Source: Pedobacter helvus
GTDB taxonomy: Bacteria > Bacteroidota > Bacteroidia > Sphingobacteriales > Sphingobacteriaceae
Assembly: GCF_005925325.1 (NCBI RefSeq)
Contig: NZ_SRMP01000002.1
Coordinates: 496,001 to 560,000 of the forward strand
DNA length: 64,000 bases
Reading direction: 5' to 3'
Positions 1-64,000 of this stretch are shown here, piece after piece (position 1 is the stretch's first letter; each line of letters starts with the position of its first letter). The translations under genes and the position numbers were made by a program. A model generated the notes under the pieces. That model made no database searches. It was not told where the DNA came from and worked only from the letters and a program-made list of their open reading frames with translations.

Positions 1-2
1 AA

Positions 3-1640
3 TACCATTCGGTAGATAAAATGATCATGATGGTAGCCAAAGCGGTGATGTGGTTTAATCCGGTGGTGTACTGCTGGGATAAAACCCTAGAGCAGGTACA
101 TGAGTACGAAGCCGACGAAGCTACTGCGAACAGTTTCAATACTCGCGATTATGCAGAGCTTTTGCTAGGCTTAGCGGTAAGCCAACGTAGTACTCCGCTC
201 ATCCACAATTTTGTAAAGAGCCCCATAAAGGAGCGCATCAAAATGTTATTCAACTCAAAATCAAAGAATATGAAAAAGTTAATGTATTTGTTGGTGGCGC
301 CGGTATTGTTAGGTCTACTTTGGGGATTTACGATAAATGTCGTAGAGATACCCGTGTCAAAAGAAGTTATCAAAGCTAAAGATGAAGCTGATCCTATCAT
401 TGGCAAAACCATTAAAGGGATTGTTGAAGATATTACTACCGAATCAAAGTTTTTTAAAACAATACATTTTAAAACAGATGGCAAAATATATTTGATCAAC
501 TATATGTCTTTTATTAAAATAAATAAAGGGGATGAGTTAACTATCAAAATCAATTCAAAAAAAGAGGGTGTAAAAGTAGACGAAAACAGGAAAGTAGTTT
601 ATCAAACTCCGGTTTATAGCATGGATCAAGCTTTTAATGCTAATGGCGATTCGTTAATTGTAAGACCTAAAATAGAAAAACATGCTTTTTTGTATGAAGG
701 TAATAAAGCCAGATATGCAACGAGCAAGATTAATAAAATAGATAGAAATTCATTGGGCTATGCTACAAAAATTCAATTGAATGATGGTACATTTTCGCTT
801 GTTTTTGATGTTGGTTCGTTAAAAACAAAAGCTAAAGATTTTAAAGTCGGTGATGAAGTGTTGGTTAAGTTTATTGGAGAAAAACTGACAGCGAAAAACA
901 TTTATGCTTCCAGTAAGCTAATTGCGATGTATAGTCAACCAAAAAAGTTTCAGTTGATCAATCCAACATTATATAGTAGATTTTACAGCAGCGAAGGTTT
1001 CCAGAAATCAGATGGTAAAGCTTTTGAACCTGCAGTAGACGAACTGAAGTCCGTAGTTAAAATTATCTCAGCTTCCAGCACCGAAACATTTCCTAAAAGA
1101 GGCATCACCAATTTAGGAGATGCGGTGATTATGGTTAATGATGTCAAATTGGAAGCAAAAAAAATCACCTTGCTTAGAGAAGGTGGAATTAACGCAAGTG
1201 ATGCAACTATTTATTTTCCAGATGGAAAAGTGAAAAAATACGGGCTTGTAATTTACAATACTAAACAGAAAGTATTTGGTGGTTACGAGAATGTTGCTTT
1301 AACGAAGGAAAGTAAAACCATAGATGTTATTTCTGGTCCCGGTAAAGAAGGCGGCTTGGAGTTTAGTGCAGAAATGTCTAGTACTAAAATACCTTATTCA
1401 AATCTAGATTCTGTTAAGGTAAGAAAACTCTTTAATAATGTTATGCTAACTGGTAAACCCAAGCTAAAGTTGGAGAAATATAATTTAGAAGGGAAGTTGA
1501 TATATATCGACAATACTAATAATATGGTCGTCGTTTATTTGGGTTCTGTTGTGGATAACAATAATCAAAAAATAGAAGCAGAAATAATTGAAATGGATTT
1601 GACAAATAACAGGTATAAGACCAAGAACTATTTTAATTAA
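3..1640 (+). CDS. M56 family (BlaR1/MecR1-like) membrane metallopeptidase, 5' end outside window
   Basis: The reading frame is open to the left edge, so the start and the zinc-binding HExxH motif lie upstream. The visible part begins YHSVDKM, continues with a WFNPVVY segment and then HEYEADE, the second conserved acidic motif of the M56 family. A hydrophobic segment follows (about nt 270-345, YLLVAPVLLGLLWGF), then about 430 residues predicted to be extracytoplasmic. Known M56 proteins are sensor proteases that usually inactivate a BlaI/MecI repressor encoded next door; that partner would be upstream and is not visible. The C-terminal part is not a penicillin-binding sensor that I recognise, so the signal sensed is unknown. 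The family assignment is fairly sure, the function is not. Confidence 0.8.
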   Translation, partial: YHSVDKMIMMVAKAVMWFNPVVYCWDKTLEQVHEYEADEATANSFNTRDYAELLLGLAVSQRSTPLIHNFVKSPIKERIKMLFNSKSKNMKKLMYLLVAPVLLGLLWGFTINVVEIPVSKEVIKAKDEADPIIGKTIKGIVEDITTESKFFKTIHFKTDGKIYLINYMSFIKINKGDELTIKINSKKEGVKVDENRKVVYQTPVYSMDQAFNANGDSLIVRPKIEKHAFLYEGNKARYATSKINKIDRNSLGYATKIQLNDGTFSLVFDVGSLKTKAKDFKVGDEVLVKFIGEKLTAKNIYASSKLIAMYSQPKKFQLINPTLYSRFYSSEGFQKSDGKAFEPAVDELKSVVKIISASSTETFPKRGITNLGDAVIMVNDVKLEAKKITLLREGGINASDATIYFPDGKVKKYGLVIYNTKQKVFGGYENVALTKESKTIDVISGPGKEGGLEFSAEMSSTKIPYSNLDSVKVRKLFNNVMLTGKPKLKLEKYNLEGKLIYIDNTNNMVVVYLGSVVDNNNQKIEAEIIEMDLTNNRYKTKNYFN

Positions 1641-1690
1641 GTTTACAATTTATCTACTTGTAAGTGGTGATATTTGCAAGTAGATAAAAG

Positions 1691-3874
1691 CTACAATTCC
1701 CCAGGTTTATATGTTCTTTCCATATTGTTCAATATATCTTCCTTATAGAAAAGCACATCCTTAAGTTCACCTTTACTGTACATTTCTGCTTGGTCGTTAA
1801 AATGCTTTGACTTAGGGTCGCCACTGTTGCCACCTGCTAAAATAGATTTTGCCTTTATTTTTGTGCCAAATTCTACAGCACAAACAAAGCTGTTCCCGCT
1901 GTAGCCGTAACGTTTGTTTGTATTAAACTGATTGCTTCGGTAAGATGGTAATTGGCCCCAAATTGCCGAGCCAAAAGCTACCGGAAAACTTGGTGCTGCG
2001 TCGTTATATTTTTCGCTAATAGCACCTGTAGAGCGCTGAAAACGGTTCACTTCGCCCCAAGGCATCTGCCATTTACCAAAACGCTTGTTCAAATCATCGA
2101 TAGTCAATTTCAGTGGCTGAAGTAGGGCTTCCGCTTTTGCAACCTTCACAAATGCTAACGTTTTTTCTACTTGGTCTTTCTCGCCTTGGTCAACATAAAC
2201 ATTTTGAATATCTCTGCTCAAACGAGGTGCCCATTCCATCGCCAACGTTGCAGCCACCGATGTGGTCGAAGAATAATAATCCCATTTTTTCAATTCGGCA
2301 ATCGGTTCTTTTAAGCTTGCTTTCAATGTGTTTTCCGCTGGAAGTTGATCATAAGCTTTGATTAGCGCAGGTAATAAAACTTCAAAGGCCGGTAAATAAG
2401 TGTTGTAACCTAGGGCAATTACACCATCCAAATCGTATTTATTTGGTTGGTTAAGTAATTTCAAAGCTGCCACTCCTCTAAAATTCTCGCCATCGGGAGC
2501 CATGTAGGCTGGATAATCTGCTTTCTTTGGGCTATTGGCGCCCGCGGCAGTAAAAGGTGTGGAATTGCAGTTTTGCAGCCATCCATTTGCGGGGTTGTAA
2601 ATGTGTACACTCTCGCTTACTGGGTGCAATCCTTGCCAGGCAGTTGCCGACGTAGTTGCATCCACAGGTTCGCTCCAATTGTAGGCCGTGTCACGTTTCG
2701 GAATAAAATTACCATGCCAGTAGGCGATATTTCCTTTCGCATCTGCATAAACAGTATTGTTAGAAGCGTTCGCCGTTAAATCCATCGCTTTTTGGTAATC
2801 TTCAAAACTTTTAGATTTGGTACGTACCCAGCTTTGAACCAAACTCTGCGGATTTTGATTTCGATGTTTTAAGCTGATCCATTTGCCATCTCTACTCGCC
2901 ATGATTGGACCGTTATGGGTAAAATACGTTTCAAACTTTTTGGTTTTTAGTAAGCCGTTTTCTAGGTATTTAATTTCGATGTTTTTCTTTTCTATCGGAT
3001 AAAGTTTTTTATCGAAAGTATAATAGATCGTCTTGTTCAGCCTCGTTATTTTTTCCGCATACATGTCAGCTACATCAACATTATTAGAAGTATGCATCCA
3101 ACCACAAAACTCATTAAAGCCCTGATAAATGAAAAATTGCCCCCAGGTGACAGCGCCGTAGGTATTTAAACCTTCTTCGCTTTGCATGTGTATCTCTGGG
3201 CGAAAATAAAAAGTGGTATGTGGATTAATATACAACATTGCATTTCCCGTCTTACTTACTTTTGGAGCAAAAGCAAATCCGTTAGAGCCACTAAATTGAT
3301 CCCTAATTTGTGGGATATAGCCAGTAACTGAGTGGTCATTTGTATAGAATTTCTTTAGCTCGGCAATGGTCAGGTTACCTGTGCTAATAGCGCCAATACT
3401 CCCGTCTGTCCACAGAAATGGGTACCAAGGCTTAAATTTGGTAAGTAGGGCAGGTTTTACCCGCGGATTTTTATAGAGATAAAAGTTGATGCCATCCGCA
3501 TATGCCTCCAACAATTTCTTCATCCAAGGTTCGGCTTTTTTATAATCGTTGATGGCTTGGGTACTGTCTATTAGCAAACGAATTTGTAAGTCGTTGTATA
3601 GCATTTTTTCTCCTTCAATCTCCGATAACCTACCTAGTTTCTCAATATAATTAAGTTCTATTCGCTTGAAATCATCTTCGCATTGGGCATAAAGCATTCC
3701 GAAAACGGCATCGGCATCAGTTTTACCATAAACATGCGCAATGCCCCATTTATCTCTGATAATTTCTACTCTTTGTGCTTGCTTTACCCAGTCACCTATT
3801 TCTTTTGAGCTTGGTTCTTGTGCAAAAACAAAAAATGGCAGCGAAAAGAGTACGAACAGAAATGAATTTTTCAT
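1691..3874 (-). CDS. Penicillin acylase family (S45) Ntn hydrolase, secreted
   Basis: A 727-residue protein with a signal peptide ending VFAQ. It has the layout of penicillin/acyl-homoserine-lactone acylases: an N-terminal alpha-chain region (motif RDKWGIAHVYG near residue 40), then GSN at residues 196-198, where Ser197 would be the N-terminal nucleophile after autocatalytic cleavage, followed by the conserved INPHT region. Family members hydrolyse amide bonds of acylated amines in the periplasm (beta-lactams, AHLs, lipopeptides). The substrate cannot be read from sequence. It is transcribed away from the DUF885 peptidase and in the same direction as the barrel gene upstream of it, about 110 bp away. 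Length fits the family and no damage is visible. Confidence 0.88.
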   Translation of the reverse strand: MKNSFLFVLFSLPFFVFAQEPSSKEIGDWVKQAQRVEIIRDKWGIAHVYGKTDADAVFGMLYAQCEDDFKRIELNYIEKLGRLSEIEGEKMLYNDLQIRLLIDSTQAINDYKKAEPWMKKLLEAYADGINFYLYKNPRVKPALLTKFKPWYPFLWTDGSIGAISTGNLTIAELKKFYTNDHSVTGYIPQIRDQFSGSNGFAFAPKVSKTGNAMLYINPHTTFYFRPEIHMQSEEGLNTYGAVTWGQFFIYQGFNEFCGWMHTSNNVDVADMYAEKITRLNKTIYYTFDKKLYPIEKKNIEIKYLENGLLKTKKFETYFTHNGPIMASRDGKWISLKHRNQNPQSLVQSWVRTKSKSFEDYQKAMDLTANASNNTVYADAKGNIAYWHGNFIPKRDTAYNWSEPVDATTSATAWQGLHPVSESVHIYNPANGWLQNCNSTPFTAAGANSPKKADYPAYMAPDGENFRGVAALKLLNQPNKYDLDGVIALGYNTYLPAFEVLLPALIKAYDQLPAENTLKASLKEPIAELKKWDYYSSTTSVAATLAMEWAPRLSRDIQNVYVDQGEKDQVEKTLAFVKVAKAEALLQPLKLTIDDLNKRFGKWQMPWGEVNRFQRSTGAISEKYNDAAPSFPVAFGSAIWGQLPSYRSNQFNTNKRYGYSGNSFVCAVEFGTKIKAKSILAGGNSGDPKSKHFNDQAEMYSKGELKDVLFYKEDILNNMERTYKPGEL

Positions 3875-3901
3875 CAGTTTAAAATTAACTTTTTTAAGGT
3901 T

Positions 3902-3973
3902 GCCACAGATGCACAGATTTATCTATTCTTTTTTAGTGTAATGATTTTGATATCCAGAAAACCTGTGCATTTG
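3902..3973. repeat. Word-like imperfect inverted repeat (CACAGATGCACAG type)
   Basis: GCCACAGATGCACAG (3902-3916) faces CTGTGCATTTGAG (about 3962-3974) across the gap between the acylase and barrel genes. It is the same word as the better-preserved copy at 58048-58139, so this looks like a degraded member of an intergenic palindrome family. Confidence 0.55.
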
Positions 3974-3984
3974 AGGGAAAAAAT

Positions 3985-5115
3985 CTAAAAAGCTTCAGCA
4001 AAGCTGATATAAAACCCACTTTGTCGCTTTTCGTTTGGTCTTTTTTCACCAACACCATAGTCTAAACGTACACTTAAGCCTTTCGCTGGATCGAAAAAGT
4101 ACCTACCACCTATGCCATAATTGGGTTTAAAGTTTTTAAGTAACTGTTTTTCTTCGTTAGCGAAAACCTTGCCGGCACCGCCAAAAACAATCATTCCAAG
4201 CCTTTCCATAAAACGATACCTGATCTCTGCCTGAGCTGCCAATAGATTTTCATCTCTATAACGGCCGCCGTAATAACCACGCATCATCTCATCGTTACCC
4301 ATTTGAGGTAGTAAATAAAAAGATGTATTGCTACTTTGAATGGTATAATACAATCCCTGAACACCTAAAACAATCTTTGGCGCTAACGACCAAAAATTAC
4401 GGACATTCACTTTGATCTGGCTACCCGTAAAATTCTCGCCATCAAATATTGGAGGCGCATATTGGTAACTGATTCGTCCAAAAAAACCTTTAGTAGGGTA
4501 ATTGTTCGAGTTGCGGGTATCGTAACTTTGAGATACTCCCACAAAAAATACGGAACCTCCATCTTTATCCAATATGCCGCCGTTACTATAAATTCCGCCA
4601 GTTTCTTTATCCGTAAATTTATGATTTTCAAAACCCAACGATACACCTGTGTAAGTGTTTTTCGCAAAAGCTTTTTCGGCGTCAAACTGTATTTTTACCA
4701 TACGTTGCACCAACTTGTCTTCATCAATGTGGGAAGTATTGTTGCCGATGCCATAAAAATTAAAAGGCATGTTTCTAAAACGTAATTCACCTATGAAATG
4801 GTTATCGTTGCGTTTGGTCCAAGCATCGCCCCGTAAGGTAACGTTATAAGTTTTTTTGGTAGAATAAGAAGCCGCACCGAAAAAATTTGAACTGCGGTTT
4901 AGAGTGTCTGTTTTGTCTACATAAAATGAATAGATACTTCCCAATCCAAATTCGAAACCCGTTTCTTGTGCGTATCCGAACACGGGAATTGGCATAAAGC
5001 TAGCCTTGCGGGTAGTATCTTTTTCATTAGAGAAAATTCTCTCGATAAGTTTCTTCTGTGCAAAAGCCGTATTTGCAAGGCAAAAGACAACAACCGTAAG
5101 TGCTAATTTTTTCAT
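3985..5115 (-). CDS. BamA/TamA-family outer membrane beta-barrel protein
   Basis: A 376-residue protein with a signal peptide (MKKLALTVVVFCLANTAFAQ), then alternating hydrophobic/aromatic beta-strand sequence throughout, and a C-terminal phenylalanine (AEAF) as in Omp85-type barrels. It has no room for POTRA domains, so it would be a short barrel of the D15/BamA superfamily kind often annotated 'BamA/TamA family' in Bacteroidota. The segment RLDYGVGEKRP near the C-terminus resembles the closing strands of such barrels. Cargo or partner is unknown; it is not the housekeeping BamA. It could be co-transcribed with the acylase gene downstream. Confidence 0.72.
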   Translation of the reverse strand: MKKLALTVVVFCLANTAFAQKKLIERIFSNEKDTTRKASFMPIPVFGYAQETGFEFGLGSIYSFYVDKTDTLNRSSNFFGAASYSTKKTYNVTLRGDAWTKRNDNHFIGELRFRNMPFNFYGIGNNTSHIDEDKLVQRMVKIQFDAEKAFAKNTYTGVSLGFENHKFTDKETGGIYSNGGILDKDGGSVFFVGVSQSYDTRNSNNYPTKGFFGRISYQYAPPIFDGENFTGSQIKVNVRNFWSLAPKIVLGVQGLYYTIQSSNTSFYLLPQMGNDEMMRGYYGGRYRDENLLAAQAEIRYRFMERLGMIVFGGAGKVFANEEKQLLKNFKPNYGIGGRYFFDPAKGLSVRLDYGVGEKRPNEKRQSGFYISFAEAF

Positions 5116-5185
5116 TATCTACAAAGTAAATGATTTTATATGGATTAGGGTAATCATTACCTATATTGTGCTTTCTTAATACTTA

Positions 5186-6913
5186 ATGATGAAGAAAAAT
5201 TTTGTTCTAGTACTGCTTACTTTAGTTTCTATCGCTCATGCGCAAATCAGCATGCCGCTTCCAAATAGCGAAGCTAGTGTTTTACAACCATACATCAATC
5301 AGTATCAAGCTGATAAAATGATGCTGAATAGAAAGTATGCGCTAAAGCAAACTGACGAGTATTATTTGCGAATGCAACAATTTTATGCGGATTGGGAAAA
5401 GAAAGTAAAGAGTTTACCTTTTGTGAAGTTGACTGAAAATGAAAAGATAGATTACGTTTTGCTGAAAAGAGACATAAAAGCAGATACAAGAAATTTAAAA
5501 TTAGCCTTGGAGGAATTCAGCAAGAATAGCTATTTGTTGCCCTTCGCTGGGATTGTTATAGATTTTGAACAGAAGAGACGAATTGGAAAGCAACAAAGCG
5601 GGTCCGAAGTTTCTTCGATGTTTGAAAGATTGAAATCACAAATTGAATCTACAGGAAAAGCCATCAACAAAAAGGAACTTTCTCTTAGCCCGATACAAGC
5701 AAAGTGGGCGCAACAGGCAGTTAACCAGTACCTCACAGCATTTGTCGAATCATATAAATTTTATGACGGTTATGACCCACAATTTACTAAAGCGACAAAG
5801 AATATCTATCCTGAAGTAGTTGCTGCCTTGAAGAATTATGCCGAAGGTTTAGATAAGATTGCAAAACAAAACCCTTTGATGGATGATGGAACAGGTATAG
5901 TTGGCAATCCAATAGGAAGGGCTGCTCTAATAGATGGATTAAAGGATGAAATGATTGCCTACACGCCCGAGCAAATTGCTTCGATAGCTCAAAAAGAGTT
6001 TGCGTGGTGTGATGCAGAAATGGCGAATGCAACTCGTGAAATGGGTTTTGGTAACGATTGGAGAGCTGCATTAGAAAAGGTGAAAACTGCTTATCCATCC
6101 TTGGGTAAGCAACCAGAATTGGTTTATGAATTAGCAAATGAAGCCATTGATTTCGTAGAGCAGAATAAATTAATCACAATTCCTACAATGGCAAAGGAGG
6201 GGTGGCGTATGCGAATGCTTACACCAGAAGAACAACGTTTTGCACCATTCTTTTTAGGCGGCGAATCTGTATTGATTGCTTACCCAACGGAAGATATGAG
6301 CGATGATGCAAAAATGATGACTTTAAGAGGGAATAATAGACATTTCTCTAGGGCAGTAGTCTTTCATGAATTGATACCTGGGCATAACTTGCAATACTAT
6401 ATGCAAAGCCGATACAAACCTTATCGTAGAGCTTTCAGTACGCCATTTTGGACTGAAGGTTGGTCGCTCTATTGGGAAATGTTACTTTGGGATAACAACT
6501 TTGCAAAAACTCCAGAAGATAAGATTGGGATGCTATTTTGGCGCATGCACCGTTGTGCTCGCATTATTTTTTCTACAAAATATCACCTAGGCGAATGGAC
6601 GCCAAAACAGTGTATCGATTTCTTGGTAGAGCGTGTAGGTTTTGAACGAGCCAATGCCGAAGCTGAAGTGCGAAGGTCTTTTACAGGAAACTACGGTCCG
6701 CTGTATCAGATTGGTTATATGCTCGGCGGCTTACAGTTTAGAGCATTGCATAAAGAACTAGTACAAAGTGGCAAAATGAGTAATATTGCTTTCCACGACC
6801 GTATTTTAAAAGAAAACTGTATGCCTGTAGAAATGGTAAGAGCTTTATTAACAAACCAACCGCTAACTGAAGATTTTAGCACAAAGTGGAAGTTTGCTGG
6901 GGAGGTGAAATAG
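5186..6913 (+). CDS. DUF885 family secreted metallopeptidase-like protein
   Basis: A 575-residue protein with a signal peptide (ending IAHAQ). The motif HELIPGH at residues 394-400 is the HExxxGH zinc-type signature of the DUF885 family, followed by a conserved TEGWSLYWE segment that would supply further ligands. Characterised relatives are few; some are described as dipeptidyl-peptidase-like or carboxypeptidase-like enzymes, so periplasmic peptide hydrolysis is a family-based inference. It is divergent from the barrel gene with a 70-bp gap. ATG ATG tandem starts make the exact first residue uncertain by one codon. No obvious terminator follows; a hairpin-rich stretch begins directly after the stop. 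Confidence 0.85.
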   Translation: MMKKNFVLVLLTLVSIAHAQISMPLPNSEASVLQPYINQYQADKMMLNRKYALKQTDEYYLRMQQFYADWEKKVKSLPFVKLTENEKIDYVLLKRDIKADTRNLKLALEEFSKNSYLLPFAGIVIDFEQKRRIGKQQSGSEVSSMFERLKSQIESTGKAINKKELSLSPIQAKWAQQAVNQYLTAFVESYKFYDGYDPQFTKATKNIYPEVVAALKNYAEGLDKIAKQNPLMDDGTGIVGNPIGRAALIDGLKDEMIAYTPEQIASIAQKEFAWCDAEMANATREMGFGNDWRAALEKVKTAYPSLGKQPELVYELANEAIDFVEQNKLITIPTMAKEGWRMRMLTPEEQRFAPFFLGGESVLIAYPTEDMSDDAKMMTLRGNNRHFSRAVVFHELIPGHNLQYYMQSRYKPYRRAFSTPFWTEGWSLYWEMLLWDNNFAKTPEDKIGMLFWRMHRCARIIFSTKYHLGEWTPKQCIDFLVERVGFERANAEAEVRRSFTGNYGPLYQIGYMLGGLQFRALHKELVQSGKMSNIAFHDRILKENCMPVEMVRALLTNQPLTEDFSTKWKFAGEVK

Positions 6914-6941
6914 GATTTTGCTATCTGTTAATAGTTGCGTC

Positions 6942-6962
6942 ATTGCCAGCTCGACTGGCAAT
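6942..6962. repeat. Perfect 8-bp hairpin in gene-free stretch
   Basis: ATTGCCAG (6942-6949) and CTGGCAAT (6955-6962) pair perfectly around a 5-nt loop, about 30 bp after the DUF885 stop. No T-run follows, so it is not a convincing terminator. With the flanking GCGTCATTGCCAG and GTAAAGCTGTAAAAGA it recalls the CGTCATTGCGAG / GAAGCAATC intergenic repeats common in bacteria; that likeness is from memory. Confidence 0.55.
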
Positions 6963-6997
6963 CGTAAAGCTGTAAAAGACTGGATTATTGTTTTTTA

Positions 6998-7093
6998 AAC
7001 CCGCTCTGCCCTTTGGGCATCTCTCCCAGAGAGAGAAATTAGCGACATTCATATTCTCTCCCTCTAGAAGTGATGGCGTAGCCAGAGAGGGTT
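6998..7093. repeat. Imperfect palindrome of about 95 bp
   Basis: The left end AACCCGCTCTGCCCTTTGG and the right end GTAGCCAGAGAGGGTT are imperfect reverse complements, with GATGCCC/GATGGCG and GAGAGA segments inside. There is no reading frame of note. It looks like a non-coding palindromic repeat (REP/MITE-like) rather than a gene or terminator. No second copy is visible in the window. Confidence 0.5.
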
Positions 7094-7137
7094 AACGATT
7101 ACTAGTTTGCACCCAATCAATCCCAAAAGAACTACCT

Positions 7138-7166
7138 CCACTGCCAACTAAACCGGATGGCAGTGG
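7138..7166. repeat. Perfect 9-bp inverted repeat
   Basis: CCACTGCCA (7138-7146) and TGGCAGTGG (7158-7166) form a perfect stem with an 11-nt loop. It is the third hairpin within 230 bp. The remaining gene-free sequence to about 7390 is more GC-rich than its surroundings, and I see no gene in it. Confidence 0.55.
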
Positions 7167-7394
7167 GAAGCCAGCAAGCGAACCGTCAGTTGGCGGTGAG
7201 TGCGGACTTGTAGCGTAAAGCCGGACTTTCGGTACATAGTAGCAAGCAATCGCTTTTCAGAAAAGGCTACCTGAAGATTTTCCCCTGATGCTCAAACAGG
7301 CGATGCAAATATTATCTGCTAAGTCTGCGGTTTCAATCTGCGTACATTAGCAGGAAACGTAACCTTTAATCAATTCGAGATAAAAAAATAATAT

Positions 7395-7443
7395 TCTGCT
7401 TGCATAGTAAAAATCTATTCTTTAAATTTGTTATGCAAGCATA
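7395..7443 (+). promoter_or_regulatory. marR promoter with two MarR-type operators
   Basis: A perfect Bacteroidota -7 box TAAATTTG sits at 7423-7430. The -33 region (TTGC, 7400-7403) lies inside an imperfect palindrome TCTGC-TT-GCATA (7395-7406). A perfect palindrome TATGC-AA-GCATA (7432-7443) lies just after the -7 box, over the expected transcription start and 8 bp before the marR ATG. Site centres are 37 bp apart. The arrangement suggests autorepression by the MarR protein. The same palindrome recurs at 42155. Confidence 0.7.
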
Positions 7444-7451
7444 ATAAATTA

Positions 7452-7889
7452 ATGAAGCAAAAGGAAACCGTAGATTATTTCTTAAAGATAGTTTGGCAAA
7501 ACGTGTCGAACACTTACAACCAAGTGGCGGCCGGATTTGGCATTACACAGGCTATTGGCTATATGTTGATCAATATTGAGGCAGATGGTACAGCAGTTTC
7601 TGCTTTAGCAGGATTGCTTGGTGTTAAAGCCACAAGTTTATCGAGAATGCTAAACAATATGGAAGAATCGGGGTTGATTTATAGGGAAACCTCTGAAGGA
7701 GACAAGCGTTCGGTAAAAGTTTATTTGACACCTTTTGGGATTGAAAAACGTAAGCTTGCTCGCGATGTGGTTGTTTCATTTAACGAATACTTGAACGAAA
7801 GATTGAGTTTGAAAGAAAGGGAACAATTGATTTCCACTTTAGAAAAAATTAACCAGTTAACATTGGCTTATCCGCCAGCAAAAAAATAA
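7452..7889 (+). CDS. MarR family transcriptional regulator of the fatty-acid oxidation operon
   Basis: A 145-residue winged-helix protein. The segment VSALAGLLGVKATSLSRMLNNMEESGLIYRETS is split as a recognition helix plus wing (SALAGLLGVKATSLSRMLNN, then the turn to GDKRSVKVYLT, the beta-wing). I start at ATG 7452 (MKQKETVDYF); a TTG eight codons upstream would put the second operator inside the gene and is unlikely. The gene ends 2 bp before the fadN-like gene, so the two are almost certainly co-transcribed. MarR repressors bind palindromes and release them on binding a small ligand; here the ligand may be an acyl-CoA or fatty acid. That ligand is inference from context. Confidence 0.88.
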   Translation: MKQKETVDYFLKIVWQNVSNTYNQVAAGFGITQAIGYMLINIEADGTAVSALAGLLGVKATSLSRMLNNMEESGLIYRETSEGDKRSVKVYLTPFGIEKRKLARDVVVSFNEYLNERLSLKEREQLISTLEKINQLTLAYPPAKK

Positions 7890-7891
7890 TA

Positions 7892-10279
7892 ATGAAAAGG
7901 AGTATAACTAAAGTTGCGGTTTTAGGATCGGGTATTATGGGTTCTCGTATTGCCTGCCACTTTGCCAATATTGGAGTAGAAGTCTTATTGTTAGATATTG
8001 CAGCTAAGGCTAGCGAGGGCGAACAGCTTAGCCCTCAGCAGAAAAATAAAATCGTAAACGAGGCTTTACAAGCTGCGGTGAAAAGCAACCCGTCACCGAT
8101 TTATTCCCAAAAAGTGGTACAGAAAATTAGTACGGGTAATTTCGATGATGATATGTCGAAAATTGCTGCTTACGATTGGGTGATTGAAGTGGTGGTGGAG
8201 AATTTGGATATCAAGAAAAAGGTGTTTGAGCAAGTAGAGCAATACCGAAAGCCTGGTACTTTAGTTACTTCAAATACTTCGGGTATTCCTATTCACTTGA
8301 TGGCCGAGGGTAGAAGCGAAGATTTTAAAGCTAATTTCTGCGGAACCCACTTTTTCAATCCGCCACGTTATTTGAGGTTGCTGGAGATTATCCCAACGCC
8401 ACATACCAAGCCAGAAGTAGTGGATTTCTTAATGCACTACGGCGATAAGTTCTTAGGTAAAACTACCGTGCTTTGTAAAGATACACCAGCTTTTATTGCC
8501 AACAGAGTTGGGGTTTATTCGATTATGGCTTTGTTGCATTCGGTAGAAAAACTGGATTTAACGGTAGAGGAAGTAGATAAATTCACTGGCCCGGCTTTGG
8601 GTAGACCAAAATCGGCAACTTTCCGTACTTCGGATGTGGTGGGTTTAGATACCATGATGAAGGTTGCCAAAGGTTTGTACGATAATGTGCCAAATGATAA
8701 AGCTCACGATTTGTTTAAGCTGCCTGCTTATGTAGAAAAAATGGCAGAAAACAATTGGTTGGGCGATAAGACTAAGCAAGGTTTCTATAAAAAGATTAAA
8801 AATGCGGATGGTAAGAGTGAAATTTTGGCGCTCGACCTAAAAACGTTAGAATATAAACCTCAGCAAAAAATCAAATCGGCCACTTTAGAAATGACGAAAA
8901 ACATTGAAAAAGTTGTAGATAGAATAAAAGTTTTTGCCGCGGGAAAAGATAAAGCGGGCGAATTGTTCCGTACATCATTCTTCGGTTTGTTCGAATATGT
9001 TTCGGACCGTATTCCAGAAATTGCGGATGAACTTTACAAAATTGACGATGCGATGCGAGCAGGTTTTGCTTGGGAGCTTGGTCCGTTTGAAGTTTGGGAT
9101 GCCGTTGGCGTAGCCGATGCCATTGAAGGAATGAAGAAATATGGCAACGAACCGGCGGCTTGGGTAACTGAGATGTTGGCTGCAGGTCATACTTCTTTCT
9201 ACAAAGTGGAAGATGGCGTGAAGAAATACTACGATATTCCTTCGAAAAGATACAAGGCCATTCCGGGCACAGCCGATTTCATCATTCTTGAAAACCTTAA
9301 AGCCGATAATAAAGTGCTGTATAAAAATGCTGGTGCTTCTATCATTGATTTGGGCGACGGTATTTTGAATGTAGAGTTCCACTCTAAAATGAATACCATT
9401 GGTGGCGATACGTTATCGGCTATCAACAAAGCCATTGATATGGCGGAGAAGGATTACAGAGGTGTGGTGATTGGCAATGATGGCGCTAATTTCTCTGCTG
9501 GTGCTAATGTGGGCATGATTTTCATGATGGCGGTAGAGCAAGAATGGGATGAGTTGAACATGGCGGTGAAAATGTTCCAAAATACGTCGATGCGTATCCG
9601 TTATTCGTCAATTCCAGTGGTAGTAGCTCCGCATAATTTAACCTTGGGTGGTGGTTGTGAGTTCAGCTTACATGCCGATCACGTACAGCTAAGTGCCGAA
9701 ACTTACATGGGATTGGTGGAATTTGGAGTGGGTGTAATTCCAGGTGGTGGTGGAACTAAAGAGTTTGCTTTAAGAGCATCTGACGAATTTGCTGATGACC
9801 AGATTGTGCAAAATACCTTAAAAAACCGTTTCTTAACCATTGGTATGGCTAAAGTATCTACATCGGCAGTTGAAGCTTTTGAATTAGGTTACTTGCAGAA
9901 AGATAAATACTCAATTAGTATGAACCGTAGTCGATTAATTGCTGATGCCAAGGCCAAAGCCATTGAATTGGCGGATGCAGGCTATACTAAGCCAGTTCAA
10001 CGTAAAAGCATCAAGGTTTTAGGTAAGCAAGGTTTAGGAATTGTTTATGCTGGAGCAAATTCGATGTATTCGGGGAACTACATTTCAGAGCACGATAAGA
10101 AGATTTCGGAAAAACTAGGTTGGGTAATGTGCGGTGGCGATTTGTCTTCTCCAACAGAAGTAACGGAGCAATACTTGTTAGACCTAGAAAGGGAAGCGTT
10201 TTTATCGCTTTGCGGGGAAAGGAAGACCTTGGAGAGGATACAAAGTATAGTAACGAAGGGGAAACCGTTGAGGAATTAA
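7892..10279 (+). CDS. fadN: 3-hydroxyacyl-CoA dehydrogenase / enoyl-CoA hydratase (FadN-like)
   Basis: A 795-residue bifunctional beta-oxidation enzyme. The N-terminus has the NAD-binding fold VAVLGSGIMGSRIA (GxGxxG at residues 12-17), followed by the hydroxyacyl-CoA dehydrogenase C-terminal domains (FCGTHFFNPPRY, NRVGVYS). The enoyl-CoA hydratase/crotonase domain is at the C-terminal side, from about residue 490 (VVIGNDGANFSAGANVG). This dehydrogenase-first order matches Bacillus FadN, not E. coli FadB, where the hydratase comes first. The product feeds fadA downstream. It sits 2 bp after marR. Symbol by analogy of domain order and of the order fadN-fadA-fadE. Confidence 0.92.
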   Translation: MKRSITKVAVLGSGIMGSRIACHFANIGVEVLLLDIAAKASEGEQLSPQQKNKIVNEALQAAVKSNPSPIYSQKVVQKISTGNFDDDMSKIAAYDWVIEVVVENLDIKKKVFEQVEQYRKPGTLVTSNTSGIPIHLMAEGRSEDFKANFCGTHFFNPPRYLRLLEIIPTPHTKPEVVDFLMHYGDKFLGKTTVLCKDTPAFIANRVGVYSIMALLHSVEKLDLTVEEVDKFTGPALGRPKSATFRTSDVVGLDTMMKVAKGLYDNVPNDKAHDLFKLPAYVEKMAENNWLGDKTKQGFYKKIKNADGKSEILALDLKTLEYKPQQKIKSATLEMTKNIEKVVDRIKVFAAGKDKAGELFRTSFFGLFEYVSDRIPEIADELYKIDDAMRAGFAWELGPFEVWDAVGVADAIEGMKKYGNEPAAWVTEMLAAGHTSFYKVEDGVKKYYDIPSKRYKAIPGTADFIILENLKADNKVLYKNAGASIIDLGDGILNVEFHSKMNTIGGDTLSAINKAIDMAEKDYRGVVIGNDGANFSAGANVGMIFMMAVEQEWDELNMAVKMFQNTSMRIRYSSIPVVVAPHNLTLGGGCEFSLHADHVQLSAETYMGLVEFGVGVIPGGGGTKEFALRASDEFADDQIVQNTLKNRFLTIGMAKVSTSAVEAFELGYLQKDKYSISMNRSRLIADAKAKAIELADAGYTKPVQRKSIKVLGKQGLGIVYAGANSMYSGNYISEHDKKISEKLGWVMCGGDLSSPTEVTEQYLLDLEREAFLSLCGERKTLERIQSIVTKGKPLRN

Positions 10280-10283
10280 CTGG

Positions 10284-10415
10284 AGTATTAAGATATGAGT
10301 ATCGAGTATCAAGATTTGATACGCATTGATTTAAGTTGTCTCGATACTAAATAAATGAAAAATAAAAGGCTTGTGCAAGGTGTCTCGATACTTGATACTC
10401 GCTACTAGATACTAA
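10284..10415. repeat. 132-bp paired inverted-repeat element, copy 1 (fadN-fadA junction)
   Basis: The left arm (10284-10314, containing GAGTATCGAGTATCAAGA) begins 4 bp after the fadN stop. The right arm (10383-10415, starting TCTCGATACTTGATACTC) ends 5 bp before the fadA ATG. The arms are imperfect reverse complements made of GATACT-like words. A further partial word TCTCGATACTAA lies at 10339-10350. The element fills nearly the whole junction. Confidence 0.75.
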
Positions 10416-10420
10416 TAAAA

Positions 10421-11594
<1,174 letters not shown>

Positions 11595-11596
<2 letters not shown>

Positions 11597-11726
11597 TATC
11601 GAGATATGAGTATCAAGTATCAAGAACCGCAAAATGGTAATATATAAATCGTTAATAATTTTAGAGACAACTCAAAATTTGAAGCATAGATAGTCTCGAT
11701 ACTTGATACTCTCTACTTAATACTAA
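11595..11726. repeat. 132-bp paired inverted-repeat element, copy 2 (fadA-four-helix junction)
   Basis: The left arm (11595-11625, containing GATATGAGTATCAAGTATC) overlaps the fadA stop codon. The right arm (11694-11726, starting TCTCGATACTTGATACTC) ends 7 bp before the next ATG. It has the same total length as the element at 10284-10415, and the right arms match at 30 of 33 positions by eye. The interiors differ, except that AGTTGTCTC occurs in copy 1 (10334-10342) and its complement in copy 2 (11664-11672). Confidence 0.75.
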
Positions 11727-11733
11727 AAAAATC

Positions 11734-12084
11734 ATGCACAATTTTAAAGATTTAAAGGTTTGGCAAAAATCTATTGATTTAGCGGTTGAGGTTTACCAAG
11801 CTATGGCATCTTTGCCAGCAGATGAAAAGTTTGGATTGATTTCTCAAATGAAGCGTTGTTCGGTTTCGATACCTTCGAATATAGCGGAAGGAGCAGGCAG
11901 AGGGAGTAACGCACAGTTCAAACATTTTTTAACAATAGGTCAGGGTTCGGCATTTGAACTAGAAACTCAACTAATTATTTCGAACAGATTGGGTTTATTG
12001 AATGACAAATCCGCTAATGAATTAATTAGTAAAACAGAAGAAGTACAGAAAATGATATACTTTTTAGAACTAAAACTAATTTAA
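11734..12084 (+). CDS. Four-helix-bundle protein (S23/IVP family)
   Basis: A 116-residue, entirely helical protein with the family signature: FKDLKVWQKSIDLAVEVY, then SQMKRCSVSIPSNIAEGAGR, and ELETQLIISNRLG. This family (often called four helix bundle protein, or S23 ribosomal/intervening-sequence protein) is known from open reading frames in 23S rRNA intervening sequences and as lone genes in Bacteroidota; relatives of diversity-generating-retroelement Avd share the fold. Its role is unknown. Here it splits fadA from fadE and is flanked on both sides by near-identical 33-bp repeats, suggesting that it arrived as an insertion. It may have no link to fatty-acid metabolism. Confidence 0.88.
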   Translation: MHNFKDLKVWQKSIDLAVEVYQAMASLPADEKFGLISQMKRCSVSIPSNIAEGAGRGSNAQFKHFLTIGQGSAFELETQLIISNRLGLLNDKSANELISKTEEVQKMIYFLELKLI

Positions 12085-12120
12085 ATTAAATACTGCGACG
12101 TTCGGATTTTGTAAGCTATG

Positions 12121-12153
12121 TCTTGATACTCGATACTCGCTACTTGATACTAA
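12121..12153. repeat. 33-bp GATACT-word repeat before fadE
   Basis: Begins TCTTGATACTCGATACTCGC and ends 5 bp before the fadE ATG. It matches the right arms at 10383-10415 (30 of 33 by eye) and 11694-11726. No matching left arm is found after the four-helix-bundle gene, so this is a single arm. With 11694-11726 it forms a direct repeat bracketing that small gene. Confidence 0.75.
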
Positions 12154-12158
12154 ATAAA

Positions 12159-13940
12159 ATGAAAGCAACAATCAAAGGCGGAGAATTCTTAATTAAGGAA
12201 ACTTCTTATCACGATGTATTTATTCCAGAAGAGTTTGATGAAGAGCAGCAAATGATTGCGCAGACTTGTCGCGATTTTTTAGCAGCTGAAGTATATCCAA
12301 ACTTAGAAAAATTAGACAGTCATGCAGACCCAGAACTAATGCCTAACCTGCTAACCAAAGCAGGCGAATTGGGAATTTTAGGCGTTTCGGTACCAGAAGA
12401 GTATGGCGGTTTTGGCAAAAATTTTAACACTTCCATGTTGGTGGCAGACGTAGTTGGCGCCGGACATTCGTTTGCGGTGGCTTTATCTGCGCATACAGGA
12501 ATTGGTACTTTGCCAATTTTGTATTATGGTAACGAAGAACAAAAAGCGAAGTACATTCCTAAATTGGGAACTGGCGAATGGAAAGCAGCTTACTGTTTAA
12601 CCGAACCAAATTCAGGCTCTGATGCCAACTCGGGAAAAACAAAAGCAAAACTGAGCGAAGATGGTAGACATTACATCATCAACGGGCAAAAAATGTGGAT
12701 TACCAATGGTGGATTTGCAGATATTTTTATTGTTTTTGCGAAAATTGACGACGATGAAAATTTAACAGCGTTTATTGTAGAGCGTGATTTCGGGGGCATT
12801 ACCATGAACCCAGAAGAACATAAAATGGGCATCAAAGGTTCATCTACTCGTCAGGTGTTTTTTAACGACTGCCCTGTGCCAGTAGAAAATATGCTGAGCG
12901 ACCGTCAGAATGGCTTCAAAATCGCCGTGAACATCCTTAACATTGGCCGTATCAAACTTTCGGCGGCGGCAATTGGTGCTTCAAAAGCTACCATTAGCAC
13001 GGCGGTAAATTATGCGAACGAACGTCTGCAGTTTGGTAGGTCGATTTCTAAATATGGTGCTATCCGTTATAAAATTGCCGAAATGGCGGCAAAAGTTTAT
13101 GCCGTAGATGCTGCAAACTACCGTGCTGGGCAAAACATTGATGACACTTACGATGCTTTAGTGGCCGATGGAATGGAGCCAGGAAAAGCGAAGCTAAAAT
13201 CTGTGGAACAGTTTGCGGTAGAATGTGCCATTTTGAAAGTATGGGGTTCGGAAGCTTTGGATTACGTAGTGGATGAAGGTGTGCAGATTTACGGAGGTAT
13301 GGGCTACAGTGCCGATGCGCCGATGGACAGAGCTTACCGTGATGCCCGTATCAACAGAATTTTCGAAGGTACTAACGAGATTAACCGTTTATTGACGGTT
13401 GATATGATGTTAAAGCGTGCCATGAAAGGTGAGCTAGATTTGATGACGCCTGCAACTGCAGTGGCAAATGAATTAATGTCTATCCCAGATTTTGGAGAGG
13501 AAGATGATAGCTTATTTGCTGCAGAGAAAAAGATTTTGCAAAACTTAAAGAAAGCAACTTTAATGGTAGCTGGTGCTGCGGTTCAAAAACTGATGATGAG
13601 CTTAAGCAAAGAGCAAGAAATCCTAATGAACATCGCCGATATGGCTAGTTATGTTTATGTAGCAGAATCAGCGATGCTGAGAACAGAAAAGTTAGTAAGC
13701 TTAAAAGGCGAAGAAGCTGCTAAAGGTCAGTTAGATCTAATGCGTATCTATTTTGTAGAAGCGGTTGATGGTGTTGCTAAAGCAGGTAAAGAAGCACTTT
13801 GGGCTTTCGGCGAGGGCGATGAATTACGTATGATGTTAGTCGGTTTACGTCGTTTTACTAAGATGGAACCTTTTAATGTGAAACAAGCCCGCCAAAATGT
13901 AGCAGCGCAAATTATAGATGCGAATAAGTATATTTTTTAG
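12159..13940 (+). CDS. fadE: Acyl-CoA dehydrogenase (FadE-like)
   Basis: A 593-residue flavoprotein of the long acyl-CoA dehydrogenase type (the length of Bacillus FadE). Visible family motifs: AYCLTEPNSGSDANSGKTKA and WITNGGFADIF (FAD/substrate region), and the C-terminal QIYGGMGYSADAPMDRAYRDARINRIFEGTNEINR block that carries the catalytic region. It performs the first oxidation of acyl-CoA. The start is ATG 12159 (MKATIKGGEF); the frame stays open upstream through the 33-bp repeat (…LDTRYLILNK), but that reading is repeat-derived and rejected. It is the last gene of the operon; a strong terminator follows 32 bp after the stop. Confidence 0.94.
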   Translation: MKATIKGGEFLIKETSYHDVFIPEEFDEEQQMIAQTCRDFLAAEVYPNLEKLDSHADPELMPNLLTKAGELGILGVSVPEEYGGFGKNFNTSMLVADVVGAGHSFAVALSAHTGIGTLPILYYGNEEQKAKYIPKLGTGEWKAAYCLTEPNSGSDANSGKTKAKLSEDGRHYIINGQKMWITNGGFADIFIVFAKIDDDENLTAFIVERDFGGITMNPEEHKMGIKGSSTRQVFFNDCPVPVENMLSDRQNGFKIAVNILNIGRIKLSAAAIGASKATISTAVNYANERLQFGRSISKYGAIRYKIAEMAAKVYAVDAANYRAGQNIDDTYDALVADGMEPGKAKLKSVEQFAVECAILKVWGSEALDYVVDEGVQIYGGMGYSADAPMDRAYRDARINRIFEGTNEINRLLTVDMMLKRAMKGELDLMTPATAVANELMSIPDFGEEDDSLFAAEKKILQNLKKATLMVAGAAVQKLMMSLSKEQEILMNIADMASYVYVAESAMLRTEKLVSLKGEEAAKGQLDLMRIYFVEAVDGVAKAGKEALWAFGEGDELRMMLVGLRRFTKMEPFNVKQARQNVAAQIIDANKYIF

Positions 13941-13972
13941 GGATTAGTTGCTAGGTACTAAGAGTTAGTATT

Positions 13973-14020
13973 AAGGTTTAAGGCTTGGAAATAAAACTAT
14001 CTAAGCCTTAAACCTTTTTT
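13973..14020 (+). terminator. Intrinsic terminator of the fatty-acid oxidation operon
   Basis: A perfect 14-bp stem AAGGTTTAAGGCTT (13973-13986) / AAGCCTTAAACCTT (14003-14016) with a 16-nt loop, ending in a six-T run (14015-14020). Confidence 0.85.
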
Positions 14021-14036
14021 ATTTCGGAACATCCCA

Positions 14037-14092
14037 TCCTAAATCCTAAATCCTAAATCCTAAATCCTAAATCCTAAATCCTAAACCCTAAA
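14037..14092. repeat. Tandem heptamer repeat TCCTAAA, 8 units
   Basis: Seven exact TCCTAAA units (14037-14085) are followed by one CCCTAAA unit (14086-14092). They start 16 bp after the terminator T-run and end 56 bp before the FKBP gene. It is a short tandem repeat likely to vary in copy number by slippage. Confidence 0.95.
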
Positions 14093-14148
14093 ACTGTTAA
14101 ATTTGGTTAAATATTGTAGCAACGGGTTTAAAAGTTTATTTTTGCTGA

Positions 14149-14616
14149 ATGAAGTTGAAAACGAAGTTTTTACTGATGCTAGCTGTAATTGTTACAGTGG
14201 TAAGTTCGTGCAGTAAAGACAATTATGATCCAGAAAGACAATTGGCAGAAGATGATGCCTTAATTAGTGAATTTATTACCAAAAACAACATCCCTGCGAT
14301 TAAACATAGTTCTGGTTTGTATTATCAAATTATTACGCCGGGCACAGGAGCTAGTGTTAATGAAACATCTTATGTAGGCGTGAATTATGAAGGAAAATTT
14401 TTAAATGGAAATGTTTTCGATAAATCTACTTCAATTACTAAGTTTTATTTAACGGAGGTAATAGAGGGGTGGACTAAAGGTGTCCCTTTAATTAAAGTTG
14501 GCGGTCGTATAAGGTTAATAATTCCTTCGACTTTAGCTTACAAAAATCAGTCTCGTGGGTCGATACCTGCAAATTCAGTTTTAGATTTTACTATTGATTT
14601 ACTTCAAGCACAATAA
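14149..14616 (+). CDS. FKBP-type peptidyl-prolyl isomerase lipoprotein
   Basis: A 155-residue protein with a lipoprotein signal (VVSSC, Cys21) and one FKBP domain from about residue 50 (GLYYQIITPGTG ... VGVNYEGKFLNGNVFDKS ... GWTKGVPLIKVGGRIRLIIPSTLAYKNQ). FKBPs isomerise X-Pro bonds; as a lipoprotein it would act in the periplasm, probably as a folding factor. A perfect -7-like box TATTTTTG (14137-14144) lies only 4 bp before the ATG, so the transcript may be nearly leaderless. It is followed 7 bp later by a second FKBP lipoprotein; the two form an operon. Confidence 0.9.
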   Translation: MKLKTKFLLMLAVIVTVVSSCSKDNYDPERQLAEDDALISEFITKNNIPAIKHSSGLYYQIITPGTGASVNETSYVGVNYEGKFLNGNVFDKSTSITKFYLTEVIEGWTKGVPLIKVGGRIRLIIPSTLAYKNQSRGSIPANSVLDFTIDLLQAQ

Positions 14617-14623
14617 ATATTTA

Positions 14624-15490
14624 ATGCGTAAAATAACAACATATATCCTTGCACTTTTTAGTGTTTTGGTAATTTTTAGTTCTTGCAAAAAGGAGTACGA
14701 AACCACAGAAGACTTAGATAACGATAACATCAGAGCTTATAAGGCTAGTCATAGTAATTTAACATTTACCGATGTAGATGGTTATAGTTATGCGATCACA
14801 AATGCTGGAACCGGGGCAGAGGTCAAAAATTCAGACTCTGTTTATTATTCTTATGCCTTTAAATCAGTAAATGGTACAGTTTACAATCAAACCAGTGATT
14901 TGATGATACCTGGCTCTTTCTTGGGATATACAGACCAGTTTGCTATTGGTAATTCGGCTTATGTATTCAAACCTGTTCGCGAAGTGCTTGCTAGGTTAAA
15001 GAGGGGTGGTGCAGCTACTCTTTTGTTGCCATCAAGAATGGCTTTTGGTAAAAACGGATTGAGCTCTTTCGGTATCGGTTCTAACGAAACTATTGTAGTA
15101 GAATTAGGATTGTATACCTACGAAAAGAAACATCAGGTTGATGCTTATGAAATATCAACATTCATCACCAGAAACAACCTTACATTCACTACAGATGCTG
15201 CTACGGGAATTCGTTACAATGTTTCATCAGCGGGCACAGGTACAGATGCCATAGGTGATTTTTCTACCTTGGTTGTGAATTATACTGGTAGATATTTGGA
15301 TGGGACTGTTTTTGACTCTGGAACTGGCGTTACGTTTAGGTTAGACCAATTAATTAAAGGTTGGCAAATGATACTTCCTGGCAAAATTACTGCCGGAGGT
15401 AAAATTAGAATCGTTATTCCTTCTCACTTAGCCTACGGAGCTAGACCCTTAGATTTTGATATTGAAGTTACTAAAGTAACCAATGAATAA
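14624..15490 (+). CDS. Lipoprotein with two FKBP-like domains, the first degenerate
   Basis: A 288-residue protein starting MRKITTYILA with lipobox IFSSC (Cys21). I chose ATG 14624 because it gives a proper signal peptide and lies 7 bp after the previous stop; an upstream non-ATG start in the previous gene is not needed. The C-terminal half is a good FKBP domain (VVNYTGRYLDGTVFDSG ... KITAGGKIRIVIPSHLAYG). The N-terminal half has the FKBP outline (GYSYAITNAGTGAEV ... LKRGGAATLLLPSRMAFGKNG) but lacks the VxYxGxxxDGxxFDS core, so it is probably not catalytic. It probably works with the preceding FKBP in the periplasm. A bidirectional terminator follows at once. Confidence 0.85.
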   Translation: MRKITTYILALFSVLVIFSSCKKEYETTEDLDNDNIRAYKASHSNLTFTDVDGYSYAITNAGTGAEVKNSDSVYYSYAFKSVNGTVYNQTSDLMIPGSFLGYTDQFAIGNSAYVFKPVREVLARLKRGGAATLLLPSRMAFGKNGLSSFGIGSNETIVVELGLYTYEKKHQVDAYEISTFITRNNLTFTTDAATGIRYNVSSAGTGTDAIGDFSTLVVNYTGRYLDGTVFDSGTGVTFRLDQLIKGWQMILPGKITAGGKIRIVIPSHLAYGARPLDFDIEVTKVTNE

Positions 15491-15528
15491 AACGAAAAAG
15501 TCCCGATTAATTCGGGACTTTTTCGTTT
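15490..15528. terminator. Bidirectional terminator between FKBP operon and photolyase
   Basis: A perfect 17-bp stem (AAACGAAAAAGTCCCGA, 15490-15506, against 15512-15528) has a 5-nt loop and A/T runs on both sides, so it can serve both converging genes. The photolyase stop codon (15507-15509, minus strand) lies in the loop. Confidence 0.9.
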
Positions 15529-16838
15529 AAGGCTTTCTTGTAAGTTTCCAATGCTCTCTTTCTCGCAAAGTCATGTTCTACAATTGGCACAGGCAATAAA
15601 GCTTTTTTATATTCAGGAGCCCATTTAAATACGTATTCCATTTTAGGATCGAACTTTTTGAGTTGCAATTCTGGGTTGAATACCCTGAAGTATGGAGCTG
15701 CATCATTACCACTTCCACAAGCCCATTGCCAACCGCCAACATTGCTGGCCTGCTCGTAATCTAATAGCTTTTCCGCAAAATATGCTTCGCCCCAGCGCCA
15801 ATCGATTAGTAAGTGTTTACATAAAAAACTGGCCACTACCATGCGTACACGGTTATGCATAAAGCCTGTATTGTTCAACTCTCGCATCCCAGCATCTACC
15901 AGCGGATAACCCGTTTCGCCTCTACACCAAAGTTCAAACTCTTTCTCATTGTTTTTCCATTGAATACGATCGTAATCAGGTTTAAATGATTTATTTATAG
16001 TGTGTGGGAAGTGCCACAAGATCATCATATAAAATTCCCGCCAAGCTAATTCTGATATCCACTTATCTGCTTTTTGTTCCAGTGCCTCACTAGCTACTTT
16101 TCTAATACTCACTGTTCCAAATCGTAAATGGAGCCCGATATGAGTAGTCGCATTTTTAGCAGGATAATCCCTATCTTTTTCGTAGCCGTCTAATTTTTCT
16201 GCAAAGTTGGGCGAAGGAAATTTAGCATTGCTATGAGCAAAACCGATATCTTTTAAAGAAGGAAATTCGAAAGCTTTGGCTTGATACAAATTTTTAAGGT
16301 ACTTGCTAACGGGATACGATTTTAAAAAAAATGGATTGAGTTTTTGTTGCCATTGTTTGTAAAAGGGTGTAAATACCGTATATGGTGTTCCATCTGCTTT
16401 TTTAACCTCATCCTTCTCAAAAATAACTTGATCTTTAAAAGTATGAAATGCAATTCCGTTTTCTTCTAAAAATGCGGAAATATGCTCGTCACGTTTTTTG
16501 GCATAAGGTTCATAATCGTGATTTGTGTATACAGATTGGATATCAAAATCAGCAACAATCTCCTCCCAAGCTTTTTCGGCGGTATTGTGTTTCACTAAAA
16601 GCGATGAACCCATTTTCATGAGTTGATCATTGATTTTCGAGAGCTGTTGATGAATAAAATCTACTCGAGCATCGGTCTTATTCCCTAATTTATTTAGGAT
16701 GTTTTGATCGAAAATAAAAACTAGCAGTACTGGGTTTCCTGCTTTTAAAGCGTGGTATAAGGCTGCGTTGTCATCTAATCTTAAATCTCTTCTTAACCAA
16801 CAAATGTTGATGGCCGGTTTATCATTTTTTGCGCTCAT
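15507..16838 (-). CDS. phr: Deoxyribodipyrimidine photolyase (class I CPD photolyase/cryptochrome family)
   Basis: A 443-residue flavoprotein of normal length. The N-terminal antenna domain starts ICWLRRDLRLDDNAALYHA. The C-terminal FAD domain has GETGYPLVDAGMRELNNTGFMHNRVRM and WRWGEAYFAEKLLDYEQASN followed by GGWQWACGSGNDAAPYFRVFNP, the FAD and pyrimidine-dimer binding core. It repairs UV dimers using blue light. The first codons overlap the 3' end of the upstream epimerase gene by 17 bp, implying translational coupling. A cryptochrome without repair activity cannot be excluded, but the sequence fits the repair class. Confidence 0.94.
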   Translation of the reverse strand: MSAKNDKPAINICWLRRDLRLDDNAALYHALKAGNPVLLVFIFDQNILNKLGNKTDARVDFIHQQLSKINDQLMKMGSSLLVKHNTAEKAWEEIVADFDIQSVYTNHDYEPYAKKRDEHISAFLEENGIAFHTFKDQVIFEKDEVKKADGTPYTVFTPFYKQWQQKLNPFFLKSYPVSKYLKNLYQAKAFEFPSLKDIGFAHSNAKFPSPNFAEKLDGYEKDRDYPAKNATTHIGLHLRFGTVSIRKVASEALEQKADKWISELAWREFYMMILWHFPHTINKSFKPDYDRIQWKNNEKEFELWCRGETGYPLVDAGMRELNNTGFMHNRVRMVVASFLCKHLLIDWRWGEAYFAEKLLDYEQASNVGGWQWACGSGNDAAPYFRVFNPELQLKKFDPKMEYVFKWAPEYKKALLPVPIVEHDFARKRALETYKKALNEKVPN

Positions 16839-17736
16839 AAATGGCTTTTAGTGCTTCTTCAAGGTCTAAATATCTGAATTGGAAACCTGTATTTAAGATT
16901 TTTTGTGCAGAAGTATTGGTACTAACTAAAGGTAAGATGCTCATTTCTCCCAAAATGGCTTTTAAAACAAATTTCGGGACATTAAATGGCCAAACTGGTC
17001 GGCGCAATACTTTACCTAAAGTTTTGGTAAAAGTTTGATTGGTTACTGGCGATGGGGCGGCTGCATTGTAAGCATCGAACATGTTTTTGTCGATCATAGC
17101 ATGAACAAATATGTTAACCAAATCATCTATATGTATCCACGGCATCCATTGTTTGCCCGAGCCTAAGCCAGCACCTACAAAATAGTTGATGGGTTTCTCC
17201 ATCGAAGCTAAAGCTCCACCTTTTTCACTCAGGACAATACCAATTCTGATTTTAACAACTCTAATGCTCAGGGCAATTCCCTGGTCGGCTGCTTTTTCCC
17301 AAGCAATGCAGCAATCGGCCATAAATCCGGAGCCGGGCATGCTTTCTTCATCCAGTACTTCATCTTCTCTATCGCCATAAATACCCACTGCCGAAGCTGA
17401 GATGTAACTATTTATACTAGAGTTGGTTTCTGCCACAGCTTTAAAAATCAATTCTGCAGATTTTACTCTGCTATCGATAATTTGTTGCTTGCGTTCGGCA
17501 GTCCAAGGTTTGTCGGCTATACCTTCTCCAGTTAAATTAATGATAGTATCAATTCCCTCTAAAGCTCGGTTATCTATGGTCTGCTGATAAACATCCCAAA
17601 GGAAAACCTTAACGCCTTCTTTCTGAATGGTTTTTCTAGCCAAGATAGAAACTTGGTGTCCGTCGGCTAGTAATTTTGAAATAAGTTGTTCGCCAACTAC
17701 ACCTGTGGCACCTGCAAGTAGAATGTTTTTTGCCAT
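16822..17736 (-). CDS. TIGR01777-type SDR oxidoreductase (epimerase family, YfcH-like)
   Basis: A 304-residue protein. N-terminal Rossmann motif ILLAGATGVVGEQLISKLL (GATGxxG); the mid region has INLTGEGIADKPWTAERKQQI and YISASAVGIYGDRED; the C-terminus (VPKFVLKAILGEMSILPLVSTN) is the DUF1731 tail typical of the family. The substrate is unknown. It is upstream of and overlaps phr. Linked epimerase-photolyase pairs are known in other bacteria, so this co-transcription is probably not accidental, but the function in light response is inference. Confidence 0.9.
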   Translation of the reverse strand: MAKNILLAGATGVVGEQLISKLLADGHQVSILARKTIQKEGVKVFLWDVYQQTIDNRALEGIDTIINLTGEGIADKPWTAERKQQIIDSRVKSAELIFKAVAETNSSINSYISASAVGIYGDREDEVLDEESMPGSGFMADCCIAWEKAADQGIALSIRVVKIRIGIVLSEKGGALASMEKPINYFVGAGLGSGKQWMPWIHIDDLVNIFVHAMIDKNMFDAYNAAAPSPVTNQTFTKTLGKVLRRPVWPFNVPKFVLKAILGEMSILPLVSTNTSAQKILNTGFQFRYLDLEEALKAIYERKK

Positions 17737-17783
17737 AATAACTAAACCCTAAAGTTAAGATTTAGTTTGTTTTTCCATCTTTT

Positions 17784-17893
17784 AAAACACATAGAAACAT
17801 AGATTGCTTTTGGCAATTCTCTTTGGAAAAGGATAGATGGAGGAAGGTTTTAAAAATTGCCCATTAATTTAAAAACCATGTATCTATGTGGTT
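17784..17893. repeat. Word-like inverted repeat (ACATAGAAACATAGAT type)
   Basis: AACACATAGAAACATAGAT (about 17785-17804) faces ACCATGTATCTATGTGGTT (17875-17893), giving an imperfect long hairpin that fills the gap between the epimerase and the alpha/beta hydrolase. No gene is seen in this gap. Confidence 0.6.
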
Positions 17894-17901
17894 CAGTATA
17901 T

Positions 17902-18681
17902 TCAATTTTTCAACCAATTCAATATATAGTTAGCAGTTTGTTTCCAGTTTGGTAGTCCCAACACAAAGTGATTATTGCCGTCAAATTCTTTAAAGTCAGT
18001 AATTGATTCGCTGTTTTTGTATTTTTTATAATTGCTATGGTTTAACGAAGCAGGCATAATGTTGTCGGTAGAACCAGCTATAAATAATAACGGGGCATGA
18101 GCTTTTTTGAAATCAATTTTTGCGGCACTTGTCAATCCATCTCTAGAGATTCTTTTAGATTCTGGAATAACATTTTCATTGTATGCTTTTTGCTGATCTG
18201 CTAAAGACATCCCATTAGTAAAAGCATATTGCCATTGAGGGAATGACATTAAAAATGGTTTATTGGCAGAAGTAAATAAACCCAATGGTCCCCAAGTAGC
18301 TTTAAAGAAAGAGAATTTAAAGGTAATTACACCTTGTGGTGGCACAGAGTGGATGGCAACGGCGGCTTCGGCTAGGCCACGTTGTAATAATAATTGGGTG
18401 ATTAATCCACCCATGGAATGACCAACAATGATTGGTTTTTCTGGTAATGTTTTAATGATGCTTTCAAAGTAGTCTACTACTTGGTTTAATCTTAAAGAAG
18501 CGATGTCTTTGTTTGGATGTGCAGCTCTTAATTCAGCAGGACTTCCATCTTTAAAAGGCCAAGCAGGAGCTAAGGTGTTGTAGCCTTGTTCTTCAAAATA
18601 CTTTTGCCAAGCGTTCCAGCCTAAATGACTTACAAAATTACCTGTTACAAATAGTACGGTTTTAGAGTTGATAGTTTTCAT
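17902..18681 (-). CDS. Alpha/beta hydrolase
   Basis: A 259-residue cytoplasmic alpha/beta hydrolase. The nucleophile elbow is GHSMG at residues 87-91 (Ser89), the acid probably Asp in AGSTDNIMP, and the His in GNNHFVLG near the end. No signal peptide is present. The substrate is not predictable. The Crp/Fnr-family regulator gene on the same strand ends 76 bp upstream, so the pair may be functionally linked (regulator plus target), as often seen for such regulators in Sphingobacteriaceae; that link is inference. Confidence 0.87.
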   Translation of the reverse strand: MKTINSKTVLFVTGNFVSHLGWNAWQKYFEEQGYNTLAPAWPFKDGSPAELRAAHPNKDIASLRLNQVVDYFESIIKTLPEKPIIVGHSMGGLITQLLLQRGLAEAAVAIHSVPPQGVITFKFSFFKATWGPLGLFTSANKPFLMSFPQWQYAFTNGMSLADQQKAYNENVIPESKRISRDGLTSAAKIDFKKAHAPLLFIAGSTDNIMPASLNHSNYKKYKNSESITDFKEFDGNNHFVLGLPNWKQTANYILNWLKN

Positions 18682-18757
18682 GATCTTGTTTTTTTAAATT
18701 CAACAAGTCAAAATTCCGTACTAAAACTGTCAATAATTTTAACCCAGGTTAAAATCG

Positions 18758-19345
18758 TTATTTGCTTACCATTCTTTTTCTAATCCGACTTAAAGATGGA
18801 CCCTGAATACCTAAATAAGAGGCGATATGGTATAAAGGGATAGCGTTTGCTAATTGAGGATGTGCATCTATCAGATCTCTATAGCGTTGTTCGGGGGTAT
18901 TAAAAATGAAATCTTCGGTTCTAGTCATGGCCATATTGAAAGCCTTTTCGGCAATGAGCCTACCAAAGTGTTCCCATTGATGTGATTGTTGGTATAGCTT
19001 TTCGAGTTGACTGTAAGTAATGTAAAGCACGCTAGCTTCAGTCATCGACTCGGTATGGTAATTACAAGGTGCTTGGTTTACAAAACTTTTATAAGAAACA
19101 ATGATTTGCTGTGGCGAAAAGAAAAAAATGTTCTTCTCTTCACCAGTTTCGGTATTGACATAATACGTTCGAAAAACGCCATCGATAATGAAACCTAAGT
19201 TTTTGCAAACGTTTTTATACTCATTGTAAAACTCGCCTTTTTGATAGCTTCTAGGTTGCCAATATTCACGAGATAAGTTGAAATTTTCTTCATCTATACC
19301 AGCAAAAGCTAACAGTGCATGTTTCAAGAGCTCAATTTGTTCCAT
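18758..19345 (-). CDS. Crp/Fnr family transcriptional regulator
   Basis: A 195-residue protein. The N-terminal cyclic-nucleotide-binding-like fold (YQKGEFYNEYKNVCKNLGFIIDGVFRTYYVN ... EEKNIFFFSPQQIIVSYKSF) is followed by a C-terminal helix-turn-helix (YHIASYLGIQGPSLSRIRKRM). The cyclic-nucleotide contact residues are not clearly conserved, so the ligand is unknown. The start is ATG 19345; a GTG one codon earlier is possible. It lies between two hydrolase genes on the same strand. Confidence 0.88.
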   Translation of the reverse strand: MEQIELLKHALLAFAGIDEENFNLSREYWQPRSYQKGEFYNEYKNVCKNLGFIIDGVFRTYYVNTETGEEKNIFFFSPQQIIVSYKSFVNQAPCNYHTESMTEASVLYITYSQLEKLYQQSHQWEHFGRLIAEKAFNMAMTRTEDFIFNTPEQRYRDLIDAHPQLANAIPLYHIASYLGIQGPSLSRIRKRMVSK

Positions 19346-19379
19346 CACTAAATATAGCTAAATGGATTTGTTTCGACAG

Positions 19380-20189
19380 CTATTTCTTCACGTATTTTTT
19401 AAAGAAATCGATGATAGGTTGGTTGGCATTTTTAGGATATTCGTGACCACCATCATGTATGAATAATTCAAAATCGTTACCATCTTTACCTTTGTAGAAA
19501 GTAACGTTGTTGTCTACTTTGGTTCCCTCTGCAATGTTGCAGCCATTAACTCGTAGCATTTTGTTATAAGTGATTTTCTGCCAACTAGGTTTTACCAAAG
19601 GATCAGCTTCGCCTATTAAATGAAAGCCGGGTTTTGGAGTGTTTAGTTTGGAAATTATTTTGCCTGCTGCAGTAGCCGTTGGCGCAAAGGCTGCAAATTC
19701 GTATGCTCTAGTTGCCCAAAGCAGGTAGGTAAAACCTCCTCCGTTAGAATGGCCTGTTGCGTAAATTCTGCTATCATCTATGTTGTAATCGCTACGAAGC
19801 GTTTTTAGCATCGCATCAAAAAACTGTAAGTCTCTATTATTATTGGCTTGATCATCCATTACCCAGCCACTTTTTTTTCCTTCAGGGTCGGTTAGCATGC
19901 CAACCGTATTCAATCCCTGTGGACAAACGAAAATTGCCTCTGGCCAAAGCTTTTCGAAACCTCTTGTTCTGTACATGTTAAGCATGGTGCCACCGTGGCC
20001 ATGAAAAGCAAAAATAACGGGGGTTGGTTTATTTTTGGCGGCAGTAGGAGTGTAAACTAAAGCTTTTCTAACTTGACCATTAATATTCCATTCTAAGGTT
20101 TTGGGTAAATCTTGTGCAAAGGCAGTTCCCAACGAAATGAACATTGACAATATCCAAAGTTTTGCTTTTAAAGTGTGGTTCGGTTGCAT
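19380..20189 (-). CDS. Secreted PHB-depolymerase/feruloyl-esterase-like hydrolase (LpqC family)
   Basis: A 269-residue protein with a signal peptide ending TAFAQ. GHSNG at residues 146-150 (Ser148) is the esterase elbow. AFHGHGGTMLNM forms the oxyanion-hole region and DGGHEYP carries the catalytic His. This is the LpqC/PHB-depolymerase type of alpha/beta hydrolase; members act on short polyesters or on feruloyl and acetyl esters of plant polysaccharide. The true substrate is unknown. It is divergent from the dehydrogenase gene at 20321. Confidence 0.85.
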   Translation of the reverse strand: MQPNHTLKAKLWILSMFISLGTAFAQDLPKTLEWNINGQVRKALVYTPTAAKNKPTPVIFAFHGHGGTMLNMYRTRGFEKLWPEAIFVCPQGLNTVGMLTDPEGKKSGWVMDDQANNNRDLQFFDAMLKTLRSDYNIDDSRIYATGHSNGGGFTYLLWATRAYEFAAFAPTATAAGKIISKLNTPKPGFHLIGEADPLVKPSWQKITYNKMLRVNGCNIAEGTKVDNNVTFYKGKDGNDFELFIHDGGHEYPKNANQPIIDFFKKYVKK

Positions 20190-20320
20190 GCTTCATAGAG
20201 TTCAAATTCTAGATAAAGTTTAAATGCTAACGTAAAAACTTTGATTGGAAGGGGCAAAAACGGCTGTTTCGTATAAACAATACTAGATAAAAAGCGTTAA
20301 TTTTATAAGCATTTCAAAAT

Positions 20321-21304
20321 ATGGAGAAAGTTTTAGTTACCCGTCAAATTAGCGATGATGCTTTGGCATTGATAAGAAATTCTGGTTATGAAGTAAGGGT
20401 TTATACTGAACGCAAAAATATCTCTCAAGATGAGCTGATCAAAATGTGCGAAGGGCATGCAGGCTTGTTGAGTGTAGGTCCAAATAAAATTGATGAACGT
20501 TTTTTAAGTGCCTGCCCGCAGTTAAAAGGGATTGCTTTAATGAGCGTTGGATTTGATAAAGTTGATTTAAATGCGGCTAACAAACATCGAATTCCTATTA
20601 GTAATACGCCTGATGTGTTGAGCGAGGCTACTGCCGATACTGCTTTTCTGTTGATGTTGTCTGTTGCTAGAAATGCCTTTTATATGCACAAAAGTATAGA
20701 GCGAGGCGAATGGAACTTTTTCGATCCAATGCAAAATTTAGGGCAAGAATTGTATGGCAAAACTTTGGGTATTTTAGGTTTAGGGAGGATTGGTTTAGAA
20801 ATGGCCAAGAAAGCTAAGACTGCCTATAACATGAATATCATTTATCACAATAGAAATAGAAATGAGCAAGCGGAGAAAGAACTCGATGCTCGATATCTAT
20901 CTTTTGATGAACTTTTGCAACAAAGCGATGTAGTGAGTGTGCATGTGAATTTAACCGAGGAAACTAAGGGACTTTTTGACATGGAAGCTTTTGCTAAAAT
21001 GAAACCGAACGCCATTTTTATCAACACCGCCCGAGGGGCAATCCACAATGAGGTTGACTTGTTGTCTGCGCTACAGAATGGAACTATTTGGGGCGCAGGT
21101 TTGGATGTAACTAATCCCGAACCGATGGATAGAAATAACCCACTACTGAATATGGAAAATGTTTGTGTACTTCCTCATATCGGCTCTGCCACCAAAGAAA
21201 CTAGAGAGAAAATGGCGATGATGGCTGCGGAAAATATCGTGGCTGCTCTAAAAGGTGAGCGAATGCCTCAAGTGATTAATGCTGAGGTTTACGAAAGTTT
21301 ATAA
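20321..21304 (+). CDS. D-isomer-specific 2-hydroxyacid dehydrogenase (glyoxylate/hydroxypyruvate reductase type)
   Basis: A 327-residue protein with all expected parts. The NAD(P) motif is LGILGLGRIGLEMA, the catalytic Arg is in INTARGAIHNE, the Glu in DVTNPEPMDRNNP, and the His in VLPHIGSATKETR. The N-terminal region LLSVGPNKIDERFL fits the glyoxylate/hydroxypyruvate reductase (GRHPR) side of the family. It reduces 2-ketoacids to D-2-hydroxyacids in the cytoplasm. There is a 131-bp gap to the divergent esterase gene. Exact substrate is uncertain. Confidence 0.9.
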   Translation: MEKVLVTRQISDDALALIRNSGYEVRVYTERKNISQDELIKMCEGHAGLLSVGPNKIDERFLSACPQLKGIALMSVGFDKVDLNAANKHRIPISNTPDVLSEATADTAFLLMLSVARNAFYMHKSIERGEWNFFDPMQNLGQELYGKTLGILGLGRIGLEMAKKAKTAYNMNIIYHNRNRNEQAEKELDARYLSFDELLQQSDVVSVHVNLTEETKGLFDMEAFAKMKPNAIFINTARGAIHNEVDLLSALQNGTIWGAGLDVTNPEPMDRNNPLLNMENVCVLPHIGSATKETREKMAMMAAENIVAALKGERMPQVINAEVYESL

Positions 21305-21308
21305 CTTG

Positions 21309-21372
21309 GCCAAAGTTGCAAAGATATTTTGATTTAAATAATAATTGATTTGCAAATCTGTGTATCTGTGGC
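21309..21372. repeat. Word-like inverted repeat (ATCTGTGTATCTGTGGC type)
   Basis: GCCAAAGTTGCAAAGAT (21309-21325) is a 13/17 reverse-complement match to ATCTGTGTATCTGTGGC (21356-21372). It begins 5 bp after the dehydrogenase stop and is related in wording to the copies at 3902 and 58048. Confidence 0.5.
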
Positions 21373-21435
21373 AAAAAAATGTTAGCTTTTGTTAAAGTTT
21401 TAAAAAGCTATCTATAAAAATTCTATTTTTATTTC

Positions 21436-22305
21436 ATGATAGTTTCTATAAGGAATGAGCATCTAGCCATTGAGTTTGCGACAAAAGGAGCAGAACTGAA
21501 AAGTATTGTCGGCATAGATAGTTCGGTTAATTACATGTGGCGTGGCGATGCGCAATTCTGGGGGAAATTTAGTCCGGTATTGTTTCCAATTGTAGGAGCA
21601 CTTAAAGAAAATACTTACGAATATCAGGGCCAAAAATATACTTTGCCTCGACACGGATTTGCCCGCGACATGGAGTTTGAACACGAATTAATTAGTGCTA
21701 CAGAAATCGCTTTTAAGCTTAAGCATACTGAAGAAACGCTAAAAATCTATCCATTTCAGTTTGAATTAACGCTATGTTATCGTTTGCGAGGCGCAAGTTT
21801 GCAATGTACTTATCAGGTCGTTAATCCTAGTGATCAAACGATGTTATTCTCTATCGGCGGCCATCCTGCATTTGCCGCTCCCCTTCATGGCGAAGGTACT
21901 TACACAGACTATTATCTAGAATTTAATAACGATGATGAACTGACTTTTCATCATATAGAAGATAATTTAATTTCGGATCAAACAACAACCATCGAGCTTA
22001 AAGATAAAATGTTGCCTTTAAAACACGAACTATTTTATGGCGACGCCTTGGTGTTTAAGAACTTAAAAAGTAACCATATTCGTTTGTTGAATACGAAAAA
22101 CTATAAAGGACTTAACTTTCATTTCGAGGGCTTTCCATACTTTGGGATTTGGGCTGCCATAGATGCAGATTTTGTATGCTTGGAGCCTTGGTGTGGCATA
22201 GCTGATGGTGTAAATCATAATCAACATTTAACGGAAAAAGAAGGAATTGAAAAACTTTCGGCAGGCGAAACATGGGAAAGAAGCTGGGAGGTTTGCTGTT
22301 TTTAG
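21436..22305 (+). CDS. Aldose 1-epimerase family protein (LacX/YeaD-like)
   Basis: A 289-residue beta-sandwich protein of the galactose-mutarotase superfamily. Visible motifs: FGKFSPVLFPIVGALKENTY with LPRHGFARDMEF near residue 70 (Arg/His pair), SIGGHPAFAAP (catalytic-type His), and WAAIDADFVCLEPWCGIADG (catalytic Glu region) near the C-terminus. Such proteins interconvert sugar anomers or bind hexose-6-phosphates; the substrate of this subfamily (often annotated LACX) is not settled. It is preceded by a word-like hairpin and is probably monocistronic. Confidence 0.87.
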   Translation: MIVSIRNEHLAIEFATKGAELKSIVGIDSSVNYMWRGDAQFWGKFSPVLFPIVGALKENTYEYQGQKYTLPRHGFARDMEFEHELISATEIAFKLKHTEETLKIYPFQFELTLCYRLRGASLQCTYQVVNPSDQTMLFSIGGHPAFAAPLHGEGTYTDYYLEFNNDDELTFHHIEDNLISDQTTTIELKDKMLPLKHELFYGDALVFKNLKSNHIRLLNTKNYKGLNFHFEGFPYFGIWAAIDADFVCLEPWCGIADGVNHNQHLTEKEGIEKLSAGETWERSWEVCCF

Positions 22306-22433
22306 TTCTAGTTATCCTTTGTTTTTAGTTTAAGTAGTTGTTTTTCATTGTCTTGTGTTTCTGTTGGTTTTTTTTATTTCTAATGTAGGGGTATAAGCAA
22401 TTCTTGTTGTCTCATTTTTAAATAAGACACAGA

Positions 22434-23609
22434 ATGAAACAATCGTACTACAAAAAACTAATTCAATACACCAGAAGAGGAACAATTTTAGCGCTATGCT
22501 CGTTAAGCTTAGCCGTTCAAACTAATGCTCAAGAGAACAAAACCTTAAAAGCTAATTTTGGTTTAATCTATCCTTTAAGTACCAACGGTACACATGCACC
22601 TTTAGACACTAATGATTTGTCTGTACACTTGTTGGCGGGTGTTTCCTCAGTAGAGAGAGGGAGTGCTTTTGCAGGACTTTCTAATATTGTTCGCAATGAG
22701 GCTAAAGGTGCGCTATTTGCAGGTTTTTCTAATCATGTAGGCAAAGAGGCAAGTGGGGCACTATTTGCAGGCTTCTTAAATACCTATCGTTCTGCCAAAG
22801 GACCTCAGCTGGCTGGTTTTGCAAACTTGGCACAGGCTGATGTTAACGGAGTTCAATTCGCTGGTTTTTTAAACGCTACTGGCGGCAATATGAATGGCGT
22901 TCAGTTTGCAGGTTTTGCCAATGTAACACGTAGTCTAAATGGAAGCCAGTTTGCGGGTTTTGCTAATGTAGCTAATAACACATCCGCTTCTCAGTTTGCT
23001 GGATTTATCAATGTTGCCAAAGATGTAAACGGAAGTCAATTTGCAGGTTTTATTAACGTTGCTAAAAAAGTTAAAGGAGTACAAGTTGCTGGTTTCATCA
23101 ATGTAGCCGAAACAAGTGATAGTCCTATTGGTATCATCAACATTATTAAAAATGGAGAAAAAAGTATTGCCGCAACTATAGATGAAACTCAAACTAGTAT
23201 GTTAACGTTTAGGTCTGGTGGTAAAAATTTATACGGGATTATTGGTGCGGGTTACAACTTTAAAAACGAAGATGAAGTTTATGCATTTGAAGTTGGCTTA
23301 GGTGCTCATTTCTTCCAATCGAGACATTTTAGGCTGAATATGGAGTTAACTCAAAGTACATTAGAAAGTTTCAAAGAAGGAGAGTATTTCAAGAGTACGC
23401 TGAGGCTGTTGCCAGCAGTAAAAGTAGCACCTTGGATAGAGTTGTTTGGCGGTCCGTCAATCAATTTTGTAAGTACAAATACGGCAGAAGGCTTAGCACT
23501 TCACCCCGAAAGTGACGATTTAGTGATCCATACTTGGAAAAACAGACGGTCTGATTTTAGACAATCGCTTCATATTGGTTATCAGGCAGGCTTACAATTT
23601 ATTTTTTAA
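22434..23609 (+). CDS. Secreted surface-repeat protein with GxQFAGFxNV repeats and C-terminal barrel-like domain
   Basis: A 391-residue protein. A signal peptide (LAVQTNAQ) is followed, from about residue 76 to 233, by ten tandem repeats of 15-16 residues with consensus NGxQFAGFxNVA (for example NGSQFAGFINVAKKV). The C-terminal 150 residues alternate in the manner of membrane beta strands (YGIIGAGYNF, EVGLGAHFF) and end in Phe. The repeat spacing is not that of 5-residue pentapeptide proteins. It resembles what databases call LA_2272-type surface repeat proteins, a likeness given from memory. The same repeat-plus-tail layout occurs in the gene at 26749. Function unknown. It lies 78 bp before the desaturase fusion, in the same direction. 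Confidence 0.8.
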   Translation: MKQSYYKKLIQYTRRGTILALCSLSLAVQTNAQENKTLKANFGLIYPLSTNGTHAPLDTNDLSVHLLAGVSSVERGSAFAGLSNIVRNEAKGALFAGFSNHVGKEASGALFAGFLNTYRSAKGPQLAGFANLAQADVNGVQFAGFLNATGGNMNGVQFAGFANVTRSLNGSQFAGFANVANNTSASQFAGFINVAKDVNGSQFAGFINVAKKVKGVQVAGFINVAETSDSPIGIINIIKNGEKSIAATIDETQTSMLTFRSGGKNLYGIIGAGYNFKNEDEVYAFEVGLGAHFFQSRHFRLNMELTQSTLESFKEGEYFKSTLRLLPAVKVAPWIELFGGPSINFVSTNTAEGLALHPESDDLVIHTWKNRRSDFRQSLHIGYQAGLQFIF

Positions 23610-23687
23610 ATCTTTAAATGATGCCGAAATCAATTCAGCATGATAGGTTCAATTCGATGAATCTTTAAATCTCTCAAGTTTAAAATT

Positions 23688-25172
23688 ATGGCTAATCCAA
23701 TTTATTGGCAGGTTTTTGGTAGCAGTTTCGGTGCCCGAAAACTTGTCCCAGAAGACCTATATCTTTTGCATACGCCAAATTTAATAGCTTATGCCCTGCC
23801 GGTTGTAGTAGTGTTTACCGTATTAGAGTTTGTGTTAGGAAAAATTTTTAAGCACGAAGATTATAGCCATGCGGAGCTAAAAGGTTCTTTGTGGGTTGGT
23901 TTAGGCAATTTACTGGTTAACCTAATCTTAAAATCAGCACTTTTATTTGCTGCAGTATGGCTTTACAATAAGTTGCCATGGCGTATAGAGTTGAGCTGGT
24001 GGAGTTTAATTCCGTGTTTTTTGATCTACGATTTCTGCAGCTATTGGTCGCACCGGATTTCACATTTTAACCGCTTCTTTTGGGCATCGCATGTGGTACA
24101 TCATTCTGCGGAGCATTACAACTTGACGGTGGCTTTTAGGCAAAGTTGGGTACAGCATATAAAAGTTGTCTTCTTTATTCCGGTTGCTTTATGCGGATTT
24201 CATCCCGTGATTTTCTTAGTAGCTAGTCAAATAAGCACACTTTATCAATTTTGGGTACATACCGAAGCAATTGGAAAGCTGCATCCATTTATCGAAAAAT
24301 ATTTTGGAACACCTTCCAACCATCGTGTACATCATGGAAGTCAGGATAAGTACATAGATAAAAACTTTGGAGCAACGTTCATGATCTGGGATCATCTATT
24401 TAAAACATTCCAATATGAAGAAGAAAAGCCTAAATATGGCTTAACTACAACGTTAACCAACAAAGCAAACCCTTTCGAACTTAATTTTCACGAATACAGA
24501 GATATTGTAAGAGACATTAGGCAAAGCGATGGATTAAGAGAGATGTTATTTTTTATGTTCGCCAGTCCAGCAAAAGTATATCGTTACAAAGCAGTCCAAC
24601 AAAAGTTACCACCCGAGTCTAAATTAAATTGGACGTTAAAAGTAACCGTATTAGCTTTATTCTTGTTGGTGATTGGACAATTGTTATCGGCGCAACCCCA
24701 CTTACCAGAGCCTAAAATCAAAAACCTGCTCTTTTTTCTTCAGCGAACGCCAGATGCCAATACCGTAGTGTATCAGTTAAATTTAAACCAAAATGGAGAT
24801 GTTGATGAGCGTAATCCAGTAAAGGTGTCATGGATTAGGTATGAAGAAAATGGTGTGGTTAAAGAGTTGTCTGCTATTGAAAAGAAATTTGCTTATGGCG
24901 TAAAATGTAAAGCAATTGGCAACCATGTTTACGAAGTTAGATTGGCTGCTTACAAAAAACTACCTATGTATTTGCAGAAAACGACTACCGATCAACAATA
25001 TCGACTTTACATCAAAGATGAAGGGAAAGATTTGCTGCTAAAACGTGTTTTTGTAAAGGTCGACGGAGGTAGTTTTTGGTTCCCCAAAGTGCATTATGTC
25101 GATTTATTTACTACCGATAGTGATAATGGCGCCCAAATTTTAAAACGTATTAATCTACAATCCAATGGTTAA
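23688..25172 (+). CDS. Sterol desaturase/fatty acid hydroxylase family protein fused to DUF4833
   Basis: A 494-residue protein. The first ~300 residues are a membrane di-iron hydroxylase with membrane segments and the three histidine clusters HRISH (122-126), HVVHH (135-139) and HRVHH (212-216). After a basic linker comes a hydrophobic segment (about 314-332, VTVLALFLLVIGQLLSAQ) that looks like an internal signal peptide. The DUF4833 domain follows (about 340-490; FFLQRTPDANTVVYQLN and NPVKVSWIRYEENG). DUF4833 proteins are usually separate secreted proteins, so this looks like a gene fusion. The lipid substrate is unknown. The stop overlaps the start of the sigma factor gene. Confidence 0.85.
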   Translation: MANPIYWQVFGSSFGARKLVPEDLYLLHTPNLIAYALPVVVVFTVLEFVLGKIFKHEDYSHAELKGSLWVGLGNLLVNLILKSALLFAAVWLYNKLPWRIELSWWSLIPCFLIYDFCSYWSHRISHFNRFFWASHVVHHSAEHYNLTVAFRQSWVQHIKVVFFIPVALCGFHPVIFLVASQISTLYQFWVHTEAIGKLHPFIEKYFGTPSNHRVHHGSQDKYIDKNFGATFMIWDHLFKTFQYEEEKPKYGLTTTLTNKANPFELNFHEYRDIVRDIRQSDGLREMLFFMFASPAKVYRYKAVQQKLPPESKLNWTLKVTVLALFLLVIGQLLSAQPHLPEPKIKNLLFFLQRTPDANTVVYQLNLNQNGDVDERNPVKVSWIRYEENGVVKELSAIEKKFAYGVKCKAIGNHVYEVRLAAYKKLPMYLQKTTTDQQYRLYIKDEGKDLLLKRVFVKVDGGSFWFPKVHYVDLFTTDSDNGAQILKRINLQSNG

Positions 25173-25782
25173 TTGTGTAGCTGAAATCAAACCAATATAT
25201 TTGACGCATCTTAACGTGAATACAGCCATCAACACATATAATGATGTTGCTTTTGAGCAACTCTTTAAAGCGCATTACAAGGCTTTGCATGCCTATGCCA
25301 ATATGTTGCTAAAAGATATAGATGCTGCCGAAGAAGTGGTGCAATCTATGTTTTTAAAGCTCTGGGAAAAAAGAGATTTGTTGGAAGTGCAGACTTCTGT
25401 AAAGGCATATTTGTACAAGTGTATTTATAACGATAGCCTTAATTTGTTAAAGCATGAGCAGGTAAAAACGAAATATCAGGATTTTACGGTGCATACCATG
25501 AACACGCATCATGAAGCCGCTTCTAACAGGGTTGAACTATCTGAATTGCAAAAGGAACTCAGATTAGCAATGGAAGGTCTGCCAGAGCAATGTCGTATCA
25601 TTTTTCAGATGAGCCGTTTCGAAGAGTTGAAGTACAAAGAAATAGCAGAGCGATTAGGAATTTCCGTGAAAACCGTAGAAAACCAAATGGGAAAAGCGTT
25701 GAAAATCTTACGCCTCAAATTGGTAGATTTTCTAGTGCTGATTTTGCTGGGCTTAGTTAACCATAATGATTATTTAAATTAA
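25165..25782 (+). CDS. ECF sigma-70 factor (FecI-like)
   Basis: A 205-residue protein. Region 2 is FEQLFKAHYKALHAYANMLL ... AEEVVQSMFLKLWEKRD. Region 4 is LPEQCRIIFQMSRFEELKYKEIAERLGISVKTVENQMGKA, with a helix-turn-helix. This is the usual Bacteroidota ECF type paired with a FecR anti-sigma factor. The ATG at 25165 overlaps the desaturase stop by 8 nt, implying coupling; a GTG at about 25216 would give a more typical short N-terminus and remains possible. The C-terminus has an unusual hydrophobic tail (DFLVLILLGLVNH). The FecR gene follows after 10 bp. The regulon is not visible, but it may include its own operon. Confidence 0.92.
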   Translation: MVNCVAEIKPIYLTHLNVNTAINTYNDVAFEQLFKAHYKALHAYANMLLKDIDAAEEVVQSMFLKLWEKRDLLEVQTSVKAYLYKCIYNDSLNLLKHEQVKTKYQDFTVHTMNTHHEAASNRVELSELQKELRLAMEGLPEQCRIIFQMSRFEELKYKEIAERLGISVKTVENQMGKALKILRLKLVDFLVLILLGLVNHNDYLN

Positions 25783-25792
25783 GCAAAGCGAT

Positions 25793-26746
25793 ATGAATGA
25801 CGAGTTATTGATAAAGTTTCTGCTTAAGGAGACCACATCGGAAGAAAATAAAGAAGTCCAAAATTGGATGGTGGCCGATGCCGAAAACGAAAAATATTAT
25901 CGCCAATTTGAACGCATCTGGAAGGAAAGCGAAGCGCTAGCCCAAGCATCAACAGTAGACGAAGAATTAGCTTGGCAAAAATTTAAACAGCGTGTTGATG
26001 AGAAGCAAACAACCGTTCCAGTGGTTAAGAAACTAAAGCTAGCGCAGTTTTGGTTGCGTATTGCTGCGGTATTTGCTATTTGCTTTGGTAGTTGGTTGGT
26101 TTACCAAAACTTGAACGGATATACCGATTTGGTTAGCAGTGAGGTAGTGCTCAATCAAGAATTGCCTGATGGAAGTAAATTGGTTTTAAACAAAAATACC
26201 AGCATCAGCTATGCTAGCAACTTTAAATCCAATCGTAAAGTAGAGCTCGAACAAGGTGAGGTTTTCTTTGATGTGGCACATGATCGTTCGCATCCTTTTG
26301 TAATCGATATCAAAGGTGTAAAAGTAGAAGTGGTGGGGACTTCATTTAACATCAAGAGATTTAAAAATGCGGTAGAAGTGATTGTGGAAACAGGCGTTGT
26401 TAAAGTCAGCAAAGATAGTCAGCAATTGAAGCTCTTGAAAGGTGAAAGCATCATGTTGGCAGACGATGAAAAGATAATTGCGAAACAAAAAACCGAAGAT
26501 GAGCTTTATAGTTACTATCGAACCCAGTTGTTTGTTACCAATAATACGCCGCTACCTAAGTTGATAAATACACTTGGCGAAGCATATGGAGCAAAAATTT
26601 CGTTAAGTGAGCAGGTAAAAAAAGATCGAATTTCTACTACTTTGCCATTCAAGTTTTCGTTAGAAAAAAATCTGGAAACTATTTGTGAAACGCTGGATTT
26701 AAAGATGCAACGTAACCAGGATGAGATTTTGTTGTCTAAAAAGTAG
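25793..26746 (+). CDS. FecR family anti-sigma factor
   Basis: A 317-residue inner-membrane protein. The cytoplasmic N-terminus (about 1-80) would hold the sigma factor. One membrane segment (FWLRIAAVFAICFGSWLVY, about residues 84-102) follows, then the periplasmic FecR domain (LPDGSKLVLNKNTSISYASNF ... GEVFFDVAHDRSHPFVI ... VEVVGTSFNIK) and the C-terminal DUF4974-type domain (LINTLGEAYGAKISLSEQ). In known systems the periplasmic part receives a signal from the STN domain of an outer-membrane receptor. Here an STN-domain gene follows after only 2 bp, but it is not a TonB-dependent receptor. Confidence 0.93.
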   Translation: MNDELLIKFLLKETTSEENKEVQNWMVADAENEKYYRQFERIWKESEALAQASTVDEELAWQKFKQRVDEKQTTVPVVKKLKLAQFWLRIAAVFAICFGSWLVYQNLNGYTDLVSSEVVLNQELPDGSKLVLNKNTSISYASNFKSNRKVELEQGEVFFDVAHDRSHPFVIDIKGVKVEVVGTSFNIKRFKNAVEVIVETGVVKVSKDSQQLKLLKGESIMLADDEKIIAKQKTEDELYSYYRTQLFVTNNTPLPKLINTLGEAYGAKISLSEQVKKDRISTTLPFKFSLEKNLETICETLDLKMQRNQDEILLSKK

Positions 26747-26748
26747 AA

Positions 26749-28536
26749 ATGAAAATCAGACTATTTATTACGCTTCTTTTTATCAGTTCCTTTTGTGCTG
26801 CTCAAACTGCCGTTAATTATAACCAAAGCAACCTTGCTAAGCTGGTGACTTTAGATTTAAAGGCACATAAAATTAGTAATGTGTTGCAGAAAATAGGTAA
26901 TGCCGGTGGATTTTATTTCACTTATAACGGCGCCCTATTTGGTCAAGACAGCATCGTAAACTTAAATGTTCGCAATAAGCCAGTTCGAGAAGTTTTAGAA
27001 CAGCTTTTTGATGGTAAGGTAGACTATAAAGAAAATGCAGAATACATTATCCTTCGTTATGCTGTTAACCATTTCGCTATCGAAGCGGAAAGCATTATCA
27101 CCGCAGAAAATTTATATGCCATTACCGGTAGGGTGGTTGATACGCAAACTGGTAAGAAAGTAAAAAATGCTAGTGTTTACGAAAAGCGACTGTTGCAATC
27201 TGCATTAACAGATGATGAAGGTTTTTTTAGTTTAAGGTTTAAAGGTGCGCATGATGCAATTGTTTTAACTGCTAGTAAAGAAACTTATCGGGATACTTCG
27301 ATTGTATTTCTTTCTAGTATCGATATTAAGCCGAAGGGATATAATGATCCCGATAAAAATAAGGGGACTTTCGTATCTAACTTACTCGATAACATTAAGA
27401 TCGGACGTTGGTTAACTTCTTCTAAGCAGCGTATTAGAAATATAAATGTTCCAGATTTTCTGACCAATATGCCGGTTCAGGCCTCGCTTGTGCCAGGTTT
27501 AAGTTCTCATGGCAGCATGAGTGGTAGTGTGGTAAATAAATTCTCACTTAATTTAATTGGCGGATATACCGCAGGGGTAGATGGTGCAGAAATAGCAGGC
27601 GTGTTTAATATCAACAAAACGGATGTAAGATATGCTCAAGTTGCGGGGGTATTGAATTTAGCTGGAGGGACTACCGAAGGAGTACAAGTGGCAGGTGTTT
27701 TTAATGTAGTTGGGCAAAATGCGAATGGAGTTCAGGTGTCGGGTGTTTACAATCATGTAAGAGGTAAAACTAATGGTATTCAGGTTTCTACAGCCAATTT
27801 TACGAGAGGACTTGTAGAGGGTATGCAGATTTCGGCGGTAGGCAATGTCGCCGGTCAAAAATTAAGGGGTTTTCAATTAACTGGGTTTTTAAACCTAGTT
27901 AGGAGAGATGTTGATGGTTTTCAGATCTCTGGCGTTATAAATAGTACTTTGCAAAACCTAAAAGGGGTGCAGCTCTCTGGAATTCTTAATTACGCAAAAC
28001 ACAATAAAGGTTTTCAATTGGGACTAGTCAACGTGGCAGACACTTCTTCTGGTGTAAGCTTTGGGCTAATTAATTTCGTAAAGCGTGGCTATCATAAGAT
28101 AAGTATTTCTTCTAATGATGTAATCAATACCAACATCGCTTTTAAAGGTGGAAATTCTAGCCTTTATACAATATTCCTATTAGGTAAAAACTTCGTAGCG
28201 CAAGAAAATATCGAAACGTTTGGATTGGGTTTTGGCCACGATTTTTTTGCAGGCAAAAGATTTTCATTTTCTACCGAATTAACTGCACAACACCTGCATC
28301 TAGGTAGATGGGATCACGCCAATATCCTAAATAGGTTTCAATTGAATCTACAGTTAAGGTTATCTAAGCTGTTGAGCATCTATGGCGCTCCGGTAATTAA
28401 TTATTATGTAAGTGAAGCGCCTACTGACTACGTCGTGGCATCGGGTTATAAATCTCAAATTTCACCAAGTTACAGTAAAGATATTCGTGGCCATAAAGGT
28501 TGGCTTGGTTGGTCTGTTGGTGTAAATCTATTTTAA
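26749..28536 (+). CDS. STN-domain, carboxypeptidase-regulatory-like, repeat/barrel surface protein
   Basis: A 595-residue protein. Signal peptide (FCAAQ); STN/secretin-type domain at about 25-110 (VTLDLKAHKISNVLQKIGNAG ... VREVLEQLF); carboxypeptidase-regulatory-like domain at about 122-190 (YAITGRVVDTQTGKKVKNASVYE). After a linker come about ten 15-16-residue repeats with consensus GVQVAGVxNxxxx (about 275-450), and a tail of beta-strand type ending NLF. The repeat and tail parts match the layout of the 22434 protein, including a shared GLINF/GIINI junction. There is no TonB plug or 22-strand barrel. STN domains contact FecR in known systems, so this protein is the probable signal donor. What it senses is unknown. 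Confidence 0.82.
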   Translation: MKIRLFITLLFISSFCAAQTAVNYNQSNLAKLVTLDLKAHKISNVLQKIGNAGGFYFTYNGALFGQDSIVNLNVRNKPVREVLEQLFDGKVDYKENAEYIILRYAVNHFAIEAESIITAENLYAITGRVVDTQTGKKVKNASVYEKRLLQSALTDDEGFFSLRFKGAHDAIVLTASKETYRDTSIVFLSSIDIKPKGYNDPDKNKGTFVSNLLDNIKIGRWLTSSKQRIRNINVPDFLTNMPVQASLVPGLSSHGSMSGSVVNKFSLNLIGGYTAGVDGAEIAGVFNINKTDVRYAQVAGVLNLAGGTTEGVQVAGVFNVVGQNANGVQVSGVYNHVRGKTNGIQVSTANFTRGLVEGMQISAVGNVAGQKLRGFQLTGFLNLVRRDVDGFQISGVINSTLQNLKGVQLSGILNYAKHNKGFQLGLVNVADTSSGVSFGLINFVKRGYHKISISSNDVINTNIAFKGGNSSLYTIFLLGKNFVAQENIETFGLGFGHDFFAGKRFSFSTELTAQHLHLGRWDHANILNRFQLNLQLRLSKLLSIYGAPVINYYVSEAPTDYVVASGYKSQISPSYSKDIRGHKGWLGWSVGVNLF

Positions 28537-28639
28537 ATTAGTGAGCACTCGTTTGATAAAATCAAGAATTAAGTGCCGAGTTATATAGCAAATATCCAAT
28601 GTGTATTTAAAAATGAAGGGATGATAATTTAAGCTCTCA

Positions 28640-31600
28640 TTATATGATGACGATCTTTTTTGAATAAATCTTTTCGGCGGTTTTGATCGTTAGCACGTAA
28701 GTACCTTTTGCAAATTTGGATACGTTCAAGTTTTCAATAACCGTTCCGCTCATTTGTTTGCTTTGTTGATATACCTGCTGACCTAATATGTTTGTTAAAC
28801 TTAACGTAACAGCTTGCTGATTGGTAATTTCAAATGCAACAGTTAGCTCTCTAGCGGTGGGTACCGGGAAGATTTGTAGTTTAATTTCATTTTCACCGCT
28901 GTTAGTATTTAGAAATGTAATTTCATTGGATATCACAATGCAGTTATTGCCAATTGTTGTCCAAGCCTGGTATTTGCCAGCTTTTAAAGGCTTGTAAGTT
29001 TGACCTGTGGCATTCTCTATTTGTGCTCCGTTAACATACCAGCTAGTATTGCCAACTAAATTGGTTACCAGTTCATCACCATTTCTAGCTATTAAAAATT
29101 TGGGAACCGGCACTTCCACCCGAGCAGCTCCCATACATCCCAAAGCTTTAACCTTCACGTCATAAAAATAATAATAGAAAGATGCTGGTTGGGTAGCATT
29201 GTTACCTGTAATATTGAATATTTCTAAGGCCGAACTTAGCGGATAAATACTGCTACTAACACCGTTATTCCTAAAAATGGTGGCGCCGTCTTCGTATACG
29301 GTGCGTATAGAGTAATTTCCAGCCGTAGGGAATGTAAGGTTCAAAAAATAAACTTCTCCTTGGTCGGTCAAATCATCGGGTGCTGTACCTGCCATTGGAA
29401 CGTTTCTCGTGGCATTTACACGGAGTGTAGTACTAGAAACTTCTACGCCAGTTTCATTTTCTACATAAATTTTGATGGTTCCTGGATAGCCAATATATAG
29501 TCGAGCGCTTTCCAAAATAGTAGGCGCACTGACACGTACATTAACTTTACTTGTGGTTTGTAGATATGTCCCGCTACCTAATCTTGCTTCGTATTTATTT
29601 TTAGGCCCGAGGGTGCTGGTGTAATCGTTTAATGCAGCGTAGTAGGTGTTATTAGCTGATGTAATAGTGGTGCTGATATTATTTCCATAAGCAATAGGAA
29701 CAGTAGAAGTGTTGTTTTCGTACCAGTAAGTTATTCCATCGCCATTAGCACTCAATTGATACTGTTTGGTATTATCGCAGTAGAATGCTGTTGTGTTCGC
29801 TAAAGCCGGAGCTAAACTTACTTGCTCGGTTTTAATCATCGCATCATTTGATGAAACCAGATCAGTACTTAACAAAGTTTTGGCATTGATTTGATAAGTT
29901 TTTCCTGCATTTGCAGCATAAGTTCCGGGCAAAGTAAACTCTTGTTCTTGCGATGGTTTGATTTCTCCGGTGTAAGTTCCACTTAGCGTAGCAATGGTAT
30001 TATTCGCTTCTGTAATGGTTGCATTAACAGTAATATTAGAAATGCTTTGAGTTCCGAAGTTTCGTATCACTACAGTTACCGTTTGTTGAGGATTTGAACA
30101 GTTAGATGTCCTGTCTTTGATCGCGGCAATTCCAACATCGGTACTAGTACCTACAAATTTAACTCGGTAATCTTGGGTTTCACCTTTGGTATAGTTTCCA
30201 CAGGCTTGTACTACGTTGGCATCATTGGTCTCTGCTAATACTAATCTCAATAACGAAAAGCTATTGATGCCAACTGTTGTAGGAACCGAGAGGTTAGCTG
30301 TTAGCAAGCCAGTGCCGTTGATTACTGCGCTGGTAGCAACCAACTCATTGCTGTCGTTGAAATCGCCATCGCCATTCCAATCCATAAAAACTTTGGCAAC
30401 TTTGTTAAAATTTGCGCCGCAAGTTCCCAAAGAGAGCGTTAAGGGATAAGTTCTTGCTTTTTCCAACTCAATGGTTTGGTTGGTGAAATCATTATATGAA
30501 GTACACCCCGCTGCTGCCGTGTAATTAATGTTAGCTAAACTAAATCCAGTGATTTTAGAATCATTTGGAGATAATGGTGCAGAGGCACAATATGGATTTC
30601 CGCCAATACCAGTAACTACTATAGAATAAGCTTGCGAACCTGATTTTAAAGTGCCTTTATGGGAAATGGTGAAAGTGTAGGTCTTGCCTGGAACAGCGTC
30701 GGCAATGAAAATTTGTTCCACATTGTCTCTAAAGTTATCACCTTTCGTGGCTGCCGAAGACGGGTTTGCAGGATTTAAAATCCAAGGGGAAAAGGTAGTG
30801 ATTCCATCACTTGCTCTCATATCTAGATCATTAACCAATCTCAATGTGGGGTTGTTTAGTGCATTTTGTTCAGGAATAACAGTTGCTTCAGGATCTGTCC
30901 AAGCAATTGTAGCTATGATTGGGCCATCTCCAGAAGCAATCACATTAAAGTTCTCGGTTGCACCTTGACTTAGCACTTTTTCTGTAATCGAGCTTTTTGT
31001 TCCATTAGTTAAGATCGCCTTTGCTGCGCTTTCCGTATTCATTAATCCCCAACCAAATATATAATCTGGCCCTGGGTTTGGGCCTGCCTCACTAGCGGTG
31101 CCTAAGGTTAGTGCTTTCAGGGTAGCAGCTCTCATAAAGCTGTTATTTTTTTGATGATAAAGTTCTTGCAGAAGCACCAAAGAGCCGCTTACACTCGGCG
31201 CAGCCATAGATGTGCCAGACAAAGTGGTATAACTTTGATTGCCTGTAGTGTTGGTGGTCGATGTTACGTTAACACCATCGGCAGCTATATCTGGTTTGAT
31301 CCTACCATCATCAGTTGGCCCCCATGCGCTAAAAGACGAAATAGTAATATCGCTGGGCGTTACCGTGCCATAAGTAAGTGGGTTTACAGCCGCAACAGTC
31401 ATGATATTTTTAGCTACAGCGTAAGTTCCCAAAATGTCATAGCCATCATTGCTAGAAATTCCGGCTGGTCTAGGGCCAGCATCAACTAAAATCTTGTTAG
31501 TATTATAGCGAAAATAGTTTGTTCCTACGGCTGGCCCATTGCTATTTCTGTAGTTGCCGCCAGATTTTACTGGTAAGTAATAAGGTGCATTATAGCAGAT

Positions 31601-32368
31601 CTTGTCCCACTCTTGGGCATCTGTATCATAATATCCAAATTTGTAGTCTTCGTTTTCACCTGGTCGCCCTAAAAATTCCCATCTATTTGCGGTTGTGTTT
31701 TCATACCAACCTGCCGAGGTACCATATGAATGATTAGATATTAAAAGCGATGCTGCGTAATTCGACATTTCTGAGTTGTCATTGTTAAAATCGAATGATA
31801 ACAACTTTGGAAGACCGTAAGCCATTCCTTTGGCATTTGGATTTTTCCCTTCGGCCATGATGGTTCCTGCAACGTGTGTGGCATGGCTAGACGATGAGGT
31901 AGCGCCATCTTTAACTTCAACTCTGTTGTTTTGGAATTCTATGTGGGTGGTTAATACTGCACCTCCGTCCCAAATGGCTATTTTGTCGTTGGGTATGGTA
32001 CTACCGCTTAAATTTAGTCCTAGCGAGCCACCAGCATATAATTTGTTGGTATTAATGGTTGCTGCGGATATAGCATTATTTTCGGTGATCTTGTATAAAG
32101 GCAGTCCAAAATCGTCTACTCCATATAAAGAGAAAACCTTACCTTCTCTAGTTATCCCAAAAGTTTCCCAACCTTTTTCTGCAGCAAGCGTAAAGGCACG
32201 CGAACGCTTGTTAATTTGCATCGTATTAAGCTCTATCGCATTTTGCTTTAGGAAAACTGTATTGGTTTGGTTTTGTTTATTAGCTTGAGCGTATAGTTTA
32301 TCGATGTTGATTAAACACGAAATAACCAGTATGGTTAGCAGCAGGTATGGAAGTTTTAGGCTACGCAT
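28640..32368 (-). CDS. S8 subtilisin-like protease with GEVED domain and T9SS sorting signal
   Basis: A 1242-residue secreted protein with a signal peptide ending KLYAQ. The catalytic triad of subtilisins is visible: Asp134 (AIWDGG), His165 (HATHVAGTI) and Ser387 (LSGTSMAAPSVSG). Further along come a GEVED-type domain (CTSYNDFTNQTIEL ... VFMDWNGDGDFNDSNELV), Ig-like/CARDB-type segments, and a C-terminal type A sorting domain (LQIFPVPTARELTVAFE ... FAKGTYVLTIKT ... KKIVII). It should be exported by T9SS and either released or anchored on the surface. Its target is probably extracellular protein. It converges on the STN-protein operon with no clear terminator between. Confidence 0.93.
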   Translation of the reverse strand: MRSLKLPYLLLTILVISCLINIDKLYAQANKQNQTNTVFLKQNAIELNTMQINKRSRAFTLAAEKGWETFGITREGKVFSLYGVDDFGLPLYKITENNAISAATINTNKLYAGGSLGLNLSGSTIPNDKIAIWDGGAVLTTHIEFQNNRVEVKDGATSSSSHATHVAGTIMAEGKNPNAKGMAYGLPKLLSFDFNNDNSEMSNYAASLLISNHSYGTSAGWYENTTANRWEFLGRPGENEDYKFGYYDTDAQEWDKICYNAPYYLPVKSGGNYRNSNGPAVGTNYFRYNTNKILVDAGPRPAGISSNDGYDILGTYAVAKNIMTVAAVNPLTYGTVTPSDITISSFSAWGPTDDGRIKPDIAADGVNVTSTTNTTGNQSYTTLSGTSMAAPSVSGSLVLLQELYHQKNNSFMRAATLKALTLGTASEAGPNPGPDYIFGWGLMNTESAAKAILTNGTKSSITEKVLSQGATENFNVIASGDGPIIATIAWTDPEATVIPEQNALNNPTLRLVNDLDMRASDGITTFSPWILNPANPSSAATKGDNFRDNVEQIFIADAVPGKTYTFTISHKGTLKSGSQAYSIVVTGIGGNPYCASAPLSPNDSKITGFSLANINYTAAAGCTSYNDFTNQTIELEKARTYPLTLSLGTCGANFNKVAKVFMDWNGDGDFNDSNELVATSAVINGTGLLTANLSVPTTVGINSFSLLRLVLAETNDANVVQACGNYTKGETQDYRVKFVGTSTDVGIAAIKDRTSNCSNPQQTVTVVIRNFGTQSISNITVNATITEANNTIATLSGTYTGEIKPSQEQEFTLPGTYAANAGKTYQINAKTLLSTDLVSSNDAMIKTEQVSLAPALANTTAFYCDNTKQYQLSANGDGITYWYENNTSTVPIAYGNNISTTITSANNTYYAALNDYTSTLGPKNKYEARLGSGTYLQTTSKVNVRVSAPTILESARLYIGYPGTIKIYVENETGVEVSSTTLRVNATRNVPMAGTAPDDLTDQGEVYFLNLTFPTAGNYSIRTVYEDGATIFRNNGVSSSIYPLSSALEIFNITGNNATQPASFYYYFYDVKVKALGCMGAARVEVPVPKFLIARNGDELVTNLVGNTSWYVNGAQIENATGQTYKPLKAGKYQAWTTIGNNCIVISNEITFLNTNSGENEIKLQIFPVPTARELTVAFEITNQQAVTLSLTNILGQQVYQQSKQMSGTVIENLNVSKFAKGTYVLTIKTAEKIYSKKIVII

Positions 32369-32419
32369 TTAATAATCTAAATAATTGATTAATTTAAGGA
32401 CAATTTTACGCATAACGAT

Positions 32420-32884
32420 ATGACCTACATTAAAAAGATAGCATTTTTATGTTTTTTGATTCCATTAATGAGCTGTTCAGTACAAAAAGAAGGCACACCT
32501 AAAATAAAACAAGGTGTTTTTGGTTCCGTAACTTGGGTAGAAGGAAATATGATGCCTTCTCCAGACGCACCAAAATCTGCTGGAAAAAAAGGAGTGGAGA
32601 GAGAAATCCAAATCTATGAAGTGGTTACTTTTAAAGATGTGAAGGGAGAGGCCCCGCTATTCGAGAAGGTAATTGGCAAACTGGTTAAAACAGTGAAATC
32701 TAATGCAAAGGGGTTTTATGAATGCGAACTCCCAGTGGGTAAATATTCCGTATTCACCGTAGAAGAAGGTACAAAGCTTTTCGCCAACAATTCTGACGGC
32801 GAGGGAAAGATCAATAGTGTTAAAATTGAAAATGGCAAAGTGGTGCAGCTCGACATACAGATCAACTATAAAGCGGCATATTAA
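32420..32884 (+). CDS. Small lipoprotein, function unknown
   Basis: A 154-residue protein with a lipoprotein signal (IPLMSC, Cys19). The mature part begins VQKEGTPKIKQGVFGSVTWVEGNMMPSP and has a carboxypeptidase-regulatory-like feel (GSVTWVEG ... KSNAKGFYECELPVGKYSVFTVEEG), that is, a small Ig-like beta-sandwich. No enzyme motif is seen. It is divergent from the protease gene and converges on the kinase gene. The likely location is the outer membrane or periplasm. Confidence 0.75.
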   Translation: MTYIKKIAFLCFLIPLMSCSVQKEGTPKIKQGVFGSVTWVEGNMMPSPDAPKSAGKKGVEREIQIYEVVTFKDVKGEAPLFEKVIGKLVKTVKSNAKGFYECELPVGKYSVFTVEEGTKLFANNSDGEGKINSVKIENGKVVQLDIQINYKAAY

Positions 32885-32911
32885 GGCGTTGGTATAAGTA
32901 CCTTTATTAAC

Positions 32912-33775
32912 TTAGTCTGCTTTTTCTAATATTCCTTCTCTTTTTAAGATATAATCGAAAATTCCTTCAATTGGCTTTTGAAGTGTTTTACCTATTTTAA
33001 GATTGTTTTCTGCAAATACGGCACGTAACTCGTCTTGGTAATAATAGCTGATAGAACCTACAAAGTTGCACTCGAGGTTTTTATAATTTTTGTAATCTTT
33101 TACGTTAGTATCTATGAATTCTTGAAATCCTTCCTTCAAAGTTTTTTGGATAAAAGGATGCTGTTTGTTGTGGATCATAAATCTGCTAAACGTAGCGAGG
33201 TACGAATTTGGGAAAGGCTTTTGGTATACATTCTCTACTACAATATCTTTACTCACCTCGAAAGTAGCAGCAAAAATATCCCTTAGATCAGCTGGCATAG
33301 TTTTGTGTAGGTAGGAGATCAGCATTTTTTTGCCGAAATATGTGCCTGATCCTTCATCACCTAGAATATAGCCTAAACCATGGTTGCCGCTAAATACAGT
33401 CGTGCCGTCGTAGTAAGCAATGTTAGAACCCGTTCCTAAAATACAAGCCAATCCCTTTTTATCACCACAAGTAGCATAAGCAGAGCCTATCAAATCGTGA
33501 TCTACACTGATAAAAGCATTTTTGAAAAAAGTAGATAAGCCGTTAGATACAATTTCATGCTTATCTGGATTTAAGCACCCAGCACCAAAAAAGTAAACTT
33601 CTTTTACTTGATCAGCAATTGCAGACATCTCTTTATTCTTAGAAAGTATCCTAAATACATCTTGGGCGTTTGCAAAATATGGGTTAATGCCTTGTGTATT
33701 AAAAGAGAGTGTTTGTTCTGGGCTATAGGCCATCCAGTCTGTTTTGGATGAACCACTGTCTGCAACTAAAATCAT
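32912..33775 (-). CDS. BadF/BadG-type ATPase, probable N-acetylglucosamine kinase
   Basis: A 287-residue protein of the ASKHA fold. The N-terminal phosphate loop is VADSGSSKTDW, the second nucleotide motif ACILGTGSNIAYYDG, followed by the family block LGYILGDEGSGTYFGKKML. These are the marks of the BadF-type N-acetylglucosamine kinases common in Bacteroidota, which phosphorylate amino sugars recovered from peptidoglycan or chitin. Substrate specificity was not tested. It stands next to the tolC-like gene of the efflux operon with a 59-bp gap and may be co-transcribed with it by readthrough. Confidence 0.85.
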   Translation of the reverse strand: MILVADSGSSKTDWMAYSPEQTLSFNTQGINPYFANAQDVFRILSKNKEMSAIADQVKEVYFFGAGCLNPDKHEIVSNGLSTFFKNAFISVDHDLIGSAYATCGDKKGLACILGTGSNIAYYDGTTVFSGNHGLGYILGDEGSGTYFGKKMLISYLHKTMPADLRDIFAATFEVSKDIVVENVYQKPFPNSYLATFSRFMIHNKQHPFIQKTLKEGFQEFIDTNVKDYKNYKNLECNFVGSISYYYQDELRAVFAENNLKIGKTLQKPIEGIFDYILKREGILEKAD

Positions 33776-33834
33776 CTTCTAAGATAATAATTTTTTTTAA
33801 AAAGTATACCCGATGATTTTTGCCCTATAATTTA

Positions 33835-35160
33835 TTATTGCAGGTTCAAGGTTCCACTAAGTTGTTTTAGATAGATTTCGGCCAATTTACCTTGATATTT
33901 AATTTCCAAATACCTATTGTTTGCATCTATAGCATTTCTTTGTGCTTCCCTCAATTCTAAAGGCGTGATATTGCCCAATCTATATTTTTCTAACGTGATA
34001 TCAAGGTTCTGATTAGCAATATCGATATTTCCTTTCTCCAGTTTCGCTAATTCTATAAAAGTGGTATAATCTTGATACGCACTTGTTAATTGAGCCGATA
34101 CATTTTGCTTTGTTTGATCTAACTGTAGATTTGCAGAGCTGATGTTCACTTTTGCATTTCGCTCATTTTGGCGTTGTAGAAAGCCATTGAAAATGTTGAA
34201 ACTTGCAGTAAGTCCGTAACTAAAACCTTGTGCCCTAAATTGGGTATTAAAACCCGTAGGCGATTGACTTTTGTTGAAATCGTAACCACTATTTACACTA
34301 ATTTGTGGGTATCTACTTCCTTGCACTTGCTTTAAATTCAGCTCAGCAACTTTTTTGTTTAGGATGGCACTTTGTATGGCCGGATTTAATTGTTCTAACT
34401 GGGAGGCAAGTGTCGTATAGTTTAGGTTTTCTTCAATATCAAAAGCATTGTCTACCACAAATTTGATATTTACATCTCTCGCCAACAATTGATTTAACGC
34501 AACCTGATAATTGTTAAGCAGGTTTTTCTGCTGTAAATAAGCCGACGTGTCTGTATTGTAATCTACTTGAGCGGCTAAAACATCTAATTTAGAACCGCGG
34601 CCAATTTTTAACTTGCTGTCTGCAATGCGCAAACGAAAGGCAGAGACGTCAATAGTACTATCTGCAGCGACTACTAATTGTTGTTGTTTAGCGACATTGT
34701 AATACGCAGAGAGTACATCGGTAATGGTGGTCAAAATTTGTTGATCGACATTTTTCTCGCCTTGCTCACGTAAAGTTTTTAAACGCTCATAATTGGCAAA
34801 CATGGTAAAGCCATCGAAGATTGTCCAATCTAAACCCACACCATAGCCCATATTACTGTTACGGGCACCGTTGATCCTTCTTTCGGTACCGCTAGCTTGT
34901 GTTTGTACAGTATTTTGTCTACTTCCACCGGTATTAAAAGTTGCTGCCGCTATAGGTAACATTCCGGCGTTGCCTATGTTGGCGTTGTTTTTCGCTATTT
35001 CAACTTCGTTTTTAATTAATTTAATATCGTAGTTGTTTTGTAAAGCAATGCTGATGGCTTCTTTCAAAGTTAATTTCTCTTGCCCATGAACCATTGAGAT
35101 GCTGAAAAAGCATATCGAAAGTGTAGCGAGCAATCCGTGGATATAATGTTTCATTTTCAA
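33835..35160 (-). CDS. TolC family outer membrane efflux protein
   Basis: A 441-residue protein with a signal peptide (SMVHGQ) and two repeated alpha-helical hairpin/strand halves typical of TolC (LTLKEAISIALQNNYDIKLIKNEVEIAKNN; later YRLGNITPLELREAQRNAIDANNRYLEIKYQGKLAEIYL). It forms the outer-membrane channel of the tripartite pump encoded directly upstream. It is the third gene of the operon and starts 5 bp after the permease stop. Confidence 0.93.
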   Translation of the reverse strand: MKMKHYIHGLLATLSICFFSISMVHGQEKLTLKEAISIALQNNYDIKLIKNEVEIAKNNANIGNAGMLPIAAATFNTGGSRQNTVQTQASGTERRINGARNSNMGYGVGLDWTIFDGFTMFANYERLKTLREQGEKNVDQQILTTITDVLSAYYNVAKQQQLVVAADSTIDVSAFRLRIADSKLKIGRGSKLDVLAAQVDYNTDTSAYLQQKNLLNNYQVALNQLLARDVNIKFVVDNAFDIEENLNYTTLASQLEQLNPAIQSAILNKKVAELNLKQVQGSRYPQISVNSGYDFNKSQSPTGFNTQFRAQGFSYGLTASFNIFNGFLQRQNERNAKVNISSANLQLDQTKQNVSAQLTSAYQDYTTFIELAKLEKGNIDIANQNLDITLEKYRLGNITPLELREAQRNAIDANNRYLEIKYQGKLAEIYLKQLSGTLNLQ

Positions 35161-35165
35161 TTGCG

Positions 35166-38100
35166 CTATTGGTTTTTAGTTGATTCTTCATCGGCCAATG
35201 CCGCAGCTAAAGATTGTTTTAAATCCGTATTCTCTTTATGTTCTTTAGACCATAGTGAGTAAATCGCAGGGATTACAAATAAGGTAAGGATCAAAGAAAA
35301 CATGGTTCCGCCTATGATTACCGTACCCATACTCATTCTGCTTTTTGCAGCAGCTCCCAATGCCATGGCAATAGGTAATGCCCCAATGGCAATGGCCAAA
35401 CTTGTCATCAAAATAGGGCGTAGCCTCGAAACTGCTGCTTCTCTAATGGCTTCTTGTACCGATTTACCTTGCTCTTTTAACTGGTTAGCAAACTCCACAA
35501 TCAAAATACCATTTTTGGTTACCAAACCAATGAGCATGATGGTTCCAATCTGGCTAAAAATGTTCCAGCTTTGTCCGCATAACCAAAGTGATAGAAATGC
35601 TCCGGCAACGGCCATTGGAACTGTTAAAATAATAATGATTGGATCCTTGAAACTTTCGAACTGAGCAGATAAAATCAGGTAAACCAGTAGCAAAGCTAAT
35701 CCAAAGGCAAACATGGTGTTCGATGAACTCTCTTTGAAGTCTCTAGACTCGCCACTTAAATCTGTAGTGAAACTTTCATCTAAAACTTTAGCCGCAATTC
35801 TGTCCATTGCTTCAATGCCATCGCCAATACTTTTACCTGGAGCAAGACCTGCAGAAACGGTAGCCGAAATAAAACGGTTGTTACGGTACAATTGCGGTGG
35901 ACTACTTTGTTCTTTGCTGGTTACTAAGTTATCTAATTGAACTAATTGACCTTTATCGTTTCTTACATATACAGAACTTAAATCTAATGGATCTTTTCTG
36001 TTGGCAACGTCAAACTGGCCAATTACCTGATATTGTTTGCCGTTCATGAAGAAGTAAGAAAAACGCTGACCACTTAATCCAAGTTGAAGGGTTTGTGCAA
36101 TATCAACAATGGAAACGCCAAGGTTTTTCGCTTTATCTCTATCGATAGTTAGGTTTATTTCTGGTTTGTTGAACTTCAAGTTTACATCTGAAGTGGTGAA
36201 AGTTGGGTCTTGAGAAACTTCTTCCATAAATACAGGAACCTTTTCGCGTAGTTTCTCGAAGTTTTGCGCCTGTATAATGTAGCTGATCGGTAAACCACCT
36301 CTACGCCCTACCGAAATGGTAGGCTGTTGCGTTACCGTAACTTTTCCTTCGGTGTATTTTCTGGTGATTTTGGTTAAGTTATCTGCTATTTCTTTCTGAG
36401 ACCTTTCGCGGTCTCCTGGATCCACTAGACCCATTCTCACAAAACCTGAGTTGGTAGAACCTGCGCCGCCAAATCCTGGAGAGGTGATGGTAATATTTAC
36501 GTTCTTCTCCGGAACAGAATCTAAAACCATTTGGTTAATTTTCATGATGAACCTATCCGTAAAAGCGAAAGAAGAACCTTCTGGCGTACTTACGTTCATG
36601 TTAATGGCACTTCTGTCATCGTAAGGAGCCGTTTCTTTCGGTAATACTTTCCAAAAAAGGAAAATCAGCCCTGCGCAAAAGATAATGATAGGTGCTGCTA
36701 ACCAACGACGCTTCAAAAACTTTTCTAAATTGGTCTGGTAGCCTTCGTTCAACTTCACAAAATAAGGCTCGGTTAACCTGTAGAATTTGGAAGGTTTGTG
36801 CCCGCCTTTCTTCATTAAATAAGCATTCAGCATTGGCGTTAAAGTCAGCGATACAAATGCTGAAATGAGTACCGCTGCACCAATGGTAACCCCAAACTCT
36901 CGAAATAGCCGACCGACAAAACCTTGCAAGAAAATTACTGGTAAAAATACCGCTGCCAGCGTGATGGAAATAGAAATTACTGCAAAGAAAATCTCGTTAG
37001 AACCTTTAATCGCTGCTTCTATTGGAGATAAACCTTCTTCTACTTTTTTGAAGATGTTTTCCGTTACTACAATACCGTCATCCACTACCAAGCCTGTTGC
37101 TAAAACGATAGCAAGTAAGGTTAGCACATTAATAGAGAAACCAAAAATGTACATGATAAAGAAAGTCGCAATTAAGGATACCGGTATGTCAATCAATGGC
37201 CTAAAAGCAATTCCCCAATCTCTAAAAAAAAGATAAATGATAAGAATTACCAATACCAAAGAGATCAAGATAGTTTCAGCTACTTCCGTCACCGAACTTT
37301 TAATAAATCTAGTGGTGTCTAAAGATACTTTCAGTTTGATATCCGCAGGCATATCAGCTTGCAGCTTATCAAATCTGGCATAAAACTCCTTGCTGATATC
37401 TAAATAGTTTGCCCCCGGTTGCGGGATAACACCAATGGCCACCATCGGCTTTCCAGACTCACGGAGTACGGTTTCTTCATTTTCTGAACCAATTTCGGCA
37501 ACGGCTACATCTTGCAAACGTACAACACTAGTACTGTCATTTTTAATGATCAAGTTGTTGAATTGTTCTGCGTCAACGAGTTTGCCCAAAGTTTTTACCG
37601 TAAGCTCTGTAGCAGCACCTGTCAGTTTTCCAGAAGGTAATTCTACGTTTTCTCTATCTAGTGCGGTAACAATATCTTGCGAAGTTAAACCGTAAGAAGC
37701 CAATCGGGTAGGATCAATACGAATGCGCATCGCATATTTACGTTGCCCTTGTATCTGCATGCTACTTACACCTGGAATGGTCTGAATTCTATCTGCAATT
37801 ACGTTTTCAGCAAAATCACTTAAATCGGTTACGCCACGTTTATCACTTTGGATGGTCATGGAGATAATCGCATCCGAATTCGCATCAGCTTTGCTTACGA
37901 TAGGTAAACCATCGATATCTTTTGGCAAGTTCCTCGCAGCCTGGGATACCTTATCGCGAACATCGTTGGCGGCAACATCAATATCCTTACCTAAATTAAA
38001 CTCAACTGTAATGTTACTTGTCCCTTGGTTACTGGAAGAGGTGATATTTCTAATTCCGTCAATAGAATTAATGGATTTCTCTAAAGGTTCGGTAATTTGA

Positions 38101-38282
38101 GATTCGATAATATCAGAGTTAGCTCCTGGATAAGAAGTTCGAACTGAAATAATAGAAGGATCAATAGAGGGATACTCCCTGATCCCTAAAAAATTATAGC
38201 CAATTACCCCGAAGAGGATAATCACGAGGTTCATTACAATGGCTAGAACCGGCCTTTTGATACTGGTGGTCGAAATACTCAT
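35166..38282 (-). CDS. RND efflux permease, HAE1 family (AcrB/MexB-like)
   Basis: A 1038-residue inner-membrane pump of full family length. It opens SIKRPVLAIVMNLVIILFGVIG and then YPGANSDIIESQITEPLE, both standard. The proton-relay aspartate pair is in VLATGLVVDDGIVVTEN near residue 405. The second membrane half includes PMAVAGAFLSLWLCGQSWNIFSQIGTIMLIGLVTKNGILIVEFAN. It exports drugs or amphipathic compounds using proton-motive force, with the adaptor and TolC partners on either side. Substrates are unknown. Two bases separate it from the adaptor gene. Confidence 0.96.
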   Translation of the reverse strand: MSISTTSIKRPVLAIVMNLVIILFGVIGYNFLGIREYPSIDPSIISVRTSYPGANSDIIESQITEPLEKSINSIDGIRNITSSSNQGTSNITVEFNLGKDIDVAANDVRDKVSQAARNLPKDIDGLPIVSKADANSDAIISMTIQSDKRGVTDLSDFAENVIADRIQTIPGVSSMQIQGQRKYAMRIRIDPTRLASYGLTSQDIVTALDRENVELPSGKLTGAATELTVKTLGKLVDAEQFNNLIIKNDSTSVVRLQDVAVAEIGSENEETVLRESGKPMVAIGVIPQPGANYLDISKEFYARFDKLQADMPADIKLKVSLDTTRFIKSSVTEVAETILISLVLVILIIYLFFRDWGIAFRPLIDIPVSLIATFFIMYIFGFSINVLTLLAIVLATGLVVDDGIVVTENIFKKVEEGLSPIEAAIKGSNEIFFAVISISITLAAVFLPVIFLQGFVGRLFREFGVTIGAAVLISAFVSLTLTPMLNAYLMKKGGHKPSKFYRLTEPYFVKLNEGYQTNLEKFLKRRWLAAPIIIFCAGLIFLFWKVLPKETAPYDDRSAINMNVSTPEGSSFAFTDRFIMKINQMVLDSVPEKNVNITITSPGFGGAGSTNSGFVRMGLVDPGDRERSQKEIADNLTKITRKYTEGKVTVTQQPTISVGRRGGLPISYIIQAQNFEKLREKVPVFMEEVSQDPTFTTSDVNLKFNKPEINLTIDRDKAKNLGVSIVDIAQTLQLGLSGQRFSYFFMNGKQYQVIGQFDVANRKDPLDLSSVYVRNDKGQLVQLDNLVTSKEQSSPPQLYRNNRFISATVSAGLAPGKSIGDGIEAMDRIAAKVLDESFTTDLSGESRDFKESSSNTMFAFGLALLLVYLILSAQFESFKDPIIIILTVPMAVAGAFLSLWLCGQSWNIFSQIGTIMLIGLVTKNGILIVEFANQLKEQGKSVQEAIREAAVSRLRPILMTSLAIAIGALPIAMALGAAAKSRMSMGTVIIGGTMFSLILTLFVIPAIYSLWSKEHKENTDLKQSLAAALADEESTKNQ

Positions 38283-38284
38283 GC

Positions 38285-39370
38285 CTAGTTCTTAGCTATG
38301 TTAACTTTTACTTCTGCATCAGGTTTTAGCGCCATGGCACCGGTGGTTAATACCGTATCGTCTACATTTAGGCCAGAGAGCACCAAAATTTGATTAGCGG
38401 TTCTGGTTCCAGTTTCAATTGGCACTTGTTGTGCTTTTCCATTTTTAGAAACGTAAACTACCTTGCCTTGTAAAACAGGAATTACAGCCTCCGTTGGAAT
38501 TAAAATCGCATCTTTTATGGCGCTTAGGGCAAGTTTTACCTTAGCAAAAGATCCTGGTAAAAGTTCATTGTTCACATTTGGAGCCAAGGCTTTTATTTGT
38601 AATGTTCTCGTCTGCTCATTGATGCCTGGTTCAATGGCGAAGATTTTGCCTGTATAAGTTTTGTTACTTCCATCTATATTGAAAGATATGCTACTATTAG
38701 TTTTTAGCTGTGAAACATACTTCTCGGGAATTGAAAAACTGATTTTAACTGGGTTGGTGCTTAATAAATTAGCGATAGTAGTATTTGGAGTTAAATACTC
38801 GCCAACAGAAATGTTTCTTAAACCAACTTTGCCACTAAAGGGAGCAATAATAGTGGTTTTTGCCAATTGTGCTCTAATCAGTTGTACTTGTGATCTTAAC
38901 GCTTGTAGTTCGGCTAAAGAGGTATCATATTCTTCCTGACTGATGGCTCCTTTTTCCAGTAATTGCTTAGCTCTGTTTTCATTGCTTGCCGAAAGATTTT
39001 GTCTGGTGATTGCTTCTCTCAGTTGAGCCTGAATATCTCTATCATTAATTTTAACTAAAGTTGTGCCTTTACTCACATTACTTCCTTCCTTAAAATAGAT
39101 GCCTGTTACCAAACCAGCTACTTCACTTCTTAAGGTTACAGCCTCATTAGCTTCAATGCTGCCAGTAATTTCGATATTGCTAGCAAAATCTGATGTTTTT
39201 ACTACTATACCATCAACATTAAGCGATGCACCTGCTTTACCCTTGCCTCCCTTTCCAGGCCCGCCAGCAGCACCTCCGCCTTCAATTTTTTTATTCTCAG
39301 TTATTCTATAATAAACAAGATAGGCAAGTCCTAGTGCCAAAATAAGATAGAATATATATCTTTTCTTCAT
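38285..39370 (-). CDS. RND efflux periplasmic adaptor (membrane fusion protein)
   Basis: A 361-residue protein with one N-terminal membrane anchor (YIFYLILALGLAYLVYY) followed by a Gly-rich linker. The lipoyl-type halves are NEAVTLRSEVAGLVTGIYFKEGS and TTIIAPFSGKVGLRNISVGEYL around a helical hairpin. It bridges the permease and TolC. It is the first gene of the operon, and the 296-bp upstream region (to the M61 peptidase) holds the promoter and a word-like hairpin. No regulator gene is adjacent, so control is unknown. Confidence 0.94.
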   Translation of the reverse strand: MKKRYIFYLILALGLAYLVYYRITENKKIEGGGAAGGPGKGGKGKAGASLNVDGIVVKTSDFASNIEITGSIEANEAVTLRSEVAGLVTGIYFKEGSNVSKGTTLVKINDRDIQAQLREAITRQNLSASNENRAKQLLEKGAISQEEYDTSLAELQALRSQVQLIRAQLAKTTIIAPFSGKVGLRNISVGEYLTPNTTIANLLSTNPVKISFSIPEKYVSQLKTNSSISFNIDGSNKTYTGKIFAIEPGINEQTRTLQIKALAPNVNNELLPGSFAKVKLALSAIKDAILIPTEAVIPVLQGKVVYVSKNGKAQQVPIETGTRTANQILVLSGLNVDDTVLTTGAMALKPDAEVKVNIAKN

Positions 39371-39564
39371 GGAGAAATTAAATAGCTTTAGTTTTCGGTT
39401 TAATTATGGTTTGATATTCATTTGAAAATGGCGAAATGAATACAAACAAAAATATCTATTTGTTTCGCCAATCTAACGATGTACTAACTATGTTACAGCT
39501 CAGGTATTATAAACATTTAGGAAAGCAGTTTTAAATCATATTTTTGTGGCAAAAGCTTTTGATT

Positions 39565-39652
39565 AACACGAAGGCACAAAGTGCACAAATAAGCATCAAT
39601 GATAGATTAGGTTGTTATCTAAAATATTGGTGCACTTAGTGTCTTGGTGGTT
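39565..39652. repeat. Word-like inverted repeat (GGCACAAAGTGCACAAA type)
   Basis: The left arm at 39565-39589 (contains GGCACAAAGTGCACAAA) faces the right arm at 39627-39652 (contains TTGGTGCACTTAGTGTCTTG). It ends 14 bp before the M61 peptidase start codon. The arms are imperfect reverse complements. Confidence 0.6.
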
Positions 39653-39666
39653 TTAAAATAAAATGA

Positions 39667-41487
39667 ATGAAAAAAATACTAGGAGTAGCATTATTGCTAA
39701 CATTAACAATGGCAGCTAAGTCACAGGTTAAAATTGGCTTCGAGGTTTCTTTTAAAGAGCCACAAGCTCATTATGCAGAGGTTGAAATGAACATGTCGGG
39801 TATTGCGACAAAAGATTACGTAGATTTAAAGATGCCCGTTTGGACACCGGGTTCTTATTTAGTACGAGAGTTCGCAAAAAATGTAGAAAGTTTTAGCGCA
39901 ACTGCTAATGGCAAGCCGGCTAAAGTGCAGAAGGTTACCAAAAATACTTGGAGGGTTTACAATGCTAAAGCAGCTGCCATCAAGGTAAATTATAGGGTTT
40001 ATGCTTTTGAGATTTCGGTGCGTACTGCATTTATAGATGAGTCTCATGCGTTTCTTTCTTCTGCAGGTATTTTCATGTACCCAGCGGGGATGATCAAAAA
40101 TCCAAGTACGGTAAAAATTGTTCCTTTTGGTAAGTGGGACCAGGTTAATACAGGTTTAGAGCCAGTTGCCGGTCAGAAATTTACTTACTATGCTTCAGAT
40201 TTCGATGTTCTTTTCGATAGCCCCATTGAAGTAGGTAACCAAGATGTTTTTGAATTTAATGCCTCTGGTGTAAAACACATTGTGGCTATGTACGGTGGTG
40301 GTAACTACGATAAAGAGCGTTTAAAAGTAGATATGGCTAAGATTGTAGAAGAAGGAACCAAGATTTTTGGAGATAATCCAAATAAGCATTACACCTTTAT
40401 TGTACACAATTATGCACAAGGTGGCGGCGGTTTAGAGCATTTAAATTCTACCGTTTTAGGCGCAAGTAGAAACGCCTATGGTACCGAAAGAGGTTACAAA
40501 GGCTTCCTTTCTTTGGTGGCCCACGAATATTTCCACTTATGGAATGTGAAAAGATTACGTCCAATTGCTTTGGGTCCGTTTGATTATGATAACGAAAACT
40601 ATACAACCAACCTTTGGACTGCCGAAGGTTTCACCTCTTACTACGAAAATAAGTTATTGATCAGATCTGGAGCTACCAACCAAACTACGTTTTTAAATGA
40701 TATTATTGGTGGATTGGGAACGGTGATCAATACGCCGGGTTCAAAAGTTCAGTCTGCTTCTTCTTCAAGTTTCGATGCTTGGATTATAGGTTATCGCCCT
40801 AACGAGAACTCGAAGAACAACTCAATTTCTTACTACAGTAAAGGCGAAATTATTGGCCTGTTAATGGATTTAGAAATTGCAAATGCTACTAAAGGAGCGA
40901 AGAGTTTAGACGATGTGATGAAAGCAATGTATGAAGTTGGCAAAGTTCAAAAACGTGGCTATACCGATGCTGAATTCAAAGCGATGGTAGAGAAAATCAG
41001 TGGCATCAGTTTTACTAAATTCTGGGAAAAATATATCGATGGAACGGATGACGTTGATTTTGAAAAGTTCTTTGCCTATGCAGGTATCGACGCTACTAAA
41101 GAAATCGCTTCACCAAATAAGCCTTACACAGGAGCTTCGTTAAAGGTAGAGAGAAGCGTAATAGTTAGCGGTGTTTCTAGAAACTCGCCAGCTTGGGTAC
41201 AAGGTTTAAATGTCAATGATGAAATCTTGGCTTTAGATGGATCTAGCATAGCTGATGAAATGCGTAACGTAAGATTGCCTAACCCGGGCTTAACTTTAGA
41301 AACGTTGCCAACTGTTGCTAAAAAACAAGTTGGCGATGTAGTTGAAGTAACAGTGAAAAGAGATGGTTTAGAGAAAAAGATTTCTTTAACCTTGAAAGAA
41401 AGTCCTAATGTTCGCATCAAAGCGAGTTACAACGAAAATGCAACTCCGCAGCAGTTGGCAGTTAGAAAAAGATGGATGGGAGTTTAA
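39667..41487 (+). CDS. M61 family metallopeptidase (glycyl-aminopeptidase type) with PDZ domain
   Basis: A 606-residue protein with a signal peptide (MAAKSQ). The N-terminal beta domain is followed by the gluzincin motif HEYFH (286-290), with the third ligand Glu in WTAEGFTSYYEN about 30 residues later. A C-terminal PDZ domain (VSGVSRNSPAWVQGLNVNDEILALDGSSI) starts near residue 500. Characterised M61 enzymes cleave N-terminal Gly or Ala from peptides. It should act in the periplasm. A perfect bidirectional terminator follows 13 bp after the stop. Confidence 0.92.
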   Translation: MKKILGVALLLTLTMAAKSQVKIGFEVSFKEPQAHYAEVEMNMSGIATKDYVDLKMPVWTPGSYLVREFAKNVESFSATANGKPAKVQKVTKNTWRVYNAKAAAIKVNYRVYAFEISVRTAFIDESHAFLSSAGIFMYPAGMIKNPSTVKIVPFGKWDQVNTGLEPVAGQKFTYYASDFDVLFDSPIEVGNQDVFEFNASGVKHIVAMYGGGNYDKERLKVDMAKIVEEGTKIFGDNPNKHYTFIVHNYAQGGGGLEHLNSTVLGASRNAYGTERGYKGFLSLVAHEYFHLWNVKRLRPIALGPFDYDNENYTTNLWTAEGFTSYYENKLLIRSGATNQTTFLNDIIGGLGTVINTPGSKVQSASSSSFDAWIIGYRPNENSKNNSISYYSKGEIIGLLMDLEIANATKGAKSLDDVMKAMYEVGKVQKRGYTDAEFKAMVEKISGISFTKFWEKYIDGTDDVDFEKFFAYAGIDATKEIASPNKPYTGASLKVERSVIVSGVSRNSPAWVQGLNVNDEILALDGSSIADEMRNVRLPNPGLTLETLPTVAKKQVGDVVEVTVKRDGLEKKISLTLKESPNVRIKASYNENATPQQLAVRKRWMGV

Positions 41488-41500
41488 TCTCTTAATCCTA

Positions 41501-41542
41501 AAATAGCAAAGGCCCGATTTAAATCGGGCCTTTGCTATTTTT
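41501..41542. terminator. Bidirectional terminator, perfect 20-bp palindrome arms
   Basis: AAATAGCAAAGGCCCGATTT (41501-41520) is followed immediately by its exact reverse complement (41521-41540) and T residues. It lies between the converging M61 gene and the small outer-membrane gene. Its core GCAAAGGCCC is shared with the terminator at 50113. Confidence 0.9.
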
Positions 41543-41556
41543 AAATGTTTTTAGAA

Positions 41557-42033
41557 TTAGAAAGTAAATCTAAATCCGAAACCAAATCTGCCAGCTTCAA
41601 ACTCTGAGTTGTCACCAATCCAAGCTGTTGGTCTCCAATCAAAACCCATTTGGATAGGAGCACCAGGAATTTTAAAATCTAAACCAGCTTGAGGAATCAA
41701 AACCAAATTGGTTTGGCTATATCCGCCTACGCTGAAAAAATTAATACCAGGACCACCACCAACATACCATTTTAAGCCTTGCGCACCTTGGATAGCTCCG
41801 TGATACTGATAGAAGGCTTGAACACGAGTACTGTTTCCGCCAAATAAAACCTCTGCTTGTCCAGCACCTGTATTGTTAAAGAAATGCTTGATAGAAGGAC
41901 CTACTAACGTTGGGCCGTTACCGAAATCAAGACCTAAACCTAGAGCTGTCTTGTAATTTTGCGCATTTGCACTTGACAAATTCATTGTAAAAAGAGCTGC
42001 GCCTGCGATTAAAGTAAATAGTAATTTTTTCAT
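41557..42033 (-). CDS. Small outer-membrane beta-barrel-like protein
   Basis: A 158-residue protein starting MKKLLFTLIAGAALFTMNLSSANAQ (a signal peptide). I start at 42033 because an upstream extension of the frame (rich in Lys/His) would destroy the signal peptide. The mature part is all short beta strands with Gly/aromatic alternation (LGLGLDFGNGPTLVGPSIKHFF ... FEAGRFGFGFRFTF) and ends in Phe, as expected for an outer-membrane barrel. Pedobacter-type genomes carry many such proteins of unknown role. It is divergent from the acyl-CoA synthetase gene. Confidence 0.75.
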   Translation of the reverse strand: MKKLLFTLIAGAALFTMNLSSANAQNYKTALGLGLDFGNGPTLVGPSIKHFFNNTGAGQAEVLFGGNSTRVQAFYQYHGAIQGAQGLKWYVGGGPGINFFSVGGYSQTNLVLIPQAGLDFKIPGAPIQMGFDWRPTAWIGDNSEFEAGRFGFGFRFTF

Positions 42034-42154
42034 AATATAAAATTGTTGTCTTTTATTAAGCACGGCTTTACAATTTTTGTGCCTTTTATGTTTTTTGAAC
42101 AACAATGGATTATTTTTTTTGTTTTATGCGAAGAAAGATAAAGTTGAAAATAAT

Positions 42155-42166
42155 TATGCTTGCATA
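42155..42166. promoter_or_regulatory. MarR-type operator upstream of acyl-CoA synthetase
   Basis: TATGC-TT-GCATA is a perfect palindrome of the same form as the site at 7432-7443 (TATGC-AA-GCATA) at the marR promoter. It lies about 90 bp before the fadD-like ATG, in the divergent intergenic region. I infer the MarR protein binds here; no good promoter boxes were found next to it. Confidence 0.6.
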
Positions 42167-42256
42167 GTATATTTTTCATTTAAAAGATTTAAATTAGACT
42201 GTTAATACAACTCAATACGTTGTTTTTCAATAAAGAGCCAATATAAAACCAATCGT

Positions 42257-44035
42257 ATGTCAGCTTCAGTAACAAGAGTTTTCGATCTCCTAAAATATAA
42301 TCTGGAGAAATTTTCAAAGGATGAATTTATTAGTGGAAAAATTAATGGAGAGTGGGTAAAATATAGTACACAAAAGTTTTGTGAAGTAACCGATCAGTTA
42401 AGTAAAGGTTTAACCACCTTAGGTATTGGCAAAGGATCGCGAGTGGCAATCATGTCTACCAACAGACCGGAGTGGAATATCGGAGACTATGCGATTATGC
42501 AATTGGGCGCCTATCAAATTCCTTTGTACCCAACTTTGGCAGAACATGATATCAAGTTCATTTTAGAAGATGCAGAAATCAGTGTGGTCTTTGTTGGAGA
42601 TAAACAGCTGTATAAGAAGATCAGTCAGGTAATTGCTGAGGTAAAACAAGAAGTTAAAGTTTATACTTTTGATAAAGTAGAAGGAGCACAACATTGGGAG
42701 GAACTGGTAGAAATTGGCAAACAACAAACAGCAGTAGATCTAGAAGCTTATAGAAAAGAAGTAACTCCCGATGATATTTTGACCTTAATTTATACCTCTG
42801 GAACCACTGGTACACCGAAAGGCGTAATGCTTACTCACGATAATTTGGTGCAAAACTTTAAAAAATCTGCGGTGCTTTTACCTGATGGGGTGGCCCATGG
42901 CTTGAGCTTTTTACCTTTGTCGCATATTTTCGAGCGCATGATTTCTTACTTATACGCTTATTTAAATATCGCAGTTTATTATGCCGAGAGTATGGACACC
43001 ATAGTCGCGGATATCCAATCTGTAAAACCGACTGTATTTTCTACCGTTCCTAGATTATTGGAAAAGGTTTACGATAAGATAGTGGAGAAAGGAAAATCTT
43101 TAACTGGAGTTAAGAAAGCTATTTTCTTCTGGTCGTTAAGTTTGGCAGAAAAATACGATACGGATAAAGGTTGGTGGTACACAGTCAAGCTAGGCATTGC
43201 CAGGAAATTAGTGTTTAAGAAATGGCAAGAAGCTTTAGGTGGAAATATTCAAGTAATTATTTCTGGGGGAGCAGCTTTAAACCCGCGTTTGGCCAGAGTT
43301 TTTTGGGCCGCTGGTTTGCCAGTTTTTGAAGGCTACGGTTTAACAGAAACTTCTCCGGTAATCTCGGTAAATTATTTTGATGCCATTAAGTTTGGTTCGG
43401 TGGGTAAACCTTTGGAGGGCGTAGAAGTAAAAATTGCTCAAGATGGAGAGATTTTGGTGAAAGGTCATAACATCATGAAAGGTTATTACAACAAACCAGA
43501 ATTAACAGCTGAGGCAATAGATCAAGACGGTTTTTTCCATACTGGAGATATTGGCGAACTAACCGACGGTTACCTTAAAATTACCGACAGAAAGAAGGAA
43601 ATGTTTAAAACTGCGGGAGGTAAATATGTAGCACCGCAGATGATTGAGAATAAGATCAAAGAAGCACCGCTAATTGAGCAAATTATGGTACTGGGCGAAA
43701 ATAGAAAATTCCCATCGGCTTTAGTTGTACCTAATTTTGAAGCTTTGAAAGGTTGGTGCAAAATTAAAGGAATTGCTTATGAAAGTAATGAAGCTATTGT
43801 AGAAAATAAGGAAGTACAAGAAAAGTTTCATAAATTGATTGATGAAGCGAATAAGGAATTTGGTAAGTGGGAACAGGTGAAACAATTTGCTTTGTTGCCT
43901 AAGGAGTGGAGTATTGATGGAGGAGAATTGACGCCAAAACTGAGCTTGAAACGTAAAGTGATCTTAGAAAAGAACAAAGAGGTTATAGAAAAAATATATA
44001 AAGATGCAGAAAACTATCATCCAGAAGCTAAGTAG
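42257..44035 (+). CDS. fadD: Long-chain acyl-CoA synthetase (AMP-forming)
   Basis: A 592-residue adenylate-forming enzyme. The P-loop-like motif is LIYTSGTTGTPKGVMLTHDN, the A5 motif GYGLTETSPVIS, the A7 motif HTGDIGELTDGYLKITDRKKEMFKTAGGKYV, with a C-terminal catalytic Lys region (LTPKLSLKRKVI). It activates free fatty acids to acyl-CoA, which feeds the beta-oxidation enzymes at 7.9-13.9 kb. The shared MarR-type operator supports that link. The symbol is by function; closest in style to the FadD15-like long-chain ligases. Its 3' end overlaps the next gene by 32 nt. Confidence 0.93.
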   Translation: MSASVTRVFDLLKYNLEKFSKDEFISGKINGEWVKYSTQKFCEVTDQLSKGLTTLGIGKGSRVAIMSTNRPEWNIGDYAIMQLGAYQIPLYPTLAEHDIKFILEDAEISVVFVGDKQLYKKISQVIAEVKQEVKVYTFDKVEGAQHWEELVEIGKQQTAVDLEAYRKEVTPDDILTLIYTSGTTGTPKGVMLTHDNLVQNFKKSAVLLPDGVAHGLSFLPLSHIFERMISYLYAYLNIAVYYAESMDTIVADIQSVKPTVFSTVPRLLEKVYDKIVEKGKSLTGVKKAIFFWSLSLAEKYDTDKGWWYTVKLGIARKLVFKKWQEALGGNIQVIISGGAALNPRLARVFWAAGLPVFEGYGLTETSPVISVNYFDAIKFGSVGKPLEGVEVKIAQDGEILVKGHNIMKGYYNKPELTAEAIDQDGFFHTGDIGELTDGYLKITDRKKEMFKTAGGKYVAPQMIENKIKEAPLIEQIMVLGENRKFPSALVVPNFEALKGWCKIKGIAYESNEAIVENKEVQEKFHKLIDEANKEFGKWEQVKQFALLPKEWSIDGGELTPKLSLKRKVILEKNKEVIEKIYKDAENYHPEAK

Positions 44036-45785
44036 CGGGATTAAAATGAGCACCATCTGTGCAATGGCATTGTTGTTAAGCTTTAGCCAAGCAAGTGCTC
44101 AGGTAGAAAAAGAAAAAAATGTAAAAGCATTTGAGTTTTTATCGAACTCAACCAATCAAGAGCCTAGAAAAGCACTTGAATTTAAAAAAGGAGCAGTGGT
44201 TTCTGCGCATCCAGAAGCTACTGCGGTAGGTGTAGCCATTTTAAAAAAAGGTGGTAACGCCGTTGACGCAACCGTAGCCGTCAAATTCGCTTTAGCCGTA
44301 GTGTATCCAAATGCAGGGAATATTGGTGGCGGAGGTTTTCTCATTTATCGGTCAGCCAAAGGTGATATCAATTCGATGGATTTTAGAGAGAAAGCACCTG
44401 CTTTAGCTCAAAAAGATATGTATTTGGATATCAATGGGGATCCAATTTCTGAAAAAAGTAAAGAAGGACATTTGGCAGCTGGTGTACCTGGAACAGTTGC
44501 AGGTATGGTAGAAATACACAAAAAATATGGTAAACTCAAATGGGCCGACCTAGTAGAGCCAGCTTATCAGCTCGCCATAAATGGATTTAAAATAACACAA
44601 CAACAAGCCGGAGAATTAAATAGATTAAAAAGCAAATTTCAACAATTTAACCCGTTGGGTACCGTTTTCGTCAAAACTGAAGGCGAATGGGCGGCAGGTG
44701 ATTTATTGATGCAAAATGAGTTGGCAAACACCTTGAAATTAATTCGCGATAAAGGCCGTGCTGGTTTTTATGAGGGCGAAGTAGCTAATTATATTGTTGA
44801 GGAAATGAAGCGAGGTGGTGGTTTAATTTCTAAAGAAGATTTAAAAAACTATCAAGCTGCTTGGCGCACTCCAATTGTTGGAAATTACAAAGGATATAAA
44901 GTAATTACCATGCCGCCAACTTCTAGCGGCGGCATTGCTTTAGTTCAGATGCTCCAGTCTGTAGAGCCTTACGCTTTAACTAAATGGGGGCACAACTCAG
45001 ATTCTACGGTACAAGTAATGGTAGAAGCAGAAAGAAGAGCCTATGCCGATAGAGCTAAACACTTGGGCGATCCAGATTTTTGGAAAGTACCACAGAAAGA
45101 ATTGCTAGAGCCTGCTTACAACAAAAGCAGGATGGCTAACTTAAACTGGGATAAGGCTACGCCCTCTACAGAAATTCAAGCGGGTGAATTTGCGAAGAAG
45201 GAGAGTGAAGAAACTACTCATTTTTCGATAGTAGATAAGGATGGAAATGCAGTTTCCTTAACTACAACCATCAACACTTCTTACGGTAATTATGTGGTGG
45301 TAAAAGGTGCTGGCTTTTTACTAAATAATGAAATGGATGATTTTTCTGTAAAACCGGGAACTCCTAATTATTTTGGATTGATTGGCTACGAAGCGAATGC
45401 TATTGCTCCTAATAAACGTATGTTAAGCTCAATGACGCCAACCATTTTAGAGAAAGATGGCAAACTAGCCATGGTGGTTGGAACTCCAGGGGGATCTACG
45501 ATCATGACTTCGGTGTTTCAAACCATCTTAAACGTGATTGATTTTGGAATGGATATGCAACAAGCGGTAAACGCGAAGAAGTTTCATCATCAATGGTTGC
45601 CAGATAGAGTTGATATTGAACCCGATGCATTAATCTCCGAAGTGCAGCAAAAATTAGAAGCAAAAGGTTACACCTTTTACAAACGGAATAGCATTGGAAG
45701 AGTTGATGCTATCTTGGTAACTAAAAAGGGGATTTACCAAACTGGCGCTGATCCAAGGGGAGATGACACCGCTGGTGGATGGTAG
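44004..45785 (+). CDS. ggt: Gamma-glutamyltransferase (Ntn hydrolase)
   Basis: A 593-residue protein with a signal peptide (AMALLLSFSQASAQ). I start at 44004 because it gives the needed basic N-terminus (MQKTIIQKLSSGIK); a start at 44046 would not. The nucleophile after autocleavage is Thr404 in EETTHFSIVDKDGNAVS. Other conserved parts are NNEMDDFSVKPG and the oxyanion-hole LSSMTPT. It transfers or hydrolyses the gamma-glutamyl group of glutathione-like compounds in the periplasm. The 32-nt overlap with fadD implies co-transcription, an odd pairing with no obvious metabolic sense. A terminator follows. Confidence 0.94.
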   Translation: MQKTIIQKLSSGIKMSTICAMALLLSFSQASAQVEKEKNVKAFEFLSNSTNQEPRKALEFKKGAVVSAHPEATAVGVAILKKGGNAVDATVAVKFALAVVYPNAGNIGGGGFLIYRSAKGDINSMDFREKAPALAQKDMYLDINGDPISEKSKEGHLAAGVPGTVAGMVEIHKKYGKLKWADLVEPAYQLAINGFKITQQQAGELNRLKSKFQQFNPLGTVFVKTEGEWAAGDLLMQNELANTLKLIRDKGRAGFYEGEVANYIVEEMKRGGGLISKEDLKNYQAAWRTPIVGNYKGYKVITMPPTSSGGIALVQMLQSVEPYALTKWGHNSDSTVQVMVEAERRAYADRAKHLGDPDFWKVPQKELLEPAYNKSRMANLNWDKATPSTEIQAGEFAKKESEETTHFSIVDKDGNAVSLTTTINTSYGNYVVVKGAGFLLNNEMDDFSVKPGTPNYFGLIGYEANAIAPNKRMLSSMTPTILEKDGKLAMVVGTPGGSTIMTSVFQTILNVIDFGMDMQQAVNAKKFHHQWLPDRVDIEPDALISEVQQKLEAKGYTFYKRNSIGRVDAILVTKKGIYQTGADPRGDDTAGGW

Positions 45786-45805
45786 AAAAATAAAATCGTT
45801 AAAAG

Positions 45806-45837
45806 GCGAGGTCAGCAAATGTTGGCCTCGCTTTTTT
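45806..45837 (+). terminator. Terminator of the fadD-ggt operon
   Basis: GCGAGGTCAGC (45806-45816) pairs with GTTGGCCTCGC (45821-45831), using two G-T wobbles, and is followed by a six-T run. Confidence 0.8.
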
Positions 45838-46010
45838 GTAAATGCTTTTGTTCATTAAATCCGATTGACAGCGATAGCTGATTTCTGAGACAACGAGGAA
45901 ATTAGATTTAGCAAAAAGCGGGAACAAACTAGCCAAGAAGTGCATCCTATCTTTTCAAATAAAAATTCTTTAGCCTCATATCCCTAGTCAGATTGCTATA
46001 ATTAGCGATT

Positions 46011-46074
46011 GTACAAAACCAAACCATTTTCGTACAAAAATGAACCCTCCGAATATATCATGCATATAGTTTTG
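46011..46074 (+). promoter_or_regulatory. Candidate activator-dependent promoter with 21-bp-spaced direct repeats
   Basis: GTACAAAA occurs at 46011-46018 and again at 46032-46039, start to start 21 bp (two helical turns). A perfect -7 box TAGTTTTG lies at 46067-46074, without a recognisable TTTG at the -33 position. Paired direct repeats before a promoter that lacks its -33 element are typical of activator-controlled promoters (LytTR-type regulators use similar spacing). The activator is unknown. Confidence 0.4.
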
Positions 46075-46101
46075 TTTTAACCATTTAAAAACCAAACGCG
46101 T

Positions 46102-46185
46102 ATGAAAACTAACCAGCTGATAGCCATTGCTATCGATCGGCATCCCAACCCCCTGCACTGCCGAATTTTATACCCACTTTACTAA
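46102..46185 (+). CDS. Possible 27-residue small ORF
   Basis: ATG AAA ACT AAC opens a 27-codon frame (MKTNQLIAIAIDRHPNPLHC and seven more residues) starting 27 bp after a perfect -7 box, with a hairpin GATAGC-CATT-GCTATC at 46119-46134 inside it. It could be a leader peptide, the decayed start of a lost gene, or chance. No homolog is recalled. Confidence 0.2.
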   Translation: MKTNQLIAIAIDRHPNPLHCRILYPLY

Positions 46186-46325
46186 AAAAATAGGTCGATT
46201 ATCGGCTGTTTTAGCCTGACTGTATGGCCTATCAATTTTTGCTGCGCTAATAAACTAGAGTTATTAGTCGTGCTAGCATACTTTATAAACTGAAACAAAT
46301 CAATAACCAATAATAAATTAAACGT
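46186..46325. other. Leader region before the beta-helix protein, with an inverted repeat
   Basis: The gap between ggt and the beta-helix gene is 540 bp. Beyond the sites listed separately, it contains CTAATAA-ACTAGAG-TTATTAG (46247-46267), a 7-bp perfect inverted repeat about 60 bp before the start codon, which may be an operator or RNA hairpin. The stretch 45840-46010 shows nothing recognisable. Confidence 0.35.
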
Positions 46326-48476
46326 ATGAGAAAACTTTACCTAAAAACATTAGGCGTTTGTCTAAGCTTATTTGCATTGAATGTTAATGCGCAAACCACT
46401 TATTATGTTAAAAGTGATGGTGCGGGTGGTGCTTCGGCTACCAGTTGGGCAACGGCTTCCAATGATTTACAAGCAGTAATCAATATAGCTGTGGCGGGAG
46501 ATAAGATATTCGTAGCCAAGGGTACTTATTTGCCTAGCAGACCTGCTAATAATTTATCCACCATAGACCCATTAAATAGGGACAATGCTTTTGTAATTAA
46601 AAACGGTGTGAGTCTTTATGGTGGCTTTGCAGGTGCAGAAACTCACGAAAGCCAGCGTGTGTCAGGAAACCTAACCATATTAAGTGGCGATTTAGCCGGG
46701 AATGATGTGGATGAAACTACTGCAAATGCTGCGAATTATATGACGCTAAATAAGGGAGATAATGCTTATCATGTGGTGTTGGCTATTGGTATAACTAGCG
46801 CAACAACTTTTGACGGATTTACGGTAACGAAAGGTGACGCTTCAGAAACTACTGCCTCAACGCTGAATGTTAATGGAAAATCAATTGACAGGAGGTTAGG
46901 TGGCGGAATATATATATTAGAAGCCAGCGCTAGCTTTGTGATTTCTCAAGTTACTACAACAATTAATAGGGCAAATTACGATACTGATGCTGCTGGAGGC
47001 GGCGGTGGCGGTTTCTATATTAATAACAGTAGTTTAACGATAAAAGATTGCTTGATAACAAAATGTTATAGTATTCATGCAACACCTAAAACAGGCGGTA
47101 CTAATTATGGTTCAGGTATGTCCATCGTATTGGCGAGTAATCCAACAATAACTAATACTACTTTCTCTGAAAATTTTGGAGGATCGGGTGGTGCGGTTGC
47201 GATAAATGGAGGAGCCACTAAAGATTGTAGTCCTGCATTTGTAAGTTGTACATTCAGACTTAATAGAGGTAATACAAGAGCGGGAGCCGTTGATGTAAGA
47301 TCAAGTACACCTACGTTTACTGCGTGTTTATTCTCGGAAAACACTGCTATGGGAAATGGCGGTGGCGGGGCATACAATTATAGTGGAAGACCAACTTTTG
47401 TAAATAATATTTTTCATAGGAATAATGCATCTACAACAAATGGTGCGGCTTATGGGTCTCAAAATGGAAATAATGGTGCCATATTTATAAATAACACATT
47501 TTATGACAACAGAAATATTTACGGAAGCACGGGTAATTATAGTACTGGTGTGTTTGTTAATACTGTGAGTAATAGTGCTGATTATGAGGAGAAAAGAACA
47601 TTTTTATATAACAACCTATTTTTCGGTGGTATAGCGCAGTATAACACAAATAAATCAACAATAGACTTATTTTTCATTGATAACGCGTTGGTGGGAGCAA
47701 TTGAAAATAATATTATCCAGCAAACGGCATATGCTTCAAACGGAGTAAACAATAAAATGAATACAAATCCTACTTTTATAAGCACAAGCTCTGGACATAT
47801 TGGTTTTTTAGCACCAAGTAACACGAGCCCGGCTAAAGATGCAGGAAACGATGCTTACAATCTAACAACTTTAGATTTCAATGGCAGAGCTAGAAGAAAT
47901 GGGACAATCGATATCGGTGCGATAGAGTATTATACCGTATTGCCGGTGTCTTTTATAAATTTTACAGCAAAGGCAACTACAGCGGGTGTACAATTGAATT
48001 GGAAAGTTGCTTCTGAAACCAATAACAAACAGTATATTATCAAACGTAGTACAGATGGTAAAAACTTTAGCTTGGTAACGAATGTTTTGGGTGCAGGAAC
48101 CAGTATTATAGCGCAAAGTTATAGCCATACTGATCAATCAGTAAGCGAGGGTACTTACTACTACAAGTTAGAGCAAGAAGATTTGGATGGTACAGTTAAT
48201 TACCTAGCTACTCAAGTGGTGAAAATAGGTTTTTCTGCTAGTAACGTAAATGTTTATCCTAATCCGGCAAAAGGTGAGGTAACTGTGGCTTTAGCATCTG
48301 GTAACTATCAAAAATTTAGTGTAGTGGGTTTGCAAGGCAATACTTTAATCAATGGTAATATCAATAATAATGATAATGAGTTAAAACTGGACCTGTCCAA
48401 CTTGTCTACAGGTACGTACATCATTAAATTGATAGGAGCAACAGGTAATACATCAACAAGGGTAATCAAGTTGTAA
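46326..48476 (+). CDS. Beta-helix (choice-of-anchor-Q-like) surface protein with T9SS sorting domain
   Basis: A 716-residue secreted protein. A signal peptide (NVNAQ) is followed by YYVKSDGAGGASATSWATASNDLQAVIN, the usual opening of Bacteroidota right-handed parallel beta-helix proteins. Many short Gly/Asn-rich turns follow (ITNTTFSENFGGSGGAVAING; INNTFYDNRNIYGS) to about residue 540. The C-terminus has VYPNPAKGEVTVALAS ... LSTGTYIIKLIGATG ... RVIKL, a type A T9SS sorting domain. It is probably an adhesin or polysaccharide-binding surface protein; no catalytic motif is seen. A terminator follows. Confidence 0.88.
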   Translation: MRKLYLKTLGVCLSLFALNVNAQTTYYVKSDGAGGASATSWATASNDLQAVINIAVAGDKIFVAKGTYLPSRPANNLSTIDPLNRDNAFVIKNGVSLYGGFAGAETHESQRVSGNLTILSGDLAGNDVDETTANAANYMTLNKGDNAYHVVLAIGITSATTFDGFTVTKGDASETTASTLNVNGKSIDRRLGGGIYILEASASFVISQVTTTINRANYDTDAAGGGGGGFYINNSSLTIKDCLITKCYSIHATPKTGGTNYGSGMSIVLASNPTITNTTFSENFGGSGGAVAINGGATKDCSPAFVSCTFRLNRGNTRAGAVDVRSSTPTFTACLFSENTAMGNGGGGAYNYSGRPTFVNNIFHRNNASTTNGAAYGSQNGNNGAIFINNTFYDNRNIYGSTGNYSTGVFVNTVSNSADYEEKRTFLYNNLFFGGIAQYNTNKSTIDLFFIDNALVGAIENNIIQQTAYASNGVNNKMNTNPTFISTSSGHIGFLAPSNTSPAKDAGNDAYNLTTLDFNGRARRNGTIDIGAIEYYTVLPVSFINFTAKATTAGVQLNWKVASETNNKQYIIKRSTDGKNFSLVTNVLGAGTSIIAQSYSHTDQSVSEGTYYYKLEQEDLDGTVNYLATQVVKIGFSASNVNVYPNPAKGEVTVALASGNYQKFSVVGLQGNTLINGNINNNDNELKLDLSNLSTGTYIIKLIGATGNTSTRVIKL

Positions 48477-48503
48477 ATTATAAACAAGTTTATTTTTTAT
48501 AGG

Positions 48504-48533
48504 CCTCATAAGTTAAAGCTTATGAGGTTTTTT
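48504..48533 (+). terminator. Terminator after the beta-helix gene
   Basis: CCTCATAAG (48504-48512) and CTTATGAGG (48519-48527) form a perfect 9-bp stem with a 6-nt loop, followed by six T residues. Confidence 0.88.
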
Positions 48534-48764
48534 ATTTAAGTGGAAAATAACATAAAATAAATGTCTAGCTTTTATCGTTTATAACGGTCGTTTTTGTAAC
48601 AAGTGTATAGCAAAACACACACACTTTTTTGTTTTATTTATTTCTGAATTTAATTCAAGTTATTGAAAATCAGTATAATAAAATTTATCTAATGCTTTTT
48701 AAATATCATTTGGTACAGGTGTTGACTGCTTAGTTGCATAACAGAAGCTTATTAAGTCAATATT
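48534..48764. other. AT-rich leader region before the OmpA-family gene
   Basis: About 230 bp without a gene. AAGTGT (48601-48606) can pair with ACACTT (48621-48626), followed by a T-run, a weak terminator-like hairpin. No confident promoter boxes were found. Confidence 0.3.
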
Positions 48765-50084
48765 ATGAAACTAAATTTCTTAAAAATTTTTCCGGTAGCA
48801 TTAGCAGGCCTAATCATCGGTAGCAACGCCCAAGCTCAGGAGACTTCGGGAACAAAACCATCTTTTAGAACTTGGTCTATTGGGGTAAACGCAGGAGCAC
48901 TAACTGGTGTTTCTCCTCTTGGAGGCCAAAACGACTTCTCAAACTGGAAATCTAGCTTAGGCTACGGTCTTTATATCAAAAAGCAAATTACACCAGGTTT
49001 CGCACTTCGTTTAGATGGGGTGAAAGGTAAGGTAAAAGGTGACAACAGCGAGCCATACAACACTGGCGTGGTTAACAATAGTCCAATTGCTTCTTACAGC
49101 ACAGATCTTAGATATTCAGCAACTTTAAGTGCGCAAGTTAACATGATTAACTGGAGCATGTTTAGCCAAACCAACAATGCGCAATTGTACGCGTTAGGTG
49201 GTGGTGGTTTGGTAAACTACCGACCAACTACGGTTGCTACTGGTTCTAGTACAGAGGTAGAGAGAGCTGCAGTGAACAAGCTTGTCATTCCAGTTGGTGT
49301 TGGTGCTAAATTCCGTTTATCAGAAGGTGTAAACTTCGACTTAGGTTGGACTATCAACTTTGTTGATGGCGATGAATTTGATGGTTACGCTAGAGGTAGT
49401 AATGATAAATATAACTATGCTTACGCCGGTTTAGAGTTTGCTTTAGGTAGCGGAAAGCAGTTAGCTTTCTACAGCCCAGTTGCTGCAACTTATGAAGAAG
49501 CATTAGCTGCAAAAAATACAGCAAATGCTTTAAAATCTGATTTAGATGCACAAAAAGCTGAAAATGCTAAGTTACGTACCGAAATGAATGACCTATTGAA
49601 AGATAGCGATGGTGATGGTGTTGCAGATAAATTAGATAAATGCCCTAACACACCTGCAGGTACAGTTGTAGACGGTTCTGGTTGTCCATTAAAAACTCCA
49701 GCTCCACAAGTAACTGAAAGAGTAATTGTAACTGAGGCAGATCGTAAGGTGGTTAGAGATGCAATTTCTAACTTAGAGTTTGACCTAGGTAAAGCGACTA
49801 TCCGCTCTAAATCTTATGCAACTTTAAATAGAGTAGCTGCATTATTAGTTGAGAAAAACTTCAGCTTGAAATTAGCGGGTCATACAGATATCACTGGATC
49901 TAGAGAATTAAACTTACGTTTATCTAAAGAAAGAGCAGAATCTGTTAAAGCTTATTTAGTATCTCAAGGTGCAAATGCATCTAGAATTGAAGCAACAGGT
50001 TATGGTCCAGATCAACCAATTGCAACTAACAAAACTGCAGCAGGTCGTCAGCAAAACAGAAGGGTAGAGTTTACTCTTTACTAA
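48765..50084 (+). CDS. OmpA family outer membrane protein with TSP3 linker
   Basis: A 439-residue protein: signal peptide (SNAQAQ), N-terminal beta-barrel to about residue 235, a short coiled coil (EEALAAKNTANALKSDLDAQ), a calcium-binding thrombospondin-3-type repeat (DSDGDGVADKLDKCPNTPAG), and a C-terminal OmpA peptidoglycan-binding domain (LAGHTDITGSRELNLRLSKERAESV ... GRQQNRRVEFTLY). It tethers the outer membrane to the cell wall and is probably an abundant structural protein. It is followed by a strong terminator. Confidence 0.94.
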   Translation: MKLNFLKIFPVALAGLIIGSNAQAQETSGTKPSFRTWSIGVNAGALTGVSPLGGQNDFSNWKSSLGYGLYIKKQITPGFALRLDGVKGKVKGDNSEPYNTGVVNNSPIASYSTDLRYSATLSAQVNMINWSMFSQTNNAQLYALGGGGLVNYRPTTVATGSSTEVERAAVNKLVIPVGVGAKFRLSEGVNFDLGWTINFVDGDEFDGYARGSNDKYNYAYAGLEFALGSGKQLAFYSPVAATYEEALAAKNTANALKSDLDAQKAENAKLRTEMNDLLKDSDGDGVADKLDKCPNTPAGTVVDGSGCPLKTPAPQVTERVIVTEADRKVVRDAISNLEFDLGKATIRSKSYATLNRVAALLVEKNFSLKLAGHTDITGSRELNLRLSKERAESVKAYLVSQGANASRIEATGYGPDQPIATNKTAAGRQQNRRVEFTLY

Positions 50085-50112
50085 TCTGTAATCATATATA
50101 ACTTATGGAATA

Positions 50113-50151
50113 AGCAAAGGCCCCGATTATTCGGGGCCTTTGCTGTTTTTT
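50113..50151. terminator. Bidirectional terminator after the OmpA-family gene
   Basis: AGCAAAGGCCCCGA (50113-50126) and TCGGGGCCTTTGCT (50131-50144) pair perfectly with a 4-nt loop and a T-run. It lies between converging genes. Its core is nearly identical to the terminator at 41501. Confidence 0.9.
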
Positions 50152-50152
50152 A

Positions 50153-50623
50153 TTATTTACATGTTGTAGGTGTGAAATCGAATTTTCCTCTCTCATAATT
50201 GATAGGTTTATCTTTGACAAAATAAGATCTACCTAATGTAGTTTCTATTACACCAACACCCATTTTTAAATTAGAGCCGGTTTTTAAGAAAGCCAAAGGA
50301 TTTGAAAATCCTGTAGAACCTTCTCCGATTTTAAAGGAATAATCTACATAAAGCGTATCGCCTTTAAATTCGCCTCTTACAATACCTTTGTTTTGTGGTT
50401 TGTTAGCGTAACGGATTAACAAATCACCTTCTACTTTAACACTATCTGTAATTTTAAGATTTAAAACCGCACTGTCTCCTTCAAAAGACGATACGTAACA
50501 TTGTTTTACAGTATCGCTTAGATTTGCTTTTGCTCCAGATTTGTTATTTCCTCCTTGACTACAGCTATAGGCAAGGGGAAGCGTTAAAAACGCCCATGCT
50601 AAATGTTTAAGTTTCATATTCAT
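50153..50623 (-). CDS. Lipoprotein, function unknown
   Basis: About 156 residues. A lipoprotein signal (LPLAYSC, Cys21 counted from ATG 50623) is followed by SQGGNNKSGAKANLSD and a beta-rich domain (CYVSSFEGDSAVLNLKITDSV ... RGEFKGDTLYVDYSFKIGEGSTGFS). The start may be ATG 50623 or the ATG two codons later at 50617. No enzyme motif is seen. The phrase CYVSSFEGDSA and the overall pattern recall small lipoproteins common in Pedobacter, but the role is unknown. Confidence 0.75.
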   Translation of the reverse strand: MNMKLKHLAWAFLTLPLAYSCSQGGNNKSGAKANLSDTVKQCYVSSFEGDSAVLNLKITDSVKVEGDLLIRYANKPQNKGIVRGEFKGDTLYVDYSFKIGEGSTGFSNPLAFLKTGSNLKMGVGVIETTLGRSYFVKDKPINYERGKFDFTPTTCK

Positions 50624-50730
50624 CAATTTTGTTTATAGTACAACTGAGTTAAAGTTGGAAAGTTTGCTTGGAATAAGTTACACAAACTAAACTACGTTTT
50701 CAAATTAGATGAAAATGTGAAAGTGTTTCC

Positions 50731-50761
50731 ATAAAAAGGCATCCAAATTTTGGGCGCCTTT
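50731..50761 (-). terminator. Terminator of the xylose operon (minus strand)
   Basis: Read on the minus strand, AAAGGC (50761-50756) pairs with GCCTTT (50740-50735), with additional pairing inside, and is followed by T residues. It lies about 20 bp after the symporter stop. Confidence 0.65.
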
Positions 50762-50782
50762 GAAATATTGATGAAGCGATTA

Positions 50783-52471
50783 TTACCAGTAAACAGTATA
50801 AAGCGCAACAATAATTCCCATAATTAACAATGCGCCTACCGCAAATTTAGAGTCTGTTCTAAACATTTTGGTGTCCACCTCTAAGCCGTTTGGTACCACA
50901 CCACGTTTGTTTTCGAGTATACTGATGATATACATACCAATTACTGCAAATAAGAACACAAAACCCATTCTATCTAAGAACGGAATTTCATAAACTAAAC
51001 TTCCATCTTTTTGCAATACTTGCTTTGCAAATCCCATTGGACTTAAAAATGATAAGTTGGCAAATTGTGGTAATATTTTGAAGAATACCGATAACGCAAA
51101 ACCGCCGATAGTAGCAAATAAAGCTGCATTACTGGTTGTTTTCTTCCAAAAGAAACCAAGGATAAACATGGCGAAAATACCAGGAGAAACAAACCCTGTA
51201 TACTCTTGAATAAACTCGAATCCACCTTTTTTATCGATACCTAAAAATGGTGCGATAAGCACAGCTAGCAACATAGAAAGGATGATGGTTGCTCTTCCTA
51301 TCCAAACTTGTTTTTTCTCGTCGGCATCTGGATTAATTCTTTTTTTGTAGATGTCTAAAGTGAAAATAGTAGCGATACTATTTGCTTTACCTGCTAATGA
51401 AGCTACAACAGCGGCAGTAAGTGCAGCGAAAGAAAGTCCCTTTAAGCCAGAAGGCAATAAGTTCAACAATACCGGATAAGCTTTGTCTTGTACCAATTCT
51501 CCATTTACCATCATTTCTTTTTGGAAATAACCGTTTTGGAATAACACATAAGCTGCAATACCCGGAAGCACCACAATTACAGGCATTAATATTTTAAGAA
51601 AAGCCGCAAATAAAATTCCTCTACGAGCTGTTTTTAAATCGGCACCTAAAGCTCTTTGTGTAATGTACTGATTACATCCCCAATAATTCAAGTTAACGAT
51701 CCACATACCACCAAATAGCACAGTTAAACCGGGTAAGCTAATGTAATGCGGATTATCTTGCTTCAAAATCATATGAAAATGACTGTCTGCTTGTTTAGTG
51801 ATGTATTTAAAACCTTCTACAGCACCTTCCGTACCAAAGTGTTTCGCTACTAAATCAAGTGCTAAGTAAGTTGTTGCTAATCCTCCTAAAATCAAAAAGA
51901 AAACCTGAATTACATCAGTAAAACCAATTACTTTCATACCTCCTAAAGTGATGATTACGGCGAATACCGCCAAGAAGATCATACAGGCAGTCAGACTAAT
52001 TCCTGATATACTACTGATTGCCAAAGCACCTAAAAATAGAATGGAAGTAAGGTTGACAATTACGTAAAGTAACAGCCAGAAAACAGCCATAATCATTGCT
52101 ACAGTGCCATTGTATCGTTGGTGTAGGAACTGAGGCATGGTGTAAATCTTATTCTTAAGGTATACCGGAATAAAGAATACAGCTACCACGATTAAGGTTG
52201 CTGCGGCCATCCATTCGTAAGTTGCAATGGCAAGCCCCATGGTAAAGCCGTTACCACTCATACCTATAAATTGCTCGGCTGAAATATTCGAAGCAATGAG
52301 TGATGCCCCGATTGCCCACCAAGTTAAGGATCCTTCTGCAAGGAAATAATCTTTAGAATCTTCTGCTTTTGATTTTTTTCTGTAGTAGATGTAAACACCG
52401 TAAGCGGCTACAATTACAAAGTACACAAGGAATACAATATAATCCTTAATGTCTAGTACATTACTGTTCAT
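50783..52471 (-). CDS. Sodium/sugar symporter (SSS family, vSGLT-like), probable xylose uptake
   Basis: A 562-residue inner-membrane protein with about 14 membrane segments. The block IGASLIASNISAEQFIGMSG and YEWMAAATLIVVAVFFIPVYL is very close in wording to the Vibrio sodium/galactose transporter vSGLT, including the conserved substrate/sodium site region. NYWGCNQYITQRALGA is also typical. It is the third gene after xylB and xylA on the same strand, so its sugar is probably xylose; that is inference from context. A hairpin lies between xylA and this gene. Confidence 0.9.
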   Translation of the reverse strand: MNSNVLDIKDYIVFLVYFVIVAAYGVYIYYRKKSKAEDSKDYFLAEGSLTWWAIGASLIASNISAEQFIGMSGNGFTMGLAIATYEWMAAATLIVVAVFFIPVYLKNKIYTMPQFLHQRYNGTVAMIMAVFWLLLYVIVNLTSILFLGALAISSISGISLTACMIFLAVFAVIITLGGMKVIGFTDVIQVFFLILGGLATTYLALDLVAKHFGTEGAVEGFKYITKQADSHFHMILKQDNPHYISLPGLTVLFGGMWIVNLNYWGCNQYITQRALGADLKTARRGILFAAFLKILMPVIVVLPGIAAYVLFQNGYFQKEMMVNGELVQDKAYPVLLNLLPSGLKGLSFAALTAAVVASLAGKANSIATIFTLDIYKKRINPDADEKKQVWIGRATIILSMLLAVLIAPFLGIDKKGGFEFIQEYTGFVSPGIFAMFILGFFWKKTTSNAALFATIGGFALSVFFKILPQFANLSFLSPMGFAKQVLQKDGSLVYEIPFLDRMGFVFLFAVIGMYIISILENKRGVVPNGLEVDTKMFRTDSKFAVGALLIMGIIVALYTVYW

Positions 52472-52558
52472 TTAGTTTTTGGTTTAGGATGGTTAGGTGT
52501 TTGTTAACAGTCAAAAGTATTGTTCGTAAATTATAAAAGCAATAGCTTATGTGTTAAA

Positions 52559-52587
52559 AGTACACTTAGCATTTTACCAAGTGTACT
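52559..52587 (-). promoter_or_regulatory. Stem-loop between xylA and the symporter gene
   Basis: AGTACACTT (52559-52567) and AAGTGTACT (52579-52587) form a perfect 9-bp stem with an 11-nt loop. On the minus strand it is followed by TTTT. It may be a weak terminator or an RNA-processing/stability hairpin that lets the symporter be expressed at a different level from xylBA. Confidence 0.55.
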
Positions 52588-52597
52588 AAATGGAAAA

Positions 52598-53929
52598 TTA
52601 AATGTATCTGTTAATTAAATTTTCGATGTATTCTTGTCTGCCGCTTCTTACTTCTGGTTCTCCATTTTCAGCCGCGTAGTTTCTAAGATCTTCTAATGTT
52701 AAATTTCCTTTTTCAAACTCGGCACCTCTACCACTATCGAAAGAAGCGTAACGATCTGTTCTTATTGCTTTGTATTCCGATTTTTGAAGGATGTTGTCTG
52801 CAGTAATTAATGCCCTAGCAAATAGATCCATTCCACCGATGTGTGCATAGAATAGGTCTTTTTGATCGGTAGAATTTCTGCGAATTTTAGCATCGAAGTT
52901 TACGCCGCCGCCTTGTAAGCCACCGCCTTCTAAAATAATCAACATCGCTTCAGTCAGCTCGTTGATGTCATTAGGGAATTGGTCGGTATCCCATCCATTT
53001 TGATAATCGCCACGGTTGGCATCGATAGAACCTAACAAACCGTTATCAACTGCCACCTGTAGCTCGTGTTGGAAAGTATGACCAGCTAAAGTAGCGTGGT
53101 TTACTTCTAGGTTTAACTTGAAATCTCCCAACAAATCATACTGTTGTAGGAAAGATTTTACGGTTGCTGCATCATAATCGTACTGGTGTTTTGATGGTTC
53201 ACAAGGTTTTGGTTCGATAAAGAAAGTACCTTTAAAGCCATTTTTTCGGGCGTAGTCTTTAGCTGCATGTAAGAATTTCGCCATATGTTCTTGCTCACGT
53301 TTCATATCGGTGTTTAGCAAGCTCATGTAGCCTTCTCTTCCGCCCCAGAAAACGTAGTTCTCGCCACCTAAAGCGATGGTCGCATCTAAAGCGGCTTTTA
53401 CTTGCGCTCCACCGTGAGCCAATACGTGGAAATCTGGATTAGTTGCAGCTCCGTTCATGTAGCGTTGGTGACTGAATAGATTTGCAGTTCCCCAAAGTAA
53501 TTTCACACCACTTTCTGCTTGCTTTTGTTTTGCGTAATCCACAATTGCTTGTAAACGACGTTCGTTTTCTGCAACATTATCAGTATAATCCACCAGATCT
53601 ACATCGTGGAAACAGTAGTAAGGCAACTGCATTTTTGTAATGAACTCAAAGGCAGCATCCATTTTATCTTTAGCACGTTCTATGGCATCAGCTTTTACAT
53701 CCCAAGGGAAAATATGCGTAGCGCCGCCAAATGGATCGGCACCATTGCCATTGAAAGAATGCCAATAAGCACAAGCAAATTTAAAATGCTCTTTCATGGT
53801 TTTGCCTGCTACTACTTGGTTGGCATCATACCATCTAAATGCAAGCGGATTGTGGCTCTCTAAACCTTCGTATTTGATTTGGTCGATACCGCTAAAAAAT
53901 TCTTTTTCTCCTTTAACTACTTTTGTCAT
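52598..53929 (-). CDS. xylA: Xylose isomerase
   Basis: A 443-residue enzyme of group II length. The catalytic/metal-site residues are visible: His108 and Asp111 in [20 protein letters not shown], metal-binding Glu in [18 protein letters not shown], and [17 protein letters not shown]. It converts D-xylose to D-xylulose in the cytoplasm, using two divalent metals. It is the second gene of the xylose operon; a 111-bp gap to xylB carries an imperfect palindrome. Confidence 0.97.
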
Positions 53930-53974
53930 TGTTTTTGTTTTTTGATTTGGCTAATAGTTTATAAGTTGATAGAT

Positions 53975-54049
53975 CATGGTTTATAGTTGATGGTCGACAA
54001 GCATTTTTAACTAAACACATTGACTATTAACTACGATCTATTAACCATG
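53975..54049. repeat. Word-like inverted repeat (GGTTTATAGTTGATGG type) at the xylB-xylA junction
   Basis: The left arm 53975-53995 (CATGGTTTATAGTTGATGG) is an imperfect reverse complement of 54022-54049 (ends CTATTAACCATG). The right arm covers the last codons and stop of xylB, so part of the element is coding. Confidence 0.55.
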
Positions 54050-55531
54050 TCGGCCCTCTAATTGTCTAACTAATATTTCTTTCCAGTCCTGATAAATTGG
54101 TTCGTATGCAGTTGTATTTTTTGGTTCGATGTATTTTAGTACTTGATGGTTGGTAAATGCCTCTGCCGGACTGCCGAAAATTCCAGCGCCAACACCTGCA
54201 CCCAAAGCAGCACCCACACTTCCATCGTTGTCATATAGTTCAACAGGTACATTGGTTACATCAACAAAAGTTTGGGCAAACAAATCGCTCAAAAATAAGT
54301 TCGCTTTTCCTGCCCTAATTACTTTCGGTTGCATATCGTTTTCACGCATAATGTCTAATCCGTACCTAAAGGCGAAGGCGATACTTTCTTGAACTGCTCT
54401 GAAAATATGCGATTGTTCGTGAGTGTTGAGGTCTATCCCTACTAATTGAGCACCTGTGTATCTGTTGTTCAACATCCGCTCTGCGCCATTGCCGAAAGGT
54501 AAAGCTCTTAACGATTTACTGCCGATTGGAGCTTGTGCCGCAATATGATTTAATTCGTTGTAGCTTAAATAAGGGGCGAAAGTATGTTTAGCCCAGCGAT
54601 ACATGCTGCCCGTACCATTGATGCAAAGTAACACGCCGGTCCTAATTTCTTCTGGGCTATAGTTAACGTGGGCAAAAGTGTTCACCCGCGATTGCTTGTC
54701 GTACGTTAATTGGTCACTTACGCCATAGATTACACCCGAAGTGCCAGCAGTAGCAGCCACTTCACCAGGTTGTAGCACATTTAAAGATAAAGCATTGTTG
54801 GGCTGGTCGCCTGATTTATAAGATACAGGAATGCCTGCTGTTAAACCTAAAAGGCTTGCTACACTTTCTCTCACTTGCCCGTGAGTAGAAAATAGCGGTC
54901 TAATTTCCGGAATTACATTGCTGTCTAAGCCGTAATAGTTCAGTACATCTTCGGAGATTTGATTTTTTTGGAAATCCCAAAATACACCCTCCGATAAAGC
55001 CGAAATGCTAGTGGTAATTTCCCCCGTAAGTTTCATCGCAATGAAATCTCCAGGCAGCATAATCTTATCTATTTTGCTGTAAATTTCAGGTTCATTTTCT
55101 TTTACCCAGGCCAACTTGGAAGCAGTAAAGTTACCAGGAGAATTGAGCAAAGTAGAAAGTGATTTTTCGTGGCCAATGCTGTCAAAAGCTTGGTTGCCCA
55201 AATCAACCGCTCTACTATCGCACCAAATAATAGAATCTCTTAATACCTCCTGATTTTTATCAACCACTACCAAACCATGCATTTGATAACCAATACCAAT
55301 AGCTTTAATTTCTTTTGGATTGAAGATCTGTAGTGCATTTAATTTTAAGATGGCTTGCTGCGTGTTGTGCCACCAATCCATAGGCGATTGTTCTGCCCAG
55401 CCGGTAGCCAAAGATTTGATTGGCGTTTCTTCTTCTGGATATTGAACGGTAGCTACGCTTTTTTGGGTAGCAGCATCTACCACTGCTACTTTAATGGAAG
55501 AAGTACCTATATCAATGCCTAATAAATACAT
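54041..55531 (-). CDS. xylB: Xylulokinase (FGGY family)
   Basis: A 496-residue sugar kinase. The N-terminal ATP loop is LLGIDIGTSSIKVAVVDA. MHGLVVVDKNQEVLRDSIIWCDSRA is the FGGY substrate region. AATAGTSGVIYGVSD is the adenosine motif, and KVIRAGKANLFLSDLFAQTFVDV the C-terminal signature region. It phosphorylates D-xylulose to xylulose-5-phosphate for the pentose phosphate pathway. It is the first gene of the operon. The promoter and a LacI-type operator lie just upstream. Confidence 0.95.
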   Translation of the reverse strand: MYLLGIDIGTSSIKVAVVDAATQKSVATVQYPEEETPIKSLATGWAEQSPMDWWHNTQQAILKLNALQIFNPKEIKAIGIGYQMHGLVVVDKNQEVLRDSIIWCDSRAVDLGNQAFDSIGHEKSLSTLLNSPGNFTASKLAWVKENEPEIYSKIDKIMLPGDFIAMKLTGEITTSISALSEGVFWDFQKNQISEDVLNYYGLDSNVIPEIRPLFSTHGQVRESVASLLGLTAGIPVSYKSGDQPNNALSLNVLQPGEVAATAGTSGVIYGVSDQLTYDKQSRVNTFAHVNYSPEEIRTGVLLCINGTGSMYRWAKHTFAPYLSYNELNHIAAQAPIGSKSLRALPFGNGAERMLNNRYTGAQLVGIDLNTHEQSHIFRAVQESIAFAFRYGLDIMRENDMQPKVIRAGKANLFLSDLFAQTFVDVTNVPVELYDNDGSVGAALGAGVGAGIFGSPAEAFTNHQVLKYIEPKNTTAYEPIYQDWKEILVRQLEGRHG

Positions 55532-55555
55532 GTTGAATTAAGTTTTATATTTGGT

Positions 55556-55603
55556 TTATGCAAACGGTTGCATAAAGATAGACGTTAAAATAATAATGTC
55601 AAA
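55556..55603 (-). promoter_or_regulatory. xylB promoter with LacI-type operator
   Basis: On the minus strand TTTG (55603-55600), 19 bp spacer, then TATCTTTA (55580-55573), close to the TTTG / TAnnTTTG consensus. The palindrome TTATGCAAAC-GGTTGCATAA (55556-55575), with the LacI-family core TGCAAACGGTTGCA, overlaps the -7 box by 3 bp and covers the start site. This position implies repression of xylB-xylA-symporter by the LacI-type protein encoded next to it. Confidence 0.8.
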
Positions 55604-55637
55604 TATTTTGAAAAAAAGTTTTGAGGATAAGCCGTTA

Positions 55638-56654
55638 TTACATTTTCAGTTTAGTCGATTCTCTTTCTACTAAAGAGGGATCAATTACCACGTGGTTAAC
55701 CTTTTGGTTAGGCTTATTCTGCATGGTATTAAGGAAAAGCTTAGCGCATTCTGCTCCCATTTGGTTAGGGTGTTGATCTATGGTGGATAGGCTAGGAGTG
55801 ATATAGGCAGAAAAGGCTTCGTTAGCAAATCCGATTACACCAATCTTTGGCAGCGGCTCATCAATTTCTTTCAGTTTTTGGATTACCCCAAGTGCGGTAA
55901 AATCGTCTGCAGCAATAATAGCATCAGGTTTGTTTTCGGAACGGATCAGCTTGTCTGCACCAAATTTTCCATCTTTAATAGATAAACCGCCGAAGATGAT
56001 GTGCTCTTCATTAATAGGTAAGTTATTATCGGTCAGTGCAGCTTTGTATCCTTTTAAACGATCGTTAAAAATACGAATTTGATGCACCGTGGTTACGTAA
56101 GCAATATTCTTGAAGCCTTGTTTAATTAAATGTTGTGTAGCCATATAACCCGCTTTAAAGTCATCTAAAGTTACAGTTGGTACTTTTAGTTTCTCATGTA
56201 CGCGGTCGAACAGAATTAAAGGTTTGTGCTGCTTAATTACTTCTTCAAAATGTGCTACATCTTCTGTTTCTAAAGACAAAGAAGCCATGATCCCATCAAC
56301 TTGTGCTTCTAATAAAGTCTTCACGCCGTTAATTTCGGAAGCAACAGATTCGTTAGATTGGTACAATATGATCCGATAGCCGCTGTTTTTTAAGCCTTCT
56401 TCGATACTATGAATAATAGAAGCAAAAAAATGGGCTTGTACGCTAGGAACAATGACACCAATGATGTAGGTCCGTCCAGATTTTAAGGCCGAAGCTAATT
56501 TGTTAGGGCTGTAATTTAACTTTTTGGCAGCTTCAAAAACGGCTTGTCGTGTAGCATCGCTAATAGCAGGAAAACCACTTAAAGCCCTAGAAACCGTAGA
56601 AACCGTTACATTTAGTTCTTTAGCAATGTCGTAAATAGTGGTTTTCTTTTTCAA
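55638..56654 (-). CDS. LacI family transcriptional regulator, probable xylose operon repressor
   Basis: A 338-residue protein. The N-terminal helix-turn-helix is TIYDIAKELNVTVSTVSRALSG. A hinge helix SPNKLASALKSGRT and a periplasmic-binding-protein-like sensor domain follow (YIIGVIVPSVQAHFFASIIHSIEEG ... AIIAADDFTALGVIQKLKE). It lies directly upstream of xylB on the same strand, and a LacI-consensus operator sits in the 106-bp gap. The inducer is probably xylose or a derivative (inference). Confidence 0.93.
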   Translation of the reverse strand: MKKKTTIYDIAKELNVTVSTVSRALSGFPAISDATRQAVFEAAKKLNYSPNKLASALKSGRTYIIGVIVPSVQAHFFASIIHSIEEGLKNSGYRIILYQSNESVASEINGVKTLLEAQVDGIMASLSLETEDVAHFEEVIKQHKPLILFDRVHEKLKVPTVTLDDFKAGYMATQHLIKQGFKNIAYVTTVHQIRIFNDRLKGYKAALTDNNLPINEEHIIFGGLSIKDGKFGADKLIRSENKPDAIIAADDFTALGVIQKLKEIDEPLPKIGVIGFANEAFSAYITPSLSTIDQHPNQMGAECAKLFLNTMQNKPNQKVNHVVIDPSLVERESTKLKM

Positions 56655-56721
56655 GCGCAGCTGATTTGGTGATTAGCAAAAAAACGAAAATTACTTAACA
56701 ATGCAACCGATTGTGAATGAA

Positions 56722-58002
56722 TTATTCCAGAAGTAAATCATCATCATCGGTTAAACTAAGTTCTATGCTATCGCTTCCAGCAATCCCTTCAATTGAGCCT
56801 TTTACATGGGCAGCATTTAATAAGACCTTATCAAGCTGTTTTTCTCTAGCTTTCCAAAGTTTCTCCATAGCATCTCTTTCTTTTTGGATAGATAACTTCA
56901 TACTTAAGAAACCTTCCCTAATTGCTTTCCATTGCTCTGAAAACTCGTTGCTAGTTAAGTAATCATATAACATGTGCATTTTATCACCTTTGTTATCCTG
57001 AGATTTAGCTGCATTGAACAAGCGTAAAATCCCGTCACGTAAAACCGCTGCCAAAGCCTGCACTTCATTAAATGTACAAATCCAAACTCCATCCTTTAAA
57101 CCAAAACAGCTCATATCTTTTGGCATATTTTGCGTAACTAGTACCGCAATTTCTGCTCCTTGGCTACGCATATCGGTTTTTAGTTTCTCAATCCAATCGT
57201 TAGCAAAAGCAACCGTACGTTTACTTTCATAGATGATGTGCCCACATTCTTGTCCGAAGCTGTTTCTAACCGTTTGGATACAATCTGCACCCCGAACGCC
57301 CTTGCCAACCTCCTGCACCAAATCAAAAGGAAATGAACTGCGCAGCAATTCTTCTAATGCTAACTCTTGAATTTCTCCCTGTAACTGCATCGAGCCTTGT
57401 TCCGCTTTGCGTTTCATTTCTTCGGCCAATTTCTTCTGATCTTCGAGTTGTTTGTCTTTCTCCGCCAGTTTCATTTTGAAATCCAGTTCGGCCTGTGCCA
57501 AACGTTGGTTTTCGATGTTCCTAATATCAATAGCCATCTTTTCTCTTTCTTCCGCAATTTTTTTCTGAATGGACAGTTCCATTTCCTCTTCTTTGCGTTT
57601 GATCTCGTTGGCCATTTGCAAGTATTCCAATTCCTTCTGACGAGCTGCTTTCAACTTCTCTTCATTTTCCTTATTGGCATCATCCAATACTTTCAACCTG
57701 TTCTCAAAATCAGCACTAATAGATTTGCGCAGGTTTTCACTTACGGTAGTTTGTAGTGCTTCTTTCTCTTTCGATAATCGTTGTTCGAAAGCAAGCTCTT
57801 GTTGCCTTTTTTGCACTTCGAAACTTTCTTCCTGTTGCTTTTTTTGTAGTTCAAGAAGTTGGGTTTTTTTATCAAAGTCTTCCTGTTGTTTCTTCTTAAA
57901 TGAAGCCATTTGCTCACGCAATTCTTTCTTATATTCTTCGGCCATCACTTCCTCAATAGGAAAAGCATGATTACAATTAGGACATTTGATTTCTGTTGGC
58001 AT
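56722..58002 (-). CDS. DUF2130 domain protein with zinc ribbon and coiled coil
   Basis: A 426-residue cytoplasmic protein. The N-terminus has a CxxC zinc-ribbon half (IKCPNCNHAFPIEE). Residues about 25-205 are a long Lys/Glu/Gln-rich coiled coil. The C-terminal half is the DUF2130 domain (LRSSFPFDLVQEVGKGVRGADCIQTV ... IIYESKRTVAFANDWIEKLKTDMR ... AVLVTQNMP). The core pattern (D, then E-x-K) resembles restriction-endonuclease-like folds; that is a suggestion only. Its function is unknown. It is 67 bp upstream of the LacI-type gene on the same strand. Confidence 0.85.
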   Translation of the reverse strand: MPTEIKCPNCNHAFPIEEVMAEEYKKELREQMASFKKKQQEDFDKKTQLLELQKKQQEESFEVQKRQQELAFEQRLSKEKEALQTTVSENLRKSISADFENRLKVLDDANKENEEKLKAARQKELEYLQMANEIKRKEEEMELSIQKKIAEEREKMAIDIRNIENQRLAQAELDFKMKLAEKDKQLEDQKKLAEEMKRKAEQGSMQLQGEIQELALEELLRSSFPFDLVQEVGKGVRGADCIQTVRNSFGQECGHIIYESKRTVAFANDWIEKLKTDMRSQGAEIAVLVTQNMPKDMSCFGLKDGVWICTFNEVQALAAVLRDGILRLFNAAKSQDNKGDKMHMLYDYLTSNEFSEQWKAIREGFLSMKLSIQKERDAMEKLWKAREKQLDKVLLNAAHVKGSIEGIAGSDSIELSLTDDDDLLLE

Positions 58003-58047
58003 AATGATATCGGTTTTTGAAACGGAACATCAAAATTAAGCATTGTT

Positions 58048-58139
58048 AGCCACAGATGCACAGATAATGTTTTAGAATAATGTATGCGATGCTATCAAAT
58101 TAATAAGTTATAAATTTATTTATCTGTGCATTTGTGGCT
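58048..58139. repeat. Word-like inverted repeat (CCACAGATGCACAGATAA type)
   Basis: AGCCACAGATGCACAGATAA (58048-58067) and TTATCTGTGCATTTGTGGCT (58120-58139) are reverse complements at 19 of 20 positions. The element fills the divergent gap between the DUF2130 gene and the MFS gene, so it may overlap both promoters. Confidence 0.8.
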
Positions 58140-58182
58140 ACTTATTGCCCGATTATGTAATTTTGCACACCAACCAAAGTAA

Positions 58183-59385
58183 ATGTTCACTAGTATTTTA
58201 AATGCCTACAAAACCTCGTTTTCTGGTTTAAGCCGACAAACGTGGATCCTTAGTATCGTAATTTTAATTAACCGTTGTGGTTTCATGGCGGTGCCATTTA
58301 TGGGGCTTTACGTTACGCAGGCATTGCATAGGCCAGAGTCGGATGCAGGAATAATCATTTCACTTTTTGGGGTGGGGTCTATTTTGGATGCAGCTGCGGG
58401 AGGGAAGTTGACCGATGTTTTTGGTTATAGACCAGTGCAAATCTTGGCTTCATTAATAGGTGGGCTATTTTTTTTGCTGTTCGCCATGGTCGAAGATTTT
58501 ACCTGGCTCTGTGTTTTAGCGGTTGTGATCAGTTTCTTTTCGGAAGCTTTTAGACCAGCTAATTACGCTGCCATTGCTTCTTATGCTGCAGAAGGAACTG
58601 AAACACGTTCATATTCGCTCAATCGTTTAGCCAACAATATTGGATGGGCTTTTGGGATCAGTATGGGTGGAATTATTGCTTCGTACAATTACAAGCTTTT
58701 ATTTATTGTAGACGGAAGTGTTAGCGTATTAGTTGCCGTTGTGATTTTCTTCTTGTTGCCAGCTAAACAGGTGCAGCGTAAAACAGCACATGAAAAAAAG
58801 GAAATGAATGTGCGTAAACCTTGGAACGATATCCCATATGTTAAGTTTCTGATTTTATGTGCCATGTTTACCACTTGTGCATTTCTAACGTTTAGGGTAG
58901 TACCAGTTTTCTATAAAGAAGTTTGGCATATAGACGAAGCTTTAATTGGTATAATTTTAGGTATTAATGGAGTAGTAATTGCATTGGTTGAAATGGTGAT
59001 GATTACCAAAATAGAGAATAAACGTTCGCCAATATTTTACATTGTACTTGGGGTAATTATTGTCTGTTTTTCATTCGCAGTGCTGATGTTGCCAAAAAGT
59101 TTTCCAATTACTTTAGCGATAATTAGTATTTTACTTTTCACCTTCGGAGAGATGTTGTCGTTGCCTTTCTTCAATACCTTTGTTGTAAAACGTAGTAACG
59201 AATATAACCGAGGCACTTATGCTGCGGGCTACACGTTAAGCTGGTCGGTGGCGCAAGTAATTGGCCCAACCAGTGGATTTTATATCGCTGAAAAATTTGG
59301 ATATAATGTGTTGTGGATTGCTATTACAGCACTCTTATTAGTATGTGCTTATTTTTTCAGTAGGTTGAAATTAACAGAAAACTAA
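58183..59385 (+). CDS. MFS transporter
   Basis: A 400-residue protein with about 12 membrane segments. The motif after the second segment, GGKLTDVFGYRPVQ, is a variant of the MFS A-motif. A charged central loop (AKQVQRKTAHEKKEMNVRKP) separates the two six-helix halves. Drug/H+ antiport or metabolite export is likely, but the substrate is unknown. It stands alone, divergent from the DUF2130 gene. Confidence 0.88.
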   Translation: MFTSILNAYKTSFSGLSRQTWILSIVILINRCGFMAVPFMGLYVTQALHRPESDAGIIISLFGVGSILDAAAGGKLTDVFGYRPVQILASLIGGLFFLLFAMVEDFTWLCVLAVVISFFSEAFRPANYAAIASYAAEGTETRSYSLNRLANNIGWAFGISMGGIIASYNYKLLFIVDGSVSVLVAVVIFFLLPAKQVQRKTAHEKKEMNVRKPWNDIPYVKFLILCAMFTTCAFLTFRVVPVFYKEVWHIDEALIGIILGINGVVIALVEMVMITKIENKRSPIFYIVLGVIIVCFSFAVLMLPKSFPITLAIISILLFTFGEMLSLPFFNTFVVKRSNEYNRGTYAAGYTLSWSVAQVIGPTSGFYIAEKFGYNVLWIAITALLLVCAYFFSRLKLTEN

Positions 59386-59488
59386 AAAGAATAAAAAAAA
59401 TAAAACCTTTTTAAAACCTCTTTGTTTATGCTTAGATACCTTGAAAAATTACCAGAAGTATAAACTATTTAAATTAAGCAATGCGCAT

Positions 59489-59863
59489 ATGAAAAAGCGA
59501 ATCCATGTTCTAGAAGACGATAAAGACATAGCTTTCATCATCGAGTTTTTATTGAAAGATGAAGGTTACGAAATTCAAGTATCATCTACCTTTAAAGAAT
59601 TAAAAGAAAAATTAAACGATTCGATCCCAGATTTATTTATCCTAGACGTGATGTTACCTGATGGAAATGGCTTGGATATTTGTAAAGACTTGAAGAACGA
59701 TCCTTTTACGAAACATATCCCAGTTATCTTAATGTCCGCCAATGTTCAGAACGAAGCATTAAGTGAAGCTTCTAGTCCAGATGACTATATCAGTAAACCT
59801 TTTGATTTGGATTATATCGAAAGTAGGATCAAAAGATTAATCGGAGAAAAAAAAGTAGCCTAA
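59489..59863 (+). CDS. Single-domain response regulator (CheY-like receiver)
   Basis: A 124-residue receiver domain without an output domain. The acidic pocket is EDDKD (residues 9-13), the phosphoacceptor Asp53 in LFILDVMLPDGNG, and the switch Lys in SKPFDLDY. I start at ATG 59489 (MKKRIHVLED); the upstream TTG extension is not needed. No histidine kinase gene is adjacent, so it is an orphan that probably acts by protein contact. A terminator follows. Confidence 0.9.
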   Translation: MKKRIHVLEDDKDIAFIIEFLLKDEGYEIQVSSTFKELKEKLNDSIPDLFILDVMLPDGNGLDICKDLKNDPFTKHIPVILMSANVQNEALSEASSPDDYISKPFDLDYIESRIKRLIGEKKVA

Positions 59864-59886
59864 TTAAATTTTAATCAAACCGATAT

Positions 59887-59922
59887 AAAACCCGTTCTAA
59901 TTTAGTTTAGGGCGGGTTTTTT
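59887..59922 (+). terminator. Terminator after the response regulator
   Basis: AAAACCCGTTCTAA (59887-59900) pairs with TTAGGGCGGGTTTT (59907-59920) using two G-T pairs, with a 6-nt loop and T-run. Confidence 0.85.
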
Positions 59923-59998
59923 GTTGATTTCGATTTGGATTGATTTTCAAGGAAAAAATTTCTGACAAATAAATGATAGGGAAAATTAAAACTGTTTA

Positions 59999-60021
59999 TA
60001 CTTTTGCTTAACGGTGTTAGA
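59999..60021 (+). promoter_or_regulatory. tetR promoter -7 box and operator O1
   Basis: A perfect -7 box TACTTTTG (59999-60006) directly abuts CTTAAC-GGT-GTTAGA (60007-60021), an imperfect copy of the TTTAAC-NNT-GTTAAA palindrome. The operator would cover the transcription start, so autorepression is likely. No clear -33 box is seen. Confidence 0.6.
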
Positions 60022-60039
60022 TTTTATAACGCTTAGCAA

Positions 60040-60639
60040 ATGGGAAGTAAAGAAAGAATTCAGCGACAAAAAGAAGATACTCGTAAGGGAATCTTAGCTG
60101 CTGCTTTACAAATAGTGAAACAAGACGGTTGGCCTGCTTTAAGTATGCGTAAGATTGCGGATGTGATAGAATATACAGCTCCGATTATCTATGAGTATTT
60201 TCCGAATAAAGAAGGCATACTTTTCGAATTGACCAGACAAGGCTATGTTAATTTAGGCTTAAAAGTTAAAGCTGCCAGAGATAGTAAAACAGATCCAGAA
60301 GAGAGGTTGGAAGCAATGTGGCTTGCTTATTGGGATTTCGCTTTCGAAGAGAGTGAATTTTACCAATTGATGTATGGTGTACAGGTGAACTGTTGTGAAA
60401 TGTACAAAAAAATGCCAGAGGCAGAGTATACCACTGATTTGTTTTATGATGCTATCGAAGTGTTGTTAACTAAAAAACCGATATCAGATGATGTTTCTGA
60501 TTTGAAGTATTATACTTTTTGGTCGCTAATCCATGGATTAATTTCTCTGAATTTGGTCCAAAAAGGAGCTAATGATCAGATCAATCAAGAGATTTTAAGA
60601 AGTGCTATTAAAGCAATTATTAAAACTATTAACGACTAA
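60040..60639 (+). CDS. TetR/AcrR family regulator of the RND efflux operon
   Basis: A 199-residue protein. The N-terminal helix-turn-helix is ILAAALQIVKQDGWPALSMRKIADVIEYTAPIIYEYFPNKEGIL. The C-terminal ligand domain has YWDFAFEESEFYQLMYG and FWSLIHGLISL, like TetR proteins of the WHG/TetR_C_33 type. It precedes the efflux adaptor by 78 bp on the same strand. Three copies of one palindrome around the two genes point to it as a local repressor that responds to pump substrates. Confidence 0.92.
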   Translation: MGSKERIQRQKEDTRKGILAAALQIVKQDGWPALSMRKIADVIEYTAPIIYEYFPNKEGILFELTRQGYVNLGLKVKAARDSKTDPEERLEAMWLAYWDFAFEESEFYQLMYGVQVNCCEMYKKMPEAEYTTDLFYDAIEVLLTKKPISDDVSDLKYYTFWSLIHGLISLNLVQKGANDQINQEILRSAIKAIIKTIND

Positions 60640-60647
60640 ACTTTTTT

Positions 60648-60678
60648 TTTGCACTCTTATTTAACGCTGTTAAATTAA
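60648..60678 (+). promoter_or_regulatory. Efflux operon promoter with TetR operator O2
   Basis: TTTG (60648-60651), 19 bp, then TAAATTAA (60671-60678), a partial match to the -7 consensus. The perfect palindrome TTTAAC-GCT-GTTAAA (60660-60674) lies over the spacer and the -7 region. This is where a repressor would block transcription of the adaptor and pump. Confidence 0.6.
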
Positions 60679-60717
60679 TTATTAACGTAAAGTAAAACAT
60701 TTTAAAAACCCAATCAT

Positions 60718-61914
60718 ATGAATTATATATACGAACCCGCACCTAGATTTAACACTGTTAAATTATTTAACGAATGGATAATTTTGTTAGTGCTTGCTGT
60801 AATGTTATTCTTGGCTAGTTGTACAGGAAAAGCCGAGCCAATGGCGGCGGCTGCTCCACCTATATTACCAGTGGCTACTGTTTCTACAGGTGAGCAAGAA
60901 ACTTTTGTAGATTATCCTGCAGCATTACAAGGAACCACAGATGTGGAAATAAGACCTCAAATTGCTGGAACTATCGACAAGATTTATGTAAATGAAGGTC
61001 AATTGGTGAGCAAAGGACAATTATTGTTTCAGATCTCAGAACTTCCTTTTAGAGCGCAACTGAATAATGCTAAAGCTTCTTTGCAGGCCGCACAAGCTGC
61101 GGTTTTAAATGCGCAATTAGAAATAGATAAATTAACTCCGTTAGTGCAAAGCAAGGTAGTTTCAGATTTTCAGCTGAAAACTGCTAAAACCACTTATCAA
61201 ATCGCTTTAGCTAATGTAGAGCAGGCTAAAGCAAATGTAAATAGCGCACAAATTAATTTAGGTTACACTCAAATTAAAGCCACTAGCAGTGGTTACATTG
61301 GGCGTTTGCCTAAAAAGCAAGGTAGTTTAGTTTCTCCTTCAGATCCAGAAGCGTTAACTCAACTTTCTGATGTAAATCAAATTTATGCTTATTTCTCTCT
61401 ATCGGAAACTGACTTCATTAACTTCAATGCTAAATACTCAGGAAACTCTGTGGCTGACAGAATTAGTCATTTGCCAGCGGTAGAATTGGTTTTGGCAGAT
61501 CAAAGTTTATATCCTGTTCAGGGAAAAATAGACATGATTAATGGGCAATTTGATAAAACTACCGGCGCTATCACTTTAAGGGCGGTTTTCGCCAATTCAA
61601 AAGGACTGTTGAGATCGGGAAATACAGGCAAAATAAGATTAGGTCTATCTCATGAAAATACCATTTTGGTTCCACAATCTGCTACGGTAGAAATGCAAGA
61701 TAAAATCTTCGTATTTGCTGTCGGAAAAGACAACAAAGTAAACAAGGTTGCTATCGCTATTGATGGTAAAAATGGTACCGACTACTTAATCAAAGACGGC
61801 CTAAGATCAGGGGACCAAATCGTTTTAAGTGGTTTAGACAAACTTCAAGACGGGCAATTGATTCAGCCTGAGAAAAAAGCAGAAAGAACAGCCCAATTAA
61901 TTTCTAAAAAATAA
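60718..61914 (+). CDS. RND efflux periplasmic adaptor lipoprotein (AcrA/MexA-like)
   Basis: A 398-residue membrane fusion protein. A hydrophobic segment ending MLFLASC is a lipobox, so it is probably lipid-anchored like AcrA. The lipoyl halves are TDVEIRPQIAGTIDKIYVNEGQLV and YTQIKATSSGYIGRLPKKQGSLVSP, followed by a helical hairpin and beta domain. The N-terminal MNYIYEPAPRFNTVKLFNEW is longer than usual before the signal core, and its codons 11-15 contain an exact TetR-type palindrome; a later start was considered, but no ATG gives a proper signal peptide. The permease gene follows after 10 bp. Confidence 0.93.
   Translation: MNYIYEPAPRFNTVKLFNEWIILLVLAVMLFLASCTGKAEPMAAAAPPILPVATVSTGEQETFVDYPAALQGTTDVEIRPQIAGTIDKIYVNEGQLVSKGQLLFQISELPFRAQLNNAKASLQAAQAAVLNAQLEIDKLTPLVQSKVVSDFQLKTAKTTYQIALANVEQAKANVNSAQINLGYTQIKATSSGYIGRLPKKQGSLVSPSDPEALTQLSDVNQIYAYFSLSETDFINFNAKYSGNSVADRISHLPAVELVLADQSLYPVQGKIDMINGQFDKTTGAITLRAVFANSKGLLRSGNTGKIRLGLSHENTILVPQSATVEMQDKIFVFAVGKDNKVNKVAIAIDGKNGTDYLIKDGLRSGDQIVLSGLDKLQDGQLIQPEKKAERTAQLISKK
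60748..60762 (+). promoter_or_regulatory. TetR-type operator O3 inside the adaptor coding region
   Basis: TTTAAC-ACT-GTTAAA is a perfect palindrome of the O2 type. It lies 30 bp inside the adaptor gene and is followed by a half-site TTTAAC at 60766-60771. It may act as a roadblock or looping partner for the repressor bound at O2, 88 bp upstream. Confidence 0.5.
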
Positions 61915-61924
61915 CAATAAAATA

Positions 61925-64000
61925 ATGTTTAAGATATTTATACAAAGGCCAGTACTAGCCACGGTTATCTCCATTTTATTGGTGATACTTGGGGTATTGG
62001 GTTTAACTAAGTTACCGCTCCAACAATTCCCAGATATTGCGCCGCCATCGGTTCTGGTAACTGCAGTATATCCAGGAGCTAATGCAGAAACTGTTTTACG
62101 TTCGGTTGCTCCGTCAATAGAAGAGTCGATCAACGGAGTGGAAAACATGACCTACATGAGCTCGACTGCGAGTAACGATGGTACGTTGGCCATCACCGTG
62201 TTTTTTAAATTGGGAACCAATGCAGATCAAGCAGCGGTGAATGTGCAGAATAGGGTGGCTCAAGCTACCAGTCAGTTACCAGCAGAAGTGGTGCAGCAAG
62301 GTATAACCACCGCAAAACAGCAGAATAGTTTCATCATGGCTATCGGTATGTTTACAGAAGATGAGTCGAAATATGATCAGACTTTCGTAGCCAACTATGC
62401 GCAAATCAACATTATTCCAGAGATCAAAAGGATACCTGGAGTTGGTGCTGCAAGTATTTTTGGTGGCGTAAAAGATTATTCTATGCGTGTATGGTTAAAT
62501 CCAACGCAAATGGCTACCTATAAAGTTACGCCTAACGAAGTAATGGGCGCAATCCAAGATAAAAGTTTAGAGGCTGCGCCAGGTAAATTCGGTGAGCGAA
62601 GTAAAGAAGTTTTCGAATACGTAATTAAATACAAAGGCAAATTAACTAAACCAGAAGAATATGAAAATATTGCTATCAGATCAAATGCAGACGGTTCTAT
62701 ACTTCGCCTAAAAGACGTTGCTAGGGTAGAGCTTGGTGCGTATTCTTACAACAGTTTAACCCGTTTAAACGGTAAAAAGGGAATTGTAATTGGCGTAATT
62801 CAGTTAGCCGGTTCTAACTCTAACGAAATACAAATTGCGATTAACAAGCTAATGGAAAAGGCTTCAAAAGATTTTCCAAAGGAGATTAAGCATAATATTT
62901 TTTACAGTACGAAAGTCGCATTAGATCAATCTATAGATCAGGTAATCCACACTTTAATCGAAGCCTTTATTTTGGTTTTTATTGTGGTGTTTATCTTCCT
63001 TCAAGATTTTAGATCGACGTTAATTCCAGCGATTGCTGTTCCAGTTGCTATTGTAGGTACATTTTTCTTCATGCAGTTGTTTGGGTTTTCTATCAACCTA
63101 TTAACCTTATTCGCTTTGATTTTGGCTATCGGTATTGTGGTGGATGATGCGATTGTGGTAGTGGAAGCGGTGCATGCCAAGATGGAACACAAACATCTAT
63201 CGCCTAAATTGGCCACACACGAAGCAATGAGTGAAATTACTGGTGCGATTATTTCGATTACCTTGGTAATGGCTGCGGTGTTCTTGCCAGTTGGTTTCAT
63301 GGAAGGTTCTACTGGGTTATTCTATCGCCAGTTTGCCTTTACTTTAGCTATCGCGATTGTAATTTCAGCAGTAAACGCGTTGACTTTAAGTCCAGCTTTG
63401 GCGGCATTATTCTTAAAGGATAATCATTCGGGTACTGTTACTCATGACGAGCAACCAGTTAAAAAAGGCTTCAAGGAGAAATTCTTCAATGGATTTAACA
63501 GCAGCTTTAACTCGCTGACCAATCGTTATGTGAATAGCCTAAGGTTTTTGGTTAAAAATAGATGGTTGACCTTAGGTGGTTTGGCGATAATTACTTTAGC
63601 TACTGTTTGGATGGTGAGAACTACGCCATCAGGATTTATTCCGACAGAAGATCAAGGCTTTATTGCGATTTCGGTTTCTACGCCATCGGGTACTTCATTA
63701 GACGGAACGCAGAAAGTAATGACCGATGCTGAAAATACATTGAGGAAGTTAGATGCATCGAGGTTTGTAACAGCTATTTCGGGTTTCAACCTTTTAACCA
63801 ATTCAACCAGTCCATCTTCAGCTGTAGTTTTCGTATTGCTTAAACCAACGGAAGAAAGGGGCAAGGTAAAGAATATCGATGAAATCATGAACCAAGTAAG
63901 AGGTGTATTGGGCGGTATTTCTGGAGGAAGTTTCTTTGTGTTCAGTTTTCCAACTGTACCAGGTTTTAGTAATGTGGAGGCTTTAGACTTAGTGCTGCAA
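61925..64000 (+). CDS. RND efflux permease, HAE1 family, 3' end outside window
   Basis: The frame opens at ATG 61925 (MFKIFIQRPVLATVISILLV) and stays open for 692 codons to the right edge. The family is clear: PLQQFPDIAPPSVLVTAVYP, the large periplasmic loop, and the proton-relay pair in LILAIGIVVDDAIVVVEAVH. Full members have about 1040 residues, so about a third is missing. It is the pump of the second tripartite system in the window, controlled by the TetR-type protein; a TolC-like partner would be expected downstream. Confidence 0.95.
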   Translation, partial: MFKIFIQRPVLATVISILLVILGVLGLTKLPLQQFPDIAPPSVLVTAVYPGANAETVLRSVAPSIEESINGVENMTYMSSTASNDGTLAITVFFKLGTNADQAAVNVQNRVAQATSQLPAEVVQQGITTAKQQNSFIMAIGMFTEDESKYDQTFVANYAQINIIPEIKRIPGVGAASIFGGVKDYSMRVWLNPTQMATYKVTPNEVMGAIQDKSLEAAPGKFGERSKEVFEYVIKYKGKLTKPEEYENIAIRSNADGSILRLKDVARVELGAYSYNSLTRLNGKKGIVIGVIQLAGSNSNEIQIAINKLMEKASKDFPKEIKHNIFYSTKVALDQSIDQVIHTLIEAFILVFIVVFIFLQDFRSTLIPAIAVPVAIVGTFFFMQLFGFSINLLTLFALILAIGIVVDDAIVVVEAVHAKMEHKHLSPKLATHEAMSEITGAIISITLVMAAVFLPVGFMEGSTGLFYRQFAFTLAIAIVISAVNALTLSPALAALFLKDNHSGTVTHDEQPVKKGFKEKFFNGFNSSFNSLTNRYVNSLRFLVKNRWLTLGGLAIITLATVWMVRTTPSGFIPTEDQGFIAISVSTPSGTSLDGTQKVMTDAENTLRKLDASRFVTAISGFNLLTNSTSPSSAVVFVLLKPTEERGKVKNIDEIMNQVRGVLGGISGGSFFVFSFPTVPGFSNVEALDLVLQ

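Follow-up and report, generated by a model that had tools for sequence, protein, structure and literature searches.

A candidate FecIR-type signalling cassette in Pedobacter helvus with an STN domain on a predicted solenoid-barrel protein

In the textbook FecIRA model, signalling through the STN domain is tied to nutrient receptors. The STN domain of the FecIRA and FoxIRA systems is carried by a TonB-dependent receptor (PMC11637429, PMC7186176). A different arrangement is found in Dma of Bacteroides thetaiotaomicron, a single polypeptide composed of an anti-sigma domain, a helix, a disordered tether and a barrel, with an ECF21 sigma factor as its partner (PMC13088901).

Here we analyse a five-gene cassette in a window of 64,000 nt from the P. 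helvus genome (contig NZ_SRMP01000002.1, positions 496,001 to 560,000). We lean towards the view that the cassette is a FecIR-type signalling unit whose STN domain belongs to a small protein with an OmpA-type barrel, where a TonB-dependent receptor would be the usual carrier. We found no earlier description of STN-solenoid-barrel signalling in the open-access literature searched, which leaves out most subscription papers.

In the ORF listing of the window, the five ORFs all lie on the + strand from 22434 to 28536 (Table 1), with spacings from gene 1 to gene 5 of 78, -8, 10 and 2 bp, in agreement with a sequence-only reading of the window that had described five co-directional, tightly spaced genes. 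The FecI-like ECF sigma and FecR pair that marks FecIRA systems is present as genes 3 and 4, with TIGR02985, PF04773 and PF16344 all above their cut-offs, and gene 4 has a single hydrophobic stretch at about residues 86-104, upstream of its FecR and FecR_C domains. The cassette resembles FecIRA and FoxIRA in its ECF sigma factor, its one-helix FecR anti-sigma factor and its STN domain on an outer-membrane protein. It differs from them in that this domain is joined to a predicted solenoid and 8-stranded barrel and no plug was detected, as well as in a predicted regulon made up mostly of envelope genes. With the SusC-type STN receptors of ECF-controlled polysaccharide loci (PMC7782687), the cassette shares a sigma/FecR pair and an N-terminal region of STN and carboxypeptidase-regulatory-like domains. 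However, its STN protein is much smaller and has another barrel, and there is no adjoining SusC/SusD: none was detected by Pfam in the cassette or in the flanking genes at 21436-22305, 28640-32368 and 32420-32884.

Table 1. Features of the P. helvus cassette, in coordinates of the window.
Feature	Position	Strand	Details
Predicted ECF-type promoter, GTAGGGGT-N13-GTTGTCT	22385..22412	+	From 61-region alignment; ends 21 nt 5' of gene 1 start codon
Gene 1, STN-less solenoid-barrel protein	22434..23609	+	391 aa; predicted fold
Gene 1 β-solenoid	~22608-23147	+	Predicted
Gene 1 8-stranded barrel	~23157-23603	+	Predicted
Gene 2, FA_hydroxylase-DUF4833 fusion	23688..25172	+	494 aa; PF04116 E 2.8e-26, PF16117 E 3.2e-48
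Gene 3, ECF sigma factor, Bacteroidota FecI-like subfamily	25165..25782	+	205 aa; TIGR02985 178 bits vs cut-off 126.4
Gene 4, FecR anti-sigma factor	25793..26746	+	317 aa; PF04773 (FecR) and PF16344 (FecR_C) above cut-off
Gene 5, STN-solenoid-barrel protein, proposed outer-membrane FecR partner	26749..28536	+	595 aa
Gene 5 STN domain	26842..27060	+	Residues ~32-104; AF2 model
Gene 5 CarbopepD_reg/macroglobulin-like β-sandwich	27070..27318	+	Residues ~108-190
Gene 5 β-solenoid, built by 16-residue repeats	27475..28089	+	Residues ~243-447
Gene 5 C-terminal 8-stranded OmpA-type barrel	28090..28533	+	Residues ~448-595; last residue Phe

Structure prediction for the STN-repeat protein, a check proposed in the sequence-only reading, yielded (by AlphaFold2 and structure comparison) an STN domain, a sandwich domain, a linker, a repeat-formed β-solenoid and, with about 148 residues, an OmpA-type barrel of eight strands, in that order. 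The full model has a pTM of only 0.48, which we count against our interpretation. That reading had called gene 5 a repeat/barrel protein; the barrel is retained in the prediction, but the repeats form the solenoid rather than the barrel in the predicted folds. As in FecIRA systems, the third, outer-membrane protein carries the STN domain: the Pfam match of the window protein is sub-threshold (residues 58-90, E 2e-4, 21.5 bits against a curated cut-off of 28.4), and relatives and the predicted fold agree with it. CarbopepD_reg_2 likewise scores 27.7 bits, below its curated cut-off of 32.2, and many close relatives of gene 5 bear precomputed PF07660 and PF13715 labels. That both domains score below their cut-offs in the window protein is a further point against our interpretation. 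For the STN domain, the weak Foldseek matches include the secretin N0 domain 4ar0 (E 3.3e-2). Plug, TonB_dep_Rec and receptor-barrel families are absent from gene 5 at E<=1 in Pfam, which, with the predicted 8-stranded barrel, bears out the proposal that the STN carrier is not a TonB-dependent receptor.

The 15-16-residue repeat said to be shared by genes 1 and 5 was also recovered. The strict motif GxQxx[GA] occurs six times in each protein, mostly in steps of 15-16 residues, as against means of 0.41 for gene 1 and 0.44 for gene 5 in 2000 shuffles (maxima 3 and 4). Gene 5 weakly matches the model for LA_2272-type repeat proteins (NF047436) at 24.1 bits, below the NCBIfam cut-off of 25. Gene 1, which begins with a signal-peptide-like helix, has no match to this model at E<=1 and no Pfam or NCBIfam family.

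Among the 24 Pfam STN rows obtained for the P. helvus genome at E<=1, those at E<=0.01 represent 16 different genes, each of which has a FecR gene upstream; of the weaker rows, L395, L396, L399 and L402 duplicate counted genes, and L397 lies inside a FecR frame. Gene 5 is the only one of the 16 that is not of receptor size, the other 15 having frames of 899-1217 aa and each its own FecR (15/15). At E<=1 the count of STN genes with FecR becomes 18 of 19, because the sub-threshold candidates L400 (12.5 bits) and L401 (12.2 bits) also have FecR and L398 (605-aa frame, 13.1 bits, no STN-family match) has none. The sequence-only reading had named a TonB-dependent receptor encoded elsewhere, if shown to be the partner of the cassette FecR, as grounds for abandoning its proposal. 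An unlinked receptor with an STN domain as that partner is unsupported, given that every STN gene at E<=0.01 has a FecR gene upstream.

The placement of the STN genes of this genome behind FecR also argues against a view that we hold to be very improbable, namely that the STN-repeat protein has a structural or surface role and is merely co-transcribed with the sigma and FecR genes, FecR responding to another signal. STN-less solenoid-barrel relatives elsewhere in the phylum lend this view something, as 12 of 12 (L163-L174) have neither FecR nor sigma genes in their short flanks, and one long-frame homologue stands alone (L148/L192); yet, among the long-frame homologues read, FecR is present in the flanks of 16 out of 17.

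Conservation was assessed in 95 loci, comprising the best 80 of 321 tblastn-confirmed relatives in named genomes (beyond these 80 the STN part may be absent) and 15 chosen regions; the loci are partly non-independent, L109 and L194 being the same locus. ORFs follow a longest-ORF rule rather than a gene finder, and neighbours were labelled with profiles built for the present analysis. The conserved core is the sigma factor, FecR and the STN protein, whose genes are contiguous in 90/95 loci with median gaps of 8 and 1 bp. In 78/95 loci gene 1, or else another copy of the repeat-barrel gene, lies nearby, and a hydroxylase label is found in 33/95. The earlier five-gene reading is corrected here to this three-gene core. 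Cassette sigma factors cluster in the sigma tree with weak support, two non-cassette sigma factors falling among or beside them; row L138_16 of this tree is the second sigma factor of its locus and not the cassette one. Support for the DUF2807 tree is weak (94, not starred), and the tree holds only two of the six DUF2807 copies of the P. helvus genome.

Because a TonB-dependent receptor lies within seven ORFs in 21/95 loci, the receptor could be the real sensor. An STN-less TonB-dependent receptor, with its DUF4249 lipoprotein, would then contact the STN-solenoid-barrel protein and relay substrate occupancy to FecR, so that the unit would regulate nutrient uptake with a receptor cut into two proteins. 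We consider this rather unlikely. Loci L133, L140 and L145, where a cis receptor is followed by a lipoprotein gene of similar size (assigned by Pfam for the L133 lipoprotein, as DUF4249, and for the L145 receptor), speak for it. However, no receptor was detected within seven ORFs in 74/95 loci (some contigs end nearby), the receptors come from different groups, with L352 and L357 scoring oppositely against two receptor queries, and receptor presence needs at least nine changes on the STN tree. What survives of the earlier proposal is a trans-envelope unit around a non-receptor STN protein; the absence of TonB-dependent receptors does not, in view of these 21 loci and an unlinked, promoter-bearing receptor described below.

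Gene 2 has three histidine boxes (HX3H at 122, HX2HH at 135 and 212), which we take to be the catalytic histidines. The sequence-only reading had suggested that a lipid made by this enzyme might be sensed; in the version weighed here, the lipid is hydroxylated and its detection by the barrel protein would close a feedback loop. The hydroxylase gene adjoins the sigma gene on its 5' side both in the main cassette of Pedobacter and in the divergent cassettes L064 and L065, and in a tree these enzymes form one clade, separate from three paralogues in the P. helvus genome. This suggestion nonetheless appears improbable to us: the label is restricted to a third or so of the loci, 3 of the 33 labelled loci hold remnants of 218-247 aa, several Pedobacter have lost the hydroxylase or reduced it to DUF4833, the L129 enzyme falls outside the clade, and a regulated enzyme is not necessarily the maker of the signal. 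The hydroxylase is accessory to the cassette, and is a probable sigma target because it is positioned downstream of the promoter.

New here is that promoter, a conserved ECF-type element of the form GTAGGGGT-N13-GTTGTCT, whose strict core is matched by 40 of the 61 aligned upstream regions. The copy before gene 1 is the sole exact match in the genome. Profile R1 finds it at E 8.8e-11, this copy having belonged to the R1 training set; operon matches of R1 are non-independent because the profile was trained on operon copies. A profile scan of the P. helvus genome gave one other significant site, 5' of an unlinked TonB-dependent receptor-DUF4249 pair. Neither site had been noticed in the earlier reading. 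A conserved ECF-type promoter before the system's own genes is a further FecIRA hallmark, seen here computationally.

In other groups, a scan of 33 loci placed the promoter, with up to three mismatches, upstream of the sigma gene in 22, and thus in 22 of the 28 where sigma comes first. The best upstream match among 16 other FecR-linked sigma genes of P. helvus, used as a control, has four mismatches (17 regions were fetched; L419 lacks a sigma gene and L408 and L409 overlap, leaving 16 distinct). Within the genus, sites at E<=0.01 are found in 21/24 genomes with the STN protein vs 0/12 without it (Fisher 3.6e-7), and non-operon sites in 14/24 vs 0/12 (Fisher 7e-4), two of the latter 12 genomes being only 78 and 80% complete. 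The 3/24 STN-protein genomes without any site count against our interpretation. This co-occurrence of site and cassette supports the inference that the cassette sigma factor uses the predicted promoter.

The sites also bear on the two-protein receptor account. It is favoured by the unlinked receptor-DUF4249 pair, which carries the cassette promoter and has no sigma or FecR gene labelled within its 20-kb stretch. Among 42 sites read in other Pedobacter, however, 15 stand before a small barrel of the outer membrane and 7 before a lipid A acyltransferase (four of these 181-337 nt distant from the ORF), 22 together, vs 2 before a receptor. Recurrence of the receptor-DUF4249 site, with up to three mismatches, in 7 of the 10 genomes examined for it is counted in favour of the barrel-protein unit. 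Seven sites are without a clear target (L336, L337, L338, L343, L361, L367 and L371), L338 being a non-significant match (E 0.35). The gene 1 homologue of Dyadobacter L138 has a lipid A acyltransferase gene immediately 3' of it, which also favours that unit. No acyltransferase or small-barrel site was found in the profile scan of P. helvus. Weighing against a FecIR-type unit built on the barrel protein are this absence, the 23/25 receptor relatives without a site, the seven sites without a clear target, the four distant acyltransferase sites and the variation of predicted targets from clade to clade. Those targets that can be assigned are predicted to be mostly envelope genes, in a very small regulon.

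Under the reading that we prefer, an outer-membrane barrel protein appears to signal to the inner-membrane FecR anti-sigma factor, and the cassette is probably a sensor-effector loop by which the cell adjusts its outer membrane. The gene 5 barrel would be seated in the outer membrane, where a change in the state of the barrel or of the lipids, or a partner receptor through its action, might alter the contact between STN and FecR, causing FecR to release the ECF sigma factor. From GTAGGGGT-N13-GTTGTCT promoters the freed sigma factor would transcribe its own operon, including the solenoid-barrel partner (gene 1) and the hydroxylase, together with a very small regulon. Outside the operon, the presumed target in P. 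helvus would be the unlinked receptor-DUF4249 pair; for relatives it would be either a small barrel of the outer membrane or a lipid A acyltransferase. The computed part of this model comprises the gene set, its conservation, the predicted folds, the promoter and the sites; use of the promoter by the sigma factor, STN-FecR docking, the periplasmic side of the solenoid, the nature of the signal and the direction of control are deduced. Like Dma, the cassette would control a Bacteroidota sigma factor in the cytoplasm from an outer-membrane β-barrel and would thereby affect the outer membrane, where Dma has an effect on vesicles. They differ in that Dma joins anti-sigma domain and barrel in a single polypeptide, whereas the cassette encodes FecR and barrel in separate genes, whose products would make contact by way of STN and FecR.

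More tentatively, and as a broader idea that we think has somewhat less than an even chance of being right, the cassette may represent a system, widespread in Bacteroidota, for surveillance of the outer membrane, built from FecIR parts and functionally comparable to sigma-E of Proteobacteria. A barrel-anchored periplasmic β-solenoid would keep STN on FecR while the membrane is sound, and loss or misassembly of the solenoid would free the sigma factor to drive production of lipid A acyltransferase, lipid hydroxylase, small barrels and receptors. An STN domain on a small barrel and solenoid departs from the nutrient-receptor-bound FecIRA model and, if true, would provide a candidate outer-membrane homeostasis pathway for Bacteroidota, with a testable promoter, targets and sensor.

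All five open reading frames reported by the sequence-only reading, with their coordinates and spacings, were recovered when the ORFs of the window were read again, and the repeats that it had noticed in genes 1 and 5 exceed the shuffled expectation. Searches with Pfam and NCBIfam assign FA_hydroxylase and DUF4833 to gene 2, the TIGR02985 sigma factor family to gene 3, and FecR and FecR_C to gene 4, and found no family for gene 1. The STN and CarbopepD_reg_2 matches of gene 5 are weak and fall under curated cut-offs; many of its close relatives carry precomputed PF07660 and PF13715 labels.

Coordinates of the cassette, its neighbour and features at related loci
Feature	Location	Strand	Description
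Operon site	window 22385-22412		predicted ECF-type promoter before gene 1
Genes 1-5	window 22434-28536	+	cassette
Convergent neighbour	window 28640-32368	-	S8 subtilase, GEVED domain, Por secretion tail (Pfam)
Intermediate order	L136:6021-8398		Mucilaginibacter; gene 1, receptor, sigma, FecR, STN
Second repeat-barrel gene	L130:11935-13164		STN-less, adjoins STN gene
Second repeat-barrel gene	L132:12007-13140		STN-less, adjoins STN gene
Second repeat-barrel gene	L193:8206-9252		STN-less, adjoins STN gene

In a first search of relatives (E ≤ 1e-15), a gene 5 homologue was present in 27 of 59 genomes, counting that of the window, and in 24 of the 36 from Pedobacter. A scan of named genomes gave 321 confirmed stretches, the best 80 of which include Pedobacter, Daejeonella, Mucilaginibacter, Chitinophaga, Niastella and Dyadobacter; these 80 were joined by 15 regions drawn evenly across the phylum to give the 95 loci that were read. 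The proposal that the five genes form a unit holds for its core, as sigma, FecR and STN genes are contiguous and co-directional at 90 loci, but not for the hydroxylase, whose label occurs within seven ORFs at only 33. Outside the 90 are three loci with contig ends or a split gene (L137, L139 and L141) and one with FecR alone (L204). Another, L192, has a gene 5 homologue with neither sigma nor FecR alongside.

The phylum draw matched the family profile in 61 of 395 genomes, many through the repeat-barrel part only. Among 29 such loci that were read, long frames of 552-753 aa occur at 17 (L162, whose STN part had no match, being one), and FecR lies in the short flanks of 16 of these; in the 12 loci with the repeat-barrel only, neither FecR nor sigma was found in the short flanks. 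These 12 loci (L163-L174) hold STN-less solenoid-barrel relatives with frames of 392-528 aa, in families other than that of the window.

We also considered whether an orphan STN receptor elsewhere in the genome could be the FecR partner. A genome-wide Pfam search gave 16 distinct STN genes at E ≤ 0.01, each of them preceded by FecR. At E ≤ 1 this was true of 18 of 19, and the one exception (L398) scores 13 bits in a frame of 605 aa. Thus, no clear orphan is left as an alternative. Gene 5, with a 598-aa frame, is the only one of the 16 shorter than 899 aa.

Two gene orders are found repeatedly. Mainly in Sphingobacteriaceae, gene 1 is followed by optional DUF2807 and hydroxylase-DUF4833 genes and then by sigma, FecR and STN; in many others sigma, FecR and STN come first, and optional genes follow: a repeat-barrel gene (gene 1 or another copy), a TonB-dependent receptor and DUF2807. 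Within seven ORFs, a repeat-barrel partner occurs at 78 of the 95 loci, DUF2807 at 53 and a TonB-dependent receptor at 21; receptor presence requires at least nine changes on the STN-protein tree (80 rows). In the intermediate order, our reading splits the receptor into ORFs of 551 and 232 aa. DUF2807 separates gene 1 from the hydroxylase in the nearest relatives and is absent there in the window. Cassette hydroxylases, including those of the divergent cassettes L064 and L065, form one clade (98, starred) separate from three paralogues of this genome, with the L129 enzyme outside it. The second repeat-barrel genes score best against the STN-type profile and are 28% (L130), 31% (L132) and 26% (L193) identical to gene 1, which suggests that they are separate duplications. 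DUF6134-type, epimerase/3beta-HSD-like and SDR genes lie near sigma-FecR-STN in paralogous cassettes (L057, L060, L190, L334, L363, L365, L366, L368, L369 and L372).

The aligned upstream regions of 61 gene 1 homologues share the motif GTAGGGGT-N13-GTTGTCT, and 40 match the strict pattern. Several of the 21 misses were cut by the chosen start or differ by small changes; in some the motif was not seen in the stretch taken. The exact pattern occurs once in this genome. With up to three mismatches it occurs 64 times, against 130 for the reversed control, so matches of this looseness carry little weight. A 46-position profile built from 22 copies gave two significant matches in this genome, the operon site (E 8.8e-11) and one (E 4.2e-6) upstream of an unlinked gene that encodes a CarbopepD_reg-Plug protein of 783 aa and has DUF4249 next to it downstream; the next were at E 0.35 and 0.68. 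A match with up to three mismatches precedes a relative of this receptor in seven of ten genomes checked (a weak one in G033, profile E 0.14). Those seven receptors are 86-91% identical to that of this genome, or are itself, and the other three 49-70%; in an earlier draw, no such site was found at 23 of 25 loci, and the receptors of those 23 are 46-55% identical.

By the assignments of the first relatives search, a site is present in 21 of 24 Pedobacter genomes with a gene 5 homologue versus none of 12 without (Fisher 3.6e-7), and a site other than that of the operon in 14 of the 24 (Fisher 7e-4). In other groups, a match with up to three mismatches precedes sigma at 22 of 33 loci; among 16 further sigma genes linked to FecR in this genome, the closest upstream match has four mismatches. 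We infer that the gene 3 sigma factor reads this promoter.

Across Pedobacter, the profile found sites (E ≤ 0.01) in 46 of 79 genomes. A gene 1 homologue is the first ORF, by our ORF rule, behind 25 of the 30 best; the other five precede short or different ORFs, L331 being the operon in a longer stretch (L374). Behind 42 sites read lie a 189-aa OMP_b-brl_2 barrel (15), a lipid A acyltransferase (seven; no more than 50 nt away in three cases and 181-337 nt away in four), paralogous DUF6134-epimerase-SDR-sigma cassettes (seven, all with GTTGTAT for GTTGTCT), the operon itself (three), receptors (two) and DUF2807 (one), with no target assigned to seven. Pfam searches covered one barrel and two acyltransferases; the remaining genes were sorted by similarity. 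Of three more sites, two belong to operons and one precedes a receptor with a 268-aa gene behind it. The gene 1 homologue of Dyadobacter L138 is directly followed by a lipid A acyltransferase, and that of L144 by a gene alike in size. In two genomes (L367 and L371, both among the seven with no target assigned) the site precedes what looks to us like a serine hydrolase gene, and genome G483 has the receptor site (L378) without an operon site at E ≤ 0.01.

The cassette appears to work in the manner of FecIRA, but the receptor that defines FecIRA is missing from it, and we therefore do not file it there. With Dma it shares the idea of a barrel-to-sigma link and differs in construction (PMC13088901). 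The FoxIRA signalling domain is reported to be bound to the anti-sigma factor already without signal and to shield it from proteolysis (PMC11637429). If the cassette behaves in the same way, the gene 5 product, once correctly inserted, would keep FecR intact, and sigma would be freed when this product is lost, misassembled or captured. The predicted targets, namely barrels, a lipid hydroxylase, a lipid A acyltransferase and a receptor, would fit a loop that adjusts the outer membrane.
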